From a virus, in the IMG/VR virus record IMGVR_UViG_3300048597_000133, positions 33,523-97,522 of that record: DNA of 64,000 bases; one strand, 5' to 3'. Position 1 is the stretch's first letter. Every line of letters begins with the position of its first letter. Shown one piece after another: positions 1 through 64,000 of this stretch. Position numbers and translations under genes: made by a program. The notes beneath the pieces are model-generated. The model made no database searches. It was not told the DNA's origin and saw only the letters and a program-made list of their open reading frames with translations.

Positions 1-1692
1 TACTGCTTCGGCAGGGCTAAGGTCGCCGCCATTATTATCTGGGTCTCCATCTAAGTCATCTAAGTCAAAATCCATTAATAACTTAGAGCCCCGGATTTTC
101 TCTACGGCTAAAGCAACTTGGTGCGTGTCTATCAACCCATTAGTGTAAATGTAATGGGTATTGACTTCTTTATTTGGGTTACCAGGTCTAACAGCCCGTT
201 TAAGGCTCTGCAAAATAGATAGGCTAGACCAACCACAGCAGTAATAAATAACGTCTGAGGCTGCTGTCAAGTCAATTGATTGGGAAGCCAGGTTTAAGGA
301 AAAGACTCCAGCTTTAATATTGGGGTCGTATTGAAACTTGGTGCGCCTGTCTACTTGTTGTTCTTGACTAAGACTAGTGGGAGTAGCTAATGGGTCTGTA
401 GCATATAACCTAGTTATTGAGTCAGTCCCTAAGTACTCAGTAAGGTAGTCAGTGACTAGTCTGGCAGAGGCTACATAATGACAGAAAATCACTACTTTAC
501 CTACGGCCTGCTCAACTAACTTACGGACCTTAATGATTTTATTAGAGTCTTTGGCTCCGTTAGCTACTTGAATTAGAGGCACGATCAGGCGTAAAGTCTG
601 GGCGTTAGGTCCATTCTTATGGGTAGCTAACGTGAGTTGATGCCGGTGGGCGGTCAAATATGCCTTATGCAGTTCTAATTGGTCTGGGGTAGCTTCTACT
701 GGGTGCATATGGACAATAGAGTCCGGCACTGTAATACAAGACTTAACCTGTGGGTCGTCTACTCTCACACGATAAACATAGCGACGCATCAAATCGTAGT
801 ATTCCGGCGCCTTAGTAGTATCTAAGGCTTTTAACCACCGTTCAGGACCATTGAGTGTATTAGCCTGTCCTGTGTAATTGGTTCTGAGTTTTTGCTTAGT
901 GCTGAAGTGTTGGATGAAAACATTACGGTCCTTATACGGGAACTCACCTCTATATATGAGGTCCGCACATACCGTATAGATATGATTTATTTCTGTAAGG
1001 GTGCCAGTTAATCCTATGCGTCGTTTAGCACTACGCCCTACTAGAGATAATTGCTTGGTCCTGCTAGAGCCAGCTTGACAGTTATGAATCTCGTCTATAA
1101 CCAAACAGTTGGGTTTACAGTGGCGACGAATCCATCTGCTTACAGTGGCTCGCTTACCTGTATAAGCCCTACATCTATTTTTAGGGAAGTCGTGATTGTA
1201 TATTAATACTGGGGCTGTGGATTGTCGTAGCTGTTTATCGGTACGAATCACTTCGTACTCAATTGGGTGTGGGAGTAACTTATTAAGGCGGTCTAGGTCT
1301 TCTGTCCAACGACCGGCACTTAATAGATTAGGCACGGTAATCTGAATAGCCCCTCGGCGTCGGCCGACCATAGGATAATACACGGAGTATAAAGCCAACA
1401 GAGTTATAGTCGTTTTGCCTAAACCTAGTCCGTGGGTCAACACATGATTAGGTCTGGTACAGAGGATGGCAGCATCATTTACTTGATATGGTCGGAATTC
1501 TAGGTTTGTGTTCTGCTTGACTAACTCAGAATACAACTCATTTATACGTTGTCTGTGTTGACTATAAGAGTCTAGCTCTGTCAGAAGGTCTTCTTCTAAC
1601 AATTCGAAGTTTTCTAGCTGCACGTAATCAGTCAATACCACCTTATCTTCTGTGCTAGGAGGTGAATTACTTTGAGTATAGGTAAAGGACAC
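1..1692 (-). CDS. SNF2/superfamily 2 helicase, C-terminus off the window
   Basis: I translated this by hand; the frame is open to the window edge, so the 3' end is missing. It is a superfamily 2 DNA translocase or helicase of SNF2 type, acting in phage replication, recombination or transcription. Visible motifs: FRPYQ near residue 66, Walker A GLGLGKTT near 88-95, DEIH box near 197, LTGTLTE (motif III), and a C-terminal RecA lobe with SLNLASQSIDLTAASDVIYY and an LQSLKRAVRPG motif VI. The GTG start at 1692 lies 9 nt after the stop of the preceding gene, in a minus-strand operon with the UDG-like and DHH genes. The family is certain; the exact role is not. Confidence 0.9.
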   Translation of the reverse strand, partial: MSFTYTQSNSPPSTEDKVVLTDYVQLENFELLEEDLLTELDSYSQHRQRINELYSELVKQNTNLEFRPYQVNDAAILCTRPNHVLTHGLGLGKTTITLLALYSVYYPMVGRRRGAIQITVPNLLSAGRWTEDLDRLNKLLPHPIEYEVIRTDKQLRQSTAPVLIYNHDFPKNRCRAYTGKRATVSRWIRRHCKPNCLVIDEIHNCQAGSSRTKQLSLVGRSAKRRIGLTGTLTEINHIYTVCADLIYRGEFPYKDRNVFIQHFSTKQKLRTNYTGQANTLNGPERWLKALDTTKAPEYYDLMRRYVYRVRVDDPQVKSCITVPDSIVHMHPVEATPDQLELHKAYLTAHRHQLTLATHKNGPNAQTLRLIVPLIQVANGAKDSNKIIKVRKLVEQAVGKVVIFCHYVASARLVTDYLTEYLGTDSITRLYATDPLATPTSLSQEQQVDRRTKFQYDPNIKAGVFSLNLASQSIDLTAASDVIYYCCGWSSLSILQSLKRAVRPGNPNKEVNTHYIYTNGLIDTHQVALAVEKIRGSKLLMDFDLDDLDGDPDNNGGDLSPAEAV

Positions 1693-1701
1693 GATAAGTA
1701 G

Positions 1702-2541
1702 TTATAGATATGGTTTTAGCATTAATAGGTCTTGGTGAAATGACCAAGAAGGACTACCAGGTAGGTAAGGGGTCAGCCATTGGTTACTGGTGACCACGTT
1801 GTTGCCTTTTTTGTATTTGGTGGTGGATTCTATGCGTGGCTCACATCTTGCGGGACGGGCTGGATTTAAGGTAAAAACCGTCGGATGTCTGCCTAATTTC
1901 AGGTCAGACCGCCGACGGCAATCATTCAAGCCCATTCCATCCAACACCTTGGGGTATAACAACCGTAAACCTCTAAAGGCTAACGATCCGCACACCAACA
2001 TTGGAACAGTAGATGGTAGTGTCTCTAACTCTAGCTTTAGCCACGACAAAACACAAGGCTTCACATGTGTATGCAATAAGGGCTTACGCGCCCCTGGGTC
2101 GCACTTTAAAACATTAGTAACCCAACAATCATCGTAAGTATTCAAACCATATATCTGATTTAGTTTGTACCTGATATAGCCGCCGGCATTGTACGGTCTC
2201 AACAACCCGCTTTTAAGTCGGTCACCGTTTTCCCCTCTACGGGTGTCCCAAAAAGGCTCACCATTAGCTGCTTCCCAATGTCCGCTAAAATCACTGATTA
2301 CTATCAGCTTCACGTCGTTGACATCATCAGGACCAGCTCCTGGCGCTACTAAACTCAATGGCTCTGTACGGCGTGAACCATCATTAGCCATATTGGCTTC
2401 AGTAGCCTTCTTGTTTCTGGCTTCACGTACCTTACCTAAAGGACAAATTGTACATTTAGTATCACAACGAATAATAGGGTGGTCTCCGGCTAAGTATCTA
2501 GTTGGAGGCTGATTTGGTAATTGAGGCTCTAGTGCTTGCAT
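1702..2541 (-). CDS. uracil-DNA glycosylase superfamily (family 4-like) protein
   Basis: The layout matches family 4 uracil-DNA glycosylases and the related phage 'SPO1 polymerase-like' proteins. A cysteine cluster near the N-terminus (CDTKCTICPL), then LIVISDFSG where the GEAPG motif is expected, WVTNVLKCDPGARKP, a fourth cysteine in KPCVLSWLKLELE, MLVCGSLAFRGL, and a late HPTVFTLNPAR. The cysteines would bind a 4Fe-4S cluster. The usual GEAPG catalytic loop is not preserved, so activity may be altered. Its 5' end overlaps the DHH gene by 44 nt and no later ATG fits before the cysteine cluster. Confidence 0.65.
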   Translation of the reverse strand: MQALEPQLPNQPPTRYLAGDHPIIRCDTKCTICPLGKVREARNKKATEANMANDGSRRTEPLSLVAPGAGPDDVNDVKLIVISDFSGHWEAANGEPFWDTRRGENGDRLKSGLLRPYNAGGYIRYKLNQIYGLNTYDDCWVTNVLKCDPGARKPLLHTHVKPCVLSWLKLELETLPSTVPMLVCGSLAFRGLRLLYPKVLDGMGLNDCRRRSDLKLGRHPTVFTLNPARPARCEPRIESTTKYKKGNNVVTSNQWLTPYLPGSPSWSFHQDLLMLKPYL

Positions 2542-3430
2542 AATTCCTATTAAAGAAACTGGGGTCGTCAGTTTTGATAATCACCGCGTGGTGATGTCCT
2601 TTAGGTCTCCAAAGTTCCACCAACTCATTAATATTAGGAGCTTCTCCATTAGGGCTATTCCTCAAGGACCAGACGTTATTGCTACTCTTAAGCGCCACAA
2701 AGGGAGCCTTTGGGTACATATGATATAACTCTTTAGCAATGTCGCTGATAAGTGGACGCTCATTATTTCTGAGCATCACATATGGAATGTTATTTATACC
2801 AGCTACCTGACCAAGTTTATGCCTTTTGACTACTCTGCCTATAGACTGCTGGAAAGGTCCATTAATCTTCGCTCCTAGGGGGCACATATAATCTAAGAGC
2901 TCTTCTTTAGACATAGCTGCCAACTTTTCATATAGCTCAAAGGACCGTCCCGTTAAACCATAAGCAGCGTGGACTAGGATAGTCTGCTCTAATCTATTGA
3001 GCATAAGGTCCCGGTCACTAATATATTTAAGAAACTCGGGTACAGGCTCGTCAGGAAAATAATGTTGCCAGCAAGTAATAGCGGCAGACTGCTCAAAGTT
3101 GACTACTAGAGTAAGATTGGGATTATCTAATTCAGCGTCTAGTAAGTCTTTAGCCGCCAAATGGTGGTCAATCATAGTAACCTTGTGCCCTTGCTTAAGC
3201 CAACGCTTTAGGGTTTTAGCCGGGTAATGGTAGTCAACTATGTATATGTTTTTGGGGTTGTCGCCAAAGTATAGTTTATTGTTTTCATACTGGTGGCTAC
3301 GCCCAACCATTTTTATACTGGTTATGTTTTGTTGTCTTAGCCAACGGTCAACCACCCAAGCGGCGGCATAACCGTCTGGGCAGATTTGGCTGGTATTTAC
3401 CATGTGGTAAATGATGTAATTATTCGGCAT
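2498..3430 (-). CDS. DHH-family phosphoesterase
   Basis: The protein has the DHH phosphoesterase order: CPDGYAAAWVVDRW near the N-terminus, a metal-binding VDYHYP segment, and the signature MIDHH. RecJ, NrnA and oligoribonuclease-type enzymes of this superfamily hydrolyse phosphodiester or pyrophosphate bonds with Mn2+. I chose ATG 3430 because it gives an 11-nt overlap with the preceding gene, starts directly before the first beta strand, and drops eight residues that resemble no homologue. A substrate such as nanoRNA or ssDNA cannot be decided from sequence. Confidence 0.75.
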   Translation of the reverse strand: MPNNYIIYHMVNTSQICPDGYAAAWVVDRWLRQQNITSIKMVGRSHQYENNKLYFGDNPKNIYIVDYHYPAKTLKRWLKQGHKVTMIDHHLAAKDLLDAELDNPNLTLVVNFEQSAAITCWQHYFPDEPVPEFLKYISDRDLMLNRLEQTILVHAAYGLTGRSFELYEKLAAMSKEELLDYMCPLGAKINGPFQQSIGRVVKRHKLGQVAGINNIPYVMLRNNERPLISDIAKELYHMYPKAPFVALKSSNNVWSLRNSPNGEAPNINELVELWRPKGHHHAVIIKTDDPSFFNRNYASTRASITKSASN

Positions 3431-3653
3431 CGTCGTTAATGACCTCCAGCACAATGCGCGGAGGCTCTCCTTGAATTGGTGATCTAGTTACATGGTCAAC
3501 TTTATAAATTGTAGGGGGTGTATCTGGGTCATCTAAGTGTTCATCTATTAATACTTGTCCCCGTCGAAGTACCCACTGGCGCCGGCGCCAACTCATAAAA
3601 TGCGGGTACTTCAACTTACTTTTGGGGTCTACCGCTTTGTTACGTCTTGACAT
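3420..3653 (-). CDS. hypothetical small protein
   Basis: A 77-residue protein with a basic N-terminal half containing a tryptophan-arginine cluster (SWRRRQWVLRRGQ) and an acidic C-terminus. I do not recognise a family. It ends inside the start of the DHH gene (11-nt overlap) and is transcribed with it, consistent with translational coupling. The WRRR segment suggests nucleic-acid contact, which is inference only. Confidence 0.6.
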   Translation of the reverse strand: MSRRNKAVDPKSKLKYPHFMSWRRRQWVLRRGQVLIDEHLDDPDTPPTIYKVDHVTRSPIQGEPPRIVLEVINDDAE

Positions 3654-3673
3654 ACGTCTCCTTGAAGTTAAGC

Positions 3674-5089
3674 TTAGTCTGCTATTTGGTCTAAAGATAC
3701 TTCAGTAGAACAACTAAGACATATGGAGAAGTCTTCAGAGTAGGGCACTGAATCTACAAACATAGTCCATAGCTCTTGCTCTTCTGAGTAAGACTGAGTC
3801 AGACACATTAAATGGTCGTTGTCTGTATTGTCTACTCCTCCGTTTAAATCATTATCAGTCCAAAGCATCAAGTCATCTGGGTCTTCTGGTAGCTCACTGC
3901 CCGCATCTTCATATAACTCATCCTCTGTTAACAGCTGACAAAATTTGTAGGTGGCTATAAGTGCACACATAAGATAGCTATGGTTGATGATTAAAGACCT
4001 CCAAGGGGTCTCTTCGCCTGTTAATTCGGCAAACAGAGCAAAGGACTTATCTTTCTCCATCAAGTCTGAAGACTTCGTTAATTCTAGATGGCTTTCAAGG
4101 CAGCGTAGTCTGACTCCTTCTGACTCGTTAGCCGAGCGCTTTTTCTGAATATTGGTTTTATGGATGAGTTGCTTGGCGGCGAATATCCGGCTACTCATAT
4201 TAGTCAGCGGCATGTTGTTATTAAGGATAACAGGAGCATATTCACTGACAGCTCGACTTAAATATGCTTCGGTGGTGGGCAACAATAGCCAATCTTTACC
4301 AGACCATACTTGGACGTGCTTTTGGTCAGAAGTGATTCTAAAATTAAGGTCCCCATTAACCTGTAAATTAAGTATTCTTACTAGATGTCTGGCCGGGACA
4401 CCAAAGCTTATCTTGTCTAATCCTTCGATGGTGCACTGGGCGTCTATACCTACTTTGATTAGGCTAATGCCGGTATCCGCGCCGCTATACTCAGAACCAA
4501 ATACCTGTAATTTGCCTAAATCTTTGTTGTAGTAAAACCAGACGGACCGGTGACTTGTGTCATTAGCGTATTTGCTAAAGGTATTTAATATGGCAACCCG
4601 CCTCCGAAATGGAATTAAGTCTGGGATGTTAATGCATCCAGAGAGCCAGTCTGTAAAAGCAGGAGGCCGGAACTCATCAAAACTTCCCGTATATATGGGA
4701 CTGGTAATGTGGTCTACCATTTCCGGGTCAGCACTGAGACTACAATCCGTAAGGCATTGAACCTCTATTTCATTACGTTTGGTGGCTCGTATCCTCATTG
4801 GATTACTAACCCATGGCTCTTCTTTTAATTGTTTAATATCAGAGCCGTCAATCAGGAACTGAGATTCGCCCACTATACCGGAGCTGGGGATTACCTTAGA
4901 CCCCCAAGTAGACCGCTTTAATAAGGCAGTCAGTCGACAATGAGACTCATCTATCTGGGCTAGTCTCATATAACGCAAGGCAGAGCCAGCGGGGCTGGCC
5001 TCTTCGTCTAAGTCCAGCAAAAATTTAACTGCCTGGACTAATTGAGCACCAGTGGCAAAGTCCAGGTAGTTCAGGTTATTATTTTTCAT
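3674..5089 (-). CDS. possible sliding clamp (DnaN-like) protein
   Basis: A 471-residue protein. Segments recall the repeated DnaN clamp fold: FLIDGSDIKQLKE, ISFGVPARHLVRIL, and DLNFRITSDQKHVQVWSG followed by WLLLPTTEAYLSRA, similar to the strand-helix pattern where clamp domains close. It sits in the replication side of the left gene block, near helicase and polymerase C-half. The C-terminal hundred residues are strongly acidic and unlike a clamp. I see no unambiguous clamp signature, so this is a tentative fold suggestion; it could also be an unrelated phage protein. Confidence 0.4.
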   Translation of the reverse strand: MKNNNLNYLDFATGAQLVQAVKFLLDLDEEASPAGSALRYMRLAQIDESHCRLTALLKRSTWGSKVIPSSGIVGESQFLIDGSDIKQLKEEPWVSNPMRIRATKRNEIEVQCLTDCSLSADPEMVDHITSPIYTGSFDEFRPPAFTDWLSGCINIPDLIPFRRRVAILNTFSKYANDTSHRSVWFYYNKDLGKLQVFGSEYSGADTGISLIKVGIDAQCTIEGLDKISFGVPARHLVRILNLQVNGDLNFRITSDQKHVQVWSGKDWLLLPTTEAYLSRAVSEYAPVILNNNMPLTNMSSRIFAAKQLIHKTNIQKKRSANESEGVRLRCLESHLELTKSSDLMEKDKSFALFAELTGEETPWRSLIINHSYLMCALIATYKFCQLLTEDELYEDAGSELPEDPDDLMLWTDNDLNGGVDNTDNDHLMCLTQSYSEEQELWTMFVDSVPYSEDFSICLSCSTEVSLDQIAD

Positions 5090-5147
5090 TTGTTATAGGA
5101 ACGATTAGGGCGGGGCGGGCAGAGCCCCATTGATAATATCTGTTAGT

Positions 5148-5477
5148 CTACTTTTTAGTGAGCAGACCTTCAGCTTTATCTAACCAAACACCTAAAGAGA
5201 ATTCAGAGAGCACCGCTTGTTTTAGGTCTTCCCTCAGTTTGCTGTCTTCTAACTCTTCTGGCAGAATGGCGTCGTCTACAAAATTAAAAGCTTCTGCTAA
5301 CTGACCATCTAGTTTATCTAGAGTCTGTTGTAGATACTTATCTTTGACATATGAGTAGGATTTACGCCCTAGGCTAGCAGCTAGAGGTTCTACTACGGAC
5401 TTAGATGCAATGGTAAGAAAGAAGCCCAGGCCGACGCCTAAGACTAAATCAATAGCATGCGCGATGAAGTTAATCAC
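5148..5477 (-). CDS. probable holin or membrane lysis protein
   Basis: The protein has one clear N-terminal membrane segment (about residues 4-25, AIDLVLGVGLGFFLTIA) and a long soluble, charged, helical C-terminal part. It directly follows the endolysin gene. The GTG at 5477 overlaps the endolysin stop as GTGA, so I prefer it to the TTG 15 nt upstream. Size (about 110 aa), topology and coupling to an endolysin fit a holin or pinholin that lets endolysin reach the wall. No family signature is visible; an alternative is a membrane-anchored accessory lysis protein. Confidence 0.5.
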   Translation of the reverse strand: MINFIAHAIDLVLGVGLGFFLTIASKSVVEPLAASLGRKSYSYVKDKYLQQTLDKLDGQLAEAFNFVDDAILPEELEDSKLREDLKQAVLSEFSLGVWLDKAEGLLTKK

Positions 5478-6364
5478 AGCCAGTCTCTCCAAAGTAAAGT
5501 AAAGTCAAATCGGGCAGCTCGGTTGGTTTTATACTGAGTCGAGCTTTTAACTAGTTTCATGAAGTTAAGAAACTGGTTAGGGTCGCGGATGACAACACAA
5601 CCAGCGCTCCAAGTACTTATGTACGAGTTAAAAGCGCCACGCCAACCAGTCGTTTTAGTAGTATGCAAGTTAATTCCATTCCAGTACTCAGTAGTGACGC
5701 GGTCATCCCTATAAAAGTTACGATTAGCGTCACGGACTAAGATGGCAGGACCTACTTGTTGTAAAGCTTCATAACCACGATGGCGACCAACAGTCCAGAT
5801 TTGTCGATGTTGTCCTAATTGAAGGCGGGCAGCCCCACCTCTATTTAAAGGATTAATGGTATAGTATCTGCCCGGCTCTGTAGTCCCAACGTAAAGACAA
5901 GACCATTTAGGTTGATTTAAAGCATCAAATTGCATGATACCGATTAGGTCATTCCAGCGGTCAGGCGCGTCATTGTTAGCTGTACCGTCTAGATTAAGAC
6001 CTTCTATGCCGATGATATTAATGGCGCCGGGGCGCTGGTCTAATATAAAACCCCGCTCGACACAACAACGGAATGCGCGGTCCACTATGGAGTTACTACT
6101 GGGTAGTTTAGGAGTCTTTAAAAGTTCAGCCAAAGACCCTGCACCAACCAACTCCGGAGACTTTTGGTGGATAGTATTCTTAAATGTATTCCAACCACCT
6201 TGAGTAAGAGGACCATAAAGTCCGTCAATGCGGTCTTTAGGGTACAACCCTCGATGAGATAGTAAGGTTTGCAGTTCTTTAAGTTCTGCAGAAGTGAGAG
6301 CTTTTACTGCTTTGGGGTCTCCTTTCGACATTAAGGCAGTAAGAGCCGGGTATAGATTGCTCAT
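5474..6364 (-). CDS. endolysin-like protein with peptidoglycan-binding N-terminus
   Basis: A 296-residue protein. Residues about 20-65 look like a PG_binding_1 domain (ELKELQTLLSHRGLY..RIDGLYGPLTQ). The rest contains conserved-looking catalytic surroundings including NGINLHTTK and STWSAGCVVI. The H...SAGC arrangement resembles L,D-transpeptidase/YkuD-type or related phage wall hydrolases, where His and Cys are catalytic. It has no signal peptide, so it would need the downstream holin for release. The exact bond cut is not assigned. Confidence 0.7.
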   Translation of the reverse strand: MSNLYPALTALMSKGDPKAVKALTSAELKELQTLLSHRGLYPKDRIDGLYGPLTQGGWNTFKNTIHQKSPELVGAGSLAELLKTPKLPSSNSIVDRAFRCCVERGFILDQRPGAINIIGIEGLNLDGTANNDAPDRWNDLIGIMQFDALNQPKWSCLYVGTTEPGRYYTINPLNRGGAARLQLGQHRQIWTVGRHRGYEALQQVGPAILVRDANRNFYRDDRVTTEYWNGINLHTTKTTGWRGAFNSYISTWSAGCVVIRDPNQFLNFMKLVKSSTQYKTNRAARFDFTLLWRDWL

Positions 6365-6387
6365 AATGATGGCTAGGGCTTAGTAGC

Positions 6388-6672
6388 TTATACTTTCAAC
6401 CTAGTCAGAACACCTTCTAAAGCGGTAATCAGTTCCATATGGCGGTGGGCAGTGATTACCTTTAAAGACCCTTTCTCTTCTACTTCTGCGATATATGGGT
6501 ATCTAGAACTGGGGCGGCTAACGACGACAGTATAGTCTTTAGCCTTACTAGTTCTATCCTTTAAGGAGACCCATACTTCCTCGTCATCTACGTCTTTAAC
6601 TGTTACAGAAAAAGTCGTACCCAGAACTTTTCTAATGGTTCTACGGATACTACGTATTTGGTCCTGTGTCAT
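6388..6672 (-). CDS. hypothetical protein
   Basis: About 94 residues, starting MTQDQIRSIRRTIRK. I prefer ATG 6672, which sits 24 nt after the stop of the DNA polymerase C-terminal gene, to the ATG at 6732 that would overlap the end of the polymerase. The protein is alpha/beta with alternating charged strands (KDVDDEEVWVSLKD, YTVVVSRPS). No family recognised. It lies between polymerase C-half and endolysin. Confidence 0.55.
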   Translation of the reverse strand: MTQDQIRSIRRTIRKVLGTTFSVTVKDVDDEEVWVSLKDRTSKAKDYTVVVSRPSSRYPYIAEVEEKGSLKVITAHRHMELITALEGVLTRLKV

Positions 6673-6695
6673 AGTTTTGCTACTCAATAATCGAC

Positions 6696-6926
6696 TTAGT
6701 GAGCCCAAACCGGGGCGATAGAATAAGAACATGCTCCTTTAATCTCAGACCCTAAAGCCTCAAATTGTTCGGTTTGTACCTGTTCCATTATCTGTTTAAT
6801 AGACTCAGCTATCTCTAATGCTAGGACATCATGCTCGAAGACTAACTCTGTGTATAGCCCGTCGGCGCTCTTCTTGCTCTTGTCCCAGTCAATGGTAGAC
6901 TTACCTGGAGCGTAGATTAAGATTTC
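6696..6926 (-). CDS. polA: DNA polymerase I-type C-terminal subunit, exon 3 (completes motif C)
   Basis: This is the last exon (76 codons plus stop). It starts with the Glu that completes family A motif C (Q-V-H-D at the end of exon 2, then E-I-L-I here) and runs to the natural C-terminus ...YSIAPVWAH. The reading frame alone has only a spurious TTG start one codon before the junction. The 3' splice site follows a G at 6927, as expected for a group I intron. With exons 1 and 2 the mature chain is 343 residues. Confidence 0.88.
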   Translation of the reverse strand, partial: EILIYAPGKSTIDWDKSKKSADGLYTELVFEHDVLALEIAESIKQIMEQVQTEQFEALGSEIKGACSYSIAPVWAH

Positions 6927-7754
6927 CAATCGGTGTTACGCCCTACCCGATTCCGATAGGGCTCCTTAGCTTTCACTAAGGGTCAGACTATATCATCAGC
7001 ATTATCATGCTGCAACCTGTTTCGAGGTCTCTTGACCCCTACTCCCTTGCGGGATAGTCGTTGGACGGTCAAAGAGTCCTACCTTGTAATACATACCATA
7101 CAGCTTATTCTTACAGATAAATGATTCTACAAAAGAGCCGAACGCGCTAGCGCCTTTAGTCCCTATATATAGATAGTTATAACTTTTACCACTTTTCTTG
7201 ACGTCTTTCCGCATTGCAGGTCTGAAACTTAGCAGTGATTCAAACTTATCTATCAGATGCAAAGTCTCTTCATCATTTAGCATGTTGCAGTAAAGGTGCA
7301 TAAAGTGTTTCTTTTTATGCCAACTACCGTCATCTAAGTACCAAATTATTAACTCGTTTATAGAGAGCCTATCTATAGCTTCTTTATAGGTTAAGTCAGC
7401 TAAGACATCAGCGTAGTAGAAAGGCGATGTCCTAAACGAATAAATAGGTTTATCTCCGTAAGAATCTGGATGTTGTTCACTCACTCGTAACCTATCTTCG
7501 TATCCAACATATTTAGCCTTCCATTTTATATAGTCGGCGTCCGTACCACTAAACGTTATTTGATGATGTCTACAGCTCTTTTGTTTAGATATACACCCAT
7601 CGCCTAATTTAGCTGTCAGATACAAGTTTATAGGAGTCATTTATAGTAGAGTAAGGTAAGGACTCTAAGCTTCGCTGCTGATTGCCCAATCTTATGTAAT
7701 TATAAGCTCTAAGGGGTTCCCAGCAATTAAGGTTGTTTACCCACGACAAAATCT
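6927..7754 (-). ncRNA. group I intron 2 of the DNA polymerase gene
   Basis: The intron is 828 nt and interrupts motif C between Asp and Glu codons. The upstream exon end CACGAT pairs exactly with an internal guide GTCGTG at 7742-7747, giving a P1 helix with the required U.G at the splice site (after 7755). Core elements on the minus strand: P-like AATTGCTGGGAACC near 7728, Q-like AATCAGCAGC, R element CCAACGACTATCC inside the end of the endonuclease ORF, and S element GATGATATAGTCTGA at 6983-6997. The intron ends in G. The LAGLIDADG gene is carried within it. Confidence 0.88.
7005..7640 (-). CDS. LAGLIDADG homing endonuclease in intron 2
   Basis: A 211-residue protein with two LAGLIDADG-type helices: LYLTAKLGDGCIS (residues 6-18) and IIWYLDDGSW near 98-107, each with the acidic residue that binds the catalytic metal. 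A two-motif chain of this size should act as a monomer. It would cut an intronless polymerase gene at motif C and drive intron homing. Its last 20 codons are read from RNA that also forms the intron core (R element), an economical double use of sequence. Confidence 0.88.
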   Translation of the reverse strand: MTPINLYLTAKLGDGCISKQKSCRHHQITFSGTDADYIKWKAKYVGYEDRLRVSEQHPDSYGDKPIYSFRTSPFYYADVLADLTYKEAIDRLSINELIIWYLDDGSWHKKKHFMHLYCNMLNDEETLHLIDKFESLLSFRPAMRKDVKKSGKSYNYLYIGTKGASAFGSFVESFICKNKLYGMYYKVGLFDRPTTIPQGSRGQETSKQVAA

Positions 7755-8384
7755 ATCGTGCACCTGTCCGATAAGCTGAACTCTGTTATCATTGAATATA
7801 GGGTGGTTATCAATCCACTTCTGTATCCTCAACATTGACTCCTTCGTTTGTGAGCAGCTGAGGCTTTGAATGGCACAATTAACAGCAGCGCGCACCGCAG
7901 AGTCGCCGTCCTTGCCGCCTGACCGCTCTTCGGACACCCACCTCCATCGTCCAGTCAAGGGCACAATACAAAACCCCCGTGCGGAGGCTAATGCCCCATA
8001 ACTTTCAGCCCATTCATAATACCCGGCATAGGTCTTACGATGATTAGCCACCCAGGACTCTGCTACATCCAACTTCACATGGTTTCGTTCACTGATTGAC
8101 TGACTAGTACTTAAGTACAACATCGCAAAATTGAGCGTCTTTGAGATGTCTCGTGGTTTACGCTTTTCTCCAGGCTGTACAACGCGAACAATAGCGTCCC
8201 ACTCTGACTCAGGCTTCCCTTCTATAAGATGAGGATGGGTGCAAGTGCACCCAGTTAATGTATGAAGGTCAGAGTAGGGGTCTGGGTATTCTGTCCCATC
8301 TGGTAACTTCTTTTTCTTGGGCAATAATTGAGCCTTAGTCATAGCAGGGTCTTTGCTTAATACCGTAGCTACGGCTATTTCTTG
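7755..8384 (-). CDS. polA: DNA polymerase I-type C-terminal subunit, exon 2 (motif B)
   Basis: Exon of 210 codons between the two introns. It starts QEIAVATVLSKDPAM, which continues motif A from exon 1, and ends GQVHD, the first part of motif C. Motif B (O-helix) is R-D-I-S-K-T-L-N-F-A-M-L-Y-L; the usual Tyr-Gly pair is Tyr-Leu here. Unspliced, the frame would begin with eleven or so extra codons from intron 1 and end RFCRG from intron 2, so splicing is needed for a sensible product. Confidence 0.9.
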
Positions 8385-9438
8385 CAGTATTGTTATCATT
8401 GAGTTCTTTATCTCAACTTCTTATGGTTTACTATCCCATAAGCTCAGACTATATCATCTTCCTGTACATACAGGAAGGAGGGCGCTCGTGGCTGCATTAC
8501 TGTCTGTTCTAGACTCGGCAGCTAGTCGTTACACTTTCCTACTATCCCTAGTAGACTTAGCTCGGGATTATCCTTAAATACTCAGAGGACGTTCCCCGAA
8601 TTCACCCCCTTTGCTCCTAAACATTACTATTTAGGGGAGCCGGACTTACTACCTAGCAGAATATCTCTCTTTCTATGGAGAGCTGGCGCTGATAAATCAC
8701 TATACAAATAGCTTATAAACTTCCTTCTGTTATCAGATACGCCTGATACGTATGCTGCATGTACATTTTCTTTTATAAGTCTATACCAACAATTAACGCC
8801 TTGTGATTGCATATAATCAAGCGCTTGGTCTATAAAAGATTTACTGCCTGAAAATATGTAAGTTGATGTTTTATGAACTGTACCGTTCCCATCAAAGTAC
8901 CCTCGGATAAAATCCCAGGTGAAGTTAAAATTTAACTTAAGGGTAAGGCTTTTTCTCGGTGTAATACCTAAAGAGATAAGGAAGTCTACAACCATCACAT
9001 TAGAGAATCCTACGGCATATTCATATACGCCATATTTTTTATTCCAAGACCTGTTCACATTTACAGGTGCTTTTAAGAATTCAATATACTTCTCTAAGTG
9101 TTCTGGGTCTTTATTTGTACAAATACGTACGCAGCTGGCTTTGCCTTTAATGTCACTAACACAACCGTCGGATGCTATATAACCCAACCAGTACTGAGTT
9201 TCAGGATTGGTTAAATCAGCAAATGGATTATGGTGAACTTTTCGTAGTCTATCTCCTGTAGAGATTAGAGGTATGTTATTACGCAAAAGAATTCTCCTAA
9301 CGGAAGTATTGTTAGCTAAACCTGTTTCTTTAGCTATCTCTACTGTGTTTAATCCTTGTTTGTATAACGATACAACTAATTCTTCAGTTTCTTTAGAGCA
9401 ACGCTTAGGCATAATTTCTACTGTAGTTAGTGTTTTTG
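8385..9438 (-). ncRNA. group I intron 1 of the DNA polymerase gene
   Basis: The intron is 1054 nt, inserted between Ser and Gln of motif A (DYSS|QE). Joining 9439 to 8384 restores the frame. The catalytic core lies downstream of the endonuclease ORF: P element AATTCGGGGAAC near 8600, Q element AATCCCGAGC (P4 pairing TCGGG/CCCGA), R element GTAACGACTAGC near 8527, S element GATGATATAGTCTGA at 8444-8458, then a P9 hairpin (CTTATGG...CCATAAG). The exon ends in T and the intron in G as required. I could not place the internal guide for P1. Confidence 0.85.
8627..9412 (-). CDS. LAGLIDADG homing endonuclease with N-terminal HTH, in intron 1
   Basis: A 261-residue protein. Residues 1-50 form a helix-turn-helix of resolvase type (ELVVSLYKQGLNTVEIAKETG), and then come two LAGLIDADG motifs, YWLGYIASDGCVS near 77-89 and FIRGYFDGNGTVH near 164-176. 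It starts 26 nt inside the intron. By family it would cut intronless alleles at motif A and spread the intron. It is not closely similar to the enzyme in intron 2, so the two introns probably arrived separately. Confidence 0.88.
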   Translation of the reverse strand: MPKRCSKETEELVVSLYKQGLNTVEIAKETGLANNTSVRRILLRNNIPLISTGDRLRKVHHNPFADLTNPETQYWLGYIASDGCVSDIKGKASCVRICTNKDPEHLEKYIEFLKAPVNVNRSWNKKYGVYEYAVGFSNVMVVDFLISLGITPRKSLTLKLNFNFTWDFIRGYFDGNGTVHKTSTYIFSGSKSFIDQALDYMQSQGVNCWYRLIKENVHAAYVSGVSDNRRKFISYLYSDLSAPALHRKRDILLGSKSGSPK

Positions 9439-9609
9439 ACTCGAGTAATCTAAAGATACTATACAGCTCCCAGAGCCATCACCGCAGGTAAAGCCATTAC
9501 GTGGGTTGCTGACAAAAGATACAACTTCTTCCTCAGTCTGTGGTTTGTCTAAGGCTACAGCAGTTTGGTTGGTGCCGGGCCTAGTAGTTATTCTTCGTTT
9601 TCGTTTCAT
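9439..9609 (-). CDS. polA: DNA polymerase I-type C-terminal subunit, exon 1 (motif A start)
   Basis: First exon of the split polymerase's C-terminal gene, 57 codons, ending SCIVSLDYSS of motif A, whose Asp binds catalytic metal. The ATG at 9609 overlaps the stop of the preceding gene (ATGA), so translation is probably coupled, and this is a genuine gene start rather than a fragment. The product lacks the exonuclease and the TGRLSS-type segment, which are encoded by the gene at 55153-56901. Residues 1-35 are a basic tail with no counterpart in ordinary family A enzymes; they may help join the two subunits (inference). Confidence 0.88.
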
Positions 9610-9842
9610 GGGCGGTCACTTAGTTCCTTGAGCTTTTGTTTGCCTTTTTTGGTTAAGGTGAGCGGAGCTGACTGTTTAAGCAAATCTTTACCCTTGAGAG
9701 ATTTAAGGGCGTCGGCAATTTGCTGTTTAGTTAGCCCCCCGCAGTCTATAGGATAAGCAATAGGGTTGTGGTCTATAAAAGACTGCAACACCAATTGCTC
9801 ATCTTCTGTTAACTGCGGACCAAAGTTATTGGACTGGGTCAT
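9606..9842 (-). CDS. small winged-helix-like protein
   Basis: A 78-residue protein whose pattern (DEQLVLQSFIDHN..GLTKQQIADALKSLKGKDLLKQS..LTLTKKGKQKLKEL) resembles a winged helix-turn-helix: three helices followed by a beta wing and a last helix. It overlaps RIIA upstream by 17 nt and the polymerase C-terminal gene downstream by 4 nt. A DNA-binding role is inferred from the pattern only. Confidence 0.6.
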   Translation of the reverse strand: MTQSNNFGPQLTEDEQLVLQSFIDHNPIAYPIDCGGLTKQQIADALKSLKGKDLLKQSAPLTLTKKGKQKLKELSDRP

Positions 9843-12306
9843 GGGCGGCGGTGGCGCGTAAGGTCTCTAACTCATTAATAATGTCTAACAACTGCCACGA
9901 CTTATCCATGTCATAGCTATATGGATAACCAGTTACTAGCTCTCGGTACTGCCAAATCACGTCACCCATAAGCAAGTAAGAGTCTTCAACTTTTCTATGT
10001 AAGCCTACCTTTATGCGACGGTATTCTTCACACAAAGCTCTAAATTCAGGACTCCAATCAGCAATGCGCTTAGTGGTTACTGGGATAAACCTGCCCAGTC
10101 TCATACGAATGCGGGGGTAGATATTACCACACATGTTTGAGTCTCCGGCAAAATCTAGAATGTCTGCTGAGTGTTTACTTTCTAACCATTCGAAAAGGCT
10201 CTGTCGAACTTCTTGTATGCTGACCCAATTACATAAACCAGCTTGCCTTAAGGTCGTGATCTTATCTGCCGCGTTGCTTGATACAGTAAACCGAAAAGGA
10301 TGGTAGTGCTTAATGAAACAGCGCGGCGCCATAGCTACACACTTATAGTTCTTATCAGTGGATATAAACCCATGGTCATTATCAGACTCTAGATAAATAA
10401 TCCGTTCAGATAATAACGCTTCGTTAATGTCATCTAAGTTCTCTACAGTGTGTACATGCGCCCAGCTACCTACTGGAATGTAATCTTTGGACGTGTTACG
10501 TAGCTGACGCATCAAAACAGCCAGGTTTACCCCAGTCTTAGCCTCCACCTCATCCTTCTTACTTTTGTTTGTTGGTTTAGACTTAGGGCTGCTATATACC
10601 CCCAGATAATTAATAAGGGCGCCATAGGACTTAAATAGACGGTCGATTTCGTTAACAGATGCCTCGCCGTTAGCTAACTTTAAGACTAATATTGGTCCAT
10701 CGACACGTTCTTTATAGACCCGCTCAAGTTGCTTCAATGTCACATCTTGCCCGCGCGTCGCCACTACAGTAAGACCTAAGCCCAACACCTTTAACCTATT
10801 TATCTTTGTGCCACCTTTCGGCACCGCTTTAATCCTATGATGTACGTAGTTATCCCGTAGCTCCTTACATAGGTCATCTTCATACCTATAAAGGTGATCT
10901 TCGTGAGCCAGGATATAAAACTTAGAGACAGCCCAAGACGCATTTATGTCGTTGTTATTATCTTGATAAGACTTTAACCCGGTTGCATGTGGGTGCAAAA
11001 GGTTAATGGTCTTAGTATCCCCTTCGTATAAGAACTCAGGGTACGTAGATTCAGCATGTTCCCCGCCTTTATAGCAGAGAGTATACTCACCAAACTTGAC
11101 GGTGTAAGTAAGGTTATTCAGCCTATAACAAGACAACACAGCCAAGACCTTACAGCAAAACTTAAAGAACGTGTTAGCTAAGGTCGTCGCGTTGTCTAAC
11201 TCATCTACGTTCTTTATATAGACATCAAAAGCCTTTTGGATATGTCGCCCTATTTCCTGGTTGAATACTTCTGTAAGAGCTTCGTAGGCAAGCTGCTTTA
11301 CGGATTCTAAGGTCAACCGTTTGAGGTCATTATCTAGTAGCTCTTCGCGACTAGTGTTAAGAGGTAAATAGCCGGGCGGTACCCGAATAACCACAATATA
11401 ATGTGACTCAGTACTTAACTGCCTAAATCGTTCAACGAAGGACAAAGCGGTTTCAATAGTATCTTGCCGTCTAAGTCTGAGACCGCTACCTGACGAGTAA
11501 TATGACCTGCGGTTAAGTGGGTATAATGCACCGCCCAAATCTAAAACTAGATACTCACCACTAAACCGGTTAGCCAGATAAAAGTCTACAGTGATGTCTA
11601 CACCTTTATTGTCTTTGATAGGTAAAGACCAGCACTTAAACTCTTCTAGATTATGGTTAAACCACCAGTCATCGTCTTCACTATCTTCGTGAAAAGACTC
11701 TCCTTTGAGAATATTGACTTTATACCTAGACACCTCCGTTAAATCTAAGACATTGGAGATTATGGTGTCCACAGAGGTTTTAGCCGTAGGTATAGTCACC
11801 TCTAATCCAGTATTGTCGGCGGGCACCGGCTCCGGCCCAGACCAAACAGTCAGCTCAGGGATGTGATACTCATTGAGATTACAGAGGTATAGAGTTTCAT
11901 AGCCGCCGTGAAAACTACGGATATAGAACTGTTTGGAGAATGCTAATGGCGCTAAGCGACCTACACCGTAAGCGCCAATGGCGTTGGCATTATCCTCCTT
12001 AGTGCTTTCTCCAATGTGGGTATATAACCCGTGCATTTGCTCATCACTTAGCCCTGGCCCGTGGTCTCGAATAACAACCCGGTCTTTTTCTATAGTGATG
12101 TCTACGGCTAATCCAGGCGCTACTTCGTTATTAGCGTCGTAGGCATTGCTAATAATCTCCCGTAGGGCGGCGGTCAGTGGGTTGGCATATTGCTGGGTAA
12201 TTAAGAGCTGACTTAGTTTAGCCAGTTGCTGTCGCTCTAACTTAATAGTGAACTCTTTACCAGACTCGTTTTTAATGGCAGTGCGGGATTCTAAGATGGG
12301 TTTCAT
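9826..12306 (-). CDS. rIIA: RIIA-like GHKL ATPase
   Basis: An 826-residue protein with an N-terminal GHKL (Hsp90/histidine kinase-type) ATP site: N box REIISNAYDAN near residue 49, G1 box DHGPGLS near 78, G2 box GAYGVGRLAPLAFS near 107. This arrangement and length match T4-type RIIA proteins, which govern lysis inhibition and exclusion phenotypes; their biochemistry is poorly known. An RIIB-like gene lies separately at 44 kb. The gene ends in overlap with a small wHTH gene and abuts the upstream gene at its ATG. Confidence 0.85.
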   Translation of the reverse strand: MKPILESRTAIKNESGKEFTIKLERQQLAKLSQLLITQQYANPLTAALREIISNAYDANNEVAPGLAVDITIEKDRVVIRDHGPGLSDEQMHGLYTHIGESTKEDNANAIGAYGVGRLAPLAFSKQFYIRSFHGGYETLYLCNLNEYHIPELTVWSGPEPVPADNTGLEVTIPTAKTSVDTIISNVLDLTEVSRYKVNILKGESFHEDSEDDDWWFNHNLEEFKCWSLPIKDNKGVDITVDFYLANRFSGEYLVLDLGGALYPLNRRSYYSSGSGLRLRRQDTIETALSFVERFRQLSTESHYIVVIRVPPGYLPLNTSREELLDNDLKRLTLESVKQLAYEALTEVFNQEIGRHIQKAFDVYIKNVDELDNATTLANTFFKFCCKVLAVLSCYRLNNLTYTVKFGEYTLCYKGGEHAESTYPEFLYEGDTKTINLLHPHATGLKSYQDNNNDINASWAVSKFYILAHEDHLYRYEDDLCKELRDNYVHHRIKAVPKGGTKINRLKVLGLGLTVVATRGQDVTLKQLERVYKERVDGPILVLKLANGEASVNEIDRLFKSYGALINYLGVYSSPKSKPTNKSKKDEVEAKTGVNLAVLMRQLRNTSKDYIPVGSWAHVHTVENLDDINEALLSERIIYLESDNDHGFISTDKNYKCVAMAPRCFIKHYHPFRFTVSSNAADKITTLRQAGLCNWVSIQEVRQSLFEWLESKHSADILDFAGDSNMCGNIYPRIRMRLGRFIPVTTKRIADWSPEFRALCEEYRRIKVGLHRKVEDSYLLMGDVIWQYRELVTGYPYSYDMDKSWQLLDIINELETLRATAAHDPVQ

Positions 12307-12662
12307 TAGTTCTTGATGGGGAATTTGGACTCGAAGGATTCTTTGAGGGCATTAGCTAACTGAGTGCCTTTATCTAAGGCCATATCACTTAGCTCTTTAG
12401 GGTCTAATCCTGGATAATCTTCAATTAGCTGCGGGAGATAAATTATGGCGCAGGTCAATGCTTCAGTTGCCCAATACTCGTCGGAATTAATATAAGGGTC
12501 TTGCTCTTCAGCTAAAAGCGTATAGAGGTCGCATAACTGGTCTTCGATGGAAGACAGGTATTGATCCCGGTCAGCGATTTGTTTGAGGTAATGGGCGCCG
12601 TAGACCACGGCCTTCTGAATAGTCTTGAGGTAGTTAAGAACGTGAGTCAGTGGATTGTTCAT
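12306..12662 (-). CDS. hypothetical protein upstream of RIIA
   Basis: A 118-residue, mostly helical, acidic protein (LEDYPGLDPKELSDMALDKG in the C-terminal half). It ends one base before the RIIA start, so the two are co-transcribed. No family recognised. A strong hairpin with a T-rich tail sits 25 nt before its ATG. Confidence 0.6.
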   Translation of the reverse strand: MNNPLTHVLNYLKTIQKAVVYGAHYLKQIADRDQYLSSIEDQLCDLYTLLAEEQDPYINSDEYWATEALTCAIIYLPQLIEDYPGLDPKELSDMALDKGTQLANALKESFESKFPIKN

Positions 12663-12686
12663 TGGTTTGGTTTAGGTAGGTAAAAC

Positions 12687-12718
12687 AAAGCCCGCCGATT
12701 ACTGTATCGACAGGCTTT
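12687..12718 (-). terminator. terminator-like hairpin
   Basis: 13-bp stem (AAAGCCTGTCGAT on the minus strand, two G.T pairs), 6-nt loop, then TTTGTTTT in the minus direction. It follows the small basic gene at 12742-12879 and directly precedes the start at 12662. Confidence 0.75.
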
Positions 12719-12741
12719 TCGCAAAAGGTGTTGATTAAGTG

Positions 12742-12879
12742 CTAGCGCCATTCAGGCTCAGCTTTCTGTAGCAGAGTCGTGAGGTTGGCACGCCTATTCT
12801 TTACCTTAAGCCTTTTGTTGGTGTTTAGGCTTCTAAGATATGCAGTGGTTTTTGTCTGGTAATTAGTAGTTGAGTTCAT
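12742..12879 (-). CDS. small basic protein (45 aa)
   Basis: Short ORF starting MNSTTNYQTKTTAYLRSL and ending QKAEPEWR. It is rich in Lys and Arg (KRLKVKNRRA). It is followed by a good intrinsic terminator, which supports a real transcript, and lies opposite the divergent tail-fibre cassette. Function unknown; nucleic-acid binding is possible from charge alone. Confidence 0.5.
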   Translation of the reverse strand: MNSTTNYQTKTTAYLRSLNTNKRLKVKNRRANLTTLLQKAEPEWR

Positions 12880-13002
12880 GGATTTGGTATCAAAATATAC
12901 CATTTGATTATAGCGCGGCGGTTGATAACCTTTTTGTTTAGCGGCGGCTAGAAGTGGACTAAGTTGAGTGTAGTCGAGCTCCTATTTTGTCTATGAGTAG
13001 TT

Positions 13003-14151
13003 ATGGCTAGTTTAAAAGAGCTGTACAGATTACAGAGCACGCTGACGGGCGAGCAGGTTAAGAGTTTATACGAAGGGGAGTTTGACACTAACGCCTACAC
13101 TGATGCTGAGAAAAATCGCTTAGCTAGTCTTTATTACACCCCTACAGCCACTAAGACTTCTAACTATACAGCTGTTAATGGTGAAGAAGTTAGGTGTGAT
13201 ACTACAACCGCCGGGTTTACAGTAACCCTACCTCTTAGTGGCTCTGTAAGGATAGTAGACATAGTGGGCACAAATATAAACAGTGGCTTTGGGACTAACT
13301 CGTTGATGTTGGTAACACAAGCTGGCCACACTATATTGGGTGAGTCAGACTTAGAGTTAGATGTTGGCGGGCTCCGTCTTGTGCTGGCTTTGTATGGTAG
13401 TGACTGGAAGGTTATAGATGCTTTAGGACCACAATTTGCTGCCCTTGAATGGGATATGGTCCTTAATAAGCCGGCATTTGGCACAGCAGCGTTAACAGAT
13501 AGTACTGAGTATGCTACGGCAGAACAGGGTGCTAATTCTGTTCAGGTGACAGGTAACCAAACTATTGCTGGAATAAAAACTTTTACTTCTCCCCTTATCC
13601 TTCCTGACAATTCCCGCATCAATGGGGTAGAGCATTTTTATAGAACTACTAAGCCCACGGCAAGAGGGGATGGGAGTGCGTTGGTTGCTGGTGATAAGTG
13701 GTACAAAAAAGATACTGGAGAAGAATGGTGGTGGAATGGGACTTATTGGGTTGGGGATATCATTGTAGCCTCAAATTCTTCAAGTCACAGTATAACTACC
13801 ACAACGGAAGGGTATGGGGTTCCTTCGCCCACCTACCCTCAAATACTGATTGAATTTATTTCTAGCTACTTTTATCTTAATGATATCGATGCCACTATTG
13901 ATCCAGAAAATTATCATGTATTAAGACTTTATAGAAATGGTAGCACTTATGTTGCTGATCTTTTAATCCGTCCCGCTTCGGGAACACAGTCTGGCGCAAT
14001 TAATTACATTAGCCCTCAACTTTCAATTTATTCGTCAACAACCGGGGGGTTTCAGTTTTCGTATCGTTACGACGCAGGTAATGGTACTCCTGGCCCTGTG
14101 AATACGCAATCGGTTGTCAAGACTTTGTATTACAGAAATGTATTTATCTAA
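13003..14151 (+). CDS. tail fibre protein 1
   Basis: A 382-residue protein opening a plus-strand cassette. Residues 14-45 (LTGEQVKSLYEGEFDTNAYTDAEKNRL) form an anchor repeated in the gene at 14624, a pattern common at the N-terminus of phage fibres. Then follow an HxxxN-like beta-rich middle, a collagen-free shaft, a WWWNGTYWV segment near 240 typical of 'thin' fibre descriptors, and a beta C-terminus. From about 13600 codon choice changes (more GGG/GAT, AT-rich thirds), suggesting a swapped receptor-binding tip. Its stop overlaps the next ATG. Confidence 0.75.
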   Translation: MASLKELYRLQSTLTGEQVKSLYEGEFDTNAYTDAEKNRLASLYYTPTATKTSNYTAVNGEEVRCDTTTAGFTVTLPLSGSVRIVDIVGTNINSGFGTNSLMLVTQAGHTILGESDLELDVGGLRLVLALYGSDWKVIDALGPQFAALEWDMVLNKPAFGTAALTDSTEYATAEQGANSVQVTGNQTIAGIKTFTSPLILPDNSRINGVEHFYRTTKPTARGDGSALVAGDKWYKKDTGEEWWWNGTYWVGDIIVASNSSSHSITTTTEGYGVPSPTYPQILIEFISSYFYLNDIDATIDPENYHVLRLYRNGSTYVADLLIRPASGTQSGAINYISPQLSIYSSTTGGFQFSYRYDAGNGTPGPVNTQSVVKTLYYRNVFI

Positions 14152-14621
14152 TGAAACGCAACTCAACTACTTTATTCCTCGTGTCCCCCGGTGCTACTAC
14201 TCCCATTCCATGGGTAAATGGTGCGCCTGATTTCTCTGCTTTCACAGAACCAACGCTATCCGTTTTGCAAAATAGCTGGCAGGCATTTCTTGATAGTGGG
14301 CAGGAGTTAGAGGTAGTACCTGATCCTGAACCAATAGTAGAACCTCCTACACCTAACTGGGATGGTTTTAACGCCTATATGCTCACCGACTCCACTTTCA
14401 AAACATATCGTGATTCTGTAAGACAAGCTGACGGCGACCTTAACGCTGCTTTATTCAACGCGTATGCGTTAGTAGTGAGTAATGGAGTAGCACCATTCGC
14501 TTTAATATGGGGCGTCTGGTGTCAGTTAGCCCAAATTACTGCAGAGGATAAGGAGCAAATAGCCACCGCAGCTGAAAGCTTTAACCTTACTAACGACTTT
14601 ATTAACACTATAAGGGGGTAA
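14151..14621 (+). CDS. tail fibre partner/assembly-like protein 1
   Basis: A 156-residue protein. Its C-terminal half starts with a proline-rich linker (PDPEPIVEPPTPNWDGFNA) and is paralogous to the C-terminal half of the product at 15906-16412 (PNWDGFNA...FNTIRG versus FVSIVRG endings). The pairing of each copy with a preceding fibre gene resembles fibre plus assembly-protein modules. The specific role is inference. ATG overlaps the preceding stop (TAATGA). Confidence 0.6.
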   Translation: MKRNSTTLFLVSPGATTPIPWVNGAPDFSAFTEPTLSVLQNSWQAFLDSGQELEVVPDPEPIVEPPTPNWDGFNAYMLTDSTFKTYRDSVRQADGDLNAALFNAYALVVSNGVAPFALIWGVWCQLAQITAEDKEQIATAAESFNLTNDFINTIRG

Positions 14622-14623
14622 CT

Positions 14624-15109
14624 GTGCCTAAGATATCAGAAAAATTAAAGCTAAAAGGGCACTTAGACGGCACGGAAATCAAATCCTTATACGAAGGCGT
14701 CCCAGATACCAATGCTTTTACTGATAGTGAAAAGTATAAGCTTAATAACTTAGTAGGCAATATAGAAACTTTTATTCTGCTACTTACTCCACCGGAAGTA
14801 AATATCACCCTCGACGCCAATATACCGGCTATCAATTACTTTCCTTATGCAATGACCGTCACTTCTATACTGGCTAGTTTAGATATAGCACCCACTGGTT
14901 CGGCGGCAGTGATTAATGTGTTCAAAAACGGTACAACAATGCTCAACGCCAGCAAGTTAACCATAGCGGCTGGGACTAAAACTGTGGTCGGCACTTTGGT
15001 CACTACCACCATTGCGGCTGGGGATGTGATTAGCGCATCCATCGACCAGATTGGGGCGACGGTTCGAGGTCAGTATTTAAGCATAACAATTAATGGGGAG
15101 AGGGCTTAG
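14624..15109 (+). CDS. tail fibre protein 2 (short, anchor plus beta tip)
   Basis: GTG start at 14624, directly after the preceding stop. Residues 10-45 repeat the anchor of tail fibre 1 (KSLYEG..DTNAFTDSEKYKL), so both probably attach at the same kind of site. The remaining 115 residues form a beta-rich domain ending QYLSITINGERA. At 161 residues it is short for a fibre and may be a connector carrying the next gene's product as its tip. Confidence 0.65.
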   Translation: MPKISEKLKLKGHLDGTEIKSLYEGVPDTNAFTDSEKYKLNNLVGNIETFILLLTPPEVNITLDANIPAINYFPYAMTVTSILASLDIAPTGSAAVINVFKNGTTMLNASKLTIAAGTKTVVGTLVTTTIAAGDVISASIDQIGATVRGQYLSITINGERA

Positions 15110-15111
15110 AT

Positions 15112-15900
15112 ATGGGGACTACTGTTGTTTATTGCTACGATATTAGCCTTGATCCAGATGCTTACAATTACATTAAGGCTGTAGAAACAGCGGATGGTCA
15201 GGCATTAGAACCAACCACCAGAAAAGCATACGATAAGTTTATTCGGTCTTGTAAACAAGATGGAATGCTGGATTTAATAAAAGCCTGTTGTATTTTGGCG
15301 GGAGCAAGAACATTAAATGGAGCTTTGGTGCCATTGAAAGGAACTGCGCCGACTAATTTTAATTTTGTGGGTAGTGATTATAACCGCAAAACGGGGTTAA
15401 AGGGAGATGGAAGCAACAAGTATTTAAGGACAGCAACAACACTAAACGATATAAATATTGATGATTTTACCTTGTTTTGTAACATAACAGAAGCGCAGAC
15501 TGTTAGCACTGCCGGTTGGGTTTCGGCAGCGCAATCTAACGAGACAACTTTGTATTTGGGGAGTTATAACGCTGGATCAGCAGATGGTGTTTCGGTTGGG
15601 CTTGCTACAGGAAGGGCAGGGCTGACTAGAACCACAGCTGTTGGATTTCACGGGGGGAGGGGAAACAGTACAAACTACAGGGAATATTATTGGGATGGAC
15701 TAATTAGAAGTACAAACACAACCTCTCAGGCACTTATTACATCTAGTGCTAATTTTTGTATATTCAGAGCAGGAGAGAATGTACTTGGTCAATTTTCAAA
15801 TCCTAGAATGTCCATTTGTGGATTAGGCAAATTTCTAGATTTAAGTTTACTTAACAACTGTGTAACCCAACTAATGACCGACATCAACAACGCATTTTAA
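15112..15900 (+). CDS. receptor-binding tail tip/lectin-like protein
   Basis: A 262-residue protein with a small N-terminal domain and a beta-sandwich-like remainder (FTLFCNITEAQ, TTLYLGSYN, GRNSTNYREYYWDG), resembling concanavalin-like tail proteins that read host polysaccharide. Base composition differs from the flanks, as in the 3' part of tail fibre 1. Position between fibre 2 and its partner supports a receptor-binding role. Family assignment is by pattern only. Confidence 0.55.
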   Translation: MGTTVVYCYDISLDPDAYNYIKAVETADGQALEPTTRKAYDKFIRSCKQDGMLDLIKACCILAGARTLNGALVPLKGTAPTNFNFVGSDYNRKTGLKGDGSNKYLRTATTLNDINIDDFTLFCNITEAQTVSTAGWVSAAQSNETTLYLGSYNAGSADGVSVGLATGRAGLTRTTAVGFHGGRGNSTNYREYYWDGLIRSTNTTSQALITSSANFCIFRAGENVLGQFSNPRMSICGLGKFLDLSLLNNCVTQLMTDINNAF

Positions 15901-15905
15901 TTATC

Positions 15906-16412
15906 ATGTCTAAAATTCTTTATCACCAACCAACCAATCAAATCGTTGCTTATAACCGATTGGACAGCGATTTGCCTGTAGGTTTAGATGATGTTTATTT
16001 GGTACTTGACCAGATAACAACTAACCTACCAGAGTATGACGAGAAAACTCAGATTGCTACACCATCTTGGGTGATTGACGTTGAGAATTTGCAATACCGC
16101 CAAGAGTGGATAGTGAGTGACAAACCAGAACCGGAACCTGTACCTAACTGGGATGGCTTTAACGCCGCTATATTAAGCTCTGTTGAATTTAACACTTATT
16201 ATGGCACTGGACTTCAAGCTGCCCCGGCTATCACCACCTCTATCCCAACTGCATTAGCCCAAGTATCTACCAACGGTATCAATGCTTTTGCTTTAACATT
16301 TAATGGATTTTGTCAAGCTGTGAGCGTTACTCCTCAACACCGTGGGGAATGGGCAGATATGGCAGTGACATTCAACTTACCGGAGAACTTTGTTAGCATC
16401 GTCCGTGGCTAA
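15906..16412 (+). CDS. tail fibre partner/assembly-like protein 2
   Basis: A 168-residue paralogue of the 14151 product. The N-terminal half (LYHQPTNQIVAYNRLDSDLP) differs and resembles the proline/aspartate-rich start of phage tail collar accessory proteins; the C-terminal half from PVPNWDGFNAAIL to the end aligns with its paralogue. It closes the plus-strand cassette, and its stop overlaps by a few bases the stop of a convergent small gene. Confidence 0.6.
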   Translation: MSKILYHQPTNQIVAYNRLDSDLPVGLDDVYLVLDQITTNLPEYDEKTQIATPSWVIDVENLQYRQEWIVSDKPEPEPVPNWDGFNAAILSSVEFNTYYGTGLQAAPAITTSIPTALAQVSTNGINAFALTFNGFCQAVSVTPQHRGEWADMAVTFNLPENFVSIVRG

Positions 16413-16579
16413 CCATTAACTACAAAATACTCACATTTCTGTTCATCGGCGGCTAATACCGGGGCAAACCATATTTGATTTGAGTTAGCCGCCGCCCGAC
16501 CAGAGTCAGCGTGTCTCCAACATAGTTTACTGCTAGGGCAAGTGGTGTTAGCACACATGGCGCTGTCTTGTTTAATCAT
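16409..16579 (-). CDS. small Cys-rich, probably metal-binding protein (56 aa)
   Basis: Translated by hand. Four cysteines in a CxxxxCPSxxxCWRH pattern (MCANTTCPSSKLCWRH) recall a small family seen in phages with C-x4-C-P-S-x4-C-aromatic-R. The fourth Cys is near the C-terminus. Zinc binding is probable by family resemblance, and function is unknown. It is convergent with the tail-fibre cassette and begins the minus-strand block. Confidence 0.6.
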   Translation of the reverse strand: MIKQDSAMCANTTCPSSKLCWRHADSGRAAANSNQIWFAPVLAADEQKCEYFVVNG

Positions 16580-16580
16580 T

Positions 16581-17003
16581 TTAAATCCTCGGCGGTAGCA
16601 TATCTCTTAGTCTAGTTTTTAGAGCGGCATCCCAGTCAGCCCGCCGCTTTTCTGCTATCTTCTCCTTGTTAACCTCACTCAGGTTAGCCACAATAGGCTC
16701 AAGGTATTCCTCTAAATCAGAGATTAACTCTTTTAAGAGGTTATTTAAGTTATGGCTGGTGTCATATAAATAACGGCAGCGATACGTTTTTCTATACTCT
16801 GGATAGTTATCTGCCCGCCGTATAAGAATAGTGACAGTGTCCATTACGGGGTCGTAGTCTACTCCCATCACAGGAACTAAATCCTTAACTGTACAGCATA
16901 AGTCTTCTGCCTTATCTTCTAATATCTGACAAAAAGCCTTATCTATTACAGAAAGGTTTGGGTTATACGACTTTACTGCTGCTGTAAATTGGTCTATGTT
17001 CAT
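16581..17003 (-). CDS. hypothetical protein
   Basis: About 140 residues starting MNIDQFTAAVKSYNPN. I prefer ATG 17003, which forms the ATGA overlap with the previous stop, to the ATG at 17018. The C-terminal third is a charged helix (KEKIAEKRRADWDAALKTRL). No family recognised. Confidence 0.6.
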   Translation of the reverse strand: MNIDQFTAAVKSYNPNLSVIDKAFCQILEDKAEDLCCTVKDLVPVMGVDYDPVMDTVTILIRRADNYPEYRKTYRCRYLYDTSHNLNNLLKELISDLEEYLEPIVANLSEVNKEKIAEKRRADWDAALKTRLRDMLPPRI

Positions 17004-17305
17004 CTTTGAGTTAACCATTCTTCTAAAGTAAGTATTCCACTACGGTCCACGTTGTCCATATGCAACCGGCCGTACATGGCATGGATTCTATACGCGCAAT
17101 TATCAAACACTCTATCTCCCGCAGCTATAGCAGAGCCTACGCAAATCCTCTGTTGAGAAGCCGGCAACCGTGTAGTCTTATGGCAAAGGAAAGGTTTGTC
17201 TTCTTCTATGATGCTATGAGCTATCTCACGTTTGCGAGCCGGCTCTAAGGATTTAATAAATGGTGAGCCTTCACGGAAAGGGCAGTCTCTACATGGTTTT
17301 TGCAT
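17000..17305 (-). CDS. DUF6283-like Cys-rich protein
   Basis: A 101-residue protein starting MQKPCRDCPFREGSPF, with a later LCHKTTRL and RICVGSA. The CxxCPFR then CHKT then C arrangement matches the small DUF6283-type family found in phages and bacteria, probably a metal-binding fold. Function unknown. Overlaps the next gene as ATGA. Confidence 0.65.
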   Translation of the reverse strand: MQKPCRDCPFREGSPFIKSLEPARKREIAHSIIEEDKPFLCHKTTRLPASQQRICVGSAIAAGDRVFDNCAYRIHAMYGRLHMDNVDRSGILTLEEWLTQR

Positions 17306-17313
17306 TATGTGTC

Positions 17314-17754
17314 CTACAGGTTTTCTAACTGTTCTAAATCGACTAAAGGATCATCAAAGCATGGGTCTGTTTTATAAACTTCAAGGTGTAATAGAGATAT
17401 AGGTCCGTAGCAGTATGGTTCGCAATGGACCACGGCCTCTTCAAATGACCAGGTGCCGGGTCTTTTAAACCTTTGGTCTGTGTAGAACACAGACATATCT
17501 TCATACTTTGACCGGACTGCATCTCCTCTTCCGTATGCCGCCCACATAGCAGCTCCTTCACGACAAGTAGGCCCTCCGCTAATCTTTAGTAGGTCTACTA
17601 AAAGCCGCTCTCTTTTATTTAATGGCTCCTCTGGGTCATCACAACACAACTGAGCCACGGCGGCGGCAAAAGACCGGTGGTATTGTGAGTGCGCCCCCGG
17701 GCGATGACTTAACCCCCACTTGAGCGCCTTATAGTAAGTTTTGATGATGTCCAT
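17314..17754 (-). CDS. hypothetical protein
   Basis: A 146-residue protein, rich in His, Cys and Trp (WGLSHRPGAHSQYHR; HCEPYCYGP). No family recognised. It overlaps the end of the upstream small array-type gene by 26 nt. Confidence 0.6.
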   Translation of the reverse strand: MDIIKTYYKALKWGLSHRPGAHSQYHRSFAAAVAQLCCDDPEEPLNKRERLLVDLLKISGGPTCREGAAMWAAYGRGDAVRSKYEDMSVFYTDQRFKRPGTWSFEEAVVHCEPYCYGPISLLHLEVYKTDPCFDDPLVDLEQLENL

Positions 17755-17923
17755 TAAAGTACCTTCTTAAGGCTTGAGCTATACCGCTTATCTTATAATT
17801 CTGCTGGTATATTACCTTATCCACATTAATGAGCACGCCAAGATGCAGAAGTCTATTGCGGAGGATTACCTCTATCGGCATCAATAGCATGTCGTATTTT
17901 CTAAGGTTGGTTTTGCTGAGCAT
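17729..17923 (-). CDS. MLTK-type small protein (64 aa)
   Basis: Isolated member of the small-ORF family described for the 21-25 kb array. It starts MLSKTNLRKY, with a hydrophobic-basic core (IEVILRNRLLHLGVLI). The ATG lies 7 nt after the stem of a strong terminator-like hairpin. Function unknown. Confidence 0.6.
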   Translation of the reverse strand: MLSKTNLRKYDMLLMPIEVILRNRLLHLGVLINVDKVIYQQNYKISGIAQALRRYFNGHHQNLL

Positions 17924-17929
17924 AAAATA

Positions 17930-17953
17930 AAAGCTCCTATGTAGATAGGAGCT
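17930..17953 (-). terminator. terminator-like hairpin
   Basis: Perfect 10-bp stem AAGCTCCTAT, 4-nt loop, followed in the minus direction by TTTTATTTT and then the ATG of the next gene. It begins at the stop codon of the 31-aa ORF. Confidence 0.75.
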
Positions 17954-18048
17954 TATACTGATTCTTCTAGAAAATGCACAATCTTCTTATTTTCCACAAT
18001 GGGAAATAGGTCATAAGTTTGGACTACTACTGTTTGGACACTAGCCAT
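17953..18048 (-). CDS. very small protein (31 aa)
   Basis: ORF MASVQTVVVQTYDLFPI... to HFLEESV. It has the best ribosome-binding site of the neighbourhood (AAGGAG, 6 nt before ATG) and its stop lies in a terminator hairpin, so it is likely expressed. No family recognised. Confidence 0.5.
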   Translation of the reverse strand: MASVQTVVVQTYDLFPIVENKKIVHFLEESV

Positions 18049-18110
18049 AAAGTTCTCCTTTGTGTTTTGGGTTTGATGGTCTTTTTTGCTTTACGGGCTA
18101 CAACAGGCTT

Positions 18111-18509
18111 TTATACTGTGTAGTTAGAGACCAAATAACCTCTATGCGGCTCACTTCTTTGATACTCTTCAGCATGTACGCGGTCTACGAAGAAATACCC
18201 GTCTGTGGCAAATAGGACTTTATCAGGGGACTGTTCTAGTTTTCTAAGTAGAGAATTATCCGCATGGTAGACACGATTAGTGGACAAGTCCCATGGCTCA
18301 CCGTCTATATAACAGAGCTCTTCTTCCTTATTCAGATAATAATCCCCATATTTAGGATGCTTAAAAGTTACAACTTCAGAATCGTCTTTACCTACTGCTT
18401 GAGTGAGTAACACGTATTCAGTGAGGGTTGGTGTTAGTTGGCAGGATAATACTTTTTGGGTTGGCATAGAAGTGATTAAGTGGAGGTCAAAAGTGTAATT
18501 ATAAGTCAC
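18111..18509 (-). CDS. hypothetical protein
   Basis: A 132-residue, beta-rich protein with a GDYYLNKEEELCYIDGEPW segment. No family recognised; in the minus-strand small-gene block, 3 nt after the previous stop. Confidence 0.55.
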   Translation of the reverse strand: MTYNYTFDLHLITSMPTQKVLSCQLTPTLTEYVLLTQAVGKDDSEVVTFKHPKYGDYYLNKEEELCYIDGEPWDLSTNRVYHADNSLLRKLEQSPDKVLFATDGYFFVDRVHAEEYQRSEPHRGYLVSNYTV

Positions 18510-18512
18510 TCT

Positions 18513-18839
18513 TCATTCTCGGTAGCCGTTGTAAACTTCTAGCCACAGCATCTCCCTCCACCCTTCTGGCAGCTTGTCTACGACGTGGTCTTCCTCTCTT
18601 TCTGTTTGAGAGTAATACTCTGGGGGATTGCCCTCGTCGTCGTAGTCTTGTAGTTGGAAAGGTATGTCGTAGTCTTCAATTGTGGCGCGAACTACTAAAG
18701 CAGTGTACATTGTCACCCCTATTCGCAGTAAGTCTTGAAGACTATGTAGTTCAACCATAGTGCCAGTCTTTGGTGGGTTGGTTACAGCCGGTTTGTTGCA
18801 ATGCAGGGGGTGGTTGGAGTATTTGATTAGGAATTGCAT
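18513..18839 (-). CDS. hypothetical protein
   Basis: A 108-residue acidic protein (YDDEGNPPEYYSQTEREEDH). An internal Met at residue 28 (MVELHSLQDLL) is an alternative start. It overlaps the preceding gene by 13 nt. No family recognised. Confidence 0.55.
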   Translation of the reverse strand: MQFLIKYSNHPLHCNKPAVTNPPKTGTMVELHSLQDLLRIGVTMYTALVVRATIEDYDIPFQLQDYDDEGNPPEYYSQTEREEDHVVDKLPEGWREMLWLEVYNGYRE

Positions 18840-19213
18840 TGGTCAGGGTTGAGGAATATAAGAGTAGGTATTTGGTCGTCTTCACCTCGCTTATACCCAA
18901 TAAAGTCTCCTTGATTGCCGTCTATATAGGGCATAATCCACTCAAAGAAGTCTTTGATAAAGCCGGAGTATTTGGTATCCCCTTTGCCTAATAAAGAGTA
19001 GCAATACTCATCTTTAGTGAGCAGACGGCAAGCGGTGTTAGGCGTGTAATAGCTGGCGGAGTAAAACAGGTATCTCCACGACTGCTGTTCCTCTGTTAGC
19101 GCTTCTAAGTCAGCGTCTTCATGGTCACACATAACCTTAAGGACGTTAATAACGTCTTCAGGCACGGTGTCTTTGAGGTCTACATTAATATAGATTTCTG
19201 TGTAGTAGCCCAT
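18827..19213 (-). CDS. phage protein of the MGYYTxIYxxxxLK type
   Basis: A 128-residue protein starting MGYYTEIYINVDLKD and containing YLFYSASYYTP and IDGNQGDFIGYKRGEDD. The start pattern followed by a tryptophan/aromatic core recurs in uncharacterised proteins of many phages. Function unknown. The 8 nt to the next upstream ORF indicate co-transcription. Confidence 0.6.
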   Translation of the reverse strand: MGYYTEIYINVDLKDTVPEDVINVLKVMCDHEDADLEALTEEQQSWRYLFYSASYYTPNTACRLLTKDEYCYSLLGKGDTKYSGFIKDFFEWIMPYIDGNQGDFIGYKRGEDDQIPTLIFLNPDQCNS

Positions 19214-19221
19214 TTAGTAGT

Positions 19222-19416
19222 TCAGTTAAGTATGTTTGGTGTCTTTCTCAGTACACGCGAGATAGACAAGCCTAATCGGTTAGGAATATCTTTTAGCCCG
19301 GCGATGTAGGAATAGGGATAATTCAGTCTGAGGAGAACGTTTTCTATCTCTTTATCCGCTGCCGCAGAGATAATGTGGTCTGACCTCACGCCTATCAGTT
19401 TTCTTTTTAGGATCAT
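19222..19416 (-). CDS. MLTK-type small protein (PNRLG subgroup)
   Basis: About 64 residues from MILKRKLIGVRSDH. A longer frame starting at 19455 would overlap the preceding gene, so ATG 19416 is preferred. It shares IEV/GV-KSD near the N-terminus and PNRLG near the C-terminus with the next gene, showing a tandem duplication. Confidence 0.6.
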   Translation of the reverse strand: MILKRKLIGVRSDHIISAAADKEIENVLLRLNYPYSYIAGLKDIPNRLGLSISRVLRKTPNILN

Positions 19417-19418
19417 GG

Positions 19419-19616
19419 TTAGTCTGACGCGTTTAATATATTTGCCATATGCCAAGGTAAAAGCCTTCCTAATCTATTAGGACTGTTAAGTCTTAATGCA
19501 ATAGTAGGGTGATAAAGAGGTGCGAACCTCGCACATATGTCATCTATCCTTTTTTCAATCCTTGATGCAACAAGCATATCTGACTTGACTTCTATCAGTG
19601 TTCTTTTTATGACCAT
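19419..19616 (-). CDS. MLTK-type small protein (PNRLG subgroup)
   Basis: About 65 residues from MVIKRTLIEVKSD, paralogue of the gene at 19222-19416 (shared KSDMLVASR/RSDHIISAA and PNRLG segments). ATG 19616 is preferred over 19634. Function unknown. Confidence 0.6.
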   Translation of the reverse strand: MVIKRTLIEVKSDMLVASRIEKRIDDICARFAPLYHPTIALRLNSPNRLGRLLPWHMANILNASD

Positions 19617-19630
19617 GGGTGCAAGTCTGC

Positions 19631-19879
19631 TCATTGGTTAATAACTTGTTGTACTCGTAACCACTCAGCCAGGTCGCAGTCGTCTCCTAAGTGCCGGAAT
19701 GCAGAACCAGCATCCCTATCCTCACTATCTCGCTTTATTGCTTTGTTGAGTTCCTTGCTGATTAGGTCTTGAGTGCGTTTAGGTAGAGTAGACCATTGCT
19801 GGATAAGTAAGTCGCAGAAATCTGAGACAGCGTAAGAGCGGCGCCCGAGCCAAAGCGTTAGTAGCTGGGGGTCATTCAT
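19631..19879 (-). CDS. hypothetical protein
   Basis: About 82 residues from MNDPQLLTLWLGRR; helical and charged. ATG 19879 overlaps the upstream gene's stop by 8 nt and is better placed than the ATG at 19894. No family recognised. Confidence 0.55.
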   Translation of the reverse strand: MNDPQLLTLWLGRRSYAVSDFCDLLIQQWSTLPKRTQDLISKELNKAIKRDSEDRDAGSAFRHLGDDCDLAEWLRVQQVINQ

Positions 19880-20099
19880 TCTCGTCCTCCTCATCTTGAT
19901 TGTCGTCTAAGATATTCTTCAGGCATTCCTTGCCTAGGATCTCTAGAGAGGACCAAAACAGTTGGTTGAGATAGTCGTCACACATGCGCGCTGCTATGAT
20001 GTCTAGGTGCTCTTGGGTGATTAAACTAGTTTGCTCATCTGTAAGGTCCAGAGCACATTGAACGTCATTTGGTGTGATGTAAGTAATAGCTGATTTCAT
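19872..20099 (-). CDS. hypothetical acidic protein
   Basis: A 75-residue helical protein ending in an acidic tail (DDNQDEEDENE). No family recognised. Overlaps the downstream gene by 8 nt. Confidence 0.55.
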   Translation of the reverse strand: MKSAITYITPNDVQCALDLTDEQTSLITQEHLDIIAARMCDDYLNQLFWSSLEILGKECLKNILDDNQDEEDENE

Positions 20100-20111
20100 T
20101 TGAGTTCCTCT

Positions 20112-20387
20112 TTAATACCAACTAAGTTCTACGGAAGGGTCTACACAGACATGGATGTCTACGTGTTCCTTAATCACAGCTAAGACGTCCTTCTTAACAT
20201 GGCGGCTCTTGTGACGCTTAACTGCAGTTAATAGTTTTTCCAGCTCCTCTACGTAATCTACTTCGAGTATGTCGGAGTTCTTCACAGCCTCTTCCCAGAC
20301 TTCAGGTGTGGTTTGCTGCTTTAAGTCCTCCAGTTGTTGTTTTAGGTTCTTTAGCTCTTGTTGGAATTGAATTTGGTCAGTAGTCAT
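20112..20387 (-). CDS. hypothetical coiled-coil protein
   Basis: A 91-residue protein whose residues 5-30 form a glutamine/leucine-rich coiled coil (QFQQELKNLKQQLEDLKQQ). The start is preceded by AAAGGA at about 17 nt and by a terminator-like hairpin. Function unknown. Confidence 0.6.
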   Translation of the reverse strand: MTTDQIQFQQELKNLKQQLEDLKQQTTPEVWEEAVKNSDILEVDYVEELEKLLTAVKRHKSRHVKKDVLAVIKEHVDIHVCVDPSVELSWY

Positions 20388-20414
20388 AATTGTGTTGGTC
20401 CTTTAAAGAAAATA

Positions 20415-20433
20415 CCGCCCTCGGTTGGGGCGG
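20415..20433 (-). terminator. terminator-like hairpin
   Basis: CCGCCC/GGGCGG 6-bp stem with 7-nt loop, extended by weaker pairs, then TATTTTCTTT on the minus strand. A second perfect 9-bp inverted repeat (GTATAACTT) lies just before it at 20441-20467, over the stop of the upstream gene. Confidence 0.65.
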
Positions 20434-20461
20434 CGGTTCAGTATAACTTTATAAAGATAAG

Positions 20462-21043
20462 TTATACAGGCTGTCGCAGCTTAGACTTAAGGTTGGCATT
20501 TTCTGTTAGTAGTTGTTCAATGAGTACCTGGGCTTTCTCTAGTTCTAACTGTAATTGTCGTTTGGTAAGCCCAGCGTGCGTTTGCTGTTGGTCTTGTTCT
20601 AACCAGTATTGGTCAATAGTTAGTTCTTCTTCTGGACGACTGGCAGCCGTTTGTTCTAAATACCAATCAATAATCCTTAGGGTTCTACTCAACCTCATAG
20701 ATTTAGATAGACTCTTAGAATCACTACAGTCTTGCATTCCTAGCTTAAGAACTATATCCCAATTCTCTGCCAGCTTTATGCACTTATAGCAGTAGGTACG
20801 CTTCATATCCTTAAACCCTTCGTCTAAAAAGTGGTTGAAAGACCTGAAAACCCCCAAATCTGTCTCTATAGGATTAGTTTTAGTGGCGTCCTTTAAAGCT
20901 GACCGTATTTTAATGAGAGCATCACCAGCACACTTAAGGGCTAATATAGCTTCCATTCGAAGTCTTTGTGAGTCATCAAACTTACTGTCATGTAGGCTAA
21001 TCATAGCTTTGGCTTGCTGAAGGTCCTGCGATATACTTAACAT
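20462..21043 (-). CDS. hypothetical helical protein with C-terminal coiled coil
   Basis: A 193-residue, largely helical protein. Residues 165-190 form a leucine-heptad coiled coil (LQLELEKAQVLIEQLLTEN). The middle contains YCYKCIKLAENWDIVLKLG, similar in feel to small phage regulators that sense or bind DNA, but I recognise no family. A 14-bp perfect palindrome lies 20 nt upstream of the ATG, suggesting regulated expression, possibly autoregulation. Confidence 0.6.
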   Translation of the reverse strand: MLSISQDLQQAKAMISLHDSKFDDSQRLRMEAILALKCAGDALIKIRSALKDATKTNPIETDLGVFRSFNHFLDEGFKDMKRTYCYKCIKLAENWDIVLKLGMQDCSDSKSLSKSMRLSRTLRIIDWYLEQTAASRPEEELTIDQYWLEQDQQQTHAGLTKRQLQLELEKAQVLIEQLLTENANLKSKLRQPV

Positions 21044-21062
21044 AGTTATGCTTTAAAAAGGT

Positions 21063-21103
21063 AAATAGTTGTACACGTTTTTCTGTTTTGTGTACAACTA
21101 TTT
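21063..21103. promoter_or_regulatory. 14-bp perfect inverted repeat upstream of 20462-21043
   Basis: AAATAGTTGTACAC and its exact reverse complement, separated by a T-rich 13-nt spacer. It is 20 nt before the ATG at 21043. Symmetry and position suit an operator or a 5' RNA hairpin. The spacer holds no obvious promoter. Confidence 0.55.
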
Positions 21104-21256
21104 CAGTTTAGCATATACTATATTAAGTGTATGGGAGCTTTCTAACAGTTCTAATTATGCTCGAATAATAATGCGGCTCTCCTAAGTGATAAAGACCGAC
21201 TTTAAGCATAACCACATTATTCACGGTACGTCCAATAGTCATAGACACACTACTCC

Positions 21257-21358
21257 TCACGCTTTGTTTACTGGTCTGGTATTTGGTGAGCAGACAAGCG
21301 CAAAAGTGCTAAGTAGACTTATCTGTGTAACTAACAGACTATGGGTCTTAGTCAGCAT
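21257..21358 (-). CDS. short MLTK-type ORF (33 aa)
   Basis: Starts MLTKTHSLLVTQISLL and stops early; about half the length of its neighbours. The ATG overlaps the end of the preceding array gene. Probably a truncated array member at the 3' edge of the cluster. Confidence 0.4.
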   Translation of the reverse strand: MLTKTHSLLVTQISLLSTFALVCSPNTRPVNKA

Positions 21359-21530
21359 ATATCTTAAATAATTGTTCTAAATAAGCCAGCCGTATTTTCT
21401 GGTGACCCATAGGAATAAAGTCTACTGGGACGGCAGATAAAGATATGCCAGCGCTGGCGCTAAGGATTACATACGCCCTAAGGAGCTTCTTCTTTTCAGA
21501 GGGCTGACCAGTATGAGTTTTATCTAACAT
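21348..21530 (-). CDS. MLTK-type small protein (60 aa)
   Basis: Starts MLDKTHTGQPSEKKKLL, with AYVILSASAGI as hydrophobic core, matching the 'Y-V-L-L-S-x-S-x-G' core of other members. Overlaps both neighbours by about 11 nt. Function unknown. Confidence 0.6.
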   Translation of the reverse strand: MLDKTHTGQPSEKKKLLRAYVILSASAGISLSAVPVDFIPMGHQKIRLAYLEQLFKIYAD

Positions 21531-21714
21531 GTCTTCTAATAGAGTGGTGTAGCACTGAGTGATAAGGCGATATGTTGGGGATAGCGCCCCGCTTTACACC
21601 AAGTACGATGTAGAGGTATACGTTAAGGTTATTGATATAGCGCTGCTCTATGACCTTATAGGTGCGGCTTTTAACCACCGCAGTTTTCTTACGGTGTGTA
21701 GTCTTAGTTATCAC
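21520..21714 (-). CDS. MLTK-type small protein (64 aa)
   Basis: Starts MITKTTHRKKTAVVKSR; very basic N-terminus, then NNLNVYLYIVLG, and HHSIRRHVR at the end. Overlaps both neighbours. Function unknown. Confidence 0.6.
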   Translation of the reverse strand: MITKTTHRKKTAVVKSRTYKVIEQRYINNLNVYLYIVLGVKRGAIPNISPYHSVLHHSIRRHVR

Positions 21715-21917
21715 GGCAATGATAGTGAGTCAACGAAGTTTTTTATCATTCGGGTCATTACCTCCAGGTAGATAGGTGGGTTTTCTACTGCTATCTCGCA
21801 TCGTCCGTTATCGTGGACACGAACTAAGAATCCGCATAACAGGTCTAAGTTTAAATAAGCATCGTACAGAGCATCGTGCCCATTGCGGGTAACGGGCAGG
21901 TGGGTTTTGGTTAGCAT
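21711..21917 (-). CDS. MLTK-type small protein (68 aa)
   Basis: Starts MLTKTHLPVTRNGHD. The C-terminal part IAVENPPIYLEVMTRMIKNF fits the family pattern (beta strand, Pro, aromatic, Ile/Val, helix). Its stop overlaps the next ATG (ATGA). Confidence 0.65.
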   Translation of the reverse strand: MLTKTHLPVTRNGHDALYDAYLNLDLLCGFLVRVHDNGRCEIAVENPPIYLEVMTRMIKNFVDSLSLP

Positions 21918-21927
21918 GGTTGGGTAA

Positions 21928-22134
21928 CTAATCTAATCCTATAGTCTTATAAAGCCCGCCGATGATAAACCTAAAGCGGGCTGGTGGTCGGATCGACGCA
22001 TAGAACCTAACTTGCTGTTTGTATGGTTGAGTTAAGTATTTAACTGACACGCCTACTTCAGAGATTGCTGTGTCAATATGCTTGAAGACATTATTGCGCC
22101 GAGGTCGGCATTGGCAGTGCTTCTTTGTTACCAT
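21928..22134 (-). CDS. MLTK-type small protein (68 aa)
   Basis: Starts MVTKKHCQCRPRRNN. C-terminal VRFYASIRPPARFRFIIGGLYK fits the family pattern and is close to the gene at 22218. Its last codons form a GC-rich hairpin (AGCCCGC...GCGGGCT) followed by TTTAT, perhaps a coding-embedded terminator. Confidence 0.65.
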   Translation of the reverse strand: MVTKKHCQCRPRRNNVFKHIDTAISEVGVSVKYLTQPYKQQVRFYASIRPPARFRFIIGGLYKTIGLD

Positions 22135-22138
22135 CTGC

Positions 22139-22213
22139 TTAAGACCCTATAAGTACTGCCACTAATAGATCTAAAATAAGCGGGCGGTCGTATGCAATGC
22201 TTTTTGTTATCAT
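22139..22213 (-). CDS. short MLTK-type ORF (24 aa)
   Basis: Starts MITKSIAYDRPLILDLL and stops after 24 codons. It keeps the conserved start but not the body, so it looks like a truncated array member or relic. Confidence 0.35.
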   Translation of the reverse strand: MITKSIAYDRPLILDLLVAVLIGS

Positions 22214-22217
22214 TCCT

Positions 22218-22415
22218 CTAATATCCTGCGAACTGCCATAGAATTACGTTAATTGAGCGGAATTGATTGGGCGCCTCAATCTGAGGATAGAAATACAGTC
22301 TGTATCCCGTTGGGTGATATAAGTAACCAACCTGCATGCCTATGTCGTATACGGTTTTCGTGACTGTTCTTGCGGCGGGGTTGTCACTATTTCGGCGGTA
22401 CTTCTTTGCTATCAT
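22218..22415 (-). CDS. MLTK-type small protein (65 aa)
   Basis: Starts MIAKKYRRNSDNPAAR. YLYHPTGYRLYFYPQIEAPNQFRSI matches the neighbouring 21928 product (YLTQPYKQQVRFYASIRPPARFRFI), showing protein-level homology beyond the start. Overlaps the upstream gene's 3' end by 29 nt. Confidence 0.65.
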   Translation of the reverse strand: MIAKKYRRNSDNPAARTVTKTVYDIGMQVGYLYHPTGYRLYFYPQIEAPNQFRSINVILWQFAGY

Positions 22416-23109
22416 TTGTCTTTTTATCTATATGTGCCCGAAGCTTGAATAAGATGTCATTAATTTTGAAGTAATAATGTAAGCCTCTGCTTCGACCTCT
22501 CTTAGGAATTAAATATGACCAACCTATTTCTACCCAGTTGTCATCTACAACATCTTCCACGTTAAAGTTATGGGCTGGGTGGATGTAGTAGATTTTTCCC
22601 TGTAAGTTCACAGCGACTTTTACGTCTATTAAGTCGCCAAGGTTATTCTTAATGCCTAACAGCATTGACCGATGACGGAAATACTCCCCCAAACTTTTAG
22701 CGGCTGCAAATCTATCTTCTGGCGACTCTAGCTCGACGGCACTTAATGCCTTAAGCATATCTAAGGTGACAGGGAGTAGCCGGTCATAGACTGTGATTAG
22801 CTCCGTAGTTGGTGACTGTAAGTCAAACTTGTACATACTGTGGTTACCTACAGGTTTCTCTGTTGTATAACCAGGGTTTTCTATTAAATCCACTAGATAG
22901 ATACTGAGTCTGGCTTGGTCTTCGGTGGGATTGTATTTAGGTAGTTGTTCGCGTTTGAACTTGTCTACGGCGGCGACTATCTCTTTCTTAGTGCCTCCCT
23001 TAATATAGTCTTCGTATCGTTCTATAGTTGAGTATTTAGCTTCTGAGTCGTCTAGATTGTAGAAGCTTATGGTTATTTTGTAGAGCCGTTTGGTTTTTTG
23101 TTTGGTCAT
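22387..23109 (-). CDS. hypothetical protein inside the small-ORF array
   Basis: A 240-residue protein starting MTKQKTKRLYKITISFYN, much larger than its neighbours. Alpha/beta with a KNNLGDLIDVKVAVNLQG segment. It shares only the Met-Thr-Lys start with the array. No family recognised. Confidence 0.6.
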   Translation of the reverse strand: MTKQKTKRLYKITISFYNLDDSEAKYSTIERYEDYIKGGTKKEIVAAVDKFKREQLPKYNPTEDQARLSIYLVDLIENPGYTTEKPVGNHSMYKFDLQSPTTELITVYDRLLPVTLDMLKALSAVELESPEDRFAAAKSLGEYFRHRSMLLGIKNNLGDLIDVKVAVNLQGKIYYIHPAHNFNVEDVVDDNWVEIGWSYLIPKRGRSRGLHYYFKINDILFKLRAHIDKKTNDSKEVPPK

Positions 23110-23113
23110 TTCT

Positions 23114-23305
23114 TTAGTTAGCAGATAGTTGAGTTATTAGTAGTCTGCATATATACCGCAAGACGACTAAGCCTACCGTTTGGTTCATACACTCTCTGTA
23201 GTAGGTCACTTTTATAAGTTCACCTTCAATATAGGAGCTCAATCTCTCCACTACGACGTTGCAATAGAAACCCCTTCTAAGATTGTATGTGGGTTTAGGA
23301 ATCAT
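23114..23305 (-). CDS. MLTK-type small protein (63 aa)
   Basis: Starts MIPKPTYNLRRGFYCNVVVERL. Overlaps the upstream gene by 4 nt. Function unknown. Confidence 0.6.
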   Translation of the reverse strand: MIPKPTYNLRRGFYCNVVVERLSSYIEGELIKVTYYRECMNQTVGLVVLRYICRLLITQLSAN

Positions 23306-23493
23306 TTCTTTAATGGTCCATAACGCACTATATGAAGTTTAAGCGCCCAACCAGCCGGGCAGATTAGATTGGAGTATGAGCTTAAACCATATTGCCAATA
23401 GAATAGTGGCTGGTCACGTAAAGAGGTATATAGTCTATCTCTAGTGACACCGTAATATACCCATTTAAAGTCGTGAGTGTGCTTAGATACCAT
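23302..23493 (-). CDS. MLTK-type small protein (63 aa)
   Basis: Starts MVSKHTHDFKWVYYG; body QPLFYWQYGLSSYSNLICPAGW then a hydrophobic-basic end. Its stop overlaps the next start, ATGA-like. Function unknown. Confidence 0.6.
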   Translation of the reverse strand: MVSKHTHDFKWVYYGVTRDRLYTSLRDQPLFYWQYGLSSYSNLICPAGWALKLHIVRYGPLKK

Positions 23494-23686
23494 GTAAAAC
23501 CCGCCGCCTTACTATAGTGTTTACAGTGTCGTACTTTTTGGTGCCGTCTATAGCTACGAAACTATAATAAGGGTCAGCTCTAAGCGTATAGGGCCCCCTA
23601 AGCGGACAGATTTTATCTGCGAAGACTGCCGGTAATAACAGGACCTTAGTGGTCCGGCGTTTTACACTTGGTGGTTTGGCTATCAT
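23483..23686 (-). CDS. MLTK-type small protein (67 aa)
   Basis: Starts MIAKPPSVKRRTTKVLLLPAV and ends with YDTVNTIVRRRVLHG. Overlaps neighbours at both ends by 4-11 nt. Function unknown. Confidence 0.6.
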   Translation of the reverse strand: MIAKPPSVKRRTTKVLLLPAVFADKICPLRGPYTLRADPYYSFVAIDGTKKYDTVNTIVRRRVLHGI

Positions 23687-23904
23687 ATCTTATGCTGTTT
23701 TAACAGGGAAGGTACATATTCGCTAACTACGTCGCTCATAATGCGGAAGTAGCGCGGCGATTTAGCTGATACTGAGACCTCGTACCAAGTCGCTTCACGG
23801 TTTCTAGTTATAGTCTTCACATATCCTGTGTACATAGCCAAGTTCACGAATGTGAGTAGCAGCTCTTTGCGTATTACACGTGCTTGGCGTGGTTTAGCCA
23901 GCAT
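23683..23904 (-). CDS. MLTK-type small protein (73 aa)
   Basis: Starts MLAKPRQARVIRKELLL. Contains MYTGYVKTITRNREATWYEVSVSA then SPRYFRIMSDVVSEYV: this is the clearest long-range match to the 23894 product (STGFIEEIT...TWFHISIRTP). Function unknown. Confidence 0.68.
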   Translation of the reverse strand: MLAKPRQARVIRKELLLTFVNLAMYTGYVKTITRNREATWYEVSVSAKSPRYFRIMSDVVSEYVPSLLKQHKI

Positions 23905-24079
23905 ATGTGATGCCCTTAATATAGAGGCAAAGAGGAGTACGGATACTTATGTGAAACCAAGTTAGCCCGGTGTCATAGGTTATTTCTTCAATGAACCCTG
24001 TAGATTTAGATAAGAGTACATAAGCTGAACGGATATCTTTCTGCTTCCTATTGACTTTAGTGTTGTATTTAGTCAGCAT
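23894..24079 (-). CDS. MLTK-type small protein (61 aa)
   Basis: Starts MLTKYNTKVNRKQKD. Core AYVLLSKSTGFIEEIT, then TWFHISIRTPLCLYI, the family's strand-Trp-strand-Thr-Pro signature. Overlaps both neighbours by 11 nt. Confidence 0.68.
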   Translation of the reverse strand: MLTKYNTKVNRKQKDIRSAYVLLSKSTGFIEEITYDTGLTWFHISIRTPLCLYIKGITYAG

Positions 24080-24290
24080 AAAACCTCCATCTTAAATACA
24101 TACACTTGTAGGCTGTATCACTCATGACATAAAAGCAGTAAGGTATGATTAATACCAACTGGTGCCATAGCATTTCATCACCATTAACCATTTCTGTCAC
24201 TATATATTTATAGTATTCAGCTAAGACCATAGAAGTCTTACTTAGTTCTTCGGGTTTTATGTTATATCGGCCATGTGATTTTGTTAACAT
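24069..24290 (-). CDS. MLTK-type small protein (73 aa)
   Basis: MLTKSHGRYNIKPEELSKT start at 24290, preferred over the upstream ATG at 24305 because it aligns with the family. Contains YKYIVTEMVNGDEMLWHQLVLIIPYCFYVM, the Trp-strand-Pro signature. Confidence 0.65.
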   Translation of the reverse strand: MLTKSHGRYNIKPEELSKTSMVLAEYYKYIVTEMVNGDEMLWHQLVLIIPYCFYVMSDTAYKCMYLRWRFYAD

Positions 24291-24489
24291 ATTCATTTTT
24301 AACAAGTTGGTCTACAATACTTCCTATAACAAAGATATGGGACGGTGTGTTTATAGGAACATCGTCCCAATGTAATCCTTTAGTCACGTACTGTATAAGA
24401 CCACTCCTATTTGCCAGTAACAAATAAGGATTCTTAGGTTTTGCTGATTTACTTAGTCTCATATCTACAAAGGAGGCTTTGGTCAACAT
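24262..24489 (-). CDS. MLTK-type small protein (75 aa)
   Basis: MLTKASFVDMRLSKSAKPK start at 24489. A longer frame to 24594 merely reads through the neighbouring gene. Contains YLLLANRSGLIQYVTK, then WDDVPINTPSHIFVIG, nearly the same signature as the next two genes. Confidence 0.7.
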   Translation of the reverse strand: MLTKASFVDMRLSKSAKPKNPYLLLANRSGLIQYVTKGLHWDDVPINTPSHIFVIGSIVDQLVKNEYVNKITWPI

Positions 24490-24686
24490 GATAGCTTCTC
24501 GATATATCGTTCGAATACACCCCATAAGGCAATGATATAAGAAGGTGTACTTATAGGCACTTGATGCCATATCTCCTGCCTTCTGACATAGCATACACGT
24601 CTGCTAGCTTCTGCCAGTAGTACCCAGGGCTTAGGTCTTTTTCCATACGCCATAGTCATAGGATTAAGACTAGTCTTAGTTAGCAT
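24483..24686 (-). CDS. MLTK-type small protein (67 aa)
   Basis: Starts MLTKTSLNPMTMAYGKRPK. Core VLLAEASRRVCYVRRQEIWHQVPISTP, then SYIIALWGVFERY. Clear close paralogue of the two genes upstream, including the decayed copy. Confidence 0.72.
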   Translation of the reverse strand: MLTKTSLNPMTMAYGKRPKPWVLLAEASRRVCYVRRQEIWHQVPISTPSYIIALWGVFERYIEKLSC

Positions 24687-24874
24687 AGGCCGTATTTATA
24701 TAATTCGAATATATCGTCCAAGACAATAATGTGAAGAGGTGTTCTTAAGTTAACCCCTAGCCATTCCTCTTGTTTTCTGACATGGGTTAGAGGACTAGTG
24801 CTTGAGGCTATTAACGTATACACTTTAGACCTTTTATCTAGGTCTGAATCGATAAGGCTAGTTTTAGTCAGCAT
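24680..24874 (-). CDS. MLTK-type small protein (64 aa)
   Basis: Starts MLTKTSLIDSDLDKRSK. Core THVRKQEEWLGVNLRTPLHIIVL, then DDIFELYKYGLC. Its start codon contains the stop (TGA) of the decayed upstream copy: ATGCTGA. Confidence 0.72.
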   Translation of the reverse strand: MLTKTSLIDSDLDKRSKVYTLIASSTSPLTHVRKQEEWLGVNLRTPLHIIVLDDIFELYKYGLC

Positions 24875-25056
24875 GAGAAACTTCTAGCGTATTGTTCGAA
24901 TGCACTGTCCAACGCAATAATATAAGAGGGCGTATCTATAGTCACCTAGTGCCACCCTTCTTGCTTTCTAACCTGCATTAAACGAGTAGCATTCCGCACT
25001 ATCATAGAAGATTTTTTATGTTGCCGTGTATTTACAAATTTAGTCTTGGTCAATAT
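24868..25056 (-). pseudogene. decayed MLTK-type gene
   Basis: Reads ATA-TTG-ACC-AAG where ATG-NTR-ACY-AAR is expected, and is interrupted by TAG directly after KQEGWH. Beyond it, TIDTPSYIIALDSAFEQYARSF matches the C-terminus of the 24483 product. One changed start and one nonsense codon are the only defects, so the loss is recent. Confidence 0.75.
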
Positions 25057-25058
25057 AT

Positions 25059-25469
25059 TTAAACTTGGATATTTAGAACGTCATGCAGAGTTAAAACAAA
25101 CTTAGCCACCGACAATTCTTTTGACATCTGCAGTTGTATTTTCTCTTTGGCAGGTCCCCAATAAGTATAAACTGACTCTTCAGGTATAGTGGCACGCTGA
25201 AGATACTGCTCTGGTAAAAATACCATCACTGACTCGCCAAAGTTCCACCAGCGCTTGCTTTGTTTCGTAATGCGTATATAAACGCCGCGCGTAGGGTGAA
25301 TCATATAGCCTACACTCAAAGTGGCGTCCCACGTAACCGTTAACGGTTCGTTTATATCCTTTATAAGTTTAGAAATAGCTTCTACATGTTGAGAGATAAG
25401 ACCTTTTAATCTTTGTCTTTCTTGATAGTCCTGGTCGTCTATTAACTTTTTGGCGTCGCTGTAATTCAT
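25059..25469 (-). CDS. hypothetical protein at the head of the 21-25 kb array
   Basis: A 136-residue alpha/beta protein starting MNYSDAKKLIDDQDYQERQRL with YIRITKQSKRWWNFGESVMVFLPEQYL in its middle. No family recognised. It ends 2 nt before the decayed array gene. Confidence 0.6.
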   Translation of the reverse strand: MNYSDAKKLIDDQDYQERQRLKGLISQHVEAISKLIKDINEPLTVTWDATLSVGYMIHPTRGVYIRITKQSKRWWNFGESVMVFLPEQYLQRATIPEESVYTYWGPAKEKIQLQMSKELSVAKFVLTLHDVLNIQV

Positions 25470-25708
25470 AATTTGTGTGTTGTTGCTTAGTGGACAAGGT
25501 CGTACAAGCTACGACTTGCAACTACTGATTATTAATGTAATCATTGAGGTCATAGAAAACTTCTAGTAAGTAGACTATGTGGTGGAGCGTAGTTCTGACT
25601 GTTGGATGAGAAGCCCAAGCAGAACTAACTGTGTCCTGTGATAGACCTCCTTAAATTCACTATTTAAGGGAGGTCTATCAAAATAGAATAATGTCTGCGG
25701 TGTCTTCC
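25470..25708. other. gene-free stretch with two inverted repeats
   Basis: No ORF with support. It holds two hairpins: TAGTTCTG/CAGAACTA at 25590-25627 and an 18-bp stem (with one bulge) TGATAGACCTCCTTAAAT at 25639-25680. The second is A/T-rich and lies 28 nt after the ligase stop, but no T-run follows it on the minus strand, so it may be a regulatory or processed RNA structure rather than a classical terminator. Confidence 0.5.
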
Positions 25709-26899
25709 TCACTCGTAATCTCTGAACGTTACGCCGATGGGAAAACGTGGTAGCCCGTCGTTTGTATAGCCAAAGTGCTTGATGGTTAAGGGCGTCATTT
25801 GCGGCGGCTTGTTATTGTACAAAGCCTCTTTCTGGGCAACAGTGCCTTGCATCTTTGCTTTGAAGGCTCCGTCTTTACTGCCAGCGATACAGACTGCAAT
25901 CAGATCCTCTACGCCCCGCTGCCCCAACTCAAAGTCAAGAAAGGGGAACTCATTAGAGTCGTACTCTTTAACTTTCAACAGGTTGGAGCTGCGCTGACCT
26001 TGGTCATAGCTGCCGTCTAGCAGGCGCACCATCACACCTTCATAGCCTTCTTGAACGTAATGGTCGTGGAGTTTTAATACTTCTTCTTTGTTAATGCAAA
26101 GATGCCCGGGGACTACGTGAGAATATAACCAAGAATTAGTAGCGAACAGCGAACTAATAGTCTCCCACCTTACTACTTGTGTGGAGTCAGAAACAACGTC
26201 ATAGACCATATACCGTAAGGTTAGAGATTCATCTCGGTATTTCTTAACGCAGGCTACTATCTCTTGGAAGGTGAGTCCGTGTGCGTAAATCTCACCGTCT
26301 AAGATAATGGGTTTTGTAAGACTATCTTCTAGTTCCTTCGTTATGTGGGGTAAAGTGCTATACGTCTTGCCAGTGCGGGATAACATAGTGACTTTTTCCC
26401 CATCAAAGATACAAAGGCAACGGACTCCGTCGTATTTGGGCATTACAAGGCAACCATAGTTGACTTTCTTCCAGTTTACTGACTTGGCCAGCATTGGTTT
26501 TACATTGCCCTGGGCGTCAGTCATATAGGTAGGTAAAGCCTCTTCTAAAGCGTTCTTAAGCGTTGAATAGAGTGTGTTGTTGTATGAGAAAGCGGAGGCT
26601 GTTGTTCCTTGTACCCACTCAATACCTAAATCTTCTATAGTCTTGTAGCCTTGGTCTTTCTTTTTCTTCCAGTCGGACTCAGCCTGGCTCTTGGCTTGCT
26701 CTAAGGGAGTCGTTTGATTCGCGCGTCCCAAGTTTTTGCCTTCTTGAACATGTTCGATGTTCTCTAAGGGTTTGTCGGTGCCGTACTGTCCAGAGGTTTT
26801 GGTAATGATAGCTGTGCCGTCGGCTTGGGCAGTAACATCAATCTCCCAGAATTGTATCGCGGTCGTGCGGGTGCGTTTGTAGAGCAGGGGCAGCTTCAT
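25709..26899 (-). CDS. ATP-dependent DNA ligase
   Basis: A 396-residue ligase that seals nicks using ATP. Motif I is PKYDGVRCL near residue 154 (Lys is AMP-linked), followed by SRTGKTYSTLP, ILDGEIYAHG (motif III), YEGVMVRL (motif IV) and LLKVKEYD (motif V). The N-terminal 110 residues carry a WGR-like domain (TSGQYGTDKPL..) seen in phage ligases of this type. It stands apart from the other replication genes. Confidence 0.88.
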   Translation of the reverse strand: MKLPLLYKRTRTTAIQFWEIDVTAQADGTAIITKTSGQYGTDKPLENIEHVQEGKNLGRANQTTPLEQAKSQAESDWKKKKDQGYKTIEDLGIEWVQGTTASAFSYNNTLYSTLKNALEEALPTYMTDAQGNVKPMLAKSVNWKKVNYGCLVMPKYDGVRCLCIFDGEKVTMLSRTGKTYSTLPHITKELEDSLTKPIILDGEIYAHGLTFQEIVACVKKYRDESLTLRYMVYDVVSDSTQVVRWETISSLFATNSWLYSHVVPGHLCINKEEVLKLHDHYVQEGYEGVMVRLLDGSYDQGQRSSNLLKVKEYDSNEFPFLDFELGQRGVEDLIAVCIAGSKDGAFKAKMQGTVAQKEALYNNKPPQMTPLTIKHFGYTNDGLPRFPIGVTFRDYE

Positions 26900-26903
26900 G
26901 AGA

Positions 26904-27089
26904 TTAATCAGAATAGAATGTTGTGCGTAGGTTAAGAGGGTCCGCGGCGGTGGGACTATCCATCGTACGCATAGGGATTTTGGTTAGGTAATAGGTGGAC
27001 ATTAACGCTTTACTATTGCCGGATGCGTTGAGATCGACCCACCTCTCGTGGACTACTTGTGCGTAGTAGACTTCTTCTTTTTTATCCAT
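26904..27089 (-). CDS. hypothetical protein
   Basis: A 61-residue protein beginning MDKKEEVYYAQVVHERWVD. No family recognised; 4 nt from the ligase start and overlapping its upstream neighbour by 8 nt, so in the ligase operon. Confidence 0.5.
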   Translation of the reverse strand: MDKKEEVYYAQVVHERWVDLNASGNSKALMSTYYLTKIPMRTMDSPTAADPLNLRTTFYSD

Positions 27090-27357
27090 ATTCAGTTGAG
27101 AATATTGGTAGTTTTAGGCAGCTTAAAACCTTTTGTTGATAATCCGCATCCAGTCGCTGCTTAATTACCTCTGGGTTTTCCTCAGTTACTTGCTCATTAA
27201 GACTCCACGGCGTGTTGTAGATGGCTTTCCGAGCTGTCCACCTAATCCAAATAGTACCAAAGGGCGTGCCTGCAATGTATTCATTGCAGGCTCCATAGTC
27301 TTCACTTTCAGGCCAGTGGGTCATTTCCCAATCTAGGGGTTTAACAAGGTTGTTCAT
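27082..27357 (-). CDS. conserved phage protein (PFGxxxIxW family)
   Basis: A 91-residue protein with LDWE near the start, YIAGTPFGTIWIRW in the middle and EVIKQRLDADYQQKVLSCL at the end. The same order occurs in the gene at 49315-49785 (VRPLEW, ESPFGAFRISW, VKQLVEEEYQRRVQACL), and in many phages. Function unknown. Confidence 0.65.
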   Translation of the reverse strand: MNNLVKPLDWEMTHWPESEDYGACNEYIAGTPFGTIWIRWTARKAIYNTPWSLNEQVTEENPEVIKQRLDADYQQKVLSCLKLPIFSTEYG

Positions 27358-27360
27358 GGG

Positions 27361-27561
27361 TTAAAGAGTAGTGGTTATGTTCTTAATGGTTAGGGCTAGG
27401 TGCTCTACTTCGGCTTGATCTGGTCGACAGTTGTACAACCTCAATACTCCTTTGTAGAGCCTGATATCCGGCGGCAACATTAGCTTGGTACCTTTTTTAC
27501 CAATGCTGTGGAGCCACCTTAAAGTCTCCCCGAGGTCTACTAGGGCGGTGAGGTTCGGCAT
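27361..27561 (-). CDS. hypothetical protein
   Basis: A 66-residue protein from MPNLTALVDLGETLRW. Basic, Cys/Leu-rich. No family recognised. Lies next to the left side of IS-A. Confidence 0.5.
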   Translation of the reverse strand: MPNLTALVDLGETLRWLHSIGKKGTKLMLPPDIRLYKGVLRLYNCRPDQAEVEHLALTIKNITTTL

Positions 27562-27654
27562 ATAGTAGACGTCGATTAGGTCGTTGTCGGGGAAGGTTAA
27601 GGGGGTTTGAAACTGTTGGCATAAATCTGTAGAAAATAGTAGAATCTAGTAGTA

Positions 27655-28884
27655 ATGGTTGCACAGCGTAATTCCATGAGACAAGTTGAACGAACATACA
27701 TTAAGCTATCGAGTGCCTATTTCTCCACAGTGGATGATTTATCGTGGAGGGCAAAGAATTTATACAACTTAGCCAACTACCACATCAGACAAGAGTTCTT
27801 CAAGTCTGGTGGATATATTGGATTCTTTGACCTTTATCACCTCCTAAAGGGGACAGAGGCATACTTGGACTTGCCTACAAAGGTGTCCAAACAGATAGTT
27901 AAACGTGTTGCTCAGACCTGGAAAGGTTATTTAGCCGCACACAAAGACTGGAAGCGTAATCCACATAAGTACCTAGGAGAGCCAAAGATTCCTGGTTACT
28001 TGGATAAGGAAAAAGGACGTTATTTAATCCCGTATCCTATAGACGCAATCAGTCGTCCTGCGCTTAGAGAAGGATTCATTAAACCGTCCATGACGAAGAT
28101 GCGTATCCCAACTCAAGTCAAAGACGTTAAGGTCTGCGAGGTGCGCTTTGTGCCTAAAACAGATTGCTACGTTATGGAAGTTGTGTACGAGGTAGAAGGC
28201 AAGGAACTTACCGAGGATAATGGTGTAGTTGCTGGATTAGACCTAGGGCTTAACAACCTTTGTACAGTCGCTACCAATCGACTCGATGTTGCCCCTCTTA
28301 TTGTTAACGGAAGGGGACTAAAGTCTATAAACCAGTTCTACAACAAGACTAAAGCTGACATCCAGTCTAAGTTAAGCGGGAAGCGTAAATCCTCTGCAAG
28401 GTTGCGCCTATTAACTCAGAAGCGGAATCAGCGTGTAGATTCTGCTCTGCATCAAGCTAGTAGAAAGGTAATTGACTACTGTGTCGAAAACCTAGTAACG
28501 ACGCTTGTAGTGGGCTACAACAGCTTGTGGAAACAAGAGATTAACATCGGTAAGCGTAACAACCAGCAGTTTACTCAAATCCCCCACCGTAAACTGATAG
28601 ACCAAATCACATATAAGGCGGCGCTTGTAGGTATCAAGGTAATAGAGACAGAGGAAAGCTACACCAGCAAATGCTCTGCTTATGACCTAGAACCTGTCAA
28701 GAAGCATAAGTCCTATGTAGGTCGTAGGGTTAAGCGTGGACTGTTTAAGACTGCCACTGGATTGTTGGTTAATGCCGACGTTAATGGAGCATTAAATTGC
28801 ATCTTAAAAGTATTCAGCAACGAGGTTATCTTCGAGTTGATAGGGGCTCAGCCGTTGCGCCCTAGAGTGGTTAATCCAATCTAA
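27655..28884 (+). CDS. tnpB: TnpB nuclease (IS200/IS605 family, IS-A)
   Basis: A 409-residue RNA-guided nuclease, opposite to its surroundings. RuvC-I is GLDLGLNN (Asp, residue about 196), a later EESYTSK segment and RuvC-III is NADVNGALN. In this subfamily the middle zone (YNSLWKQEINIGKRNNQQF) replaces the usual. The CxxC pairs of the common zinc finger are missing; only one Cys (SKCSAYD) remains. No tnpA accompanies it. The IS right end with a hairpin follows the stop. Confidence 0.88.
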   Translation: MVAQRNSMRQVERTYIKLSSAYFSTVDDLSWRAKNLYNLANYHIRQEFFKSGGYIGFFDLYHLLKGTEAYLDLPTKVSKQIVKRVAQTWKGYLAAHKDWKRNPHKYLGEPKIPGYLDKEKGRYLIPYPIDAISRPALREGFIKPSMTKMRIPTQVKDVKVCEVRFVPKTDCYVMEVVYEVEGKELTEDNGVVAGLDLGLNNLCTVATNRLDVAPLIVNGRGLKSINQFYNKTKADIQSKLSGKRKSSARLRLLTQKRNQRVDSALHQASRKVIDYCVENLVTTLVVGYNSLWKQEINIGKRNNQQFTQIPHRKLIDQITYKAALVGIKVIETEESYTSKCSAYDLEPVKKHKSYVGRRVKRGLFKTATGLLVNADVNGALNCILKVFSNEVIFELIGAQPLRPRVVNPI

Positions 28885-29002
28885 AAACATTACCTCGTAT
28901 TTCTACAGGTTTTGTGAACGGTTAGGGGACATAAGACTAGCTCAGCTAGCTGTTCCTGTTTGAGCCCCGAATCCCATCGGCTTTAGCCGTGGGAGTGGGT
29001 CA
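28885..29002 (+). ncRNA. omegaRNA region and right end of IS-A (guide follows at 29003)
   Basis: TnpB elements produce an omegaRNA spanning the 3' end of tnpB to the right end; its guide is the flanking DNA. The structured tail ends at the 28973-28993 hairpin, so the guide would begin ATCTCCAAGG at 29003. 5' limit of the RNA not visible. Confidence 0.5.
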
Positions 29003-29040
29003 ATCTCCAAGGAATTAGAGTAGGAGTAGTTAGGTGTTGT

Positions 29041-29310
29041 TTAGCTAGCATAATTTTTAAGTGCGGCGCGGGCAACTGTTTCAGCAAAACCTTTAGAGTT
29101 ACCAACATGGCTAGTGTAGAGCCAATAGCCTTTAAGTAAGAGTCCCTCCTCATGTGAAAACTTCTTAACTTCGCTACACATACGCTGAGACAAAGTGTGA
29201 TGCTTATTATCGTTACACCAGTTAGATAGCAGTGAGTAGAATTCCCTCAGCTTTAATTCTTTCAGTTGAGCGCCGGCTAACTTACGGCACTTGGCTTTGT
29301 CAAAAATCAT
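29041..29310 (-). CDS. hypothetical protein at the 3' edge of the array
   Basis: An 89-residue basic protein, MIFDKAKCRKLAGAQLKEL start. Overlaps the next upstream array gene by 4 nt. It does not keep the MLTK start. No family recognised. Confidence 0.6.
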   Translation of the reverse strand: MIFDKAKCRKLAGAQLKELKLREFYSLLSNWCNDNKHHTLSQRMCSEVKKFSHEEGLLLKGYWLYTSHVGNSKGFAETVARAALKNYAS

Positions 29311-29504
29311 CTTTTGTTTCTAATCCTGTTGGCTACAATATGTACAGCAAAGCAATAGTTAAAGTGCCTTGTGTCCGGGTCATACTTAGGATACACGTCA
29401 TACTCTGACCTAATATCATTGCGTAGTTTAAAAGCCAAGTCGAAGGTAGTCATTCTACTAAAGGGCGACCTTTTCCTGCTGATGGTTTTCTTTTTAGTTA
29501 GCAT
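29307..29504 (-). CDS. MLTK-type small protein (65 aa)
   Basis: Starts MLTKKKTISRKRSPFSRM; body LAFKLRNDIRSEYDV and YCFAVHIVANRIRNK. Upstream ORF's TAA lies inside this start (ATGCTAA). Function unknown. Confidence 0.62.
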   Translation of the reverse strand: MLTKKKTISRKRSPFSRMTTFDLAFKLRNDIRSEYDVYPKYDPDTRHFNYCFAVHIVANRIRNKR

Positions 29505-29662
29505 CGGCCCAGATACTGTATTAAGGTGTAGTGCATCTTATTGAGAGCTGGTAGATTAGACCTATATAGCGACTCTCGGAACACATTACGCCTGGAGATG
29601 TGGGACTTTAAGTTAAACTTCAGACCGGCTGGAGCCAAACCACTATTAGGCTTCTTTAGCAT
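29498..29662 (-). CDS. MLTK-type small protein (54 aa)
   Basis: Hand-translated ORF: MLKKPNSGLAPAGLKFN to ending HYTLIQYLGRC. Stop uses the TAA inside the next start. Start at 29662 overlaps the upstream gene's tail. Confidence 0.6.
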   Translation of the reverse strand: MLKKPNSGLAPAGLKFNLKSHISRRNVFRESLYRSNLPALNKMHYTLIQYLGRC

Positions 29663-29852
29663 AAACTGTCATATCGTTATGATTTATATAGTTCAGGTAT
29701 TCGCCTACTTCTACGTTTATATAGGTGATGTTAAACCTGCTGTCCCTTTTCATGACAGCAGCAAGTATCACGGTATATAACTCAAGGTGCAGTTTCTGTG
29801 ATACATAGCCGGGTCTACAGAGCTCATCGGATAAATTAAGTTTAGATATCAT
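29646..29852 (-). CDS. MLTK-type small protein (68 aa)
   Basis: MISKLNLSDELCRPGYVSQ start at 29852, preferred to an upstream non-family Met at 29885. C-terminus YLNYINHNDMTVYAKEA. Function unknown. Confidence 0.6.
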   Translation of the reverse strand: MISKLNLSDELCRPGYVSQKLHLELYTVILAAVMKRDSRFNITYINVEVGEYLNYINHNDMTVYAKEA

Positions 29853-30021
29853 ACGTGTAGTATAAGCAGACCCCGACTCGGGCAACCATCAACGTATAAA
29901 CTGCTCTCATCTTTAATATGTACGGGTCAGGGAGGCATTCTTGTAGGTCTGACAGTGTATTACATACGTCGGAGCAGCAGGTAGTAGCGCCGGCCTTCAC
30001 TGTGTTAGTCTTTATTAACAT
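29842..30021 (-). CDS. MLTK-type small protein (59 aa)
   Basis: Hand-translated: MLIKTNTVKAGATTCCSDV to LYYTYDI. Cys-rich near residue 15. Stop lies within the next start region (TATGATATCTAA). Function unknown. Confidence 0.58.
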   Translation of the reverse strand: MLIKTNTVKAGATTCCSDVCNTLSDLQECLPDPYILKMRAVYTLMVARVGVCLYYTYDI

Positions 30022-30187
30022 ACTTTGGTAGTGTAAAGCGTTGTAGGTCCACCGCTAGTGATATTCGCCAGTTTACTTTAAATGAGTGCCGATACATAAC
30101 TCTATATTTAAGGGTGTTTAATGTCTGCTCAAGCACACCATAGCTACAAACTGCTCTTTTATCTTTTAGGTGCGCTTTGTTAATCAT
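30005..30187 (-). CDS. MLTK-type small protein (60 aa)
   Basis: Starts MINKAHLKDKRAVCSYG; VLEQTLNTLKYRVMYRHSF then LAVDLQRFTLPKYV. Overlaps both neighbours. Close to the 30180 product (both -K-..-CSYG/-CYG at residue 14-17). Confidence 0.62.
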   Translation of the reverse strand: MINKAHLKDKRAVCSYGVLEQTLNTLKYRVMYRHSFKVNWRISLAVDLQRFTLPKYVNKD

Positions 30188-30362
30188 TAAATCCCCTTAA
30201 ATACTCATGTAATGTAAGACCTAATAATCTATGAGCTACTATTGGAGTTTTAAATAGGAACCTTTCGCACCACAATGGACTAGCTATTCCTTCTAATACT
30301 CGGTGTAGTTTGCCATAACAAAGAAAGTTCTTTTTGCTTCTTGACTGTCTCTTTCCTAGCAT
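30180..30362 (-). CDS. MLTK-type small protein (60 aa)
   Basis: Starts MLGKRQSRSKKNFLCYG; HRVLEGIASPLWCERFLFK then LLGLTLHEYL. Paralogous to the 30005 product (CYG/L..L...Y.L.KF/T-LP.YV pattern). Confidence 0.62.
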   Translation of the reverse strand: MLGKRQSRSKKNFLCYGKLHRVLEGIASPLWCERFLFKTPIVAHRLLGLTLHEYLRGFND

Positions 30363-30363
30363 A

Positions 30364-30516
30364 CTAATAGGTAGTTACAATGACGCCAGCGCAGGCCCAA
30401 GACAATACTGTCAGCAGAGCAACTTGCAATTTGATAGGTAGACGGTAATGATTGACCCAGTATAAGGCAATAACGCCGCCGGCTAGGTAGATACTTAAGA
30501 CGATAGTGGTTTGCAT
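30364..30516 (-). CDS. small membrane protein
   Basis: About 50 residues from MQTTIVLSIYLAGGVIAL with two hydrophobic segments and a short basic loop (HYRLPIKLQ). It interrupts the MLTK array. A terminator-like hairpin lies 30 nt upstream of its ATG. Could be a holin-like or accessory membrane protein; no family recognised. Confidence 0.55.
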   Translation of the reverse strand: MQTTIVLSIYLAGGVIALYWVNHYRLPIKLQVALLTVLSWACAGVIVTTY

Positions 30517-30545
30517 GATGGTAATAATGTCAAATGAATAGAAAA

Positions 30546-30571
30546 GCCCCATCAGTGTTACCTGATGGAGC
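30546..30571 (-). terminator. terminator-like hairpin
   Basis: 10-bp stem GCTCCATCAG/CTGATGGGGC (minus strand) with 6-nt loop, followed by TTTTC. Sits between the gene at 30601 and the membrane protein. Confidence 0.7.
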
Positions 30572-30600
30572 CGCAGCTAGAGTAGGAGAACTTGGTTCAG

Positions 30601-30801
30601 TTAGTTATCTTTTTGCTTAGCGGGCATTTGTGGTAACACCTTGGCTATATCCTTGCCTACAGCTTCCCAATCTTTAGCTAAAGCACGCCGGTCAAATTCC
30701 CAAGCTTCCTTGTTGGTCATTGGGCGGCGCCATCGTCCACTACCCCTAATATCTAAAACCCTACCCATACCATATAAAAAAGACTTAAGATTGTTCTTCA
30801 T
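30601..30801 (-). CDS. hypothetical protein
   Basis: A 66-residue protein starting MKNNLKSFLYGMGRVL and ending in a basic helix. Not of MLTK type. No family recognised; overlaps the upstream gene by 17 nt. Confidence 0.55.
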   Translation of the reverse strand: MKNNLKSFLYGMGRVLDIRGSGRWRRPMTNKEAWEFDRRALAKDWEAVGKDIAKVLPQMPAKQKDN

Positions 30802-31012
30802 ACTTACTACCTAGAGTTTCATGGTGTTTCACTATGAGAGCAATGACCGCTAATGGCTTTTTCATTTCAAGGTCTAGAGCATAGTCTATCTTACTGAGGT
30901 TAGCGCTAATAACGTTTAATACAAGGTTCGTCATTCCTTTCACTGAAATGCTGTCTCTTTGGTCGCACTCAAATTCAGGCATGAGTATCTCGCAAACTTG
31001 TTTATTAATCAT
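30785..31012 (-). CDS. MLTK-type small protein (75 aa)
   Basis: MINKQVCEILMPEFECDQ start at 31012, two codons after an alternative ATG (31018). LDLEMKKPLAVIALIVKHHETL towards the C-terminus. Function unknown. Confidence 0.58.
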   Translation of the reverse strand: MINKQVCEILMPEFECDQRDSISVKGMTNLVLNVISANLSKIDYALDLEMKKPLAVIALIVKHHETLGSKYEEQS

Positions 31013-31019
31013 AACCAAT

Positions 31020-31229
31020 TTAATGCAATTTTCTGTCCCATGACTTGTTTATAGACCAACCTATAAAAATAAGACAGGCAGCATAACGGTAAGTATTTGG
31101 TAGACCTTGCTTAGACAAACACTTCAATAGTGAGTCCTTAACTTTTACCATTGCTGCCTGCTCATAGACCATAAACTCACGAGATAAGACTCTTACAATT
31201 CTCGTCTTACAACTTTGTTTAGTTATCAT
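31020..31229 (-). CDS. MLTK-type small protein (69 aa)
   Basis: MITKQSCKTRIVRVLSREF start at 31229. Body VKDSLLKCLSKQGLPNTYRY and hydrophobic ACLIFIGWSINKSWD. Similar C-terminus (GW/SW) to the 31232 product (LMLDKSWGLTK). Confidence 0.6.
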   Translation of the reverse strand: MITKQSCKTRIVRVLSREFMVYEQAAMVKVKDSLLKCLSKQGLPNTYRYAACLIFIGWSINKSWDRKLH

Positions 31230-31231
31230 AA

Positions 31232-31444
31232 CTACATTCTCCATTTTGTAAGACCCCAAGATTTGTCTAGCATTAAACCCATAGAAACAAAACAAAAATC
31301 ATGACCGAGTTCTGGTAGTCCAACGGTGTATGAATCAAGTATGCTCCAGACTTTTAACTCGACCCAACGATTAGACTGTACAGTGTGCGCCTTTTTCAGA
31401 TGTACACTATATAAATCGGGCTTTAGCGTCTTTTTAGTTAGCAT
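31232..31444 (-). CDS. MLTK-type small protein (70 aa)
   Basis: Starts MLTKKTLKPDLYSVHLKK; YTVGLPELGHDFCFVSMGLMLDKSWGLTK. Shares the ending with the product at 31020 (WSINKSWD), evidence of tandem duplication. Confidence 0.65.
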   Translation of the reverse strand: MLTKKTLKPDLYSVHLKKAHTVQSNRWVELKVWSILDSYTVGLPELGHDFCFVSMGLMLDKSWGLTKWRM

Positions 31445-31614
31445 AATGTCTTGGATATACCAGTAGCTATAGCATCAAATATGTGCCCACTATCTAAGAC
31501 GTATAGGTCTATATACAGGCTCCTTAACGCATGAAAAATCTTAACATCGTCTGTGACGGCCAGCCACTCTCCCCTCGATCTGGGTAAGGGCTCAAGGTTA
31601 TATTTACTTAACAT
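31438..31614 (-). CDS. MLTK-type small protein (58 aa)
   Basis: Hand-translated: MLSKYNLEPLPRSRGEW, IDLYVLDSGHIFDAIATG. The upstream part overlaps nothing, giving a 69-nt gap to the next gene. Stop uses TAA inside the next start. Confidence 0.58.
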   Translation of the reverse strand: MLSKYNLEPLPRSRGEWLAVTDDVKIFHALRSLYIDLYVLDSGHIFDAIATGISKTLC

Positions 31615-31683
31615 AATCTCCGCTATCTAAATGAAGTACCACTGACAGCCAAGCTACGTAACTATTAGAGCTTCTTTGATATC

Positions 31684-31875
31684 TTACAGCGGGCTTGTCT
31701 GTATTCTTACGCGAATGGGTTTTGGAAAGCATACGCTGAAAGACATGAGATTAATATCACGTGCCAAGTTTAAGCATGAAAAAGATTTAATAAGCACTAT
31801 ATTACAATACTGCTTAGTCAGCATATGCTCTAATGAAGTGCCTATACGGCGTGGTTTACGTTTTTTATTCAGCAT
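31684..31875 (-). CDS. MLTK-type small protein with a second internal MLTK
   Basis: MLNKKRKPRRIGTSLEH start at 31875; an in-frame MLTKQYCN occurs at 31824. It looks like one family start fused onto another gene that kept its own start, giving two candidate starts in one frame. C-terminus SVCFPKPIRVRIQTSPL. Confidence 0.55.
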   Translation of the reverse strand: MLNKKRKPRRIGTSLEHMLTKQYCNIVLIKSFSCLNLARDINLMSFSVCFPKPIRVRIQTSPL

Positions 31876-32038
31876 ACCTATGTAGTCTAGGAACAGTAAC
31901 AATGCTTACATCAAACATTGGTAGACTGGGTACCTTTTTGTACATATACCACTTATCTATATAAAGTCTTATTCTTATGCAAACTCTATACAGGCTGTAT
32001 TTCCGTGCGTATACTCTGACCTTTGATTTATTTAACAT
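31865..32038 (-). CDS. MLTK-type small protein (57 aa)
   Basis: Hand-translated: MLNKSKVRVYARKYSLYR start; ends in RLHRYAE with TAA read out of the next start. Shares KSKVRVYAR with the 32032 product (KSKAKVHAR). Confidence 0.62.
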   Translation of the reverse strand: MLNKSKVRVYARKYSLYRVCIRIRLYIDKWYMYKKVPSLPMFDVSIVTVPRLHRYAE

Positions 32039-32208
32039 TCTGATTTAGCCCATAGTAATGAAGAAAGAGGAGTAACTATTTCAACAATCCCATATAATTC
32101 AGGGTTAATGCGATAAGTGCTCCGTAGATATGCACGGTCTATTTTTGACCTGGCCCTATGATAGGCGACCAAGCGCGCGTGTACCTTGGCTTTTGATTTA
32201 TTCAACAC
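32032..32208 (-). CDS. MLTK-type small protein (58 aa), GTG start
   Basis: GTG-TTG-AAT-AAA start at 32208; reads (V)LNKSKAKVHARLVAYH. ...VEIVTPLSSLLWAKSEC. Stop (TAA) lies in the next ATG (GAATGTTAA). Confidence 0.6.
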   Translation of the reverse strand: MLNKSKAKVHARLVAYHRARSKIDRAYLRSTYRINPELYGIVEIVTPLSSLLWAKSEC

Positions 32209-32387
32209 TAATATCGTGCCCCTATTACTTTATATATGTTATCTACATACCCTAGGAACAGAATGCCATTCTCGAAGTAGAGGTGGTCAAACATCCAGTC
32301 TCTCATCATACCTATTGGCCTACCTGCGTCATACATGGATAGGTAATGAGTGTCAGAAAATCTGTGGGTGTTTCTTTTGGTTAGCAT
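32208..32387 (-). CDS. MLTK-type small protein (59 aa)
   Basis: MLTKRNTHRFSDTHYLSM start at 32387, aligned with the family; an upstream ATG at 32414 would overlap the neighbour. RNTHRF matches the 32387 product's RNTCRF. Confidence 0.65.
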   Translation of the reverse strand: MLTKRNTHRFSDTHYLSMYDAGRPIGMMRDWMFDHLYFENGILFLGYVDNIYKVIGARY

Positions 32388-32590
32388 CAATTTTGCTCTG
32401 ATATAGTCCTGCACATTTTTCTGATTTTAAAATACTCTCTTTGTACAGCACGATTTTTTACCTGTAAACGACGGGACAGATAACTAAGCACTTCTTGTCT
32501 TATTATTTCTAGTAGTGGTCGTTGTTTACGATTAATATATGTTAGGAAATTAGCGCCCGCAAACCGACACGTATTTCTTTTATTTAACAT
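32387..32590 (-). CDS. MLTK-type small protein (67 aa)
   Basis: Starts MLNKRNTCRFAGANFLTY; basic C-terminal half (SYLSRRLQVKNRAVQREYFK). Overlaps both neighbours by 1-11 nt. Confidence 0.65.
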   Translation of the reverse strand: MLNKRNTCRFAGANFLTYINRKQRPLLEIIRQEVLSYLSRRLQVKNRAVQREYFKIRKMCRTISEQN

Positions 32591-32744
32591 AAGGGCGCAA
32601 TGACTTATAACGTTCCTTAATGATGTATCTAGTAAGCATCAAAGGTCTGTCTGGCATAATAATCTCATATAAAATCATGGTTATATGATGGCTCGTGAAA
32701 GTATATTCTCTGCGCCGCGTTTTAGTATTTCGTTTAGTCAGCAT
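32580..32744 (-). CDS. MLTK-type small protein (54 aa)
   Basis: Hand-translated: MLTKRNTKTRRREYTFTS, then IIMPDRPLMLTRYIIKERY. Close paralogue of the 32734 product (MLTKRNTKVYRRYY; KGQPLMTAKWFIRNRYK). Ends YVK. Confidence 0.68.
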   Translation of the reverse strand: MLTKRNTKTRRREYTFTSHHITMILYEIIMPDRPLMLTRYIIKERYKSLRPYVK

Positions 32745-32898
32745 AATAACTAATATTTTTATAGCGATTTCTGATAAACCATTTAGCGGTCATTAAAGGT
32801 TGTCCTTTTGTATTAAAGCTATCTATTGTCCAGCTGACACTATAGTGTGCAGCGTTATAATACCGACGATATACTTTAGTATTTCGTTTAGTCAACAT
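32734..32898 (-). CDS. MLTK-type small protein (54 aa)
   Basis: Hand-translated: MLTKRNTKVYRRYYNAAH, then QPLMTAKWFIRNRYKNIS. Stop TAA is bases 9-11 of the next gene's ATGCTGACTAA start. Confidence 0.68.
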   Translation of the reverse strand: MLTKRNTKVYRRYYNAAHYSVSWTIDSFNTKGQPLMTAKWFIRNRYKNISYYAD

Positions 32899-32902
32899 GA
32901 GC

Positions 32903-33064
32903 TTAAAGTACTACTGATTTGTGCATTAACATAATATCTACTCTGGTAGGTAGTATTTTGGGTGATATTAAAGACCTTGACTTTTTACAGCAAGTATTTA
33001 TTACCTGGTGAATAGGACCTACGCAAACTTTGCGCTGCACTTTAATGTTATGTTTGGCAAGCAT
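32903..33064 (-). CDS. MLTK-type small protein (53 aa)
   Basis: MLAKHNIKVQRKVCVG start at 33064, 9 nt after a terminator-like hairpin; a longer frame to 33154 would run through that hairpin. First gene of the 29-33 kb array. Confidence 0.62.
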   Translation of the reverse strand: MLAKHNIKVQRKVCVGPIHQVINTCCKKSRSLISPKILPTRVDIMLMHKSVVL

Positions 33065-33072
33065 AATAGAAA

Positions 33073-33097
33073 AGCGCCTCCACAAAGTGAAGACGCT
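33073..33097 (-). terminator. terminator-like hairpin
   Basis: 11-bp stem AGCGTCTTCAC/GTGGAGGCGCT (minus strand) with 3-nt loop, then TTTTCTATT and the ATG of the next array gene at 33064. Confidence 0.75.
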
Positions 33098-33190
33098 GGG
33101 TAACCGTAAAAAACAGAGAGTTACTAGGCACTCCTTCCTAGACGGCCCGGACAATCCTCCGAGTGCAAAAGGGGGCCGGCGTTAATTTAA

Positions 33191-33500
33191 TTAGTCAACG
33201 CAAACGTAATCATCACGGACGAATCCACGTTGCCCGGCGCGGGTTACTACTTCATCCCAATACCAGCCTTGGTTAGGAATAAAGGCACGGATTACTCGTA
33301 TGGACTCCCCGTGACGTAGTTGTCGAACAGTTCGAAACGATGTGCCCGGACCCGACCGTAGGTTTAAGGTGGTGCGCGGGTCATTTAAACAAACGTAACC
33401 GGAGAATACGGGCTCAACAGCAGAGTTAACACTGGCAGGGCGTCCAATAAACCCAGGGCCAGTGCTCTGAGCGAGCAATAACGTAGCAGACAGAATAGCA
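33191..33500 (-). pseudogene. secreted SH3-domain protein, 5' end cut off by IS-B
   Basis: Codes for an SH3_3-type domain (NLRSGPGTSFRTVRQLRHGE ... QGFVRDDYVCVD-like end). Here only a TTG at 33478 is available as start. Upstream DNA is IS-B. Joining 33500 to 34865 restores ATG at 34887 and reads MSIKFLTTAILSATLLLAQS, a classical signal peptide, in frame with the domain. The intact protein would be exported to the envelope or act on the wall. SH3 domains of this type bind peptidoglycan. Confidence 0.85.
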
Positions 33501-33620
33501 TGAACTACCCCACCCTGCTATGTGAGGATGGGGTTTCTGAAGTCCCATCAGCAGAGGTGTGTTGCTTACGCTTCCTCGAACCAAGTTGCCGCATCGATCC
33601 ACAGTAAGTGGCAGATAGGG
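33501..33620 (-). ncRNA. omegaRNA 3' region and right end of IS-B
   Basis: By analogy to characterised TnpB elements, the omegaRNA covers the 3' end of tnpB to the right end and takes its guide from the flank. The visible end is the 33508-33533 hairpin followed by TAGTTCA; the guide would start TGCTATTCTG at 33500. The 5' limit given is approximate. Confidence 0.5.
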
Positions 33621-34812
33621 TAGAGCTTAATTCTCCACGTTTAACGATGCTCGTTCCAAACACCGCAGAACCATAAAGAACCCAATTGAGCATAACTTGA
33701 GCAGCAGAAACATCCCTGTCAGCAGAGTATCCACATTGTTGGCAATGGTGGGAACGCTCACCGAGTTCTTTTTTCTTTTGATGGCCGCAATGAGGGCAAG
33801 TTTGAGAGGGTTTTACTTTTTGGGTGGGAATCTCAATATATTGACCACCAGCCTCACCGACCTTGTATTTAATGAAGTCCTTGAGCTTGCCGATACCAAC
33901 ATCAAGAAGGGAGCGATTAAGCCCAGTCTTTTGACGTTTTCTCTTACTGCCTTTTTTAGGTTTGCGGGTCATCCCTTTGATATTTAGCTTTTCAGTGCAA
34001 ACTAGGCTATTACCGCTAACTATATTTGCGCTGATTTTGTGGGCCCAATCATCCCTTTTTCTGCCCACCTTGCGAGTGAGTTGGGATACTTGACGTTGTG
34101 CCCGACGGTATCGCCCAGAAGCCTTAACTTTCTTTTTGCGATTAGGGGCACGTTTTCTCCGTTTAGCTTTATTGGCTAGGCGGATTTTTTGTGCTGATTG
34201 AGCCAAGAACTGGGGAGCATCAACGATAGTCCCATCGCTCATAGCTATTGCATGGTAAACCCCAAAATCAAGCCCAATAAAACCATCATCAGTGTCCCGC
34301 ACCACTTCACAATTGACAGTAATGGAGGCATACCAATTCCCATGCCGATGGACAATGGTGCAAGTGGTAGGAGTTCCCCACCACCTTGCCTGTCCCCTCA
34401 TTTGGATTTTACCCAAATTGGAAATAGACAAGTAGCCATTTTTGCCATCAGTTAAAGCTTTCCATCCTGCTTTGTCTGGGTATGTCCACCCAGAATAATG
34501 CCGAATTGACTTAAACCTGGGGTATCCACCCTTGCCAGCAAAAAACCTTTGATAGGCAAAATCCACCCTTTTTAAGGTAGCTTGTAGGGCATGGGAACCG
34601 AGGGGTTTAAATTCTGGCCAAACTTGCTTAAAAGCTGGAAGACAATTTTGTTGGGCGAAATAATCTACCGAGCGACCTTCCTGCTGATATGAATCCCTAC
34701 GGTCTGCCAATGCAGAATTGTAGACATAACAGTGCAACCTGCGCCACTCATAGAGTTGCTTTTCCTGGGCGGCGGAAGGATATAAGCGGAAGGTGACTCG
34801 ACGGGTTAACAT
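33505..34812 (-). CDS. tnpB: TnpB nuclease (IS200/IS605 family, IS-B)
   Basis: A 435-residue RNA-guided nuclease starting MLTRRVTFRLYPSAAQEKQL. RuvC-I GLDFGVYHAI (Asp near 176), RuvC-II CTEKLNIKGM (Glu), zinc finger CPHCGHQ...CQQCGYS, RuvC-III DRDVSAAQVM (Asp). All catalytic and metal residues are present, so it should be active. A different subfamily from IS-A. Confidence 0.9.
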   Translation of the reverse strand: MLTRRVTFRLYPSAAQEKQLYEWRRLHCYVYNSALADRRDSYQQEGRSVDYFAQQNCLPAFKQVWPEFKPLGSHALQATLKRVDFAYQRFFAGKGGYPRFKSIRHYSGWTYPDKAGWKALTDGKNGYLSISNLGKIQMRGQARWWGTPTTCTIVHRHGNWYASITVNCEVVRDTDDGFIGLDFGVYHAIAMSDGTIVDAPQFLAQSAQKIRLANKAKRRKRAPNRKKKVKASGRYRRAQRQVSQLTRKVGRKRDDWAHKISANIVSGNSLVCTEKLNIKGMTRKPKKGSKRKRQKTGLNRSLLDVGIGKLKDFIKYKVGEAGGQYIEIPTQKVKPSQTCPHCGHQKKKELGERSHHCQQCGYSADRDVSAAQVMLNWVLYGSAVFGTSIVKRGELSSTLSATYCGSMRQLGSRKRKQHTSADGTSETPSSHSRVG

Positions 34813-34877
34813 GGGGTAATCTTAACATAATGTTTGTGACCAAGTATCGCAAAAAAGTGATAAAGTAGTCAGGAATT

Positions 34878-35054
34878 TTATAGACATGTGCGGGCAATGA
34901 TTATGTAAGGTGTATGATACTGTCTTAAGTGGTCATATAAACTGTCAGGTCTATATTTTCTACTAAAGTCAAAACTAGCATCGTGTAAACTATTGACCAG
35001 TCTAGAGCTTACAAAGTAAGATTCGTACTCAGATAGAGAATTTTTGCTTAACAC
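34878..35054 (-). CDS. MLTK-type small protein (58 aa), GTG start
   Basis: Hand-translated GTG-TTA-AGC-AAA start; (V)LSKNSLSEYESYFVSS. Its stop (TAA 34878-34880) overlaps the ancestral SH3 start ATG at 34887 by 10 nt, the same overlap style as in the array, which independently supports that start. Confidence 0.6.
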   Translation of the reverse strand: MLSKNSLSEYESYFVSSRLVNSLHDASFDFSRKYRPDSLYDHLRQYHTPYIIIARTCL

Positions 35055-35265
35055 CACAATTAACTAAGTCAAAATAACGTCTAATTGAGAATATACTGAT
35101 ATGCGTACAGTAAACTTCATAATGACTCCTACTACTAAGCACGTCTTTAAAGAGTTGCTTAGTTTTAGGATACGGTATATAAAGCATTTGTTGTTCACGT
35201 GTTAATACTGAAGCGGTTTTAACGTCAACTCTGAAACTGGCACTAGTATTGACTTTACCTAGCAT
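35029..35265 (-). CDS. MLTK-type small protein (78 aa)
   Basis: Starts MLGKVNTSASFRVDVK. Body SYPKTKQLFKDVL and EVYCTHISIFSIRRYFD. Longest of the block. Function unknown. Confidence 0.6.
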   Translation of the reverse strand: MLGKVNTSASFRVDVKTASVLTREQQMLYIPYPKTKQLFKDVLSSRSHYEVYCTHISIFSIRRYFDLVNCGVKQKFSI

Positions 35266-35291
35266 AGTGCTCTACTGAAATAAGGCGGTGA

Positions 35292-35483
35292 TTAATGTGA
35301 ATTTCTAACATGCGATATATTGCTTAGAAATATGGCTCGGTACTTGAGGTTTATACGGCTGCTGACTTTGTCGTTATCAGATATCTCATACACAAGGTAC
35401 AGCAAATCCCTAATGATGCAGCTTAAGAACACGTTGGATAGCCCGTGGATGTTATCAGGCTTAAACTTATATTTGGTAACCAT
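35292..35483 (-). CDS. MLTK-type small protein (63 aa)
   Basis: Starts MVTKYKFKPDNIHGLS; hydrophobic FLSCIIRDLLYLVYE core and RAIFLSNISHVRNS. A 26-nt gap precedes the downstream gene. Confidence 0.6.
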   Translation of the reverse strand: MVTKYKFKPDNIHGLSNVFLSCIIRDLLYLVYEISDNDKVSSRINLKYRAIFLSNISHVRNSH

Positions 35484-35661
35484 ACTGCTTAAGGACTACG
35501 TTGAGAGCGGTAAAGACAATATTAGAATATATAGGATGAGAGTATAGCCTCAAATGATATAGGTTATTGTCACAAGCGTCCAAACATATTGTAAGACGTG
35601 AAGATCTACCATATAACACTACTTGCTGAAACGTGAGCCTGGCGTTTTGTTTAGTGACCAT
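35467..35661 (-). CDS. MLTK-type small protein (64 aa)
   Basis: MVTKQNARLTFQQVVLYG start at 35661, preferred over 35700. KQNARL is shared with the 35664 product (KQNARLHSNKERF). DACDNNLYHLRLYSHP in the middle. Confidence 0.66.
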   Translation of the reverse strand: MVTKQNARLTFQQVVLYGRSSRLTICLDACDNNLYHLRLYSHPIYSNIVFTALNVVLKQYGYQI

Positions 35662-35663
35662 TG

Positions 35664-35864
35664 TTAAGGTATCCCCTCCATATCCACATATGCTATCCAC
35701 ATGTGCATAGCAGGAGATTGTCGTAGATCAGATTTGTACTTTTCATGTAGATGGTAACCTAAGTACTCTGCCATATAATCTTTCAGGTTTATAGAAGGTG
35801 AGTTTATCCGCCTAGCAAACCGCTCTTTATTGCTATGTAGCCGGGCATTTTGTTTAGTCAACAT
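35664..35864 (-). CDS. MLTK-type small protein (66 aa)
   Basis: Starts MLTKQNARLHSNKERFARR. Paralogue of both neighbours in the first ten residues. C-terminus SPAMHMWIAYVDMEG. Confidence 0.66.
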   Translation of the reverse strand: MLTKQNARLHSNKERFARRINSPSINLKDYMAEYLGYHLHEKYKSDLRQSPAMHMWIAYVDMEGIP

Positions 35865-36027
35865 AAAGAGCGTCAGACAATGCGTAGATGATATCCAAGT
35901 ATATGCGGTGTAAAGTCGTCAGGTGGGCACCTTTATAATATGCTGCCACAAGTTCTTTAATCGTAGCTGAGATAGGGAGAATACTGTATATACGTGCATG
36001 TACCCGGGCGTTTAGTTTGGTCAACAT
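35854..36027 (-). CDS. MLTK-type small protein (57 aa)
   Basis: Hand-translated: MLTKLNARVHARIYSIL, then IKELVAAYYKGAHLTTLHR. Ends YVD with TAA taken from the next start (ATGTTGACTAA). First gene of this block, 12 nt after a terminator-like hairpin. Confidence 0.68.
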   Translation of the reverse strand: MLTKLNARVHARIYSILPISATIKELVAAYYKGAHLTTLHRIYLDIIYALSDALYVD

Positions 36028-36038
36028 AGAAAATATAA

Positions 36039-36062
36039 AGCCCAGAGAATAATCTCAGGGCT
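36039..36062 (-). terminator. terminator-like hairpin
   Basis: 10-bp stem AGCCCTGAGA/TCTCTGGGCT (one mismatch) with 4-nt loop, then TTATATTTT on the minus strand, between the DUF6745-like gene and the array. Confidence 0.75.
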
Positions 36063-36079
36063 AAAATCGCTATCGGGTT

Positions 36080-37150
36080 TTAAGTGCGGAGCACGGGGTA
36101 AATCGAAGAAGGTCGGAAAGAGCATCCTTCTAACGCCTCGCCCGGGCTAGCCAAATACTCCTGCGCTTCTTCACAAGTATTACACCGAGGGTCAACCTCT
36201 AAAGCATAAGGACGACCAGTGCTGGGGTCATAAGTGAACAACACTTTCATATTCTCTAAGCCCATCAGAGACTCCATCCACATGGAATTGGTATTAGGAA
36301 GTTGAACAGTCTTAACATCCAAGACTGTGGCGTTCATCTCTTGACAATACTTATCCCAACCATAGCCAGTAATCCGCAGCCGTTTGACCTCTTGGTCTTC
36401 TTCGCTGTTGATTTGCTCTAATGTCTGAGTCTCAGGACGCATGACGATTTGCTCATCGACAATAACACCACCAATAGCCCAAACAGAAAAGTCGTCTTTA
36501 TAACGAATAGCAGGACCTTTAGGGTTATTCAAGCATTCATTCTCTGCGTCCCAATGTACTTCAACAGGGTTCTCAGAGACAATAGCCACGCCGTCATAGA
36601 CGATGGCACAGCTAATCATTTGCCCGAAGTCCCGCAGCAATTCTACAGACTCCATGTCTACGTCGATGTCATGAGCGATGCAGGCCTCGGCGTATGCTAA
36701 AGAACCTTGTAGCCAGTAGGAGTAGAGAAAATCAGAGCTGAGATAGTAGCGGAGATTATCAATCTCGGATTTATATTCGACTAACAAAGCCTCTACTAAG
36801 ATGTCTACTTGAGCTAAGTCGCCGTCTAAGGGGGCTTCACCGGTTACTTTGTAATGGACGTATTCATCGGTGCGTTGACTAGATACCCCGGCTTTCTTTT
36901 CAATGTCTTGCCATTGCTCTGGGGTGATGAAACCCAAAGAGTTCAGAGTAAGGGCTTTACTTGTCATGTCGGCAGGGCTATCAGCGAATACTACTTCAGG
37001 CGCTTCTAGGTTAGCCATGGAGTAGATTTTTGTGAGAGCCTTTGCAAAACGGGGGCGGTCAATGGGGCCTTTAAGGATTGTAGCGTTGGCCCGCATGTGA
37101 GCTTCGAGTTTCTTAAGGGTAGCGTCGTCTAATTGAGAGGGGTTAGCCAT
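36080..37150 (-). CDS. DUF6745-like protein
   Basis: A 356-residue protein with a mid-to-late segment of NPKGPAIRYKDDFSVWAIGGVIVDEQIVM, then RPETQTLEQINSEEDQEVKRLRITGYGWDKY, matching the DUF6745 repeat (HNEDGPAI.Y.DG..VY..HG...) found in cyanobacteria and some phages. Function unknown; the N-terminal 200 residues are helical. A good terminator follows its stop. Promoter candidate sequence lies 57-74 nt before its ATG. Confidence 0.65.
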   Translation of the reverse strand: MANPSQLDDATLKKLEAHMRANATILKGPIDRPRFAKALTKIYSMANLEAPEVVFADSPADMTSKALTLNSLGFITPEQWQDIEKKAGVSSQRTDEYVHYKVTGEAPLDGDLAQVDILVEALLVEYKSEIDNLRYYLSSDFLYSYWLQGSLAYAEACIAHDIDVDMESVELLRDFGQMISCAIVYDGVAIVSENPVEVHWDAENECLNNPKGPAIRYKDDFSVWAIGGVIVDEQIVMRPETQTLEQINSEEDQEVKRLRITGYGWDKYCQEMNATVLDVKTVQLPNTNSMWMESLMGLENMKVLFTYDPSTGRPYALEVDPRCNTCEEAQEYLASPGEALEGCSFRPSSIYPVLRT

Positions 37151-37206
37151 AGATAATTGAAAATTAGGTTAAAGTTTTGGTTGAATTGTTTTGTTCGCCG
37201 TTGGTC

Positions 37207-37224
37207 TACTTTTTACTTGGCGGG
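37207..37224 (-). promoter_or_regulatory. repeated 18-nt motif, copy 1
   Basis: CCCGCCAAGTAAAAAGTA on the minus strand, 57 nt before the ATG at 37150. An identical copy lies 98 nt before the minus-strand gene ending at 59386 (60107-60124). Same orientation to both genes. Likely a regulatory site or promoter element. Confidence 0.45.
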
Positions 37225-37238
37225 CGCATATCTTATTT

Positions 37239-37400
37239 TCATAGTTCATCTTCCGCGTAGTCTAATAGTAATTTAATCAGAGAGTCTAACGGTTCGCGGC
37301 TGCCCAACGGAATTTCTACCCGAGCTTCAGACTCTCCTTCTAGAAAGGCTTCTAGACAGTTGGTGTCTTCATTGACTTCTAAGCGGTTGAATTGAATCAT
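37239..37400 (-). CDS. small acidic protein (53 aa)
   Basis: Hand-translated: MIQFNRLEVNEDTNCLEAF... to LLLDYAEDEL. Very acidic (about 15 Asp/Glu). The ATG overlaps the preceding stop by 4 nt. Possible DNA mimic by charge, but only speculation. No family recognised. Confidence 0.6.
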   Translation of the reverse strand: MIQFNRLEVNEDTNCLEAFLEGESEARVEIPLGSREPLDSLIKLLLDYAEDEL

Positions 37401-37786
37401 CCGAAAGTTACCCACCATTTCTTTTCAACTAGCCCAGATTCTAACGCCTTAGCGCCGGCTAAGGTAGGACTAACTACACCGGCTGCAAAGTAATAAATTC
37501 CATCTACCTCGTCGTATGTATCGCCATCAGAATAGTCATGATAGCCAACGTTAAGTTCAAGCCCAGTCGCTTCTTTAAACTCTTCTTGTACAGGCTTCCA
37601 TAGGTCGTCTAGTTCTTTATAAGTTACGTGACCATGAACCCAGTCGTAAGAGTCAAGCTCTTGGAGCTCACCGTCCGTTACTTTTTGCAGTAATTCCTGA
37701 AATTGTTCGAAGCTTGGTAAGTTAAGTTCCTTAAGTTTGTCTTCGTCAATGACGTAAGCACTGTTGGCTTTAAATCCTACACCCAT
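37397..37786 (-). CDS. hypothetical acidic protein
   Basis: A 129-residue protein, MGVGFKANSAYVIDEDKL start. Rich in Asp, Glu and aromatic residues (YDEVDGIYYFAAG). No family recognised. Confidence 0.6.
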   Translation of the reverse strand: MGVGFKANSAYVIDEDKLKELNLPSFEQFQELLQKVTDGELQELDSYDWVHGHVTYKELDDLWKPVQEEFKEATGLELNVGYHDYSDGDTYDEVDGIYYFAAGVVSPTLAGAKALESGLVEKKWWVTFG

Positions 37787-37815
37787 AATATCTTATCCAA
37801 TAGTTATAGCAGTGG

Positions 37816-38049
37816 TTAGAACAAATCTCGCTTGGCCTTAACGTGGTTAATCGCATCGCTAAGGACTTGATCAAAGGTGCCGTCGTTAATGAAGTAAGCT
37901 TGGAGCCGCGCCCTTACCTCCTCGATCTCCAATGGAGTAGGGTAGGCACAGCCCCGCTCTTCAAAGTCCTTTTTCTCTAAGAACAGAACAGGCAGTGGCT
38001 GACTAAGGTTAGGCTGCACAGATTGATTTGGATGGTGTTTAGACTTCAC
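37816..38049 (-). CDS. hypothetical protein
   Basis: A 77-residue protein with a proline/serine-rich start and helical end (SDAINHVKAKRDLF). Overlaps the upstream gene by 11 nt. No family recognised. Confidence 0.55.
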   Translation of the reverse strand: MKSKHHPNQSVQPNLSQPLPVLFLEKKDFEERGCAYPTPLEIEEVRARLQAYFINDGTFDQVLSDAINHVKAKRDLF

Positions 38050-38461
38050 TAAAGGATTCCTCTAAAAACTTCTGCCATTGTTCAGCTTCTTCGTAGAAAC
38101 CATTAGGTCGCCACGGTCTGGCATCGCGCCCACCGTTCTTCTTAGTATTAGGCGCGCTCCTACTAAGACTAAGCATGGTCATATAAAAGTCTCTAGTGGT
38201 CTTATCGTCTGCTTCCCGAACTGTTTCATCCCAGTCTTTGTGGTGAGTTAAACCTAACTTCTCTTCTAGCTCAGCCACGTACAAATACAGCACATGGATA
38301 GCTTTGCTATATTCGTGGACGTAACTTACCAGTCGTTTGATAGCCTCACCGCAGACTTTATTGTCTGGTGGTAGAACTTGGTCTGGTGGTAATTCTATGG
38401 GTTGTTTAGCTAAGGCGGAAGAGCGCTTTTTTGTGCGCCGCTTAATTGGTGGAGAGGGCAT
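38039..38461 (-). CDS. hypothetical protein
   Basis: A 140-residue protein with a basic N-terminus (IKRRTKKRSSALAKQPIEL) then a helical region (YVHEYSKAIHVLYLYVAELEEKLG) resembling other phage proteins with unknown role. No function assigned. Confidence 0.55.
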   Translation of the reverse strand: MPSPPIKRRTKKRSSALAKQPIELPPDQVLPPDNKVCGEAIKRLVSYVHEYSKAIHVLYLYVAELEEKLGLTHHKDWDETVREADDKTTRDFYMTMLSLSRSAPNTKKNGGRDARPWRPNGFYEEAEQWQKFLEESFSEV

Positions 38462-38464
38462 AAG

Positions 38465-38794
38465 TTAATGGTAATCAGGTAAGAAAGCAACGTCGAAGGG
38501 TCCTTTACTTATAGCTTCCCATTGTCTGGTAATCTCTCCATTGGGCTCACAATAGGTGAACCGTTGGAATTTAATGGGTTGTTTAGTTTGAGGACCAAAG
38601 TCTACTGTGATTATGGATGAGCCCGGGCCATGGGGTCCTTCAATAATGTGACCATGAACAGTACGCTCTTCAACTACGTCTTCTAGTCCATCATACGTTT
38701 CTACGCAGTCCATAGTTACAAAAACAGCTTTAACCCTGGAGCCTTTCAAGAACCCGAGGTTAGCTGGGGCGGTGATAGTGTTTGGTTTATTCAT
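38465..38794 (-). CDS. hypothetical protein
   Basis: A 109-residue beta-rich protein (VKAVFVTMDCVETYDG, HGHIIEGPHGPGSSIITVDFG). Compatible with a small SH3-like barrel, but not recognised. Tightly packed with the downstream gene (3 nt). Confidence 0.55.
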   Translation of the reverse strand: MNKPNTITAPANLGFLKGSRVKAVFVTMDCVETYDGLEDVVEERTVHGHIIEGPHGPGSSIITVDFGPQTKQPIKFQRFTYCEPNGEITRQWEAISKGPFDVAFLPDYH

Positions 38795-38820
38795 CTGTTG
38801 GTATCCTTTTTATCTGGCGG

Positions 38821-39153
38821 TCACTCTTTATCGCCTAGAACTTCATCTGCTAACTTATTTAGTCCTCCTGTCACTAAAGCTATTAAACGTAACGTAGCTG
38901 CGCGGTTTCCATCCCTGATCTCCTTCATATATTTGTCTACGTCTATTGAGGAGTCTTCGTGGAGTACTAAATGCTTAACGTTTTGATTAGCTGTAATGTT
39001 AGTTGGGTCATTGGCGGCGGCATAAACAACTAAACATGATGCTGTGTGCAGATCAATGACTTCTTCGTTAGTTCCGTCTGGTAATTCTATGACCTGTCCA
39101 TCGGGATTTATTAGATTAGTGGCGAATTGAGCCGGGTTTAAATTTAGAGTCAT
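38821..39153 (-). CDS. hypothetical protein
   Basis: A 110-residue protein, MTLNLNPAQFATNLINP start; second half is helical (VDKYMKEIRDGNRAATLRL). No family recognised. Confidence 0.55.
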   Translation of the reverse strand: MTLNLNPAQFATNLINPDGQVIELPDGTNEEVIDLHTASCLVVYAAANDPTNITANQNVKHLVLHEDSSIDVDKYMKEIRDGNRAATLRLIALVTGGLNKLADEVLGDKE

Positions 39154-39156
39154 ATT

Positions 39157-39321
39157 CTAAACCATTGGTATTTTCTGAATTAATCCGCTAAGAAAGGACG
39201 AGTATTTGTCGTAGTTCGGGTCATGCTTTATGCGGTAACCAGTGGACATCGATAATGGGTAGAGCACTTTATGTACATCAAACTCTACTGACTTGTGCTT
39301 AGTGTATTTTGTTATAGGCAT
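39157..39321 (-). CDS. small hypothetical protein (54 aa)
   Basis: Hand-translated: MPITKYTKHKSVEFDV..., YPLSMSTGYRIKHDPNYDK, IQKIPMV end. It is preceded by a hairpin with a T-run (39343-39365). No family recognised. Confidence 0.55.
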   Translation of the reverse strand: MPITKYTKHKSVEFDVHKVLYPLSMSTGYRIKHDPNYDKYSSFLSGLIQKIPMV

Positions 39322-39342
39322 TTTAGTGGTCTATATGTAAAA

Positions 39343-39365
39343 ACCCCTTGTCCTGGACAAGAGGT
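39343..39365 (-). terminator. terminator-like hairpin
   Basis: ACCTCTTGT..ACAAGGGGT stem with 5-nt loop (one mismatch), followed by TTTTTACA on the minus strand, downstream of the gene at 39396. Confidence 0.7.
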
Positions 39366-39395
39366 CGAATAAAGTACACCTCAGTGACCCATATT

Positions 39396-39608
39396 TTAGC
39401 TTGGCTTACCACCGGCCTCCACAACAAATCCTTTATCACCATATACCGTTGCTATACCATGTCCATCTATGTGGTAACGACCATCTTCCAGTTGGGTAAT
39501 TTCTGGGCATGTGTCATTAGCGTGTCCTGGTTTGATTAGAAATCGATATTCGCCGGTCTCCTTGTCAATCCACATCTTCATTTCTGCGGGCTCAGTTAGT
39601 TTAGTCAT
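39396..39608 (-). CDS. hypothetical protein
   Basis: A 70-residue beta-rich protein, MTKLTEPAEMKMWIDKE start, with YRFLIKPGHANDTC and GYGDKGFVVEAGG-like end. No family recognised. Confidence 0.55.
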   Translation of the reverse strand: MTKLTEPAEMKMWIDKETGEYRFLIKPGHANDTCPEITQLEDGRYHIDGHGIATVYGDKGFVVEAGGKPS

Positions 39609-39648
39609 AATAGTCGCTAGTTGAGTGTGCGGTCATATTTCTAACTTA

Positions 39649-40938
39649 CTATCTCCAAAGAAAATCTCTAATCCATTGCAGACGTTGCTGTTCTGTTAAT
39701 CCGGTGAAGTATTTAATATCAGCCCGCACGGCATCAATAAGAGGGTAATACTCCTCATCCACAGTTTGCTTAAAACCATCTGTAGCAATCTTAGAGGTAT
39801 CTGGATTCCGGGCGAGCCATTTACTGACCAAGTAATAAGGACTTTTCAACTTAGAACTAATCCCGTCATCGGTGTAAAACACAAACCCTTCGTGTTTTAC
39901 CGACCTGACCTTCTTTAACAACTCGCCCACTGTAGTCCTGTGGTGTTCAACTGGACTAATGCCGAGCATCTGGCTAAGCTTATCTAATTGTTTAGGTTTA
40001 GCCTTTGGTTTAGAGTTCCAGTCCTTTGTCCTAACTGCTAGTAAATAAAGCCCGGGCTCTTCTGGAACAATGTGCGGATCTTCAGGGCTAACACACTCGA
40101 AGATAAAACTCTTGTTATGGTAAGAGTGACATAACTCTGTTAGAGCCTGGCGAATACCTTGTACATCTATAACATCTTGGGCATACTTAACAAAATCAGA
40201 AGTCAATGACCCGGTAGTAGAGACCAGCACCTCATCTTTATGCCAAGTAACGCAAACCATAAACCCATTTACCTTTCTAAAGGCAGTGACTTCAGTGTTT
40301 GGGTCTAAGACCGGCGCTTCTTTCTCTATACCATAGTTATAGATTTTGATTAATGGTAATGAGATTGGATTATAGTCTTTGTCTACAACACTGCCGCGAC
40401 ATGCCTCTAAATAAGGATTCCATAGCCCGTTATAGAAGACCTTCTTGGTATATTTTAGGACGTAAAGCCCGTTGCCTTGGTCTCTACACTTAACTAAGCT
40501 CGGATTATTTTCTACGTACTGTTTTAATCCCTGTTGGTCAAAAGGAATGTCATCGGCAATGTCATGTTCAAAGCGCGCCCGCATGTTCTTGATTGTGCTG
40601 GCTGGCACGTTATGTACACTGCCATAGTTATTTTGACATTCGATTACCTGTGGCGTGATATTTAACTCGATGGCTAAGTCAAAGTAAGGGCGTAGCTCCC
40701 ACTTAGTAGTAAAGGTATTGGAAACAATAGCGTCATTGCCAGCTTCTAGCCACGCTCTGGTGCGTGCTAAACAGTCGGCGTGGGCTTCTTTTAGTTTATC
40801 TCGGTCGAACTTATAACCATCTTCGGTGTTAAAGTATTGGTCTGCTTCAAACACCTGACACTCTGGGTTAGTTGCTAAAGTATGGGCCAGGGTGGATTTA
40901 CCTGACCCTGGTAGCCCTCGGATGATAGTTAGTTTCAT
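39649..40938 (-). CDS. polynucleotide kinase-RNA ligase fusion
   Basis: A 429-residue two-domain protein. Residues 1-125: P-loop kinase, Walker A GLPGSGKST at 7-15, SNTFTTKWELRPYF (phosphoacceptor/lid zone). Residues 150-429: Rnl1-type RNA ligase with motif I RKVNGFMV (Lys near 235), FIFECVSPEDPHIV (motif III), HEGFVFY (motif IV) and LKSPYYLVSKW (motif V). T4 uses separate Pnkp and Rnl1 to mend tRNA cut by the host; here both activities are in one chain. The 3'-phosphatase domain of T4 Pnkp is not visible. Confidence 0.78.
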   Translation of the reverse strand: MKLTIIRGLPGSGKSTLAHTLATNPECQVFEADQYFNTEDGYKFDRDKLKEAHADCLARTRAWLEAGNDAIVSNTFTTKWELRPYFDLAIELNITPQVIECQNNYGSVHNVPASTIKNMRARFEHDIADDIPFDQQGLKQYVENNPSLVKCRDQGNGLYVLKYTKKVFYNGLWNPYLEACRGSVVDKDYNPISLPLIKIYNYGIEKEAPVLDPNTEVTAFRKVNGFMVCVTWHKDEVLVSTTGSLTSDFVKYAQDVIDVQGIRQALTELCHSYHNKSFIFECVSPEDPHIVPEEPGLYLLAVRTKDWNSKPKAKPKQLDKLSQMLGISPVEHHRTTVGELLKKVRSVKHEGFVFYTDDGISSKLKSPYYLVSKWLARNPDTSKIATDGFKQTVDEEYYPLIDAVRADIKYFTGLTEQQRLQWIRDFLWR

Positions 40939-41144
40939 TATTTAGTCTCGTGTTGTTCTCGTCGTACCCAGTCTTTAATGTAAAGCTCAGTTAAGTCTTC
41001 TACTTCCTTTTCTGTGAAGAGGTTTGTTGTCTCGTAGTAGGCTTTGACGACCTCGTACATAGAAGGCTCAAATTGTAGGTCATTCTCTGGGTCAAAGTCT
41101 GCCTTAAGAATAAAAGGCCGAATATCTGTAAATCTTTTATCCAT
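40938..41144 (-). CDS. hypothetical protein
   Basis: A 68-residue helical acidic protein; its stop abuts the kinase-ligase start (TAATGA-type), so it is co-transcribed with it. No family recognised. Confidence 0.55.
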   Translation of the reverse strand: MDKRFTDIRPFILKADFDPENDLQFEPSMYEVVKAYYETTNLFTEKEVEDLTELYIKDWVRREQHETK

Positions 41145-41150
41145 GATGGT

Positions 41151-41699
41151 TTAATAGTTGCGTTTAAGAACAGGACGTTGTTTAAGTTCTTCGACTAGAG
41201 CGTAGTAGTCGCTTAATAGCTTGCCAGTAGCATCGTAACCTACATCCATAGAGCGGTACTCCTCTAGCCCAGACTGACCCCCGTGAAGGTGGCCATGGAA
41301 GCCAATAGAGCCATGATGGCATTCATTCCAATAACTAATAGGGTAATGAAACATAGTCACTAACACCCTATGGCTCCTTTCATAAACTTCTAAATAGTCC
41401 TGCACACTCTGGAAGCAGTTAAGGAACTCTGGACACTTACAGTTCTTGTAGTCGTGGTTGCCTTTGACCAGAACCTTCTGACCTCTTAAAGACTTAACAA
41501 TCTCTACTGAGTAGTTGGGCTTCCTAAAGGACACATCTCCAAGAATGTAAATTAAGTCGTCGTCGGCAACAGTGTCGTTCCATTGCTCGATCATCTGTCT
41601 GTCCATGTCGTCTACATCGGTGTAGTGACCTCGAACTTCAGGGGAGAATTTAAGGATGTTTTTGTGACCGAAGTGTAGGTCAGAGGTAATCCATTTCAT
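41151..41699 (-). CDS. calcineurin-like metallophosphoesterase
   Basis: A 182-residue enzyme with the full metal-ligand set: DLHFGH near 7, GDVS near 54, GNHD near 80, HYPIS near 118 and HGHLHGG near 135. Such phage enzymes act on phosphodiesters (RNA ends, cyclic phosphates or dinucleotides). In the same operon as the kinase-ligase fusion; removal of a 2',3'-cyclic phosphate in tRNA repair is a plausible but unproven role. Confidence 0.85.
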   Translation of the reverse strand: MKWITSDLHFGHKNILKFSPEVRGHYTDVDDMDRQMIEQWNDTVADDDLIYILGDVSFRKPNYSVEIVKSLRGQKVLVKGNHDYKNCKCPEFLNCFQSVQDYLEVYERSHRVLVTMFHYPISYWNECHHGSIGFHGHLHGGQSGLEEYRSMDVGYDATGKLLSDYYALVEELKQRPVLKRNY

Positions 41700-41889
41700 G
41701 ACTTGGTATGATTTTGTTTATATTTACACATAAGACAAAAGGCACTGGGCATACTGCTATAGACCAATAACCAATTGGCTTTGTATATGGGTGTTTCGCT
41801 AGGAAGTAAACGATTCTCGTAAGTTTACAGGCGGCTATAGGTATTGGAGCACAATCCTGTGGGTCGTTGTAAAGTCTCTTAGTCAACAT
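41680..41889 (-). CDS. MLTK-type small protein (69 aa)
   Basis: Starts MLTKRLYNDPQDCAPI; hydrophobic VYFLAKHPYTKPIG and cysteine-containing C-terminus. Overlaps the metallophosphoesterase start by 20 nt. Function unknown. Confidence 0.62.
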   Translation of the reverse strand: MLTKRLYNDPQDCAPIPIAACKLTRIVYFLAKHPYTKPIGYWSIAVCPVPFVLCVNINKIIPSHEMDYL

Positions 41890-41890
41890 A

Positions 41891-42049
41891 TTACCTACTC
41901 CGTATTGCTAATCCAGTGAGAGAGTCAGCTACGGCGGTGTTATGGTTGCTGTCTATGTATGCTGGTAGTTGATTATCAAGGCGTATCTGGTACACAACCA
42001 TATTGAGCTTTAGTTTGACCCGTTGCACACTTATGTGTTTTCTGAGCAT
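41891..42049 (-). CDS. MLTK-type small protein (52 aa)
   Basis: MLRKHISVQRVKLKLNMV start at 42049 (a second ATG directly before, at 42052). Basic start then DNQLPAYIDSNHNT. Function unknown. Confidence 0.58.
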   Translation of the reverse strand: MLRKHISVQRVKLKLNMVVYQIRLDNQLPAYIDSNHNTAVADSLTGLAIRSR

Positions 42050-42204
42050 CATTGTAAGTGAAACATGGTATGTATAAAACTTCTTAGTGCTTTTTGTATT
42101 GTAAAAGCCCATACAGTTACCGGATGCGCCACGGTTGGACTATTATGTGGTAGATTATGTAGTGTACAACGTCCCAAACATAATACTTTGTTCTTTTTAA
42201 GCAT
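42049..42204 (-). CDS. MLTK-type small protein (51 aa)
   Basis: Hand-translated: MLKKNKVLCLGRCTLHNL ... RSFIHTMFHLQ. Stop TGA lies inside the next ATGATG start. Function unknown. Confidence 0.5.
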   Translation of the reverse strand: MLKKNKVLCLGRCTLHNLPHNSPTVAHPVTVWAFTIQKALRSFIHTMFHLQ

Positions 42205-42261
42205 TTAATAGTCAGTTCCTTTAATAAAGCTAATACTATAGTTATTTTGTATACTCGGTAA

Positions 42262-42444
42262 TTATAGGTCGCCGTCTCGGCTTAATCTCTTTAACTCTTG
42301 ACCAAGTGAAACAAAATATGAGTCTCTGGGGATTGTGCGTATATAATTTGATATGTAACCAAAACTAGTGCTACAACATACACTGAATAAAAGGTCGTCC
42401 AGTTTGGACATGACGTAGTTAATAGTCGTGCTTTTAGTGATCAT
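42262..42444 (-). CDS. MLTK-type small protein (60 aa)
   Basis: Starts MITKSTTINYVMSKLDD; FGYISNYIRTIPRDSYFVSLG. Fits the strand-Pro-aromatic pattern. Function unknown. Confidence 0.6.
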   Translation of the reverse strand: MITKSTTINYVMSKLDDLLFSVCCSTSFGYISNYIRTIPRDSYFVSLGQELKRLSRDGDL

Positions 42445-42478
42445 ATTTTGTCTACTCTCCTTACATGGTCACCAATTG

Positions 42479-42592
42479 TCATGAGACATAGAGTAACAGG
42501 TAAACCTCTTTGTTTGATGATTTGTTTGTAGGTATTTTACTCGACGTATTGGATATAAAACTGTCATATGGCTTGAAGTATTTACTGACCAT
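42479..42592 (-). CDS. short MLTK-type ORF (37 aa)
   Basis: Starts MVSKYFKPYDSFISNT. Shares KYFKPY with the 42592 product (KKYFKPYRRK) and is shorter, so probably a truncated duplicate. Confidence 0.42.
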   Translation of the reverse strand: MVSKYFKPYDSFISNTSSKIPTNKSSNKEVYLLLYVS

Positions 42593-42804
42593 CACGGTAG
42601 ACTTTTGTTTATTTGTTGTTTTATTGATGACTCTCCCAGCTGTTTAGCCATAGTCTGAATAGTGTTATGCTCTTCCCGTATTCTTTTGTGGTGTATTAGG
42701 AAGTTGTAAACATGTTGTGTATGACCATACAGTGGCTTAGATATCCTGCTAAGAATATTTAATCGTTTGCGCCTATAAGGCTTGAAGTACTTTTTTAATG
42801 TCAT
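42592..42804 (-). CDS. MLTK-related small protein (70 aa)
   Basis: MTLKKYFKPYRRKRLNIL start at 42804. The start motif is Met-Thr-Leu-Lys, permuted compared to the family. Basic N-terminal half. It begins inside the 3' end of the preceding gene. Confidence 0.5.
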   Translation of the reverse strand: MTLKKYFKPYRRKRLNILSRISKPLYGHTQHVYNFLIHHKRIREEHNTIQTMAKQLGESSIKQQINKSLP

Positions 42805-43087
42805 GGGTCCACTCACTATCCTTTTTAGCTATCTCTTTTAAGAGTTCCAACATCTTAGGGGCGGCGGCGCATAACTTAGCATTAGCCATAGCCTCTTCCT
42901 TAGACAAGATGTAGGAGCCTGTAGCGCCAGCACTTACCCCAGGAGCACAACTAGCAATAGTAATGCAGTAATCTTTACGGATAGCGGCGCGGACTTCTGG
43001 AATATAATGCCCCTGAACGGCACGCCATTCTCCCTGTGTAATTGTGGTAGCGTCAGCAATAACGGTTGTTTGTTTCTTTTGTTTCAA
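42773..43087 (-). CDS. conserved phage protein (ANAxLxAAAPxxLELL type)
   Basis: A 104-residue protein with QGEWRAVQGHYIPEV, then IASCAPGVSAGATG and EEAMANAKLCAAAPKMLELLKEI. This order is widespread in small phage proteins of unknown function. Start preceded by a terminator-like hairpin 25 nt upstream. Confidence 0.7.
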   Translation of the reverse strand: MKQKKQTTVIADATTITQGEWRAVQGHYIPEVRAAIRKDYCITIASCAPGVSAGATGSYILSKEEAMANAKLCAAAPKMLELLKEIAKKDSEWTHDIKKVLQAL

Positions 43088-43111
43088 GGTAGGTAGCCTG
43101 GTAAATAAAAG

Positions 43112-43135
43112 AAGCCCACCGTAGACAGTAGGCTT
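43112..43135 (-). terminator. terminator-like hairpin
   Basis: AAGCCTACTGT paired with ACGGTGGGCTT (11 bp, with G.T pairs) on the minus strand, followed by CTTTTATTT. Lies after the gene at 43159. Confidence 0.7.
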
Positions 43136-43158
43136 TATAGTATATCTAGTTCACGAGC

Positions 43159-43413
43159 TTAATGTTCAATCTCGAAGAAGTCTACTACTCCTAATGAGCC
43201 CATCAGGAAGTCATAGCATTTATCTTTAATTGCTTTGATGTCCCAGAGGTGGTCTACATCAAGGAAAATCTTAGGTTCGTCATGGCGCGCCCAATATCCT
43301 CTGATATAACTCGGCGGCAGCTTAGACTCTCTAAGGTAATGTAACGCCTCTTCCCATCTTAAACGGTCCGTCTTTCGTCCTACACTCAAATGTTGTATCT
43401 CAGCGGTAAGCAT
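43159..43413 (-). CDS. hypothetical protein
   Basis: An 84-residue protein, MLTAEIQHLSVGRKTDR start, with an IFLDVDHLWDIKAIKDKCYDFL helix. No family recognised. Confidence 0.55.
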   Translation of the reverse strand: MLTAEIQHLSVGRKTDRLRWEEALHYLRESKLPPSYIRGYWARHDEPKIFLDVDHLWDIKAIKDKCYDFLMGSLGVVDFFEIEH

Positions 43414-43467
43414 TGCAAATAACCCGTCCTGAAAAGAAAATAAGGTTCCACTGAATATTAGCTTAAG

Positions 43468-43677
43468 CTAAGTGATAATTTCGTCTTCAGTTATACGACT
43501 ATAGCGTCCGTCAAAGAACTCTTTGTACGGGCATAACCAAACCTTGCCGTCCACCATCGACTTATAAACAACATAAGGCTCTTGATTGTCTTCTAATAGA
43601 GCCCATTCGACTAACACTATACACTCTTCGTTAGTCCTTATATGTCGATATAAGTTGTGTGTGATTGGAGTGTTCAT
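43468..43677 (-). CDS. conserved phage-type protein (DUF1653-like)
   Basis: A 69-residue protein, MNTPITHNLYRHIRTNEECIV, with a WALLEDNQEPYVVYKSM segment and WLCPYKEFFDG..  This resembles the DUF1653 pattern (Y.H.K....Y.V...A.....E..VVY......G..WvRP...F). Function unknown. Overlaps the upstream GIY-YIG-like gene by 47 nt. Confidence 0.6.
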   Translation of the reverse strand: MNTPITHNLYRHIRTNEECIVLVEWALLEDNQEPYVVYKSMVDGKVWLCPYKEFFDGRYSRITEDEIIT

Positions 43678-43948
43678 TGACTAGATAAGGCTGCAGCCAC
43701 GTTTCTAATACTTCTAAGTGAGCGTCGGTCAAGTCAAACCATTCACCGTTAAATCTTAGCCGACGCTGCCAAAACATCTTATGGATTTGTTGCTCTAGCT
43801 TGCGGGCGATTTTATCTGGTACTGAGTAGGACTTGACTAAGACCAGTTTACCGGCGGCACCGGTTTGTAATTGTCTTAGACGCCGCCGAGGGTCCTTGCT
43901 AACCCCTACCTTATATTTAGATTTGTTTTGGATAACGTAGAGGTACAT
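43631..43948 (-). CDS. GIY-YIG-like nuclease domain protein (T5orf172/MUG113 type)
   Basis: Starts MYLYVIQNKSKYKVGVSKDPRRRLRQLQTG; the Y-V-I...Y-K-V-G pair is the GIY-YIG counterpart, with an Arg-rich helix, and EQQIHKMFWQRRLRFNGEWFDL with a conserved Glu-Trp-Phe. Small single-domain members of this type occur in phages as nicking nuclease-like proteins. ATG 43948 fits the domain; ATG 43969 would overlap the upstream gene by 7 nt. Confidence 0.7.
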   Translation of the reverse strand: MYLYVIQNKSKYKVGVSKDPRRRLRQLQTGAAGKLVLVKSYSVPDKIARKLEQQIHKMFWQRRLRFNGEWFDLTDAHLEVLETWLQPYLVNEHSNHTQLISTYKD

Positions 43949-43962
43949 GGGGAGGGGCGGGT

Positions 43963-44805
43963 TTAGCAAGAGCCTACTTGCTCTACTACGACTGGCACTA
44001 CGTTATTCATAGCTTCTGCTTTATCAGCAAATAACATACTGACGTAATGAGACATAGTAGCCGGGCTATAGGGTAAACGGATAGCGTTGCCGGAGGCGCT
44101 GGCGCAATTAGTGTTAAAGGAAACCACTGCCGTTTCAGCCCGGTCCCTTACGAAAACTTCTTCACTGAGCTTAGAAAGTTGAGTCAGTTGAGATACTGAC
44201 CAACTACTATTAGTTTGAGTGACGATGTGTTCAGGTTGGACTAGGACTTCAAAGACAGAGCCGGCGTCAGGACAAGTATTCATAACCCAGTTGAATTCTC
44301 CGACGGTTTGGTTACGTTCACCGCTGATTACATTGCCTGAAGTAAACGTAGAGCTATTAGACCAGTTAGTCGTAATATCCTGGCTAATCCAACTAGCTCG
44401 CTGGTATAGAACTACATCTCCATCTAAAGTAAGCGGTGCATCTACAGTACCTACCCGGGCGATGAATTGAATATTACGTTCTTCACTAAAGAAGGAATCA
44501 GACAGACGACTGACAAACTTTTCAAATGGGGCGGTAGGCATACCGCTGTTAGTCAGGGAATCTAATCGTTCTTTAATACCAAAAATGTCTTTACCTGCTT
44601 TGACTGAATTTAGGTAGTAATTTTTAGGATTAAAGTGTTGTTCTAGTACTTCGATGTTGCCGCTGGTTACTAAGGAATCTCGGAGGATGTCATAGGTTAG
44701 CCGTTGAGTTTGTCGGTTTACAAAGCGAACGGACCGGTCTGATGGACGGTAGAAAGAGATGGCGTCGTCGGTGACTAAATACTTGATTGGTGTTTGAGTT
44801 GCCAT
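43963..44805 (-). CDS. rIIB: RIIB-like protein
   Basis: A 280-residue protein. Order of segments follows T4-type RIIB proteins: an N-terminal region with DDAISFYR.., a middle PFEKFVSRLSDSFFSEERNIQFI, APLTLDGDVVLYQRASW and then VMNTCPDAGSVFEVLVQP, the 'C..G.HV' region. RIIA is present elsewhere in this genome (9.8-12.3 kb), which makes the pairing plausible. Assignment by pattern only. Confidence 0.55.
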   Translation of the reverse strand: MATQTPIKYLVTDDAISFYRPSDRSVRFVNRQTQRLTYDILRDSLVTSGNIEVLEQHFNPKNYYLNSVKAGKDIFGIKERLDSLTNSGMPTAPFEKFVSRLSDSFFSEERNIQFIARVGTVDAPLTLDGDVVLYQRASWISQDITTNWSNSSTFTSGNVISGERNQTVGEFNWVMNTCPDAGSVFEVLVQPEHIVTQTNSSWSVSQLTQLSKLSEEVFVRDRAETAVVSFNTNCASASGNAIRLPYSPATMSHYVSMLFADKAEAMNNVVPVVVEQVGSC

Positions 44806-44855
44806 AGTTAATGGTAAATGTGGGTAGAATGGGCTGCAGCTAATTACCTTTTTAG

Positions 44856-45530
44856 CTAGCTGGGTGCGTGCTTCTTCCTGAGCTTATAGATAAAACTATC
44901 AGAAACGCCCCATAATGCCATTAGTTCCTTAGTAGAGTGGGTAAATAAGAGCTCTGGGTCGTAGCTTATTTTGTAGCCTGGGATTTGCAGTTTAGTCCTA
45001 CGCTTATAGACCACGTGCAGCCTGACGTTTAATTGTTTAGCCAGTTGAGGGTCGGGCATAGTACCTAGTAAAGAGTCCAACTCAGGAGTCCAGTTAAGAG
45101 TCGGATTCCACCTTGTGCATTTAACAAAAGGCGGGATGCCAAGTTCTCGACGCCGACGCGTAACCATACTTTTAATCAACCCAAGTTTGTCGGCTACTTG
45201 TTGGTCAGACATAGTACCTAAGAGAGCCACCTGGTCTTTAGTGAGCGTGACTTTCCGCTTGTACGACCTTTTTGCTTCTCCTATACCGAGCTCCTTACGA
45301 GCTTTTTTAAGGTAGTACTCGGAGATGTTATAGGTTTTAGACAAAGTGGAGTCTGGTATTTTACCCAAAGAGTCGAGACATTCTTTAGGTATATCCTTGA
45401 CCTTACAGTAAGGTGGGATGCCATATTGAGCTCGAAGTCGAAATACTGTGGCTTGTGAAATGTTGTAGTCTTTAGCTAACTGGCGGTCTGACTTAGTACC
45501 CAGTAATTCTTTAGGCGGGAGTCTCATCAT
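44856..45530 (-). CDS. tandem helix-turn-helix repeat protein
   Basis: A 224-residue protein consisting of about five repeats of a 45-50 residue unit. Each reads LLGTxSDxQLAxxYNIS...VxxxRxxxGIPPY and includes a helix-turn-helix. Repeat starts lie near residues 6, 51, 101, 149 and 192. Repeat 1 is ELLGTKSDRQLAKDYNIS, repeat 3 LLGTMSDQQVADKLGL. Such tandem HTHs resemble phage DNA-binding proteins and intron-associated repeats. It should bind long DNA sites. Confidence 0.75.
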   Translation of the reverse strand: MMRLPPKELLGTKSDRQLAKDYNISQATVFRLRAQYGIPPYCKVKDIPKECLDSLGKIPDSTLSKTYNISEYYLKKARKELGIGEAKRSYKRKVTLTKDQVALLGTMSDQQVADKLGLIKSMVTRRRRELGIPPFVKCTRWNPTLNWTPELDSLLGTMPDPQLAKQLNVRLHVVYKRRTKLQIPGYKISYDPELLFTHSTKELMALWGVSDSFIYKLRKKHAPS

Positions 45531-45532
45531 AA

Positions 45533-46129
45533 TTAGCCTGCAGATTCTAAGATGGCACGTTCTGTTTTTAAGTCACGGTTAATGGCTCGACTAGCCTCAA
45601 ACTTATCTGGGAAGCGTGCGTTTAGCTTAAGTAGATTCTTGCGGAGAATAGGATTAAGTGTCTTCACGTAGCATTTATTAAAAGCTATGTGCATATACCA
45701 AAGTAGGTCCCCTAATTCTTCTCTCACGTTAACTTCATCTAGAGGAGCGCTGTCGTATAAAGCGGTGTATAGTGCTTCTACAAGCTCTACTGATTCAGTG
45801 GCTATACCAAGGATACAGTGAATGATTTCAGGTGACACGTGGTCCGGCCATTGACCATGAACTGGCGGCTCACTTTTATCTTTAGATTCCCAGTAAGCTG
45901 CATGGAGAATTCGGTTAACTTCGGCGGTGTCTTTACCGTAGAAGAGAGCCTTTTTGACTTTATCTAGGATATTCCCTGCAGAGATAAAATCTGATAGGGC
46001 TTTAATGACTAGGTGATAGTCAAGGTCATCGGCGTAGAATTCATGGGAGAGGGTTACTTGTGCGCCGGCGCAATACTCAGCCCAAGTAAGGTCTTCACCG
46101 GCTTTGCATTTCTCGATAATTGGATTCAT
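45533..46129 (-). CDS. MazG-like nucleotide pyrophosphohydrolase
   Basis: A 198-residue protein with HCILGIATESVELVEALY then NVREELGDLLWYMHIA; the E..VE and EELGDLLWY pairs are the metal-binding signature of the MazG/all-alpha NTP pyrophosphohydrolase superfamily. Typical for phages that adjust nucleotide pools or ppGpp. The N-terminal 45 residues include TLSHEFYADD. Overlaps the upstream stop as ATGA. Confidence 0.72.
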   Translation of the reverse strand: MNPIIEKCKAGEDLTWAEYCAGAQVTLSHEFYADDLDYHLVIKALSDFISAGNILDKVKKALFYGKDTAEVNRILHAAYWESKDKSEPPVHGQWPDHVSPEIIHCILGIATESVELVEALYTALYDSAPLDEVNVREELGDLLWYMHIAFNKCYVKTLNPILRKNLLKLNARFPDKFEASRAINRDLKTERAILESAG

Positions 46130-46596
46130 GAGTGTCCTGCTGGTGGGTAAATAAAGAAGAGTTCGGTGTGTAATCCTACTAGCTTTGGTTTCAAGTTTAG
46201 GTCTTCTAAGACACTAAGCGCCGTCCGAGCTTCGTTAAACTCAAACGTTTTAGCTTTGTTGGAGTCACATAGGACTATTTGTCCGTTTAGCTCTTTAACA
46301 TAGCAGTTACCGACTTTAATCTCAAACCTAGATATTGCTTTAACTATAGATGTGGTACCAGTTATGTTAGCCACGTGTTTAGCAACGTATTGGGCCTCAG
46401 TAAAGTTTGAGAAGGGGCAGTTATAGATATTGTTCTCCAACAGGCACATATTATTTTTGCTGTACGCTTCATAGTCTTCAGGGCTGCTGCCTTTAGGCAA
46501 TAAGGAGACAAAGAAGGTGTTGAGTTTATTTTGGGCCTCTTCTGGGACTGATAGAGGTTCAGTGTTGAGGGAGCGTAGTAGTTGTTCGTCGTTCAT
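46126..46596 (-). CDS. hypothetical protein
   Basis: A 156-residue protein, MNDEQLLRSLNTEPLSV start. Alpha/beta, no family recognised. It lies directly downstream of the HNH gene (22 nt). Confidence 0.55.
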   Translation of the reverse strand: MNDEQLLRSLNTEPLSVPEEAQNKLNTFFVSLLPKGSSPEDYEAYSKNNMCLLENNIYNCPFSNFTEAQYVAKHVANITGTTSIVKAISRFEIKVGNCYVKELNGQIVLCDSNKAKTFEFNEARTALSVLEDLNLKPKLVGLHTELFFIYPPAGHS

Positions 46597-46618
46597 AGAG
46601 GTGTAGCCAGTAGTCTTT

Positions 46619-47290
46619 TTAAGTTATGTACTGAGAGGCAACATCAAATTTCCAATAATGGAAAATTTCTTTACCTAGCTTAGACGGTAACGTCAGCAGA
46701 AAGTTAATGACGGGCGGGATGTTTTTAATATTGAAGCCTTTAGCTTGGAGGGTGCGAACTACAGTTAACCTAATCAGCTTAGCTGTGTCTGATGCACCAC
46801 CACCAAAGCGAGCCCAGGATTTAACGTCAGCCCGTTTAACCTTGCCCGGATACATTTGGTTAAGAGCGTTAGCACAGAGGCTATTTTGCTGGGGCGTGAC
46901 GTAGACCAGGTTTTTCCTGTCATTGTTTTGGCGGTTACTATCTAAATGATGTACCTCCATCTTGCCGCAGACAGCACGGTATTTAGACTTTGGCGAGTCT
47001 TTAAAGCGTAGGATATACATTCCAGCGTGTAGATACAAAACTATCTGATGTACGCCAGCTAGATAACCATGGTTAGTGGGGTGAAAGACGAAGAAGCCCA
47101 CGTCCTCTAAGATTTGCTTTAGTTCAACATTGTCTTCAAAATCAACTACTATGTAGCCATTTTTGTTAGTGAATGTTTCAGCTTGTTCTAAAAGAGAAAG
47201 AGCCCCGACAGCTAACTGACGGAGCTCTTTTCTACGTAACTTGTAGAAGTCTGGTCTCATAGATATTATTGTCGTGTAGTGTGTACACAT
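46619..47290 (-). CDS. HNH homing endonuclease
   Basis: A 223-residue protein with MEVHHLDSNRQNNDRKNLVYVTPQQN near residue 125, the HNH signature (His-His ... Asn ... Asn-Leu) of intron-type HNH enzymes, preceded by VHQIVLYLHAG. The starts at 47290 and 47260 are both possible; the former falls within a 13-bp inverted repeat. Upstream lies a structured RNA like a group I intron. It lacks a RuvC domain, so it is not IscB. Confidence 0.78.
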   Translation of the reverse strand: MCTHYTTIISMRPDFYKLRRKELRQLAVGALSLLEQAETFTNKNGYIVVDFEDNVELKQILEDVGFFVFHPTNHGYLAGVHQIVLYLHAGMYILRFKDSPKSKYRAVCGKMEVHHLDSNRQNNDRKNLVYVTPQQNSLCANALNQMYPGKVKRADVKSWARFGGGASDTAKLIRLTVVRTLQAKGFNIKNIPPVINFLLTLPSKLGKEIFHYWKFDVASQYIT

Positions 47291-47356
47291 AAAGTTAATC
47301 TAGACAGCGTGTCTCTAGTGTTCACCTGCTCTCTGTCTGTAAAATTAACTTTATGT
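47287..47356. repeat. 13-bp perfect inverted repeat
   Basis: ACATAAAGTTAAT at 47287-47299 and its exact complement at 47344-47356, with an inner AGACAG/CTGTCT pair. It joins the structured RNA with the HNH start. Could be the intron's 3' end or the endonuclease leader. Confidence 0.6.
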
Positions 47357-47640
47357 CTAGTGTCAGTGCGTGTGAGCTAAAGAGGCTCACCTACCGACTA
47401 TCCTCTCTAGAGGCCCTGGAGTTCCTGATATTGGCTCCTTATTGGAGTCGTTAAGCTAAGGATTTATCGCTTTACCTCAGCGCAGGCCAGGGTCAGGAGC
47501 ACTTATATATCCCCCGTTAAATCCTTCCACTCGATGGCGACAAGTTTCTGGTGGGATGACACCTCTGTTCAGTCAGAGAACCTACTACGAGGCTGGTGCC
47601 TTGTTTTGCATGGAATATATAAATTTTAGCTTAAAGAAAA
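47357..47640 (-). ncRNA. putative group I intron core, apparently not inside a gene
   Basis: The minus-strand RNA contains the hallmark P7 pairing: R-like CTTAACGACTCC (CGACT at 47446-47450) and S-like GAGGATAGTCGG (AGTCG at 47395-47399). Before R lies a perfect 8-bp pairing AAGGATTT/AAATCCTT (47519-47526 with 47458-47465). A hairpin CCTCT..AGAGG fits P8 and GTGAGC..GCTCAC fits P9. The gap of more than 300 bases holds no ORF. No flanking gene is interrupted, and no exon can be shown. Confidence 0.5.
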
Positions 47641-47693
47641 TCAGGATGTCTACCTTAAAACTAAGCTATAAGTGTAGTGTTTGAGTTTGAACT

Positions 47694-47888
47694 ATGAAGC
47701 GTTTAGCATTCTTTTACGTGTTGGCTGACGTCCTTATTATCTTGCTGGCTTTGTACATCTATAAGGACGATGTAGAGCATTGGGCTGACTATTTGTTTTG
47801 TTATACCATTGGCATGATGTTGAGTGGCACCTTCTACAACCTAAAGATGCGGCATGTTAAAGGCGAGTTAGAAGCTGCCGACTCTTAG
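47694..47888 (+). CDS. small membrane protein
   Basis: A 64-residue protein with two membrane segments (LAFFYVLADVLIILLALYIY, residues 3-22, and YLFCYTIGMMLSGTFY near 35-50) and a charged tail. Plus strand, opposite to its neighbours. No family recognised. Possible anti-host or superinfection-exclusion role is only speculation. Confidence 0.6.
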   Translation: MKRLAFFYVLADVLIILLALYIYKDDVEHWADYLFCYTIGMMLSGTFYNLKMRHVKGELEAADS

Positions 47889-47890
47889 TT

Positions 47891-47968
47891 TTAACGGGGG
47901 AGTGATGGGAGTGGGATGTAGAATGCAGTGTCTTCTACTGTGTAGTTGAGCTCACTTCTATCAGACAT
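47891..47968 (-). CDS. very small ORF (25 aa)
   Basis: Hand-translated MSDRSELNYTVEDTAFYI... ending PSLPR. No family recognised and no ribosome-binding site seen, so doubtful. Convergent with the membrane protein gene. Confidence 0.3.
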   Translation of the reverse strand: MSDRSELNYTVEDTAFYIPLPSLPR

Positions 47969-48007
47969 AGAGTAAAGTTTATTGTCTTGTTCAGCGTTGG
48001 GCTGATT

Positions 48008-48442
48008 TTAAGCATCCAACCACTCAAATAAATAGTCCAAGACTTGAGGTGTGACCTTTACTTCTTTATTATCAAAACAAAGAGAGTAGGCGTTGTCTCC
48101 CCACTCCATCCACGCTGTGTAGATATTTGTGCCCCAATCAAAAGACCAGCCACTTTTCTGTAGAAGGTTAAAGCAGAGCATATAGTGCTCATAGTCTAAC
48201 TTCTCATGGTCAAAGCACTTAGTGTATATCTGCCTTACGGTTTCGACGATGTTTTTATACCAAGTTTCACTGTAGTCGTCGCAATACGTGGTTAGATCAC
48301 ACAGTAGCTCGCCAACAGTCCAGACTTTTAATTTATAAGGAATGTCTTCTTTTTGGTCTTCTTCAGCCTGACAGCACCTAAAGGTCACTATAACCTCTTC
48401 GTATTCTTTGTTTAATGCCTGGAACAGTTCTTGTTTGGTCAT
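48008..48442 (-). CDS. hypothetical protein
   Basis: A 144-residue protein, MTKQELFQALNKEYEEVIV start. WTVGELLCDLTTYCDD and AWMEWGDNAYSLCFDN. Overlaps the upstream gene by 4 nt (ATGA). No family recognised. Confidence 0.6.
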   Translation of the reverse strand: MTKQELFQALNKEYEEVIVTFRCCQAEEDQKEDIPYKLKVWTVGELLCDLTTYCDDYSETWYKNIVETVRQIYTKCFDHEKLDYEHYMLCFNLLQKSGWSFDWGTNIYTAWMEWGDNAYSLCFDNKEVKVTPQVLDYLFEWLDA

Positions 48443-48915
48443 TTCATCTTAATGTAGTGTTCAGCTACGAATAAAGCAGTTTTGGTTAAGTTCTGTACGA
48501 CGTAGCCTAAATCTTTATAACTACTAACTGCGTCGCTGTAGTCCACAAAAGGACTCAAGTCGAAACAATGACCACAGTCAAAGCCCACCCATTCTTCGAT
48601 CTCAGGTTCTCCTACCTGTGGTCGGTATACTCCTAAAGTGCTCTCGCGGTAGGTCACGCCTCCGTGAAAGGGGAGCTCTCCTGCAACGGCTCTTGGCAGC
48701 CCTAGATAACCACACCAGAACCCAAGGCTAGAGTGCCGCCACATCACACAGACAATGTTTTCCTGGGGCATAAACCATTGTAGATAGTCTGGTTCATTGG
48801 ACCATATACCCTGTTGATGCTGCTCTTTTACTTTTTGCAAGTGGGAGTCCCACAGAACGTTAGCGACTTTAAACTTTGCTTCGGTTAAGGCGCTGAATTC
48901 TTTTAACTCTTTCAT
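48439..48915 (-). CDS. hypothetical protein
   Basis: About 158 residues from MKELKEFSALTEAKFKV; ATG 48915 lies 4 nt after the preceding stop and is preferred to 49047. YGYLGLPRAVAGELPFHGGVTY-like middle (GYLGLPRAV...HGGVTY) and FDCGHCFD follow. This pattern recurs in phage proteins of unknown function. Confidence 0.6.
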   Translation of the reverse strand: MKELKEFSALTEAKFKVANVLWDSHLQKVKEQHQQGIWSNEPDYLQWFMPQENIVCVMWRHSSLGFWCGYLGLPRAVAGELPFHGGVTYRESTLGVYRPQVGEPEIEEWVGFDCGHCFDLSPFVDYSDAVSSYKDLGYVVQNLTKTALFVAEHYIKMK

Positions 48916-48919
48916 ATTT

Positions 48920-49111
48920 CTAACACCCCTTAGTATTGTAGATAAAACCTTGACTGTGTGCTCTACGGTGTTTTTCAGTTTCTTTAATAGAGTATCGCCT
49001 CGCTGCACTGTAAGAGTTAAATGACTTTGAGTAATATTCATGCCCATTTGGGAGTGTGATTACTGCATGATACTTCCCATCCTCGTAAAAGGCTCTTCTA
49101 AGTTTTTTCAT
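48920..49111 (-). CDS. small hypothetical protein (63 aa)
   Basis: A basic protein, MKKLRRAFYEDGKYHAVI, with YSKSFNSYSAARRYSIKE. Resembles small nucleic-acid or phage accessory proteins; not recognised. Ends with AHSQGFIYNTKGC. Confidence 0.55.
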   Translation of the reverse strand: MKKLRRAFYEDGKYHAVITLPNGHEYYSKSFNSYSAARRYSIKETEKHRRAHSQGFIYNTKGC

Positions 49112-49299
49112 TTGATGTTGAGGTGATTAGATAGATTAATCTCTTCTACAGTCTCATTACCGCAGCAGTGGTCCAAGGCTCTATCTCTACTCTTATAAAG
49201 CTGGGCATCTCTTAAGTCGTTGGTATAAGATTCTTTAAAACCCGCTTTAGTGACCCACCCTCCAGGAGGATGAACACGACGAATAGCATAATAAATCAT
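49108..49299 (-). CDS. small hypothetical protein (63 aa)
   Basis: MIYYAIRRVHPPGGWVTK start, then YTNDLRDAQLYKSRDRALDH. The 'DLRDAQLY...AL' pattern occurs in small phage proteins of unknown role. Overlaps next gene by 4 nt. Confidence 0.55.
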   Translation of the reverse strand: MIYYAIRRVHPPGGWVTKAGFKESYTNDLRDAQLYKSRDRALDHCCGNETVEEINLSNHLNIK

Positions 49300-49314
49300 T
49301 CCTTGTTATGTTTC

Positions 49315-49785
49315 CTAATTAACGTTTTCTAGGCAAGCCTGCACCCTTCTTTGGTATTCTTCTTCGACTAGCTGCTTAACCTCTTCTAGGTTGTAGCCAT
49401 CTACCCAGTGGTCGTTCACCAAGTACTCGCAATGCCATGCAGCTATATCGAGGTTGTACTTTGGATTGTCTTCATTACCTTTCCACGAGATACGGAACGC
49501 CCCAAAAGGGCTTTCAGCGATCACGTAGCTATAGGACCCTTTGCTGCCTCTCTTTCTGGGCTCAGACCATTCTAAGGGTCTAACATTAGGCTTAGGGGGA
49601 ATTACAGTGTTCTGATAGCCATCAAGAGTGTCAGAGTACCACGTCTGGTTGATGCCGGCGCCTGTAGTGTTAACTATTAAAGATGTTGTGTCTGATAAGT
49701 CCAGTGTGGAGTCTTCTGTTAATAAGACTATTCCTTGCAGCTTATCTGAAGTAAGAGATGTTGGGTCCATTGATGTGTTTTCCAT
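49315..49785 (-). CDS. conserved phage protein (PFGxxxIxW family), long form
   Basis: A 156-residue protein. The last 95 residues (VRPLEWSEPRKR, ESPFGAFRISW, VKQLVEEEYQRRVQACL) parallel the gene at 27082-27357. The N-terminal 60 residues (NTSMDPTSLTSDKLQGIVLL) are extra and not recognised. Confidence 0.62.
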   Translation of the reverse strand: MENTSMDPTSLTSDKLQGIVLLTEDSTLDLSDTTSLIVNTTGAGINQTWYSDTLDGYQNTVIPPKPNVRPLEWSEPRKRGSKGSYSYVIAESPFGAFRISWKGNEDNPKYNLDIAAWHCEYLVNDHWVDGYNLEEVKQLVEEEYQRRVQACLENVN

Positions 49786-49788
49786 AGT

Positions 49789-50226
49789 TTAATTCTTAAA
49801 GGCGACGATATCGTGGTCAGTAGGTAGGCGTTTATTGTGATAGACGTGCCCAGAGTCGATACGAGATACAAAACGGGGCCGTACTTTGCCGTGCTCTAAG
49901 TTGATGATTAAGTAGTCCATACCGGCACGTTTAGCTTTGTTGACCAACTCACAAAAGTGGGAGCCAAAACCAGCCTCTCTCATAATGAGATAGACATCAT
50001 AGTCTAATGCCCGGTCATCGTCTAGTTCGGCAAAGACCCGCCCCAAAGTAATTCGAACTGATTCATTCTCGGTGAACCAGTCGAAGTCTATGTAGGCTTC
50101 ACTACTGAGACTGCAGTGTTCTACTGTTAATTCTTTGCAGAGTAGGTCCCAATCCTCTTCAGGAATGTGTAGCCAGGATACTATACCTACCGGCAGGCTT
50201 TCTATTTTTGTCAATTTACAATCCAT
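49789..50226 (-). CDS. hypothetical protein
   Basis: About 145 residues from MDCKLTKIESLPVGIVSW. ATG 50226 overlaps the upstream stop by 11 nt and is preferred to 50292. The C-terminus HNKRLPTDHDIVAFKN and LIMREAGFGSHFCELV are visible; no family recognised. Confidence 0.55.
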   Translation of the reverse strand: MDCKLTKIESLPVGIVSWLHIPEEDWDLLCKELTVEHCSLSSEAYIDFDWFTENESVRITLGRVFAELDDDRALDYDVYLIMREAGFGSHFCELVNKAKRAGMDYLIINLEHGKVRPRFVSRIDSGHVYHNKRLPTDHDIVAFKN

Positions 50227-50527
50227 TTGGGTAATCTCCCATAAACCAACAAAGACATTTCTCTTTCCTTGAGTCAGCTCGATATTCAGCAATAGCTGGC
50301 GCTACTAACTCTGCATAGAAGTGTGGACTTGGAGTAAACCATATAGTTTTATCTTCTTTCTTCATGTTTGTAACTATATCCCCAGTCTTTATCAGCTTTG
50401 ATACTTCTCCCCAATGTGCTAATCCCCATAACTTTATAGACTTCCAATCTTGTCCGTCGTGGAACTCAACATATCGACGCGCTAATTCTCTTGCTGTAAC
50501 ACACTTAAGTCTAGAATGTTTAACCAT
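50216..50527 (-). CDS. hypothetical protein
   Basis: About 103 residues from MVKHSRLKCVTARELARR. The ATG at 50527 is preferred to the TTG at 50533. KLIKTGDIVTNMKKED suggests a small alpha/beta fold. No family recognised. Confidence 0.55.
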   Translation of the reverse strand: MVKHSRLKCVTARELARRYVEFHDGQDWKSIKLWGLAHWGEVSKLIKTGDIVTNMKKEDKTIWFTPSPHFYAELVAPAIAEYRADSRKEKCLCWFMGDYPNGL

Positions 50528-50529
50528 AA

Positions 50530-50700
50530 TCAAATGCGGCGGTCAAGTTCGTCTTCTAGCATCTGTTCGAACATAGTATCCTGCACTCCTTTAGCTTGCA
50601 ATCTCCTATAACTGCGATATAAGTCTCTAAGTTCTCGCATCGGTAGAGCTTTTATATCTTTGCGTACCTCATTAAAAGTACGTCCACGAAATTTAATCAT
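50530..50700 (-). CDS. small hypothetical protein (56 aa)
   Basis: Hand-translated: MIKFRGRTFNEVRKDIK, ALPMRELRDLYRSYRRL, ending EDELDRRI. Basic helical. Its stop overlaps the next start region. No family recognised. Confidence 0.55.
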   Translation of the reverse strand: MIKFRGRTFNEVRKDIKALPMRELRDLYRSYRRLQAKGVQDTMFEQMLEDELDRRI

Positions 50701-50713
50701 GAAAATGCCTCTT

Positions 50714-51598
50714 TTAATCAGCTAAAACGTCACTAAAATCAAAAGTCTCAAACTCATCAACCATCTCTACTAGTTCAGCGTTATATTTATCCCAAATCTG
50801 CGATGCAGTAATCTGTACGTCATATCCGTCTTTCATCAAAGACCTAACCAGCCACTTCAGTCCATTAAATGTAAATCTAGTTGATTGAGTTGTACGCGTA
50901 TTACCGTAGTTATCGTTCCAAGTAGTGGTAACTACGATAGCCCATTCTGCTTCAATAGCTCTACGGTAAGGGACCGGTGCGCCCTGAACTAAAAAGTTCT
51001 TTTCCCGTAGGTACTTGATAAGATTGTTACGCCCCAATTTCTTAATGTTGAGGGCATCCGCTACCTGCTTTAAGGTAAGACAAGAGTCATCGCTAGTTAT
51101 AGCGCGGTATGTAGTAAGAGTTTCTTCCGCTTCAACTAGCTTGTTGGAGTAGAAGTCTGTTTGGGCTTCTAGGATTCTATTTTTGGCCGCCAGTTGTAGT
51201 TTTTCTTCTTCGGCGGCTACTAAGGACTTAAGAGCCGATAGATAGTCTTGTGGTAATGAGAGAGATACAGAACCAGTAGTTAATAGTTCCTCTACCCAAG
51301 TATCTACTTGAACAGCGAATTGTGGGGAGCACCATTGAGCGAAACGCAAACACACCCGACGATGAGCCCAAGTACCCTGTTCTTCAGGTACGCCACCTTG
51401 TTTAACTTGAATAATTTCCGTTGCGGGGATGCCCGTAACGCTCTCTAGCTCTGCGATATACTCTATAACAGACGTTTGACGTAGCCAATCATTGACTCTT
51501 TTGCCTGTAGCTTTAGCCATATCGGTGAGACTACCATATTGGTCATCTTGTCGAAAACGAATAGTTTTGTCATTCCAAGTTTTGATGATGTTATCCAT
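50714..51598 (-). CDS. KilA-N/antirepressor-like protein
   Basis: A 294-residue protein. Residues 20-105 are a KilA-N domain (YGSLTDMAKATGKRVNDWLRQ, TGIP, QGTWAHRRVCLRFAQWCSPQF). After a coiled-coil linker, residues 165-260 are a KilAC/ANT-like DNA-binding domain (LTLKQVADALNI, LIKYLREKNFLVQG). This is the structure of phage antirepressors. A hairpin with T-tail lies 27 nt before its start. Confidence 0.8.
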   Translation of the reverse strand: MDNIIKTWNDKTIRFRQDDQYGSLTDMAKATGKRVNDWLRQTSVIEYIAELESVTGIPATEIIQVKQGGVPEEQGTWAHRRVCLRFAQWCSPQFAVQVDTWVEELLTTGSVSLSLPQDYLSALKSLVAAEEEKLQLAAKNRILEAQTDFYSNKLVEAEETLTTYRAITSDDSCLTLKQVADALNIKKLGRNNLIKYLREKNFLVQGAPVPYRRAIEAEWAIVVTTTWNDNYGNTRTTQSTRFTFNGLKWLVRSLMKDGYDVQITASQIWDKYNAELVEMVDEFETFDFSDVLAD

Positions 51599-51624
51599 AA
51601 TTATCCGTTTGTGTGTTCAATAAA

Positions 51625-51652
51625 AACGCCCACTGTAGAAACAGTAGGCGTT
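51625..51652 (-). terminator. terminator-like hairpin
   Basis: 12-bp stem AACGCCTACTGT/ACAGTGGGCGTT (minus strand, one G.T), 4-nt loop, followed by TTTTATTG. Good intrinsic terminator after the RlpA-like gene. Confidence 0.8.
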
Positions 51653-51677
51653 CAATAATAGAGGTAGTGTGACGCGT

Positions 51678-52037
51678 TTATAGCTTGGTAACCCTTACCG
51701 ACACACGACCTTGTCGCAATGGTGCAATACGTTGGAATGCTGCTCGGCTAAGGTCGATACTACAATTCCCGCAACGGTCTGTAATGGTGACCACCACAGA
51801 CTTACCATTAGCTGGATTAGTTACCCTTACCCTGGTACCCAATCGATAATGATTAGAAGCAGCAGTCATAGCATTGGGGTTATAAGGACGTCCATTAGCT
51901 TTAGTGCGCCCCGCTAAACTGGGGTGGTAATAAGTCGCACTGGCACGACGCCCAGCCTCCGCTGGTAACATAGGGCATAGTATAGCCATAAGACTTACTA
52001 AGACGGTGGCTTGGGCAAATTGTTTAATCGTTGACAT
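51678..52037 (-). CDS. RlpA-like exported double-psi beta-barrel protein
   Basis: A 119-residue protein. Residues 1-28 are a signal peptide (FAQATVLVSLMAILCPMLPAEA). The rest matches RlpA/DPBB: TAASNHYRLGTRVRVTN, VVTITDRCG and IDLSRAAFQRIAPLRQGRVSVRV; the catalytic Asp in TDRCG is present. RlpA proteins are lytic transglycosylases on naked glycan. Here an auxiliary lysis or septum function is possible. Being exported through Sec is unusual for phage lysis proteins. Confidence 0.8.
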   Translation of the reverse strand: MSTIKQFAQATVLVSLMAILCPMLPAEAGRRASATYYHPSLAGRTKANGRPYNPNAMTAASNHYRLGTRVRVTNPANGKSVVVTITDRCGNCSIDLSRAAFQRIAPLRQGRVSVRVTKL

Positions 52038-52067
52038 TAATCACTATTGAATTCGACATTGGTGCCG

Positions 52068-53432
52068 CTACTTCATTCGTTGAGCAACGGCGCGGGCTAG
52101 CTCAGACCTCACTGAATCTAATAAGGTTAGATGGGCAAAGCCTGAGTAGCCGCGCATACGTTCGGTGGTGACAGCCAGACCATTACTGAATTCATCCATG
52201 AACTTGGCAGCTTCCTGATCTATCTGCTCCACGTCACCTAATAAAATTAGCTTAGAACCCTCCCCGATTCGAGTTGCTATTGTTTTTGCCTCCGCCGGCG
52301 GCACATTCTGCATCTCATCTAGTACAATTATACTGTTGCGCCAAGTTACTCCTCTAATATAGGTAAGGCTAACAGCTTCCACTGGTCCATCGGGGTTAGT
52401 ATCGGACTTAAGGTAGATATCATAAGGGTTTAAGCCTACCATGCGGTTCTTCTGATTCTTATCAGTCTTAGCTAACTGGTTAAGACATCCGTACAAACCA
52501 GCTAACCAAGGGTCAGTCTTTTCCTTGATATTACCTGGGAGCCAGGGCGGTTTATCGCCAACCCCTACCTCCTTACGACCAATGATAATGGTCTCGTATA
52601 ACCCTAAGTTCTGACATTGATGAAGAGCTGCGGCTAAAGCCAATAAAGTCTTACCAGACCCCGCTTGACCAACCAAGGACATCATAGTGACTTTAGGGTC
52701 TAATAAGAGTTCTAAGGCATATTTCTGCTCAGAATTTAACGGTTGAATGCCTGTGACTTTCAGACCGTTATGGGTACTGATAACAGATAAGCGGTTTTTA
52801 GACTCGTCATAACGAGTAAGAGCTTGACGCCCAGTAGACCCCATTAAGGTTACACATTCGTTATGTGTTAGCCCTTTTAGTTGTTTTAAGGTTAAGTCAC
52901 CTAATGAGTCTACGAGAATAGACTTGTTAGGGTCAGACCATAACTCCATAAGTTCGTCATCAGACTCACAGCATACAGCGCGGTGGCCTGTGTAAATGGC
53001 TTCTACCCGTTCATTACGGTAGTCCTCAGCGAGTATCCCTCTAGTGCGGGCCGCTACTCTTAGCCCCAGGTCTTTGCTAACTACAATAGCGCCGGGGCAT
53101 TGTTGACTATACTCTATTAACTTGACGTCACCGTAACCATCTAAGGCACTTAAACCAGCTCCGGCACCTAAGACAAGACAACCGCCGTCATCATGCAGCG
53201 GAATGTTAGGTAAAGAGTCAAAGTATTGAAGGCTTAGTTTGTCTAGATGTCTGGTGACCTGGCGGCTATTTTTGCCAATTATGCCCGGGCTATTTTTCTT
53301 TTTATCTAGCTCATATAGGACAATCTCTGGGATGTGTACCTCATTGTCCTTGAACTTAAACAAAGCCTCGGGGTCATGGAGCAACACCGAGGTATCTAAG
53401 ATGTATCGCTTTTTCTTAGTCGAGCTCATCAC
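52068..53432 (-). CDS. phoH: PIN-PhoH fusion protein
   Basis: A 454-residue protein. Residues 8-130: PIN-like nuclease domain (YILDTSVLLHDPEAL, acidic residues D-T-S). Residues 230-454: PhoH ATPase with Walker A GQAGSGKTLLALAAAL near 252 and Walker B IIVLDEMQNV near 375. Full-length PIN-PhoH (PhoH2) proteins couple RNA cleavage to RNA unwinding in bacteria. PhoH is common in cyanophages. Start at 53432 chosen for in-frame MMSSTKK. Confidence 0.85.
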   Translation of the reverse strand: MMSSTKKKRYILDTSVLLHDPEALFKFKDNEVHIPEIVLYELDKKKNSPGIIGKNSRQVTRHLDKLSLQYFDSLPNIPLHDDGGCLVLGAGAGLSALDGYGDVKLIEYSQQCPGAIVVSKDLGLRVAARTRGILAEDYRNERVEAIYTGHRAVCCESDDELMELWSDPNKSILVDSLGDLTLKQLKGLTHNECVTLMGSTGRQALTRYDESKNRLSVISTHNGLKVTGIQPLNSEQKYALELLLDPKVTMMSLVGQAGSGKTLLALAAALHQCQNLGLYETIIIGRKEVGVGDKPPWLPGNIKEKTDPWLAGLYGCLNQLAKTDKNQKNRMVGLNPYDIYLKSDTNPDGPVEAVSLTYIRGVTWRNSIIVLDEMQNVPPAEAKTIATRIGEGSKLILLGDVEQIDQEAAKFMDEFSNGLAVTTERMRGYSGFAHLTLLDSVRSELARAVAQRMK

Positions 53433-53461
53433 AGGGGCATTGTAAAATAAGGAACCTATAG

Positions 53462-54118
53462 CTAACCTAGGTCAGCAGCAGCGTATACTACAGGGAATTG
53501 CTCTTTAAAGATACTTGCGGCGGCTAAGGCCACTTCACGATGTTCTAACTGGGTAGAAGGGTCACAACGTACCTTAAAATAATGTACCCAACTACGTACC
53601 GACCCCTTCATATATAACCTGGTTTTAGTTCCGGTAGGCAATAATGTCCGGGCACATTCCTTGGCTACACCAGAGTCTAACGCCGCCCTATACAAGGCAT
53701 ACGCCCTATCCCAATTGTGCGCTTGTGCCTCTAGAAAATCAGCCTTTACCTTATCCGGTAAGTCATCTATAGAATTCTGCCTGTTTTTATGGTCTTGCCG
53801 CCGTGCGCCGTACTCCTCATAATCAAAAGCTTCTGAATACCTCTGAGAATGCATCTGAAATACAAACGTTCTGTGTCTGATAAGTTGGGTAGCAATAGAG
53901 ATGCTAGTAATTATCTCTAGGGTCATATCAATCTGTTCTAGCACTGACCAATGGGACCCACGAATGCAATATCGTAGCAGCTTCTCATAATCAGGGTTTT
54001 CTTGATTAGGGCTACTGACACGAGCACAATACGCCATCAACCCTTCAGGGGTGGGCACTGTACCGTCTTCAAAAGCAAAACAAGGTTTAGTTACAGCAAT
54101 AAGTCTGACAGAAGGCAT
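53462..54118 (-). CDS. thyX: flavin-dependent thymidylate synthase ThyX
   Basis: A 218-residue enzyme making dTMP from dUMP with folate and FAD. Signature RHRTFVFQMHSQRYSE (ThyX motif RHRxxS variant; FVF replaces the usual serine segment), then ECARTLLPTGTKTRLYMKGSVRSWVHYFKVR with the conserved ARxxLP and the Gly-x-x-Arg-x-Trp-x-His segment. ATG 54118 follows the preceding stop by 7 nt; ATG 54163 would overlap. Confidence 0.88.
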   Translation of the reverse strand: MPSVRLIAVTKPCFAFEDGTVPTPEGLMAYCARVSSPNQENPDYEKLLRYCIRGSHWSVLEQIDMTLEIITSISIATQLIRHRTFVFQMHSQRYSEAFDYEEYGARRQDHKNRQNSIDDLPDKVKADFLEAQAHNWDRAYALYRAALDSGVAKECARTLLPTGTKTRLYMKGSVRSWVHYFKVRCDPSTQLEHREVALAAASIFKEQFPVVYAAADLG

Positions 54119-54125
54119 AAGACAG

Positions 54126-54755
54126 TTAACAGTAGAGGGCGTTATTGAAGGCAGGCTCTCCAAAGAGATTCTGCCCGATTAATTCTTCTAGCTTAGCGGC
54201 GGCAATAGCACAATAAGCCTCGGGGTCATTATAGTCGTTGTTAATGGTTAGAAACTTAACACCACGCGACTCAAAAGACTCACGGTCGATATATTGTCTA
54301 GAATCACCATCAAAAGAACAACCAGGGCGGTGAATCTGAACAATAGTTATCTGTCTAGGGTTGAAGTTATTCAACAAAGGCTCGACTTCTTCGCCAAAAC
54401 CTCCATCACTAACCACAAAGACATTATTGTCATGGTAAGGATGCCGTTTGATTTCCCCTATCAGCTGGAGACCAAAGAAGTCTTTACCGTGAAAGCGCTT
54501 GATATAACCTTCAGAGATGTTGATATAGGCTTGGCGCGGCGTCAAACCTAAGAACTCTGTCAACTTCTGGTCTTTGAGTGACTCATAAGCTGCAGGATGC
54601 TGGTCTGGAGTGTTATAAAACCGGTGGGTAATCTTCTTCAGCTCATTAGCGAACTTGATGTGGATTACATAAGGCTTATGTAATTCTACAAGGTGACTAG
54701 CTAAGAGGTCTTTACCAGAGCGCGGAGGACCGTTAAGGATAATGATTTGTTTCAT
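54126..54755 (-). CDS. deoxynucleoside monophosphate kinase
   Basis: A 209-residue P-loop kinase, Walker A NGPPRSGKD at 8-16, resembling T4 gp1-type deoxynucleotide monophosphate kinases. It converts dNMPs to dNDPs and sits directly before ThyX, fitting the dTMP pathway. VSDGGFGEEVEPLL and RDSRQYIDRESFESRG-like segments are further family-like features (here DSRQYIDRESF). Confidence 0.75.
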   Translation of the reverse strand: MKQIIILNGPPRSGKDLLASHLVELHKPYVIHIKFANELKKITHRFYNTPDQHPAAYESLKDQKLTEFLGLTPRQAYINISEGYIKRFHGKDFFGLQLIGEIKRHPYHDNNVFVVSDGGFGEEVEPLLNNFNPRQITIVQIHRPGCSFDGDSRQYIDRESFESRGVKFLTINNDYNDPEAYCAIAAAKLEELIGQNLFGEPAFNNALYC

Positions 54756-55108
54756 CAGTTGTTGGTGGCGGCTGCGCTTTTTACTTGGAGCTCTTTATTG
54801 ATCAGACTCATTTGCTCATCAATAATGGCACAAACTACAAATTCGTCTGAGCGCATTTTTCTTACTAGACCAACAATTTTATCCTTCTGGTCTTGAAGCA
54901 CTTCGTTTAAAGGACGACCCATTAAATCGCTAATGGCGTGGGCTGCGCTGAATACCTCACCAGTTTCACGGTCTTTAGCCGTCATATGATTGGTGAATAG
55001 GTCTTCTAAGGTGGCCAGCACTTGGAGTGCCACCTGGTCATCATCACTACGGGTAACGAAATCTAATTCTAGTTCTGCGGCGAGACTGGGCTTGGTTTTA
55101 TCAGACAT
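54755..55108 (-). CDS. hypothetical protein
   Basis: A 117-residue, helical acidic protein between pol N-half and the dNMP kinase; its stop overlaps the next ATG. MGRPLNEVLQDQKDKIVGLV in the middle. No family recognised. Confidence 0.55.
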   Translation of the reverse strand: MSDKTKPSLAAELELDFVTRSDDDQVALQVLATLEDLFTNHMTAKDRETGEVFSAAHAISDLMGRPLNEVLQDQKDKIVGLVRKMRSDEFVVCAIIDEQMSLINKELQVKSAAATNN

Positions 55109-55152
55109 TACTTTTATCGGTTGGGTTGTGGTTTAGTTTAGCTTATTATCGT

Positions 55153-56901
55153 CTAAGTCAATAGTAAGTGCCGGGGCATAGTGACTGGTATTTGTAAACG
55201 ACCGGATTGCTGCTGCAAATTTGGAGTACGACAGTTCGACACGCATATGCCGGCGACTATGTAGTTATGACAATCAGCTACTTCTATGTCATACACCTCC
55301 ACAGCGTCGTTAAGGATAGTGGTCTTAGAAACAGAGTTGCCGGTTACTAGTTGTTGGCCTTGCTTTAAATCTTTAGCTTGTACCCAATCTCCGTTGTGGA
55401 GCATGATTTTATGGTCAGCGGTGCAAATCAAAGAATTGTTAGCGTAATGTAATTTGACTTCTATTACTTCCCTAATACCGTTATTAAAGAGATTAGTTAC
55501 AGGTCTGGTGGTGATTCTAGGCTCATTAGTGTAACAGTAAACCCTATCACCAACTTTTAGCTCTTCTATAGAGACAGGTCCATTTACTGTGGCCACCTTC
55601 TGTCCTTTGGCTATGCATGCCAACCGTCCAGTAGCAGCACCGAGTTGGTCATATGAAGCGTGTATCCGCTTAGTGGCAGGATTAATGAAGTTCCGTAAGT
55701 CCATGCCGTCCTGCTTAGTTAACTTCTTATATTCCAAAATGGACCTGACCACTGGAGTTAAATCACTGAGCACTGAATCTTCAAGGGACAGCAGCTCATC
55801 GTATAGCTCTGCTTCATCTTGGTCAATGAATATCTCCGCAGCGGCTTCCTGTTCATCTCCTTCAAACTGAGACAAAGCATCAATAACATCTAAGAGTCTT
55901 TCTAAGACCTGCGCTTGCCCGGTAGTTATCTTTTTAAGTCCTAGACCCCTATTAATGAGTTTAGGTAACCCCTGAGCTGAGCGAAGAATAGACATAGCCT
56001 TAGGGCTAGGCTCTAACTTGCGAGTAACAGGATTCTTCATCGGCGGGTCTAAGTCCAGCTCTATACTTAACTCAGCCCCAACTTCTAAAAGTCTGTCTTT
56101 GATAGCCTGTTGGAAATAACCCATGGTATTCTCACCCACAGGTATGCCGTTATACTCCATCTGGGCAATAACAGGCACTACCTCCATTTCCAGGTCCATA
56201 GTCTCCTGCATAGCAAGACCCCAAGACCCAGTATGTTCGACGTAGTTATTAGTTTCTAATAGTGGTGTATGTGGTAATGGGTCAGTCAGCACTTTACGCT
56301 GAATATCCATTATGGGGAATAGATGTCTAACATCGTTGGCAGCATAAGTAACTTTCTCTAACCACCACTCAGACTCTAACGTCCTACCTTCTATTCCAAT
56401 ACCCCAACTAGAAACCCTTAAGTCTTTCTTACCAGTAACATGGACATTTAACAGTTCCCTACAAATATCAGCATACCCGTGCCCTAGTTGTCTACTAACC
56501 TTAGATCCAGTCGCATTACCGATTAACTTCGACGCCATAACTACGTCAAATAGCTTTTTAAACCAGACGCCTAGCTCCTTACGCAAGAATTTAAGGTCAA
56601 ATTTAAGGTTAGCTCCGATCAGATACTCGGCATTATTAAGCGTATCTATGAGTAATTGGTTGACTTCTGAGATATGTGGAGATTCTTTAAGGATGAAGTA
56701 GTCAATGACTAGAGGTTTAGGTTGTTGTCTTTCTAAGAGAATAATTAAAGCAATGCCGCCGGTATGGCAGTCTAGAGCAGAGCCCTTAGCGCCCCATTCA
56801 GAGAGAGCATAGGTCTCAGTATCTAAAGCAAGCGGCCCGCCAGTTAATGTACCTAGGGCCGCTTTAAGGTCATCTACTTCAGTAATGTAACTAAAGTCCA
56901 T
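55153..56901 (-). CDS. polA: DNA polymerase I-type N-terminal subunit, with intein
   Basis: A 582-residue precursor. The 3'-5' exonuclease domain shows ALDTETY (Exo I, DxE), GANLKFDLKFL (Exo II) and YAANDVRHLF (Exo III). Then the palm/thumb with KKLTKQDG and the GRLA segment, which is followed by a mini-intein, then CRTPNLQQQSGRLQIPV. Mature extein is 454 residues. It stops just before motif A. The C-terminal part is encoded 46 kb away (6696-9609). The remainder of the protein (motif A, B, C) is absent here. Confidence 0.88.
   Translation of the reverse strand: MDFSYITEVDDLKAALGTLTGGPLALDTETYALSEWGAKGSALDCHTGGIALIILLERQQPKPLVIDYFILKESPHISEVNQLLIDTLNNAEYLIGANLKFDLKFLRKELGVWFKKLFDVVMASKLIGNATGSKVSRQLGHGYADICRELLNVHVTGKKDLRVSSWGIGIEGRTLESEWWLEKVTYAANDVRHLFPIMDIQRKVLTDPLPHTPLLETNNYVEHTGSWGLAMQETMDLEMEVVPVIAQMEYNGIPVGENTMGYFQQAIKDRLLEVGAELSIELDLDPPMKNPVTRKLEPSPKAMSILRSAQGLPKLINRGLGLKKITTGQAQVLERLLDVIDALSQFEGDEQEAAAEIFIDQDEAELYDELLSLEDSVLSDLTPVVRSILEYKKLTKQDGMDLRNFINPATKRIHASYDQLGAATGRLACIAKGQKVATVNGPVSIEELKVGDRVYCYTNEPRITTRPVTNLFNNGIREVIEVKLHYANNSLICTADHKIMLHNGDWVQAKDLKQGQQLVTGNSVSKTTILNDAVEVYDIEVADCHNYIVAGICVSNCRTPNLQQQSGRLQIPVTMPRHLLLT
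55234..55617 (-). other. mini-intein (128 residues) in DNA polymerase
   Basis: Residues 429-556 of the precursor. Block A begins at CIAKGQKVAT, block B contains CTADHKIML (Thr-xx-His), block F VYDIEVADCHNYIVAG, and block G ICVSN followed by Cys+1. All splice residues are present, though the penultimate residue is Ser, not the usual His. No endonuclease domain. It interrupts the TGRLSS-type segment between A and C of GRLA|CRTPNLQ. Confidence 0.85.
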
Positions 56902-57146
56902 CAGCTTTCTTCTTCGTTAAGAAATTCGTTAAACATTAACACGACCAATAAAGGCCAAAAGGCTATAGAGCCTAAAATAAGAGTGCAAAACGCTAAGACG
57001 ACAATTACTTTGCTGTTAAACTCTAATCCGTCAAAGGCTACTCCGGAAGTATCCACCCCAATAAAGCCTAAACTAAAGGCTATATAAGCCGTGACTATAC
57101 CACTAAGGATATAAGTGCTAATGATATTGGTAAAAGACATGTACAT
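56901..57146 (-). CDS. small membrane protein
   Basis: An 81-residue protein with two predicted membrane segments (ISTYILSGIVTAYIAFSLGF near 10-29 and VIVVLAFCTLILGSIAFWPL near 48-67) separated by an acidic loop. The ATG overlaps the RecA stop (TAATG), and the stop touches the polymerase start. No family recognised. Confidence 0.6.
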   Translation of the reverse strand: MYMSFTNIISTYILSGIVTAYIAFSLGFIGVDTSGVAFDGLEFNSKVIVVLAFCTLILGSIAFWPLLVVLMFNEFLNEEES

Positions 57147-58129
57147 TATGTGTCACCGTTGTTATTCTTGTTGATTTGGTCGGTCAGTCGGGCGTAAAGC
57201 AACTCTGTATAACCAGGATTGTCTTTAAGGTATTTGGCTGCATTAGCCGAGCCTTGTAGTTTGATTTGCTCCATACCATCGGCTAATGGTTCTAGATAAT
57301 ACCAGGCGCCAGACTTCCTTACTACACCTAGTTGTTCACCAGCTAAAATCAAACACTCTTCTGTTTGAGCAACCCCGTTATAAATAGGCACCTCACAACT
57401 AAGATAAGGCGTGGCACACTTATTTTTCTCAATCTTGATTTGAGATTTAATCCTCCCTGGACTATTAAGGTCTTTGATAGAGTGCGTAACACGGATACGT
57501 TGACTATAAAGGTGCTTAATGGCGTGCCCACCAGGCGTATTCAACCCACCATGGGTTGAGTTGAGATTATCCCTGACCTGATTAACAAATACAACTACTG
57601 CCTGGTTATGTTCCACCTGGTCAGTGATTTTATTCTTGACTCGGTTTAAGAAGCCGGCGGTACTAGATACATCACGAGCTTCTGAGTCATTATCAATCTT
57701 GTCGTATACTGCCTTAGGCATAAGCATAGCTACAGTGTCTAATATGACTAGCTTGGCTCCCATCTTAATGGATTCGATGAGTTGGTCAATAGCGTCTTCA
57801 CTGTAATTAGGTCTAGTAACAATGAATTGCTCATTATCTAGACCATGGGCGGCAATAGCTTCCTTCGTGACAGTCTTCTCTAAATCAATATAAAGAGCAG
57901 TTTCTCCTCTATTGACCGCTGCTCGACAGATAGATAAACAGATGGTGGATTTACCGGCGGACTCCGGTCCAAACAGTTCTGCTACACGGCCAACAGCGAG
58001 CCCACCACCTAGAGCTAAGTCTAAGGTAGCGATACCAGTGCTGACCATTTGTAATGATGGCAGGTCGTTATGGTTAAAGACGTTCGTCTTATAAGTCTTT
58101 TTGAGGTGTGCTAAAAGGTCGGAAGACAT
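57146..58129 (-). CDS. recA: RecA-like recombinase
   Basis: A 327-residue RecA: Walker A GPESAGKST near 54-62, Walker B LVILDTVAML near 127, and VFVNQVRDN then NTPGGHAIKHLYSQRI (L2 loop zone). Bacterial-type RecA rather than UvsX by these segments. Acts in strand exchange and recombination-dependent replication. Part of an operon with polymerase N-half. Confidence 0.9.
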   Translation of the reverse strand: MSSDLLAHLKKTYKTNVFNHNDLPSLQMVSTGIATLDLALGGGLAVGRVAELFGPESAGKSTICLSICRAAVNRGETALYIDLEKTVTKEAIAAHGLDNEQFIVTRPNYSEDAIDQLIESIKMGAKLVILDTVAMLMPKAVYDKIDNDSEARDVSSTAGFLNRVKNKITDQVEHNQAVVVFVNQVRDNLNSTHGGLNTPGGHAIKHLYSQRIRVTHSIKDLNSPGRIKSQIKIEKNKCATPYLSCEVPIYNGVAQTEECLILAGEQLGVVRKSGAWYYLEPLADGMEQIKLQGSANAAKYLKDNPGYTELLYARLTDQINKNNNGDT

Positions 58130-58149
58130 AAATAAAAGGAATGGATTGG

Positions 58150-58374
58150 CTAATTATAGTAGTCGAGTGGCACAACATCACCTATGAGTTCATCATTTTG
58201 GTTAATGCAGGTCTCTTTCTTACTGGGGTCTTTTACATATTGACAAACACGTGCCCATAATCTGGCTCTAGTGCCAGCAGGGCCAGAAGAAAACAACACA
58301 CGGGCATCGTCTTCAATGATTACCCCACAGGTTGGGCAGGTCACTTGGTTAGGTTTGTTCGGTTCCATAGTCAT
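58150..58374 (-). CDS. zinc-ribbon-like small protein
   Basis: A 74-residue protein with VTCPTCGVIIEDD near the start and two further Cys (RVCQYV, ETCINQ), a typical C-x2-C ... C ... C metal site. Overlaps the upstream nuclease by 26 nt. Function unknown. Confidence 0.6.
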   Translation of the reverse strand: MTMEPNKPNQVTCPTCGVIIEDDARVLFSSGPAGTRARLWARVCQYVKDPSKKETCINQNDELIGDVVPLDYYN

Positions 58375-58888
58375 CGTTGGCTTTTGCTTCTAGTGCTTGA
58401 GAGCAACTTAGTAGATATGCAAAGAATTCTGGTGTGCAGCAGTAAATAGTTTGAGGAGGATTATTCATAAGGTCGCTGCGTTGTATCTCTATGGCCCAGA
58501 CATCTATGCCTTGGCCACGCCCATAATCGTATTCAGTGGAAGTCAGATTCCAAGACTGTCTAAGCCCACGGCGCTTTACTTCTAGACGGTGATTATAAGA
58601 ACCCAAGGCCAAATCTCCGTCATGGTTGGCGGCACCAGAACGTTGAGTATGTCTGACAATCTCATCAGCTACGCGTTGTTCTGTTTGTTTAGCCTGGGTC
58701 TGTTGCTTTCTACGCTTTTGTTTGTCTTTTTGCCAGTCGGAGGCTGGGTGGTCATCGAATCCTGATATTACAGGGACATAGTAAAGTTTGGTATGGCCGG
58801 TGCCGGCGACACATTGACCACATTTACTAGGTGCTGAGGCGCAATTAGCATAGAAAGTAGTCGGGCAATTCTTTAACTTCTTAGACAT
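58349..58888 (-). CDS. PD-(D/E)XK-like nuclease
   Basis: A 179-residue protein with HDGDLALGSYNHRLEVKRR near residue 90, a D...ExK arrangement of the restriction endonuclease-like superfamily, and ROS/Arg-rich helices before it. A Cys cluster (CASAPSKCGQC) lies near the N-terminus. Such phage proteins act as Holliday junction or structure-specific nucleases. Placement beside RecA fits recombination. Confidence 0.6.
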   Translation of the reverse strand: MSKKLKNCPTTFYANCASAPSKCGQCVAGTGHTKLYYVPVISGFDDHPASDWQKDKQKRRKQQTQAKQTEQRVADEIVRHTQRSGAANHDGDLALGSYNHRLEVKRRGLRQSWNLTSTEYDYGRGQGIDVWAIEIQRSDLMNNPPQTIYCCTPEFFAYLLSCSQALEAKANDDYGTEQT

Positions 58889-58897
58889 AGTAATCGT

Positions 58898-59389
58898 ATG
58901 GCTTCATCATTAAGTTCTTATAAAATAAGCACAGTGGCTCAAACAAAGGTAGAGGGCAATATGCAAGCCTCTCTAAACCTTAACCCTACTGTCCTAACTC
59001 AAGCTACGCTCGGTAATGCTGTTTATGATTGTTATCCCACGGTATTAGCCTCTAGGATTCCAGTAGAGTCCACTGAGACTTGGGAGTTGGCTAATTATTA
59101 TCAAAGCCCGGACCAGATTTTAAAATTGTTGATTGTTAAAGCAAGTCGACCTGTACAGGTCAAATTAGATGGTGTTATATCAGGTGATGCTGTTGAATAT
59201 GTCTTGCCTTACAACACATATATTCATCAAGTGTTCGATTCTAGGGAATTAACTTTTGGTTTTAGATTATTAGAGCTTCACGTAACGTGTGCTGCTGCAT
59301 CACTACAGAACCCTATGCCTTTGCCTCCTAACTATCCAGATGCTCAGGTTGAAGTTCTACTAGCCGTGCAGAAGACTATTGTTTCTTAG
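58898..59389 (+). CDS. virion structural protein candidate
   Basis: A 163-residue beta-rich protein, first of the plus-strand right block. VKASRPVQVKLDGVISG and YNTYIHQVF. Its convergent neighbour's stop overlaps it by 4 nt. No family recognised, but context and beta content fit a tail component. Confidence 0.5.
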   Translation: MASSLSSYKISTVAQTKVEGNMQASLNLNPTVLTQATLGNAVYDCYPTVLASRIPVESTETWELANYYQSPDQILKLLIVKASRPVQVKLDGVISGDAVEYVLPYNTYIHQVFDSRELTFGFRLLELHVTCAAASLQNPMPLPPNYPDAQVEVLLAVQKTIVS

Positions 59390-60009
59390 ACGACGAAGAA
59401 ACGTATTTCACAGATAGAGTCAATATAATGACGGGCGCGGCGCATACCGTGCTCTAAGTCTTCATCTTTGATTTTATCCTTGTAATGTTGCCTCGTAATG
59501 CGTTCTGCCTGTTCAGCGTACTCCAGCCGCTTATGACAAGGCACCATTTTAGCTGCCTGCCCGAAATAAGTATCACTCAGACTAGCTGCCGCTGCCATTA
59601 CTGGATAATAGGCTTTAAAAACCCAACCTTGCTGATGTCGTAGGTCTTTAGCGGGCTCATATTTGTTACTAAGGTTATATTCCTGTTTCCAATCTAACCA
59701 GTTAGCAACAGTAAAGTACGGACCGTAGTCTAAAGAAGACACCATTTCATCCAATAGCTCTTTGCTTTGATATTCAGGGTCTGAAGTTGTGCGAATAGCA
59801 TAAGCGGCCACACGAAACCTAATACAGTAAAGGAAAGTGTAGTAAGGCGTAGACCAATATATCTTTGGGTTGGTCTTATCTGTACACTCATTACTCTCAT
59901 GTAACTCTGTTAATAGGGCCACAAATGAGCCAAGGAAGGATTGAATATCTAAGCCTTTGGCGAGCTCTTTGAAAGAGTCTACGCGCGAAGTGTCGTAAGG
60001 TTGTTTCAT
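59386..60009 (-). CDS. hypothetical protein
   Basis: A 207-residue protein, MKQPYDTSRVDSFKEL start, rich in Tyr and Trp (YWSTPYYTFLYCIRF; NWLDWKQEYNLS). No family recognised. A copy of the 18-nt motif lies 98 nt upstream of its start. Confidence 0.55.
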   Translation of the reverse strand: MKQPYDTSRVDSFKELAKGLDIQSFLGSFVALLTELHESNECTDKTNPKIYWSTPYYTFLYCIRFRVAAYAIRTTSDPEYQSKELLDEMVSSLDYGPYFTVANWLDWKQEYNLSNKYEPAKDLRHQQGWVFKAYYPVMAAAASLSDTYFGQAAKMVPCHKRLEYAEQAERITRQHYKDKIKDEDLEHGMRRARHYIDSICEIRFFVV

Positions 60010-60106
60010 GAGATGGAATAGAAGTAGGCTTTACACCTAATAATAATCGTTGGTTTATAGGAAGGGACATGGTTTCTTTTACCTATTCTGTTAATTGCTG
60101 CTGATA

Positions 60107-60124
60107 TACTTTTTACTTGGCGGG
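60107..60124 (-). promoter_or_regulatory. repeated 18-nt motif, copy 2
   Basis: CCCGCCAAGTAAAAAGTA on the minus strand, identical to 37207-37224; it lies 98 nt before the minus ATG at 60009 and 42 nt before the plus ATG at 60166. Candidate regulatory site. Confidence 0.45.
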
Positions 60125-60165
60125 ATGGCGTTAAGCTGTAATTAGCACTATCTAACCCTTTAGCT

Positions 60166-60528
60166 ATGCCTAATTTTAATCCAGGTACTGACCAGGGCAC
60201 ATTACAATCTCACCCTCTTTACCATTCACCGTTTAATGAGGTGGCCGGCGGTCCTTATAAAATCACTTATAACGGTTTCGTCCGTATCAACACCGGTAAC
60301 TATCCTAATGATGAGACTGGCGACTCAGCCTTAACAGCCTGGCATCACTATCTACAAAACTTAGACATTACCATCAGCAAACACGACTGCTCTACAGAAG
60401 CTACGGCTGGTTCTGTAGTAATGCGAGATGCGGACGGTAATATTACAGGAACGGGCTTTAGGGCCGATACTATTTACTTGGGTGGTGTCAATGGATTACA
60501 AGCAGTGGTCAGTGGAGGTCGCTTCTAA
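60166..60528 (+). CDS. tail fibre/structural protein
   Basis: A 120-residue protein ending GSVVMRDADGNITGTGFRADTIYLGGV. The VVMRDADGN(I/F)T..G segment is typical of phage tail-fibre and baseplate repeats. Stop overlaps the next ATG (TAATG). Confidence 0.6.
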   Translation: MPNFNPGTDQGTLQSHPLYHSPFNEVAGGPYKITYNGFVRINTGNYPNDETGDSALTAWHHYLQNLDITISKHDCSTEATAGSVVMRDADGNITGTGFRADTIYLGGVNGLQAVVSGGRF

Positions 60529-60797
60529 TGAGTGAAGAAACTATTCTGATTAACGCCACTACAACTAGCCAAGGTTTATATCTGACTGAGTTGGGTTCTT
60601 TTGATGATGACCCGGCGGCAGATGATGTGTATGAATTTGCTTTGAAATCCAATAACAACTTTATGACGTTGGACCAAACAGTAGAGCGGACCAATGACAC
60701 GTATCTAAACATGCAGCAGCTCCGCTCTAAAGGATTATTGGGGCGAGTAATGTATGGAGGGCGTACAGGAGTTGATGATGACCCTACACCAGCCTAA
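60528..60797 (+). CDS. structural protein candidate
   Basis: An 89-residue protein, MSEETILINATTTSQGL start, co-transcribed with the preceding fibre gene. LGSFDDDPAADDVYEFALKSN. No family recognised. Confidence 0.5.
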   Translation: MSEETILINATTTSQGLYLTELGSFDDDPAADDVYEFALKSNNNFMTLDQTVERTNDTYLNMQQLRSKGLLGRVMYGGRTGVDDDPTPA

Positions 60798-61160
60798 CTA
60801 TAAGGCTTGCTTGTAATCTGGGATGCCTAGACGGGCGCCAAAGATTTCTACCACTTTAGATTCAACGGTATGATAATCATCCACCAGCTGTTTAATTTCA
60901 TCTATTAGCTTCTGGCGGTCTATGGATATCCTGTCGGCTTGTCGGTTTACATCTTGTTGTTGTTCTTCGGTTAGGGTGTTAGAGAACCCCATAGAGCCAA
61001 CCTTCAAATGCTTGAGGACATTCTGTCGGTGATATAGGTTAGATAGCAGCTCTGCGTTTAACTTAATTAAGTCCGGCGTGGCGATCTTATCTAAAGAGCT
61101 GTGCCACACGCAGGTGCGCCAGGATTGTTGGAAGGATAGGTTTTCAAGGACTTTGTTCAT
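60798..61160 (-). CDS. hypothetical protein
   Basis: A 120-residue helical protein (QADRISIDRQKLIDEIKQLVDDYHTV), against the local strand. No family recognised. Its stop abuts that of the preceding plus-strand gene. Confidence 0.55.
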   Translation of the reverse strand: MNKVLENLSFQQSWRTCVWHSSLDKIATPDLIKLNAELLSNLYHRQNVLKHLKVGSMGFSNTLTEEQQQDVNRQADRISIDRQKLIDEIKQLVDDYHTVESKVVEIFGARLGIPDYKQAL

Positions 61161-61249
61161 GGAAATGGGCTCACATTAGGTATATTTACCACTAGACTAA
61201 GCTGTGCCAGCAGTAATTGTAGTAACAAGGTTGACCAAATCGTAAAATT

Positions 61250-62986
61250 ATGCCTGACCTTTTAATAACCAGCCAAGATATTCTCAGGTATATTCACCGG
61301 TGTAACGGCGACCCCAACAACATACCTAGAATCCAACTACCGACCCTAGATGAGCCAGGCTGGATAGACATATATAAAGGGGAGATTACTGTTAATACCT
61401 CTACTGACTCACCAGGTCTATGGATTCGTACAGGCATTGGACCAGATGAGTCTAGCCAAGACCAATTGGTACGCATAGGCAATGTCTTGATAGGAGAGCT
61501 AGAACCCTTTTCGAATGATTCTAATCAAGACGAACTGCCTGTTAATACTCAAGGGTTATTCTGGTATAACACCCGTAATAAACATCTATATGTTCGAGTT
61601 AAGACCGAGTGGGTAAAGATAACCAGTGACATAGCTACTGAATTAGTAAGAGGTATAGTAAGACAGGCTACCCAAGCAGAAGTAATTGCAGGCGCCCAAA
61701 ACTCTACTTACGTTACACCAGCTAACCTGCGGGCATGGCAAGAATACTATGAGTTGGTTAGCCGTCGACGAGGTGGTTCTAAAGTCTATGTAGACCCCGA
61801 TTCAGGCGATGACTCTTTAGAAAATGACGGCAGTGACCCGGGGTATCCCCTACTAAGCATTAATCGTGCCCTGTTAGAAGCTATACGCCGCCCTAATGTT
61901 AAATCTATACATCTAACGGCAGGAGATTATATTGTTGATAATCGCCGGGGCTCTACAGACTTTATGTCTATTAATCCTCCTTGGCAGTATGATGGCAAGC
62001 TTCACGGTCCAATTAACCCTATTAGTGTTAGCGGGGTAGTCGCAGCAGTTAGTAATATAAACCCCAAAGGACAACCATCTGTCATCAACGTAGACTCTTC
62101 ATTGACATCAGAACAATTACGTCCTGGACAGCAAGTCCATTTTGTTAAGGATGATTTAGTCATTGGTAGTGGCCTAATAGCCAAAGAAGGAGTCAAGATA
62201 ATAGCTGACGGCAACACCCAGGTCACATTTAAATTAGTGCGTGGGCGATTAGAGCAAGGATGTAGGTTAGTCGCAGCGGGATTAAAAGAGTTTAATGCAG
62301 TGAGTAGTGGTGTGATCGTGCCTCGTTCATTGACTATCACCGCTGACCCAGGCACGGTATTACGTCCTTATTTCATCACCAATATTAATAACCCTCAGTC
62401 GTCTTGGTTATTTAAGTTAACTCCACATAGCACTTTGTTAGGTGTTAAGTTCAGTGACCAATTAGGTATACAAGTTAGTCATTATTGGTATACGGCGTTA
62501 ACTATGACCACTGTGTCTGATTTAGTAGATGAAGCGCAGGGCTATTACCCTAAATGCCGTGTAGCCTTAGGTAACTCACAATTATGGACTGTGCCATCTG
62601 AGATAGAGGCGGCGCCAGCTATGCGCTACCTAACTTTAAAAGAGTGCTCTATGGAGACTAATTATGGGTCTAGCCTTATTAAATTAAAAGACCATTATAT
62701 AGAGGGGGATAAGAGGGTAGCGTTTTACGACCTAATGACCCAAGCACAGCAATTGGACTTACGGTCCTATGATATGGACACAGAAGATTTATTAGTGAGT
62801 CAAAGACATTGTATGTTAGAGGTTATGGGACCAGAGGATTCTGGGTATGTAATTAGTTTTGAAGGTGGCGGGTATTCTGCTAATTGGCCAGACCATATTA
62901 AGTTAGAAACCGAAGATGCCGCTAGTGTTAACTTAGGTAGTCATGAAGTAATTCCTTATACGCCCCTTGTTATAGCCGATGAGTAA
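61250..62986 (+). CDS. virion protein with beta-helix (DUF1565-like) domain
   Basis: A 578-residue protein. The N-terminal 120 residues have SPGLWIRTGIGPDESSQDQLVRIG and QGLFWYNTRNKHLYVRV. A middle segment KVYVDPDSGDDSLENDGSDPGYPLLSINRAL and SIHLTAGDYIV resembles the DUF1565/pectate-lyase-like start of right-handed beta helices. Typical for fibre or baseplate proteins of large phages. Ends by overlapping the next start by 8 nt. Confidence 0.6.
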   Translation: MPDLLITSQDILRYIHRCNGDPNNIPRIQLPTLDEPGWIDIYKGEITVNTSTDSPGLWIRTGIGPDESSQDQLVRIGNVLIGELEPFSNDSNQDELPVNTQGLFWYNTRNKHLYVRVKTEWVKITSDIATELVRGIVRQATQAEVIAGAQNSTYVTPANLRAWQEYYELVSRRRGGSKVYVDPDSGDDSLENDGSDPGYPLLSINRALLEAIRRPNVKSIHLTAGDYIVDNRRGSTDFMSINPPWQYDGKLHGPINPISVSGVVAAVSNINPKGQPSVINVDSSLTSEQLRPGQQVHFVKDDLVIGSGLIAKEGVKIIADGNTQVTFKLVRGRLEQGCRLVAAGLKEFNAVSSGVIVPRSLTITADPGTVLRPYFITNINNPQSSWLFKLTPHSTLLGVKFSDQLGIQVSHYWYTALTMTTVSDLVDEAQGYYPKCRVALGNSQLWTVPSEIEAAPAMRYLTLKECSMETNYGSSLIKLKDHYIEGDKRVAFYDLMTQAQQLDLRSYDMDTEDLLVSQRHCMLEVMGPEDSGYVISFEGGGYSANWPDHIKLETEDAASVNLGSHEVIPYTPLVIADE

Positions 62987-64000
62987 CTCACCCCCAGACG
63001 CATTTAGATTCCTACTGCGGTCTTCAAATACAATCAATAGAGTCCCATCTAACACCGGCTTAATACGGGAAGGCGATGAGATTGCTGATGGTAAGACAGG
63101 CTCAGAAGTAGGTATCGTACATTTAGTAGAAGCTAAGATTGACGGCGACCCAGAGCTAAAAGACTCTAGCGCCGGTCTTTACTTTAAAGTAGGCACAACC
63201 TTAGGTTCTGACTCTAGTGACAAAGTAGTCCGCATTGGACCAGTCTACGTGACTACTAATGGTGTTCGTCCAGATGAACGAGAGTTAAATAACACCGACG
63301 TTGATTATACTGGAGCACTTTGGTATCGCGGTGACTCTAAGAACCTGTACATTAACTACACCGGTGAGCATAATGATGCGGCTTGGGAACTACTAAGCGC
63401 TCATTATACTAATGACACTCCGACACCTTTTACTTTTGGTGGTATCCCACAGGGCACTACTTTTGACCGCGCTAGTTTTGAAGAGTTTGTCACTAGACTC
63501 TTATATCCTGATGCCATTATTAACCAAGCGGCACTGAAAATAGACCCAGACCCTATAGGAGTCAATAATCAAGATTTAACTGTAGAGGTGGGTACTGAGA
63601 TTGCTGTGCCTGGCGGCGCCAATCTACGAACTTTATCTATCCAGCCTGGTCCTTATCATCGGATAACTAACGTATCTTATGTAGGGGGCACTAACCCTGA
63701 AGAGCTATTAATAGCAGAGAACGCTTTCCCCGGCGGTTCTTATAGCGGATTAGGTATTAATCGTATATATACTTATAGTCAAGCTACTCCGATGGCGTAT
63801 AACACGCCAGCTACTTTTTATTGGGGTTCTAGACTAACTACTGCATCGGGAAATGTGATTGATGGACAACGGCGGTCCATTAAATGGCGTTATCGAACTT
63901 TTGTAGCCTATAGTGAAAACCCTAATTTGACAGTAGTAGATGACGAAGATTACGGCTCTTTATTAGATAGGGTAACTGAGTGGGAAAAACCTGATGTGGA
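62979..64000 (+). CDS. virion structural protein, C-terminus off the window
   Basis: Hand-translated from ATG 62979: MSNSPPDAFRFLLRSSNT, then a domain AGLYFKVG..VVRIGPVYV..ALWYRGDSKNLYINY that parallels the N-terminal segment of the previous gene (GLWIRTG..LVRIGNVLI..LFWYNTRNKHLYVRV). The rest is beta-rich. The frame stays open to the window edge. Likely a tail or baseplate protein. Confidence 0.6.
   Translation, partial: MSNSPPDAFRFLLRSSNTINRVPSNTGLIREGDEIADGKTGSEVGIVHLVEAKIDGDPELKDSSAGLYFKVGTTLGSDSSDKVVRIGPVYVTTNGVRPDERELNNTDVDYTGALWYRGDSKNLYINYTGEHNDAAWELLSAHYTNDTPTPFTFGGIPQGTTFDRASFEEFVTRLLYPDAIINQAALKIDPDPIGVNNQDLTVEVGTEIAVPGGANLRTLSIQPGPYHRITNVSYVGGTNPEELLIAENAFPGGSYSGLGINRIYTYSQATPMAYNTPATFYWGSRLTTASGNVIDGQRRSIKWRYRTFVAYSENPNLTVVDDEDYGSLLDRVTEWEKPDV

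Follow-up and report, generated by a model that had tools for sequence, protein, structure and literature searches.

Genes at the locus

The window, a 64,000-nucleotide stretch of a 97.5-kb IMG/VR virus record, carries on its minus strand an HNH endonuclease ORF that is preceded by a noncoding stretch of about 330 nt, beyond which lies an oppositely directed gene (47694-47888, +), and that is followed on its 3′ side by a gene designated gene X and then by a MazG-like gene (Table 1). A search with gene X led to a related phage, represented by a 205-kb IMG/VR contig (IMGVR_UViG_3300048597_000634, termed L002), in which the same unit of sigma70-like promoter, noncoding RNA (about 330 nt in the window and 410 nt in L002) and HNH gene is present. 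The MazG-like genes of the two phages (6501-7115 in L002) are 77% identical. An earlier sequence-only reading of the window had placed the unit outside any recognizable gene and next to an upstream neighbor that runs the other way, and the intergenic position holds in both phages, as does the divergent orientation of the neighbor in the window. A tRNA search and Rfam revealed no tRNA, tmRNA or rRNA gene at the locus.

The ORF had been recognized as an HNH gene, and its product contains a homing-type HNH nuclease domain, as seen in its match to Pfam PF13392 (HNH_3; 35.3 bits, 8.7e-9), its HH..N...N motif and a PADLOC match to homing endonucleases (9e-4). It also matches phrog_28475 (8.4e-17), relatives of which are found in Microcystis phages (33–39% identity; Ma-LMM01, MaMV-DC and others) and in a Microcoleus phage (27%). 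HNH_3 was the sole domain matched, with no RuvC match in the protein. The start codon common to L002 is the ATG at 47260, which gives a protein of 213 aa (full range 213–223 aa), and the predicted structure is poor (pLDDT 46). The phage also has a paralogue of the gene (G000 18820-19233), which comes after its preceding gene with no leader between them.

Table 1. Positions of the promoter, RNA elements and genes, in window coordinates.
Feature	Position	Strand	Details
Sigma70-like promoter of the unit	47623..47652	−	−35 TAGACA (47652-47647), 18 bp, −10 TAAAAT (47628-47623)
RNA 5′ domain	47503..47616	−	Hairpins GGTG/CACC (47563-47550) and ACTTG/CGAGT (47545-47529); 61% identical to L002
Conserved RNA core (model R1)	47360..47502	−	Three-way junction, then P8 and two-part P9
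Core P3	47492-47483 with 47427-47424 and 47419-47414	−	Part of three-way junction
Core P4	47481-47475/47461-47455	−	Part of three-way junction
Core short hairpin	47449-47433	−	Part of three-way junction
P8 hairpin	47413-47402	−	Core
Two-part P9	47398-47362	−	Core
Terminal long stem	47287..47356	−	ACATAAAGTTAAT/ATTAACTTTATGT; directly before ORF
HNH_3-type endonuclease ORF	46619..47290	−	Pfam PF13392, phrog_28475, PADLOC
Gene X (flanking gene)	46126..46596	−	63% identical to L002 4918-5388
MazG-like gene	45533..46129	−	phrog_229, 1.4e-33

Promoter and architecture of the leader RNA

The promoter agrees with the consensus at 10 of 12 positions, and no other site in the region looks as much like a promoter; the same holds for its counterpart in L002 (5418-5447), which aligns with it and has identical hexamers and spacing. 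Homology between the two copies of the unit starts at the −35 element, and the RNA would begin at about 47616, some 7 nt past the promoter, at the conserved ATTCCAYGCAAAACAAGG. The unit probably has its own transcription start, because the upstream gene is divergent in the window while in L002 a hairpin after the stop codon of gene X lies between the cassette and the upstream gene. The promoter directly in front of the RNA, together with this hairpin in L002, leaves no space for a 5′ exon.

The second hairpin of the 5′ domain (ACTTG/CGAGT) becomes ACTTC/GGAGT in L002. In the core, the closing stem of the three-way junction is 10 bp long and has a 4-nt bulge, the loop of P4 (UAAAGCGAUAAA) is invariant between the two phages, and the minimum-energy shape is identical in both. 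The P8- and P9-like hairpins noted previously (47413-47402 and 47390-47372) are kept in L002 with compensatory changes. The same is true of the long stem, which contains the 13-bp inverted repeat (47356-47344/47299-47287) that had been pointed out before the ORF: in L002 this stem has another sequence that is still complementary (CACAGCCAACAGTTA/TAACTGTTAGCTGTG). It encloses a hairpin (AGACAG/CTGTCT, or AGGCAG/CTGCCT in L002) with the conserved loop GAGAG.AGGTGA...GACACG. No obvious ribosome-binding site was seen before the HNH ORF, and none masked by the long stem.

The folding energy of the window RNA is lower than that of all 100 shuffles (z −2.87). Within 360 nt there are 88 perfect 5-bp pairings where 62 are expected from mononucleotide shuffles, seven perfect 9-mer pairings vs. 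0.26 (these counts overlap, since longer repeats hold several 9-mers) and one perfect 13-mer pairing vs. 0.002. The 13-bp repeat, like the degree of folding overall, therefore exceeds chance, while the pair proposed as P7 of a group I intron, taken alone, does not.

Conservation of the RNA

The comparative evidence comes from two sequences, those of the window and L002. Their RNAs can be aligned with 72% identity over 312 nt, and identity amounts to 78% in the core (107/137) and 68% for the whole RNA, as against 41% (151/365) at fourfold-degenerate sites of six shared genes and 49% at those of the HNH gene alone (core vs. all fourfold sites, P = 9e-14; core vs. HNH fourfold sites, P = 6e-5). 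The RNA is thus under purifying selection, which maintains it nearly as strongly as the protein genes. With alignment A7, the window forms 38 of the 39 core pairs and L002 forms 37, and seven pairs show double compensatory changes, a number reached by 5 of 500 shuffles while slid controls give zero or one. None of 20,000 trials of a null that scatters the changes reaches the compensatory signal, but a stricter null that keeps the changed columns and draws new bases at random yields P 0.07–0.08, and when all covarying helices are counted without bias, significance is found only for those of at least 5 bp (P 0.017). Support from covariation is hence modest with two sequences. The core is more conserved than the ORF-adjacent stem, which one would not usually see with a hairpin that simply blocks translation. 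This pattern suggests that the core may do more than block a ribosome site, such as bind a ligand or protein, set timing or act in partnership with the HNH protein.

Mobility of the unit

The order of genes in the window is reverse gene, RNA plus HNH, gene X and MazG, and in L002 it is reverse gene, gene X, RNA plus HNH and MazG, so that the unit is upstream of gene X in one phage and downstream in the other. Gene X and the MazG-like gene overlap by ATGA in the window while the cassette separates them in L002, and the L002 insertion site is thus empty in the window. Conversely, the site used in the window is empty in L002, because the stretch before gene X there (CACTTACAGCTTA-ACTCTATG) is unbroken. 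The right end of the cassette is near the HNH stop codon in both copies, and the HNH proteins have 74% amino acid identity. Since the unit has a different intergenic place in L002, it behaves as a mobile intergenic cassette and not as an intron, and its HNH gene has the location of a free-standing homing endonuclease gene movable between related phages (those of the window and L002). The cassette is likelier than gene X to be the mover in this comparison, which contains no outgroup; one with gene X was sought and none was found.

No third copy of the RNA was found in several types of search. Pattern scans of IMG/VR with three RNA segments gave the L002 contig and chance matches only, in profile scans with the HNH protein nothing closer than the L002 copy came up, and neither the genome contigs searched nor blastn against phages, plasmids and E. 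coli genomes yielded a further homologue. The matches of model R1, run on the fetched loci and on whole related phage records, were the two known copies only.

Comparison with group I introns

HNH genes occur with group I introns (RF00028), an example being the I-PfoP3I intron of cyanophage Pf-WMP3, and the sequence-only reading had offered a free-standing group I-type ribozyme, an intron in an unseen RNA gene or a different HNH-associated RNA. The Rfam group I search that it proposed was run and gave no match at the locus, either at the gathering score or at E ≤ 10 with relaxed filters on stretches of 1601 and 391 bases, and there was none in L002 at E ≤ 1. No Rfam family of any kind matched at the locus. 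As a positive control, the library finds a group I intron elsewhere in the window (8420-8672, −; 59.4 bits), 39 kb away.

The sequences read as the two strands of P7 are present, namely AACGACT with CGACT at 47450-47446 and GATAGTCGG with AGTCG at 47399-47395 (both −). Their pairing is kept in both copies, but a pair of 5 bp is within chance and this one competes with two local helices, the junction hairpin and the outer P9, with which it cannot coexist. One position of the AGUCG strand changes from U to C in L002, and this one change is compensated in two places simultaneously, which makes a switch between two folds possible. The distant pairing described as 8 bp, which we take to be a perfect 9-bp pairing (AAGGATTTA, 47526-47518, with TAAATCCTT, 47466-47458), exists in the window but is lost in L002, and was rejected as P4 for this reason. 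The idea of an intron whose host is an unseen tRNA or rRNA gene was rejected in the absence of any tRNA, rRNA or tmRNA match; the unit also has its own promoter and two different intergenic places, with no exons. Nor does the unit resemble a group I intron with exons and a P1 splice-site pairing, as it is intergenic with different junctions in the two phages and a promoter before the RNA. It is the third option, a different HNH-associated RNA, that the evidence favors.

Interpretation

The promoter, the RNA and the ORF are found as one unit in two different locations, and the RNA keeps its pairings. On balance we lean, if only slightly, towards a free-standing HNH homing endonuclease cassette whose large leader RNA controls expression in cis. 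Such a cassette would comprise its own promoter, a structured leader RNA and an HNH_3-type homing endonuclease gene. Transcription would begin at the 5′ end of the leader, which is predicted to fold into a domain with a three-way junction, followed by a long stem that ends where the ORF starts, and the fold most probably acts in cis to set the timing or strength of translation of HNH and the downstream genes. In a co-infecting phage whose site is empty, the endonuclease would nick or cut that site, and recombination would then copy the whole cassette. Homing activity is presumed here, and the fact that both copies flank gene X is as expected if the target were in or near gene X. The RNA is probably a new family that is tied to a mobile HNH gene.

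It is rather unlikely that the RNA is instead a divergent group I-type ribozyme, whether free-standing or similar to GIR1, that acts on the HNH message by cleavage or capping and has CGACU/AGUCG as P7, CCCUGG/CCAGGG as P3, and the P8 and P9 of the sequence-only reading. The P3-, P4-, P7- and P8-like pairings are kept in the two sequences, their order (P3-P4-P7-P3′-P8-P7′) resembles that of group I, and P7 becomes CGGUU/AGCCG in L002 with five of five pairs kept and one double change. However, P6, P1, exons and splice sites are missing from a unit that begins at a promoter, and no group I model matches either homologue (E 10 for the window, E 1 for L002) even though the library detects a true intron in the window. 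Group I introns have almost no nucleotides between the 5′ strand of P7 and the 3′ strand of P3, while here there are 26. In addition, both P7 strands are within conserved local helices that compete with P7, and of these the outer P9 keeps six of six pairs with a compensatory change. An RNA that serves as trans-acting partner of the HNH protein, directing or licensing DNA cutting in the manner of HEARO/OMEGA RNA with IsrB, is improbable too. The RNA and HNH gene did remain together through the move, the core is about as conserved as the protein gene, and IsrB works with a HEARO RNA that is about as long (343 nt; PMC12286853). Against this, neither HEARO nor any other Rfam family matches, the protein has HNH_3 without a RuvC match, and the HNH paralogue has no leader. 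Moreover, no stretch of either RNA is complementary to the empty or occupied insertion sites beyond what shuffles give, and the RNA was rejected as a guide on these grounds. More broadly, we regard as unlikely that the RNA is a working HNH partner or a new self-cleaving ribozyme, which would make the unit a small RNA-plus-HNH mobile element unlike both HEARO/OMEGA and group I introns.

There is a small chance that the conserved stretch matters as DNA, in the form of an operator, a homing recognition site or palindromic cassette ends. Inverted repeats are present, and homing endonucleases, I-TevI among them, repress their own promoters by binding to operators (PMC2988022), but the conservation covers about 300 nt and is patterned as compensatory changes, and where an operator would keep its sequence, the ORF-adjacent stem has changed its sequence and stayed complementary. 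We think it just as improbable that the leader belongs to the neighboring operon, regulating gene X or MazG, with the HNH gene inserted behind it as a passenger. Since the unit precedes gene X in the window and MazG in L002, it could drive both, yet in L002 gene X precedes the leader, and it is the HNH gene, not a fixed neighbor, that stays behind the leader.

A cis-acting leader has precedents among phage homing endonucleases: for I-TevI, I-TevII, I-TevIII, SegB and Aeh1 MobE, translation is controlled by RNA structures where the gene begins, and these are local hairpins at the ribosome-binding site that delay translation (PMC2988022). The unit resembles SegB of T4, MobE of Aeh1 and seg43 of Aeromonas phage 25 in being an intergenic phage endonuclease gene, and resembles these and I-TevI, I-TevII and I-TevIII in having an RNA structure directly at the gene start, with a promoter of its own as in some of them (PMC2988022). 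It differs from their local hairpins in that a conserved multi-domain RNA of about 330 nt travels with the gene. With the HNH-containing group I introns it shares an HNH gene adjoining a structured RNA and P7-like and P8/P9-like pairings, but not a model match, exons, P6 or P1, and, unlike them, it has its own promoter and two intergenic places. Like HEARO/OMEGA RNA with IsrB, an RNA of about 300 nt is beside a nuclease gene and moves with it as a unit, but without the Rfam match, the RuvC match or a guide-like match to the insertion sites.

The usual picture of a phage homing endonuclease is that of a bare gene, or of a passenger carried by an intron or intein. If the proposal is correct, homing genes can evolve an elaborate RNA regulator of their own, or an RNA that works as their partner, and model R1 provides a concrete RNA for metagenome searches and in vitro work.

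Leaders of related HNH genes and other nearby elements

Homologous HNH genes of phrog_28475 (33–39% identity) also stand behind noncoding leaders in Ma-LMM01 (gp51) and MaMV-DC (ORF52R), but their leader sequences are unrelated to the window RNA and form an array of long hairpins. None of the relatives' leaders resembles the window RNA by sequence or by model R1, and the similarity is therefore one of parallel and not of homology. The Microcystis-phage stretch starts at a TTGACA/TATAAT promoter, and the one copy that was folded (L034) gave z −6.6, compared with −2.3 for the Microcoleus phage and −0.3 for L042. A motif common to the window and the Microcoleus phage leader (GGGCCCC..AGGGGATA) was rejected, being 18 nt long with E 0.3–0.5. 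About 600–700 noncoding nt precede the Microcystis-phage HNH gene in L034 (1000-1628), L013, L015, L029, L030, L036, L037 and L044, and consist of hairpin modules that have CCCGGCCTCCGATGGAGGGGGG in common and stems that vary between phages. In L042 (2400-2930) and L043 there are two tandem near-identical hairpins (CATCTGTTAAATGGTAGCATTTTGTGTCAAAGGCAAYAGRTG) before the HNH homologue. Ma-LMM01 has three CRISPR-DR5-like repeats upstream of gp51 (L014, 2611-2790), with a score of 31.4 bits that falls short of the curated cut-off. Judged by eye, one "spacer" is a reverse-complement match, with one mismatch, to the HNH-locus leader of MaMV-DC-type phages, and another resembles a second part of that leader. 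The arrangement looks like a phage-borne mini-array that may be aimed at the same locus of related phages.

The group I intron that served as control lies within an apparent family A DNA polymerase gene and is preceded by an ORF (8627-9412, −) that by eye resembles a LAGLIDADG endonuclease. The window also encodes an HTH-repeat protein (44856-45530, −; phrog_59) that is like the DNA-binding part of HNH homing endonucleases and is without a nuclease domain; in L002, MazG and the gene after it have no such gene between them, which points to another insertion. Near the HNH cassette is a small protein of the GIY-YIG/T5orf172 type (43631-43969, −), and L002 has one as well.
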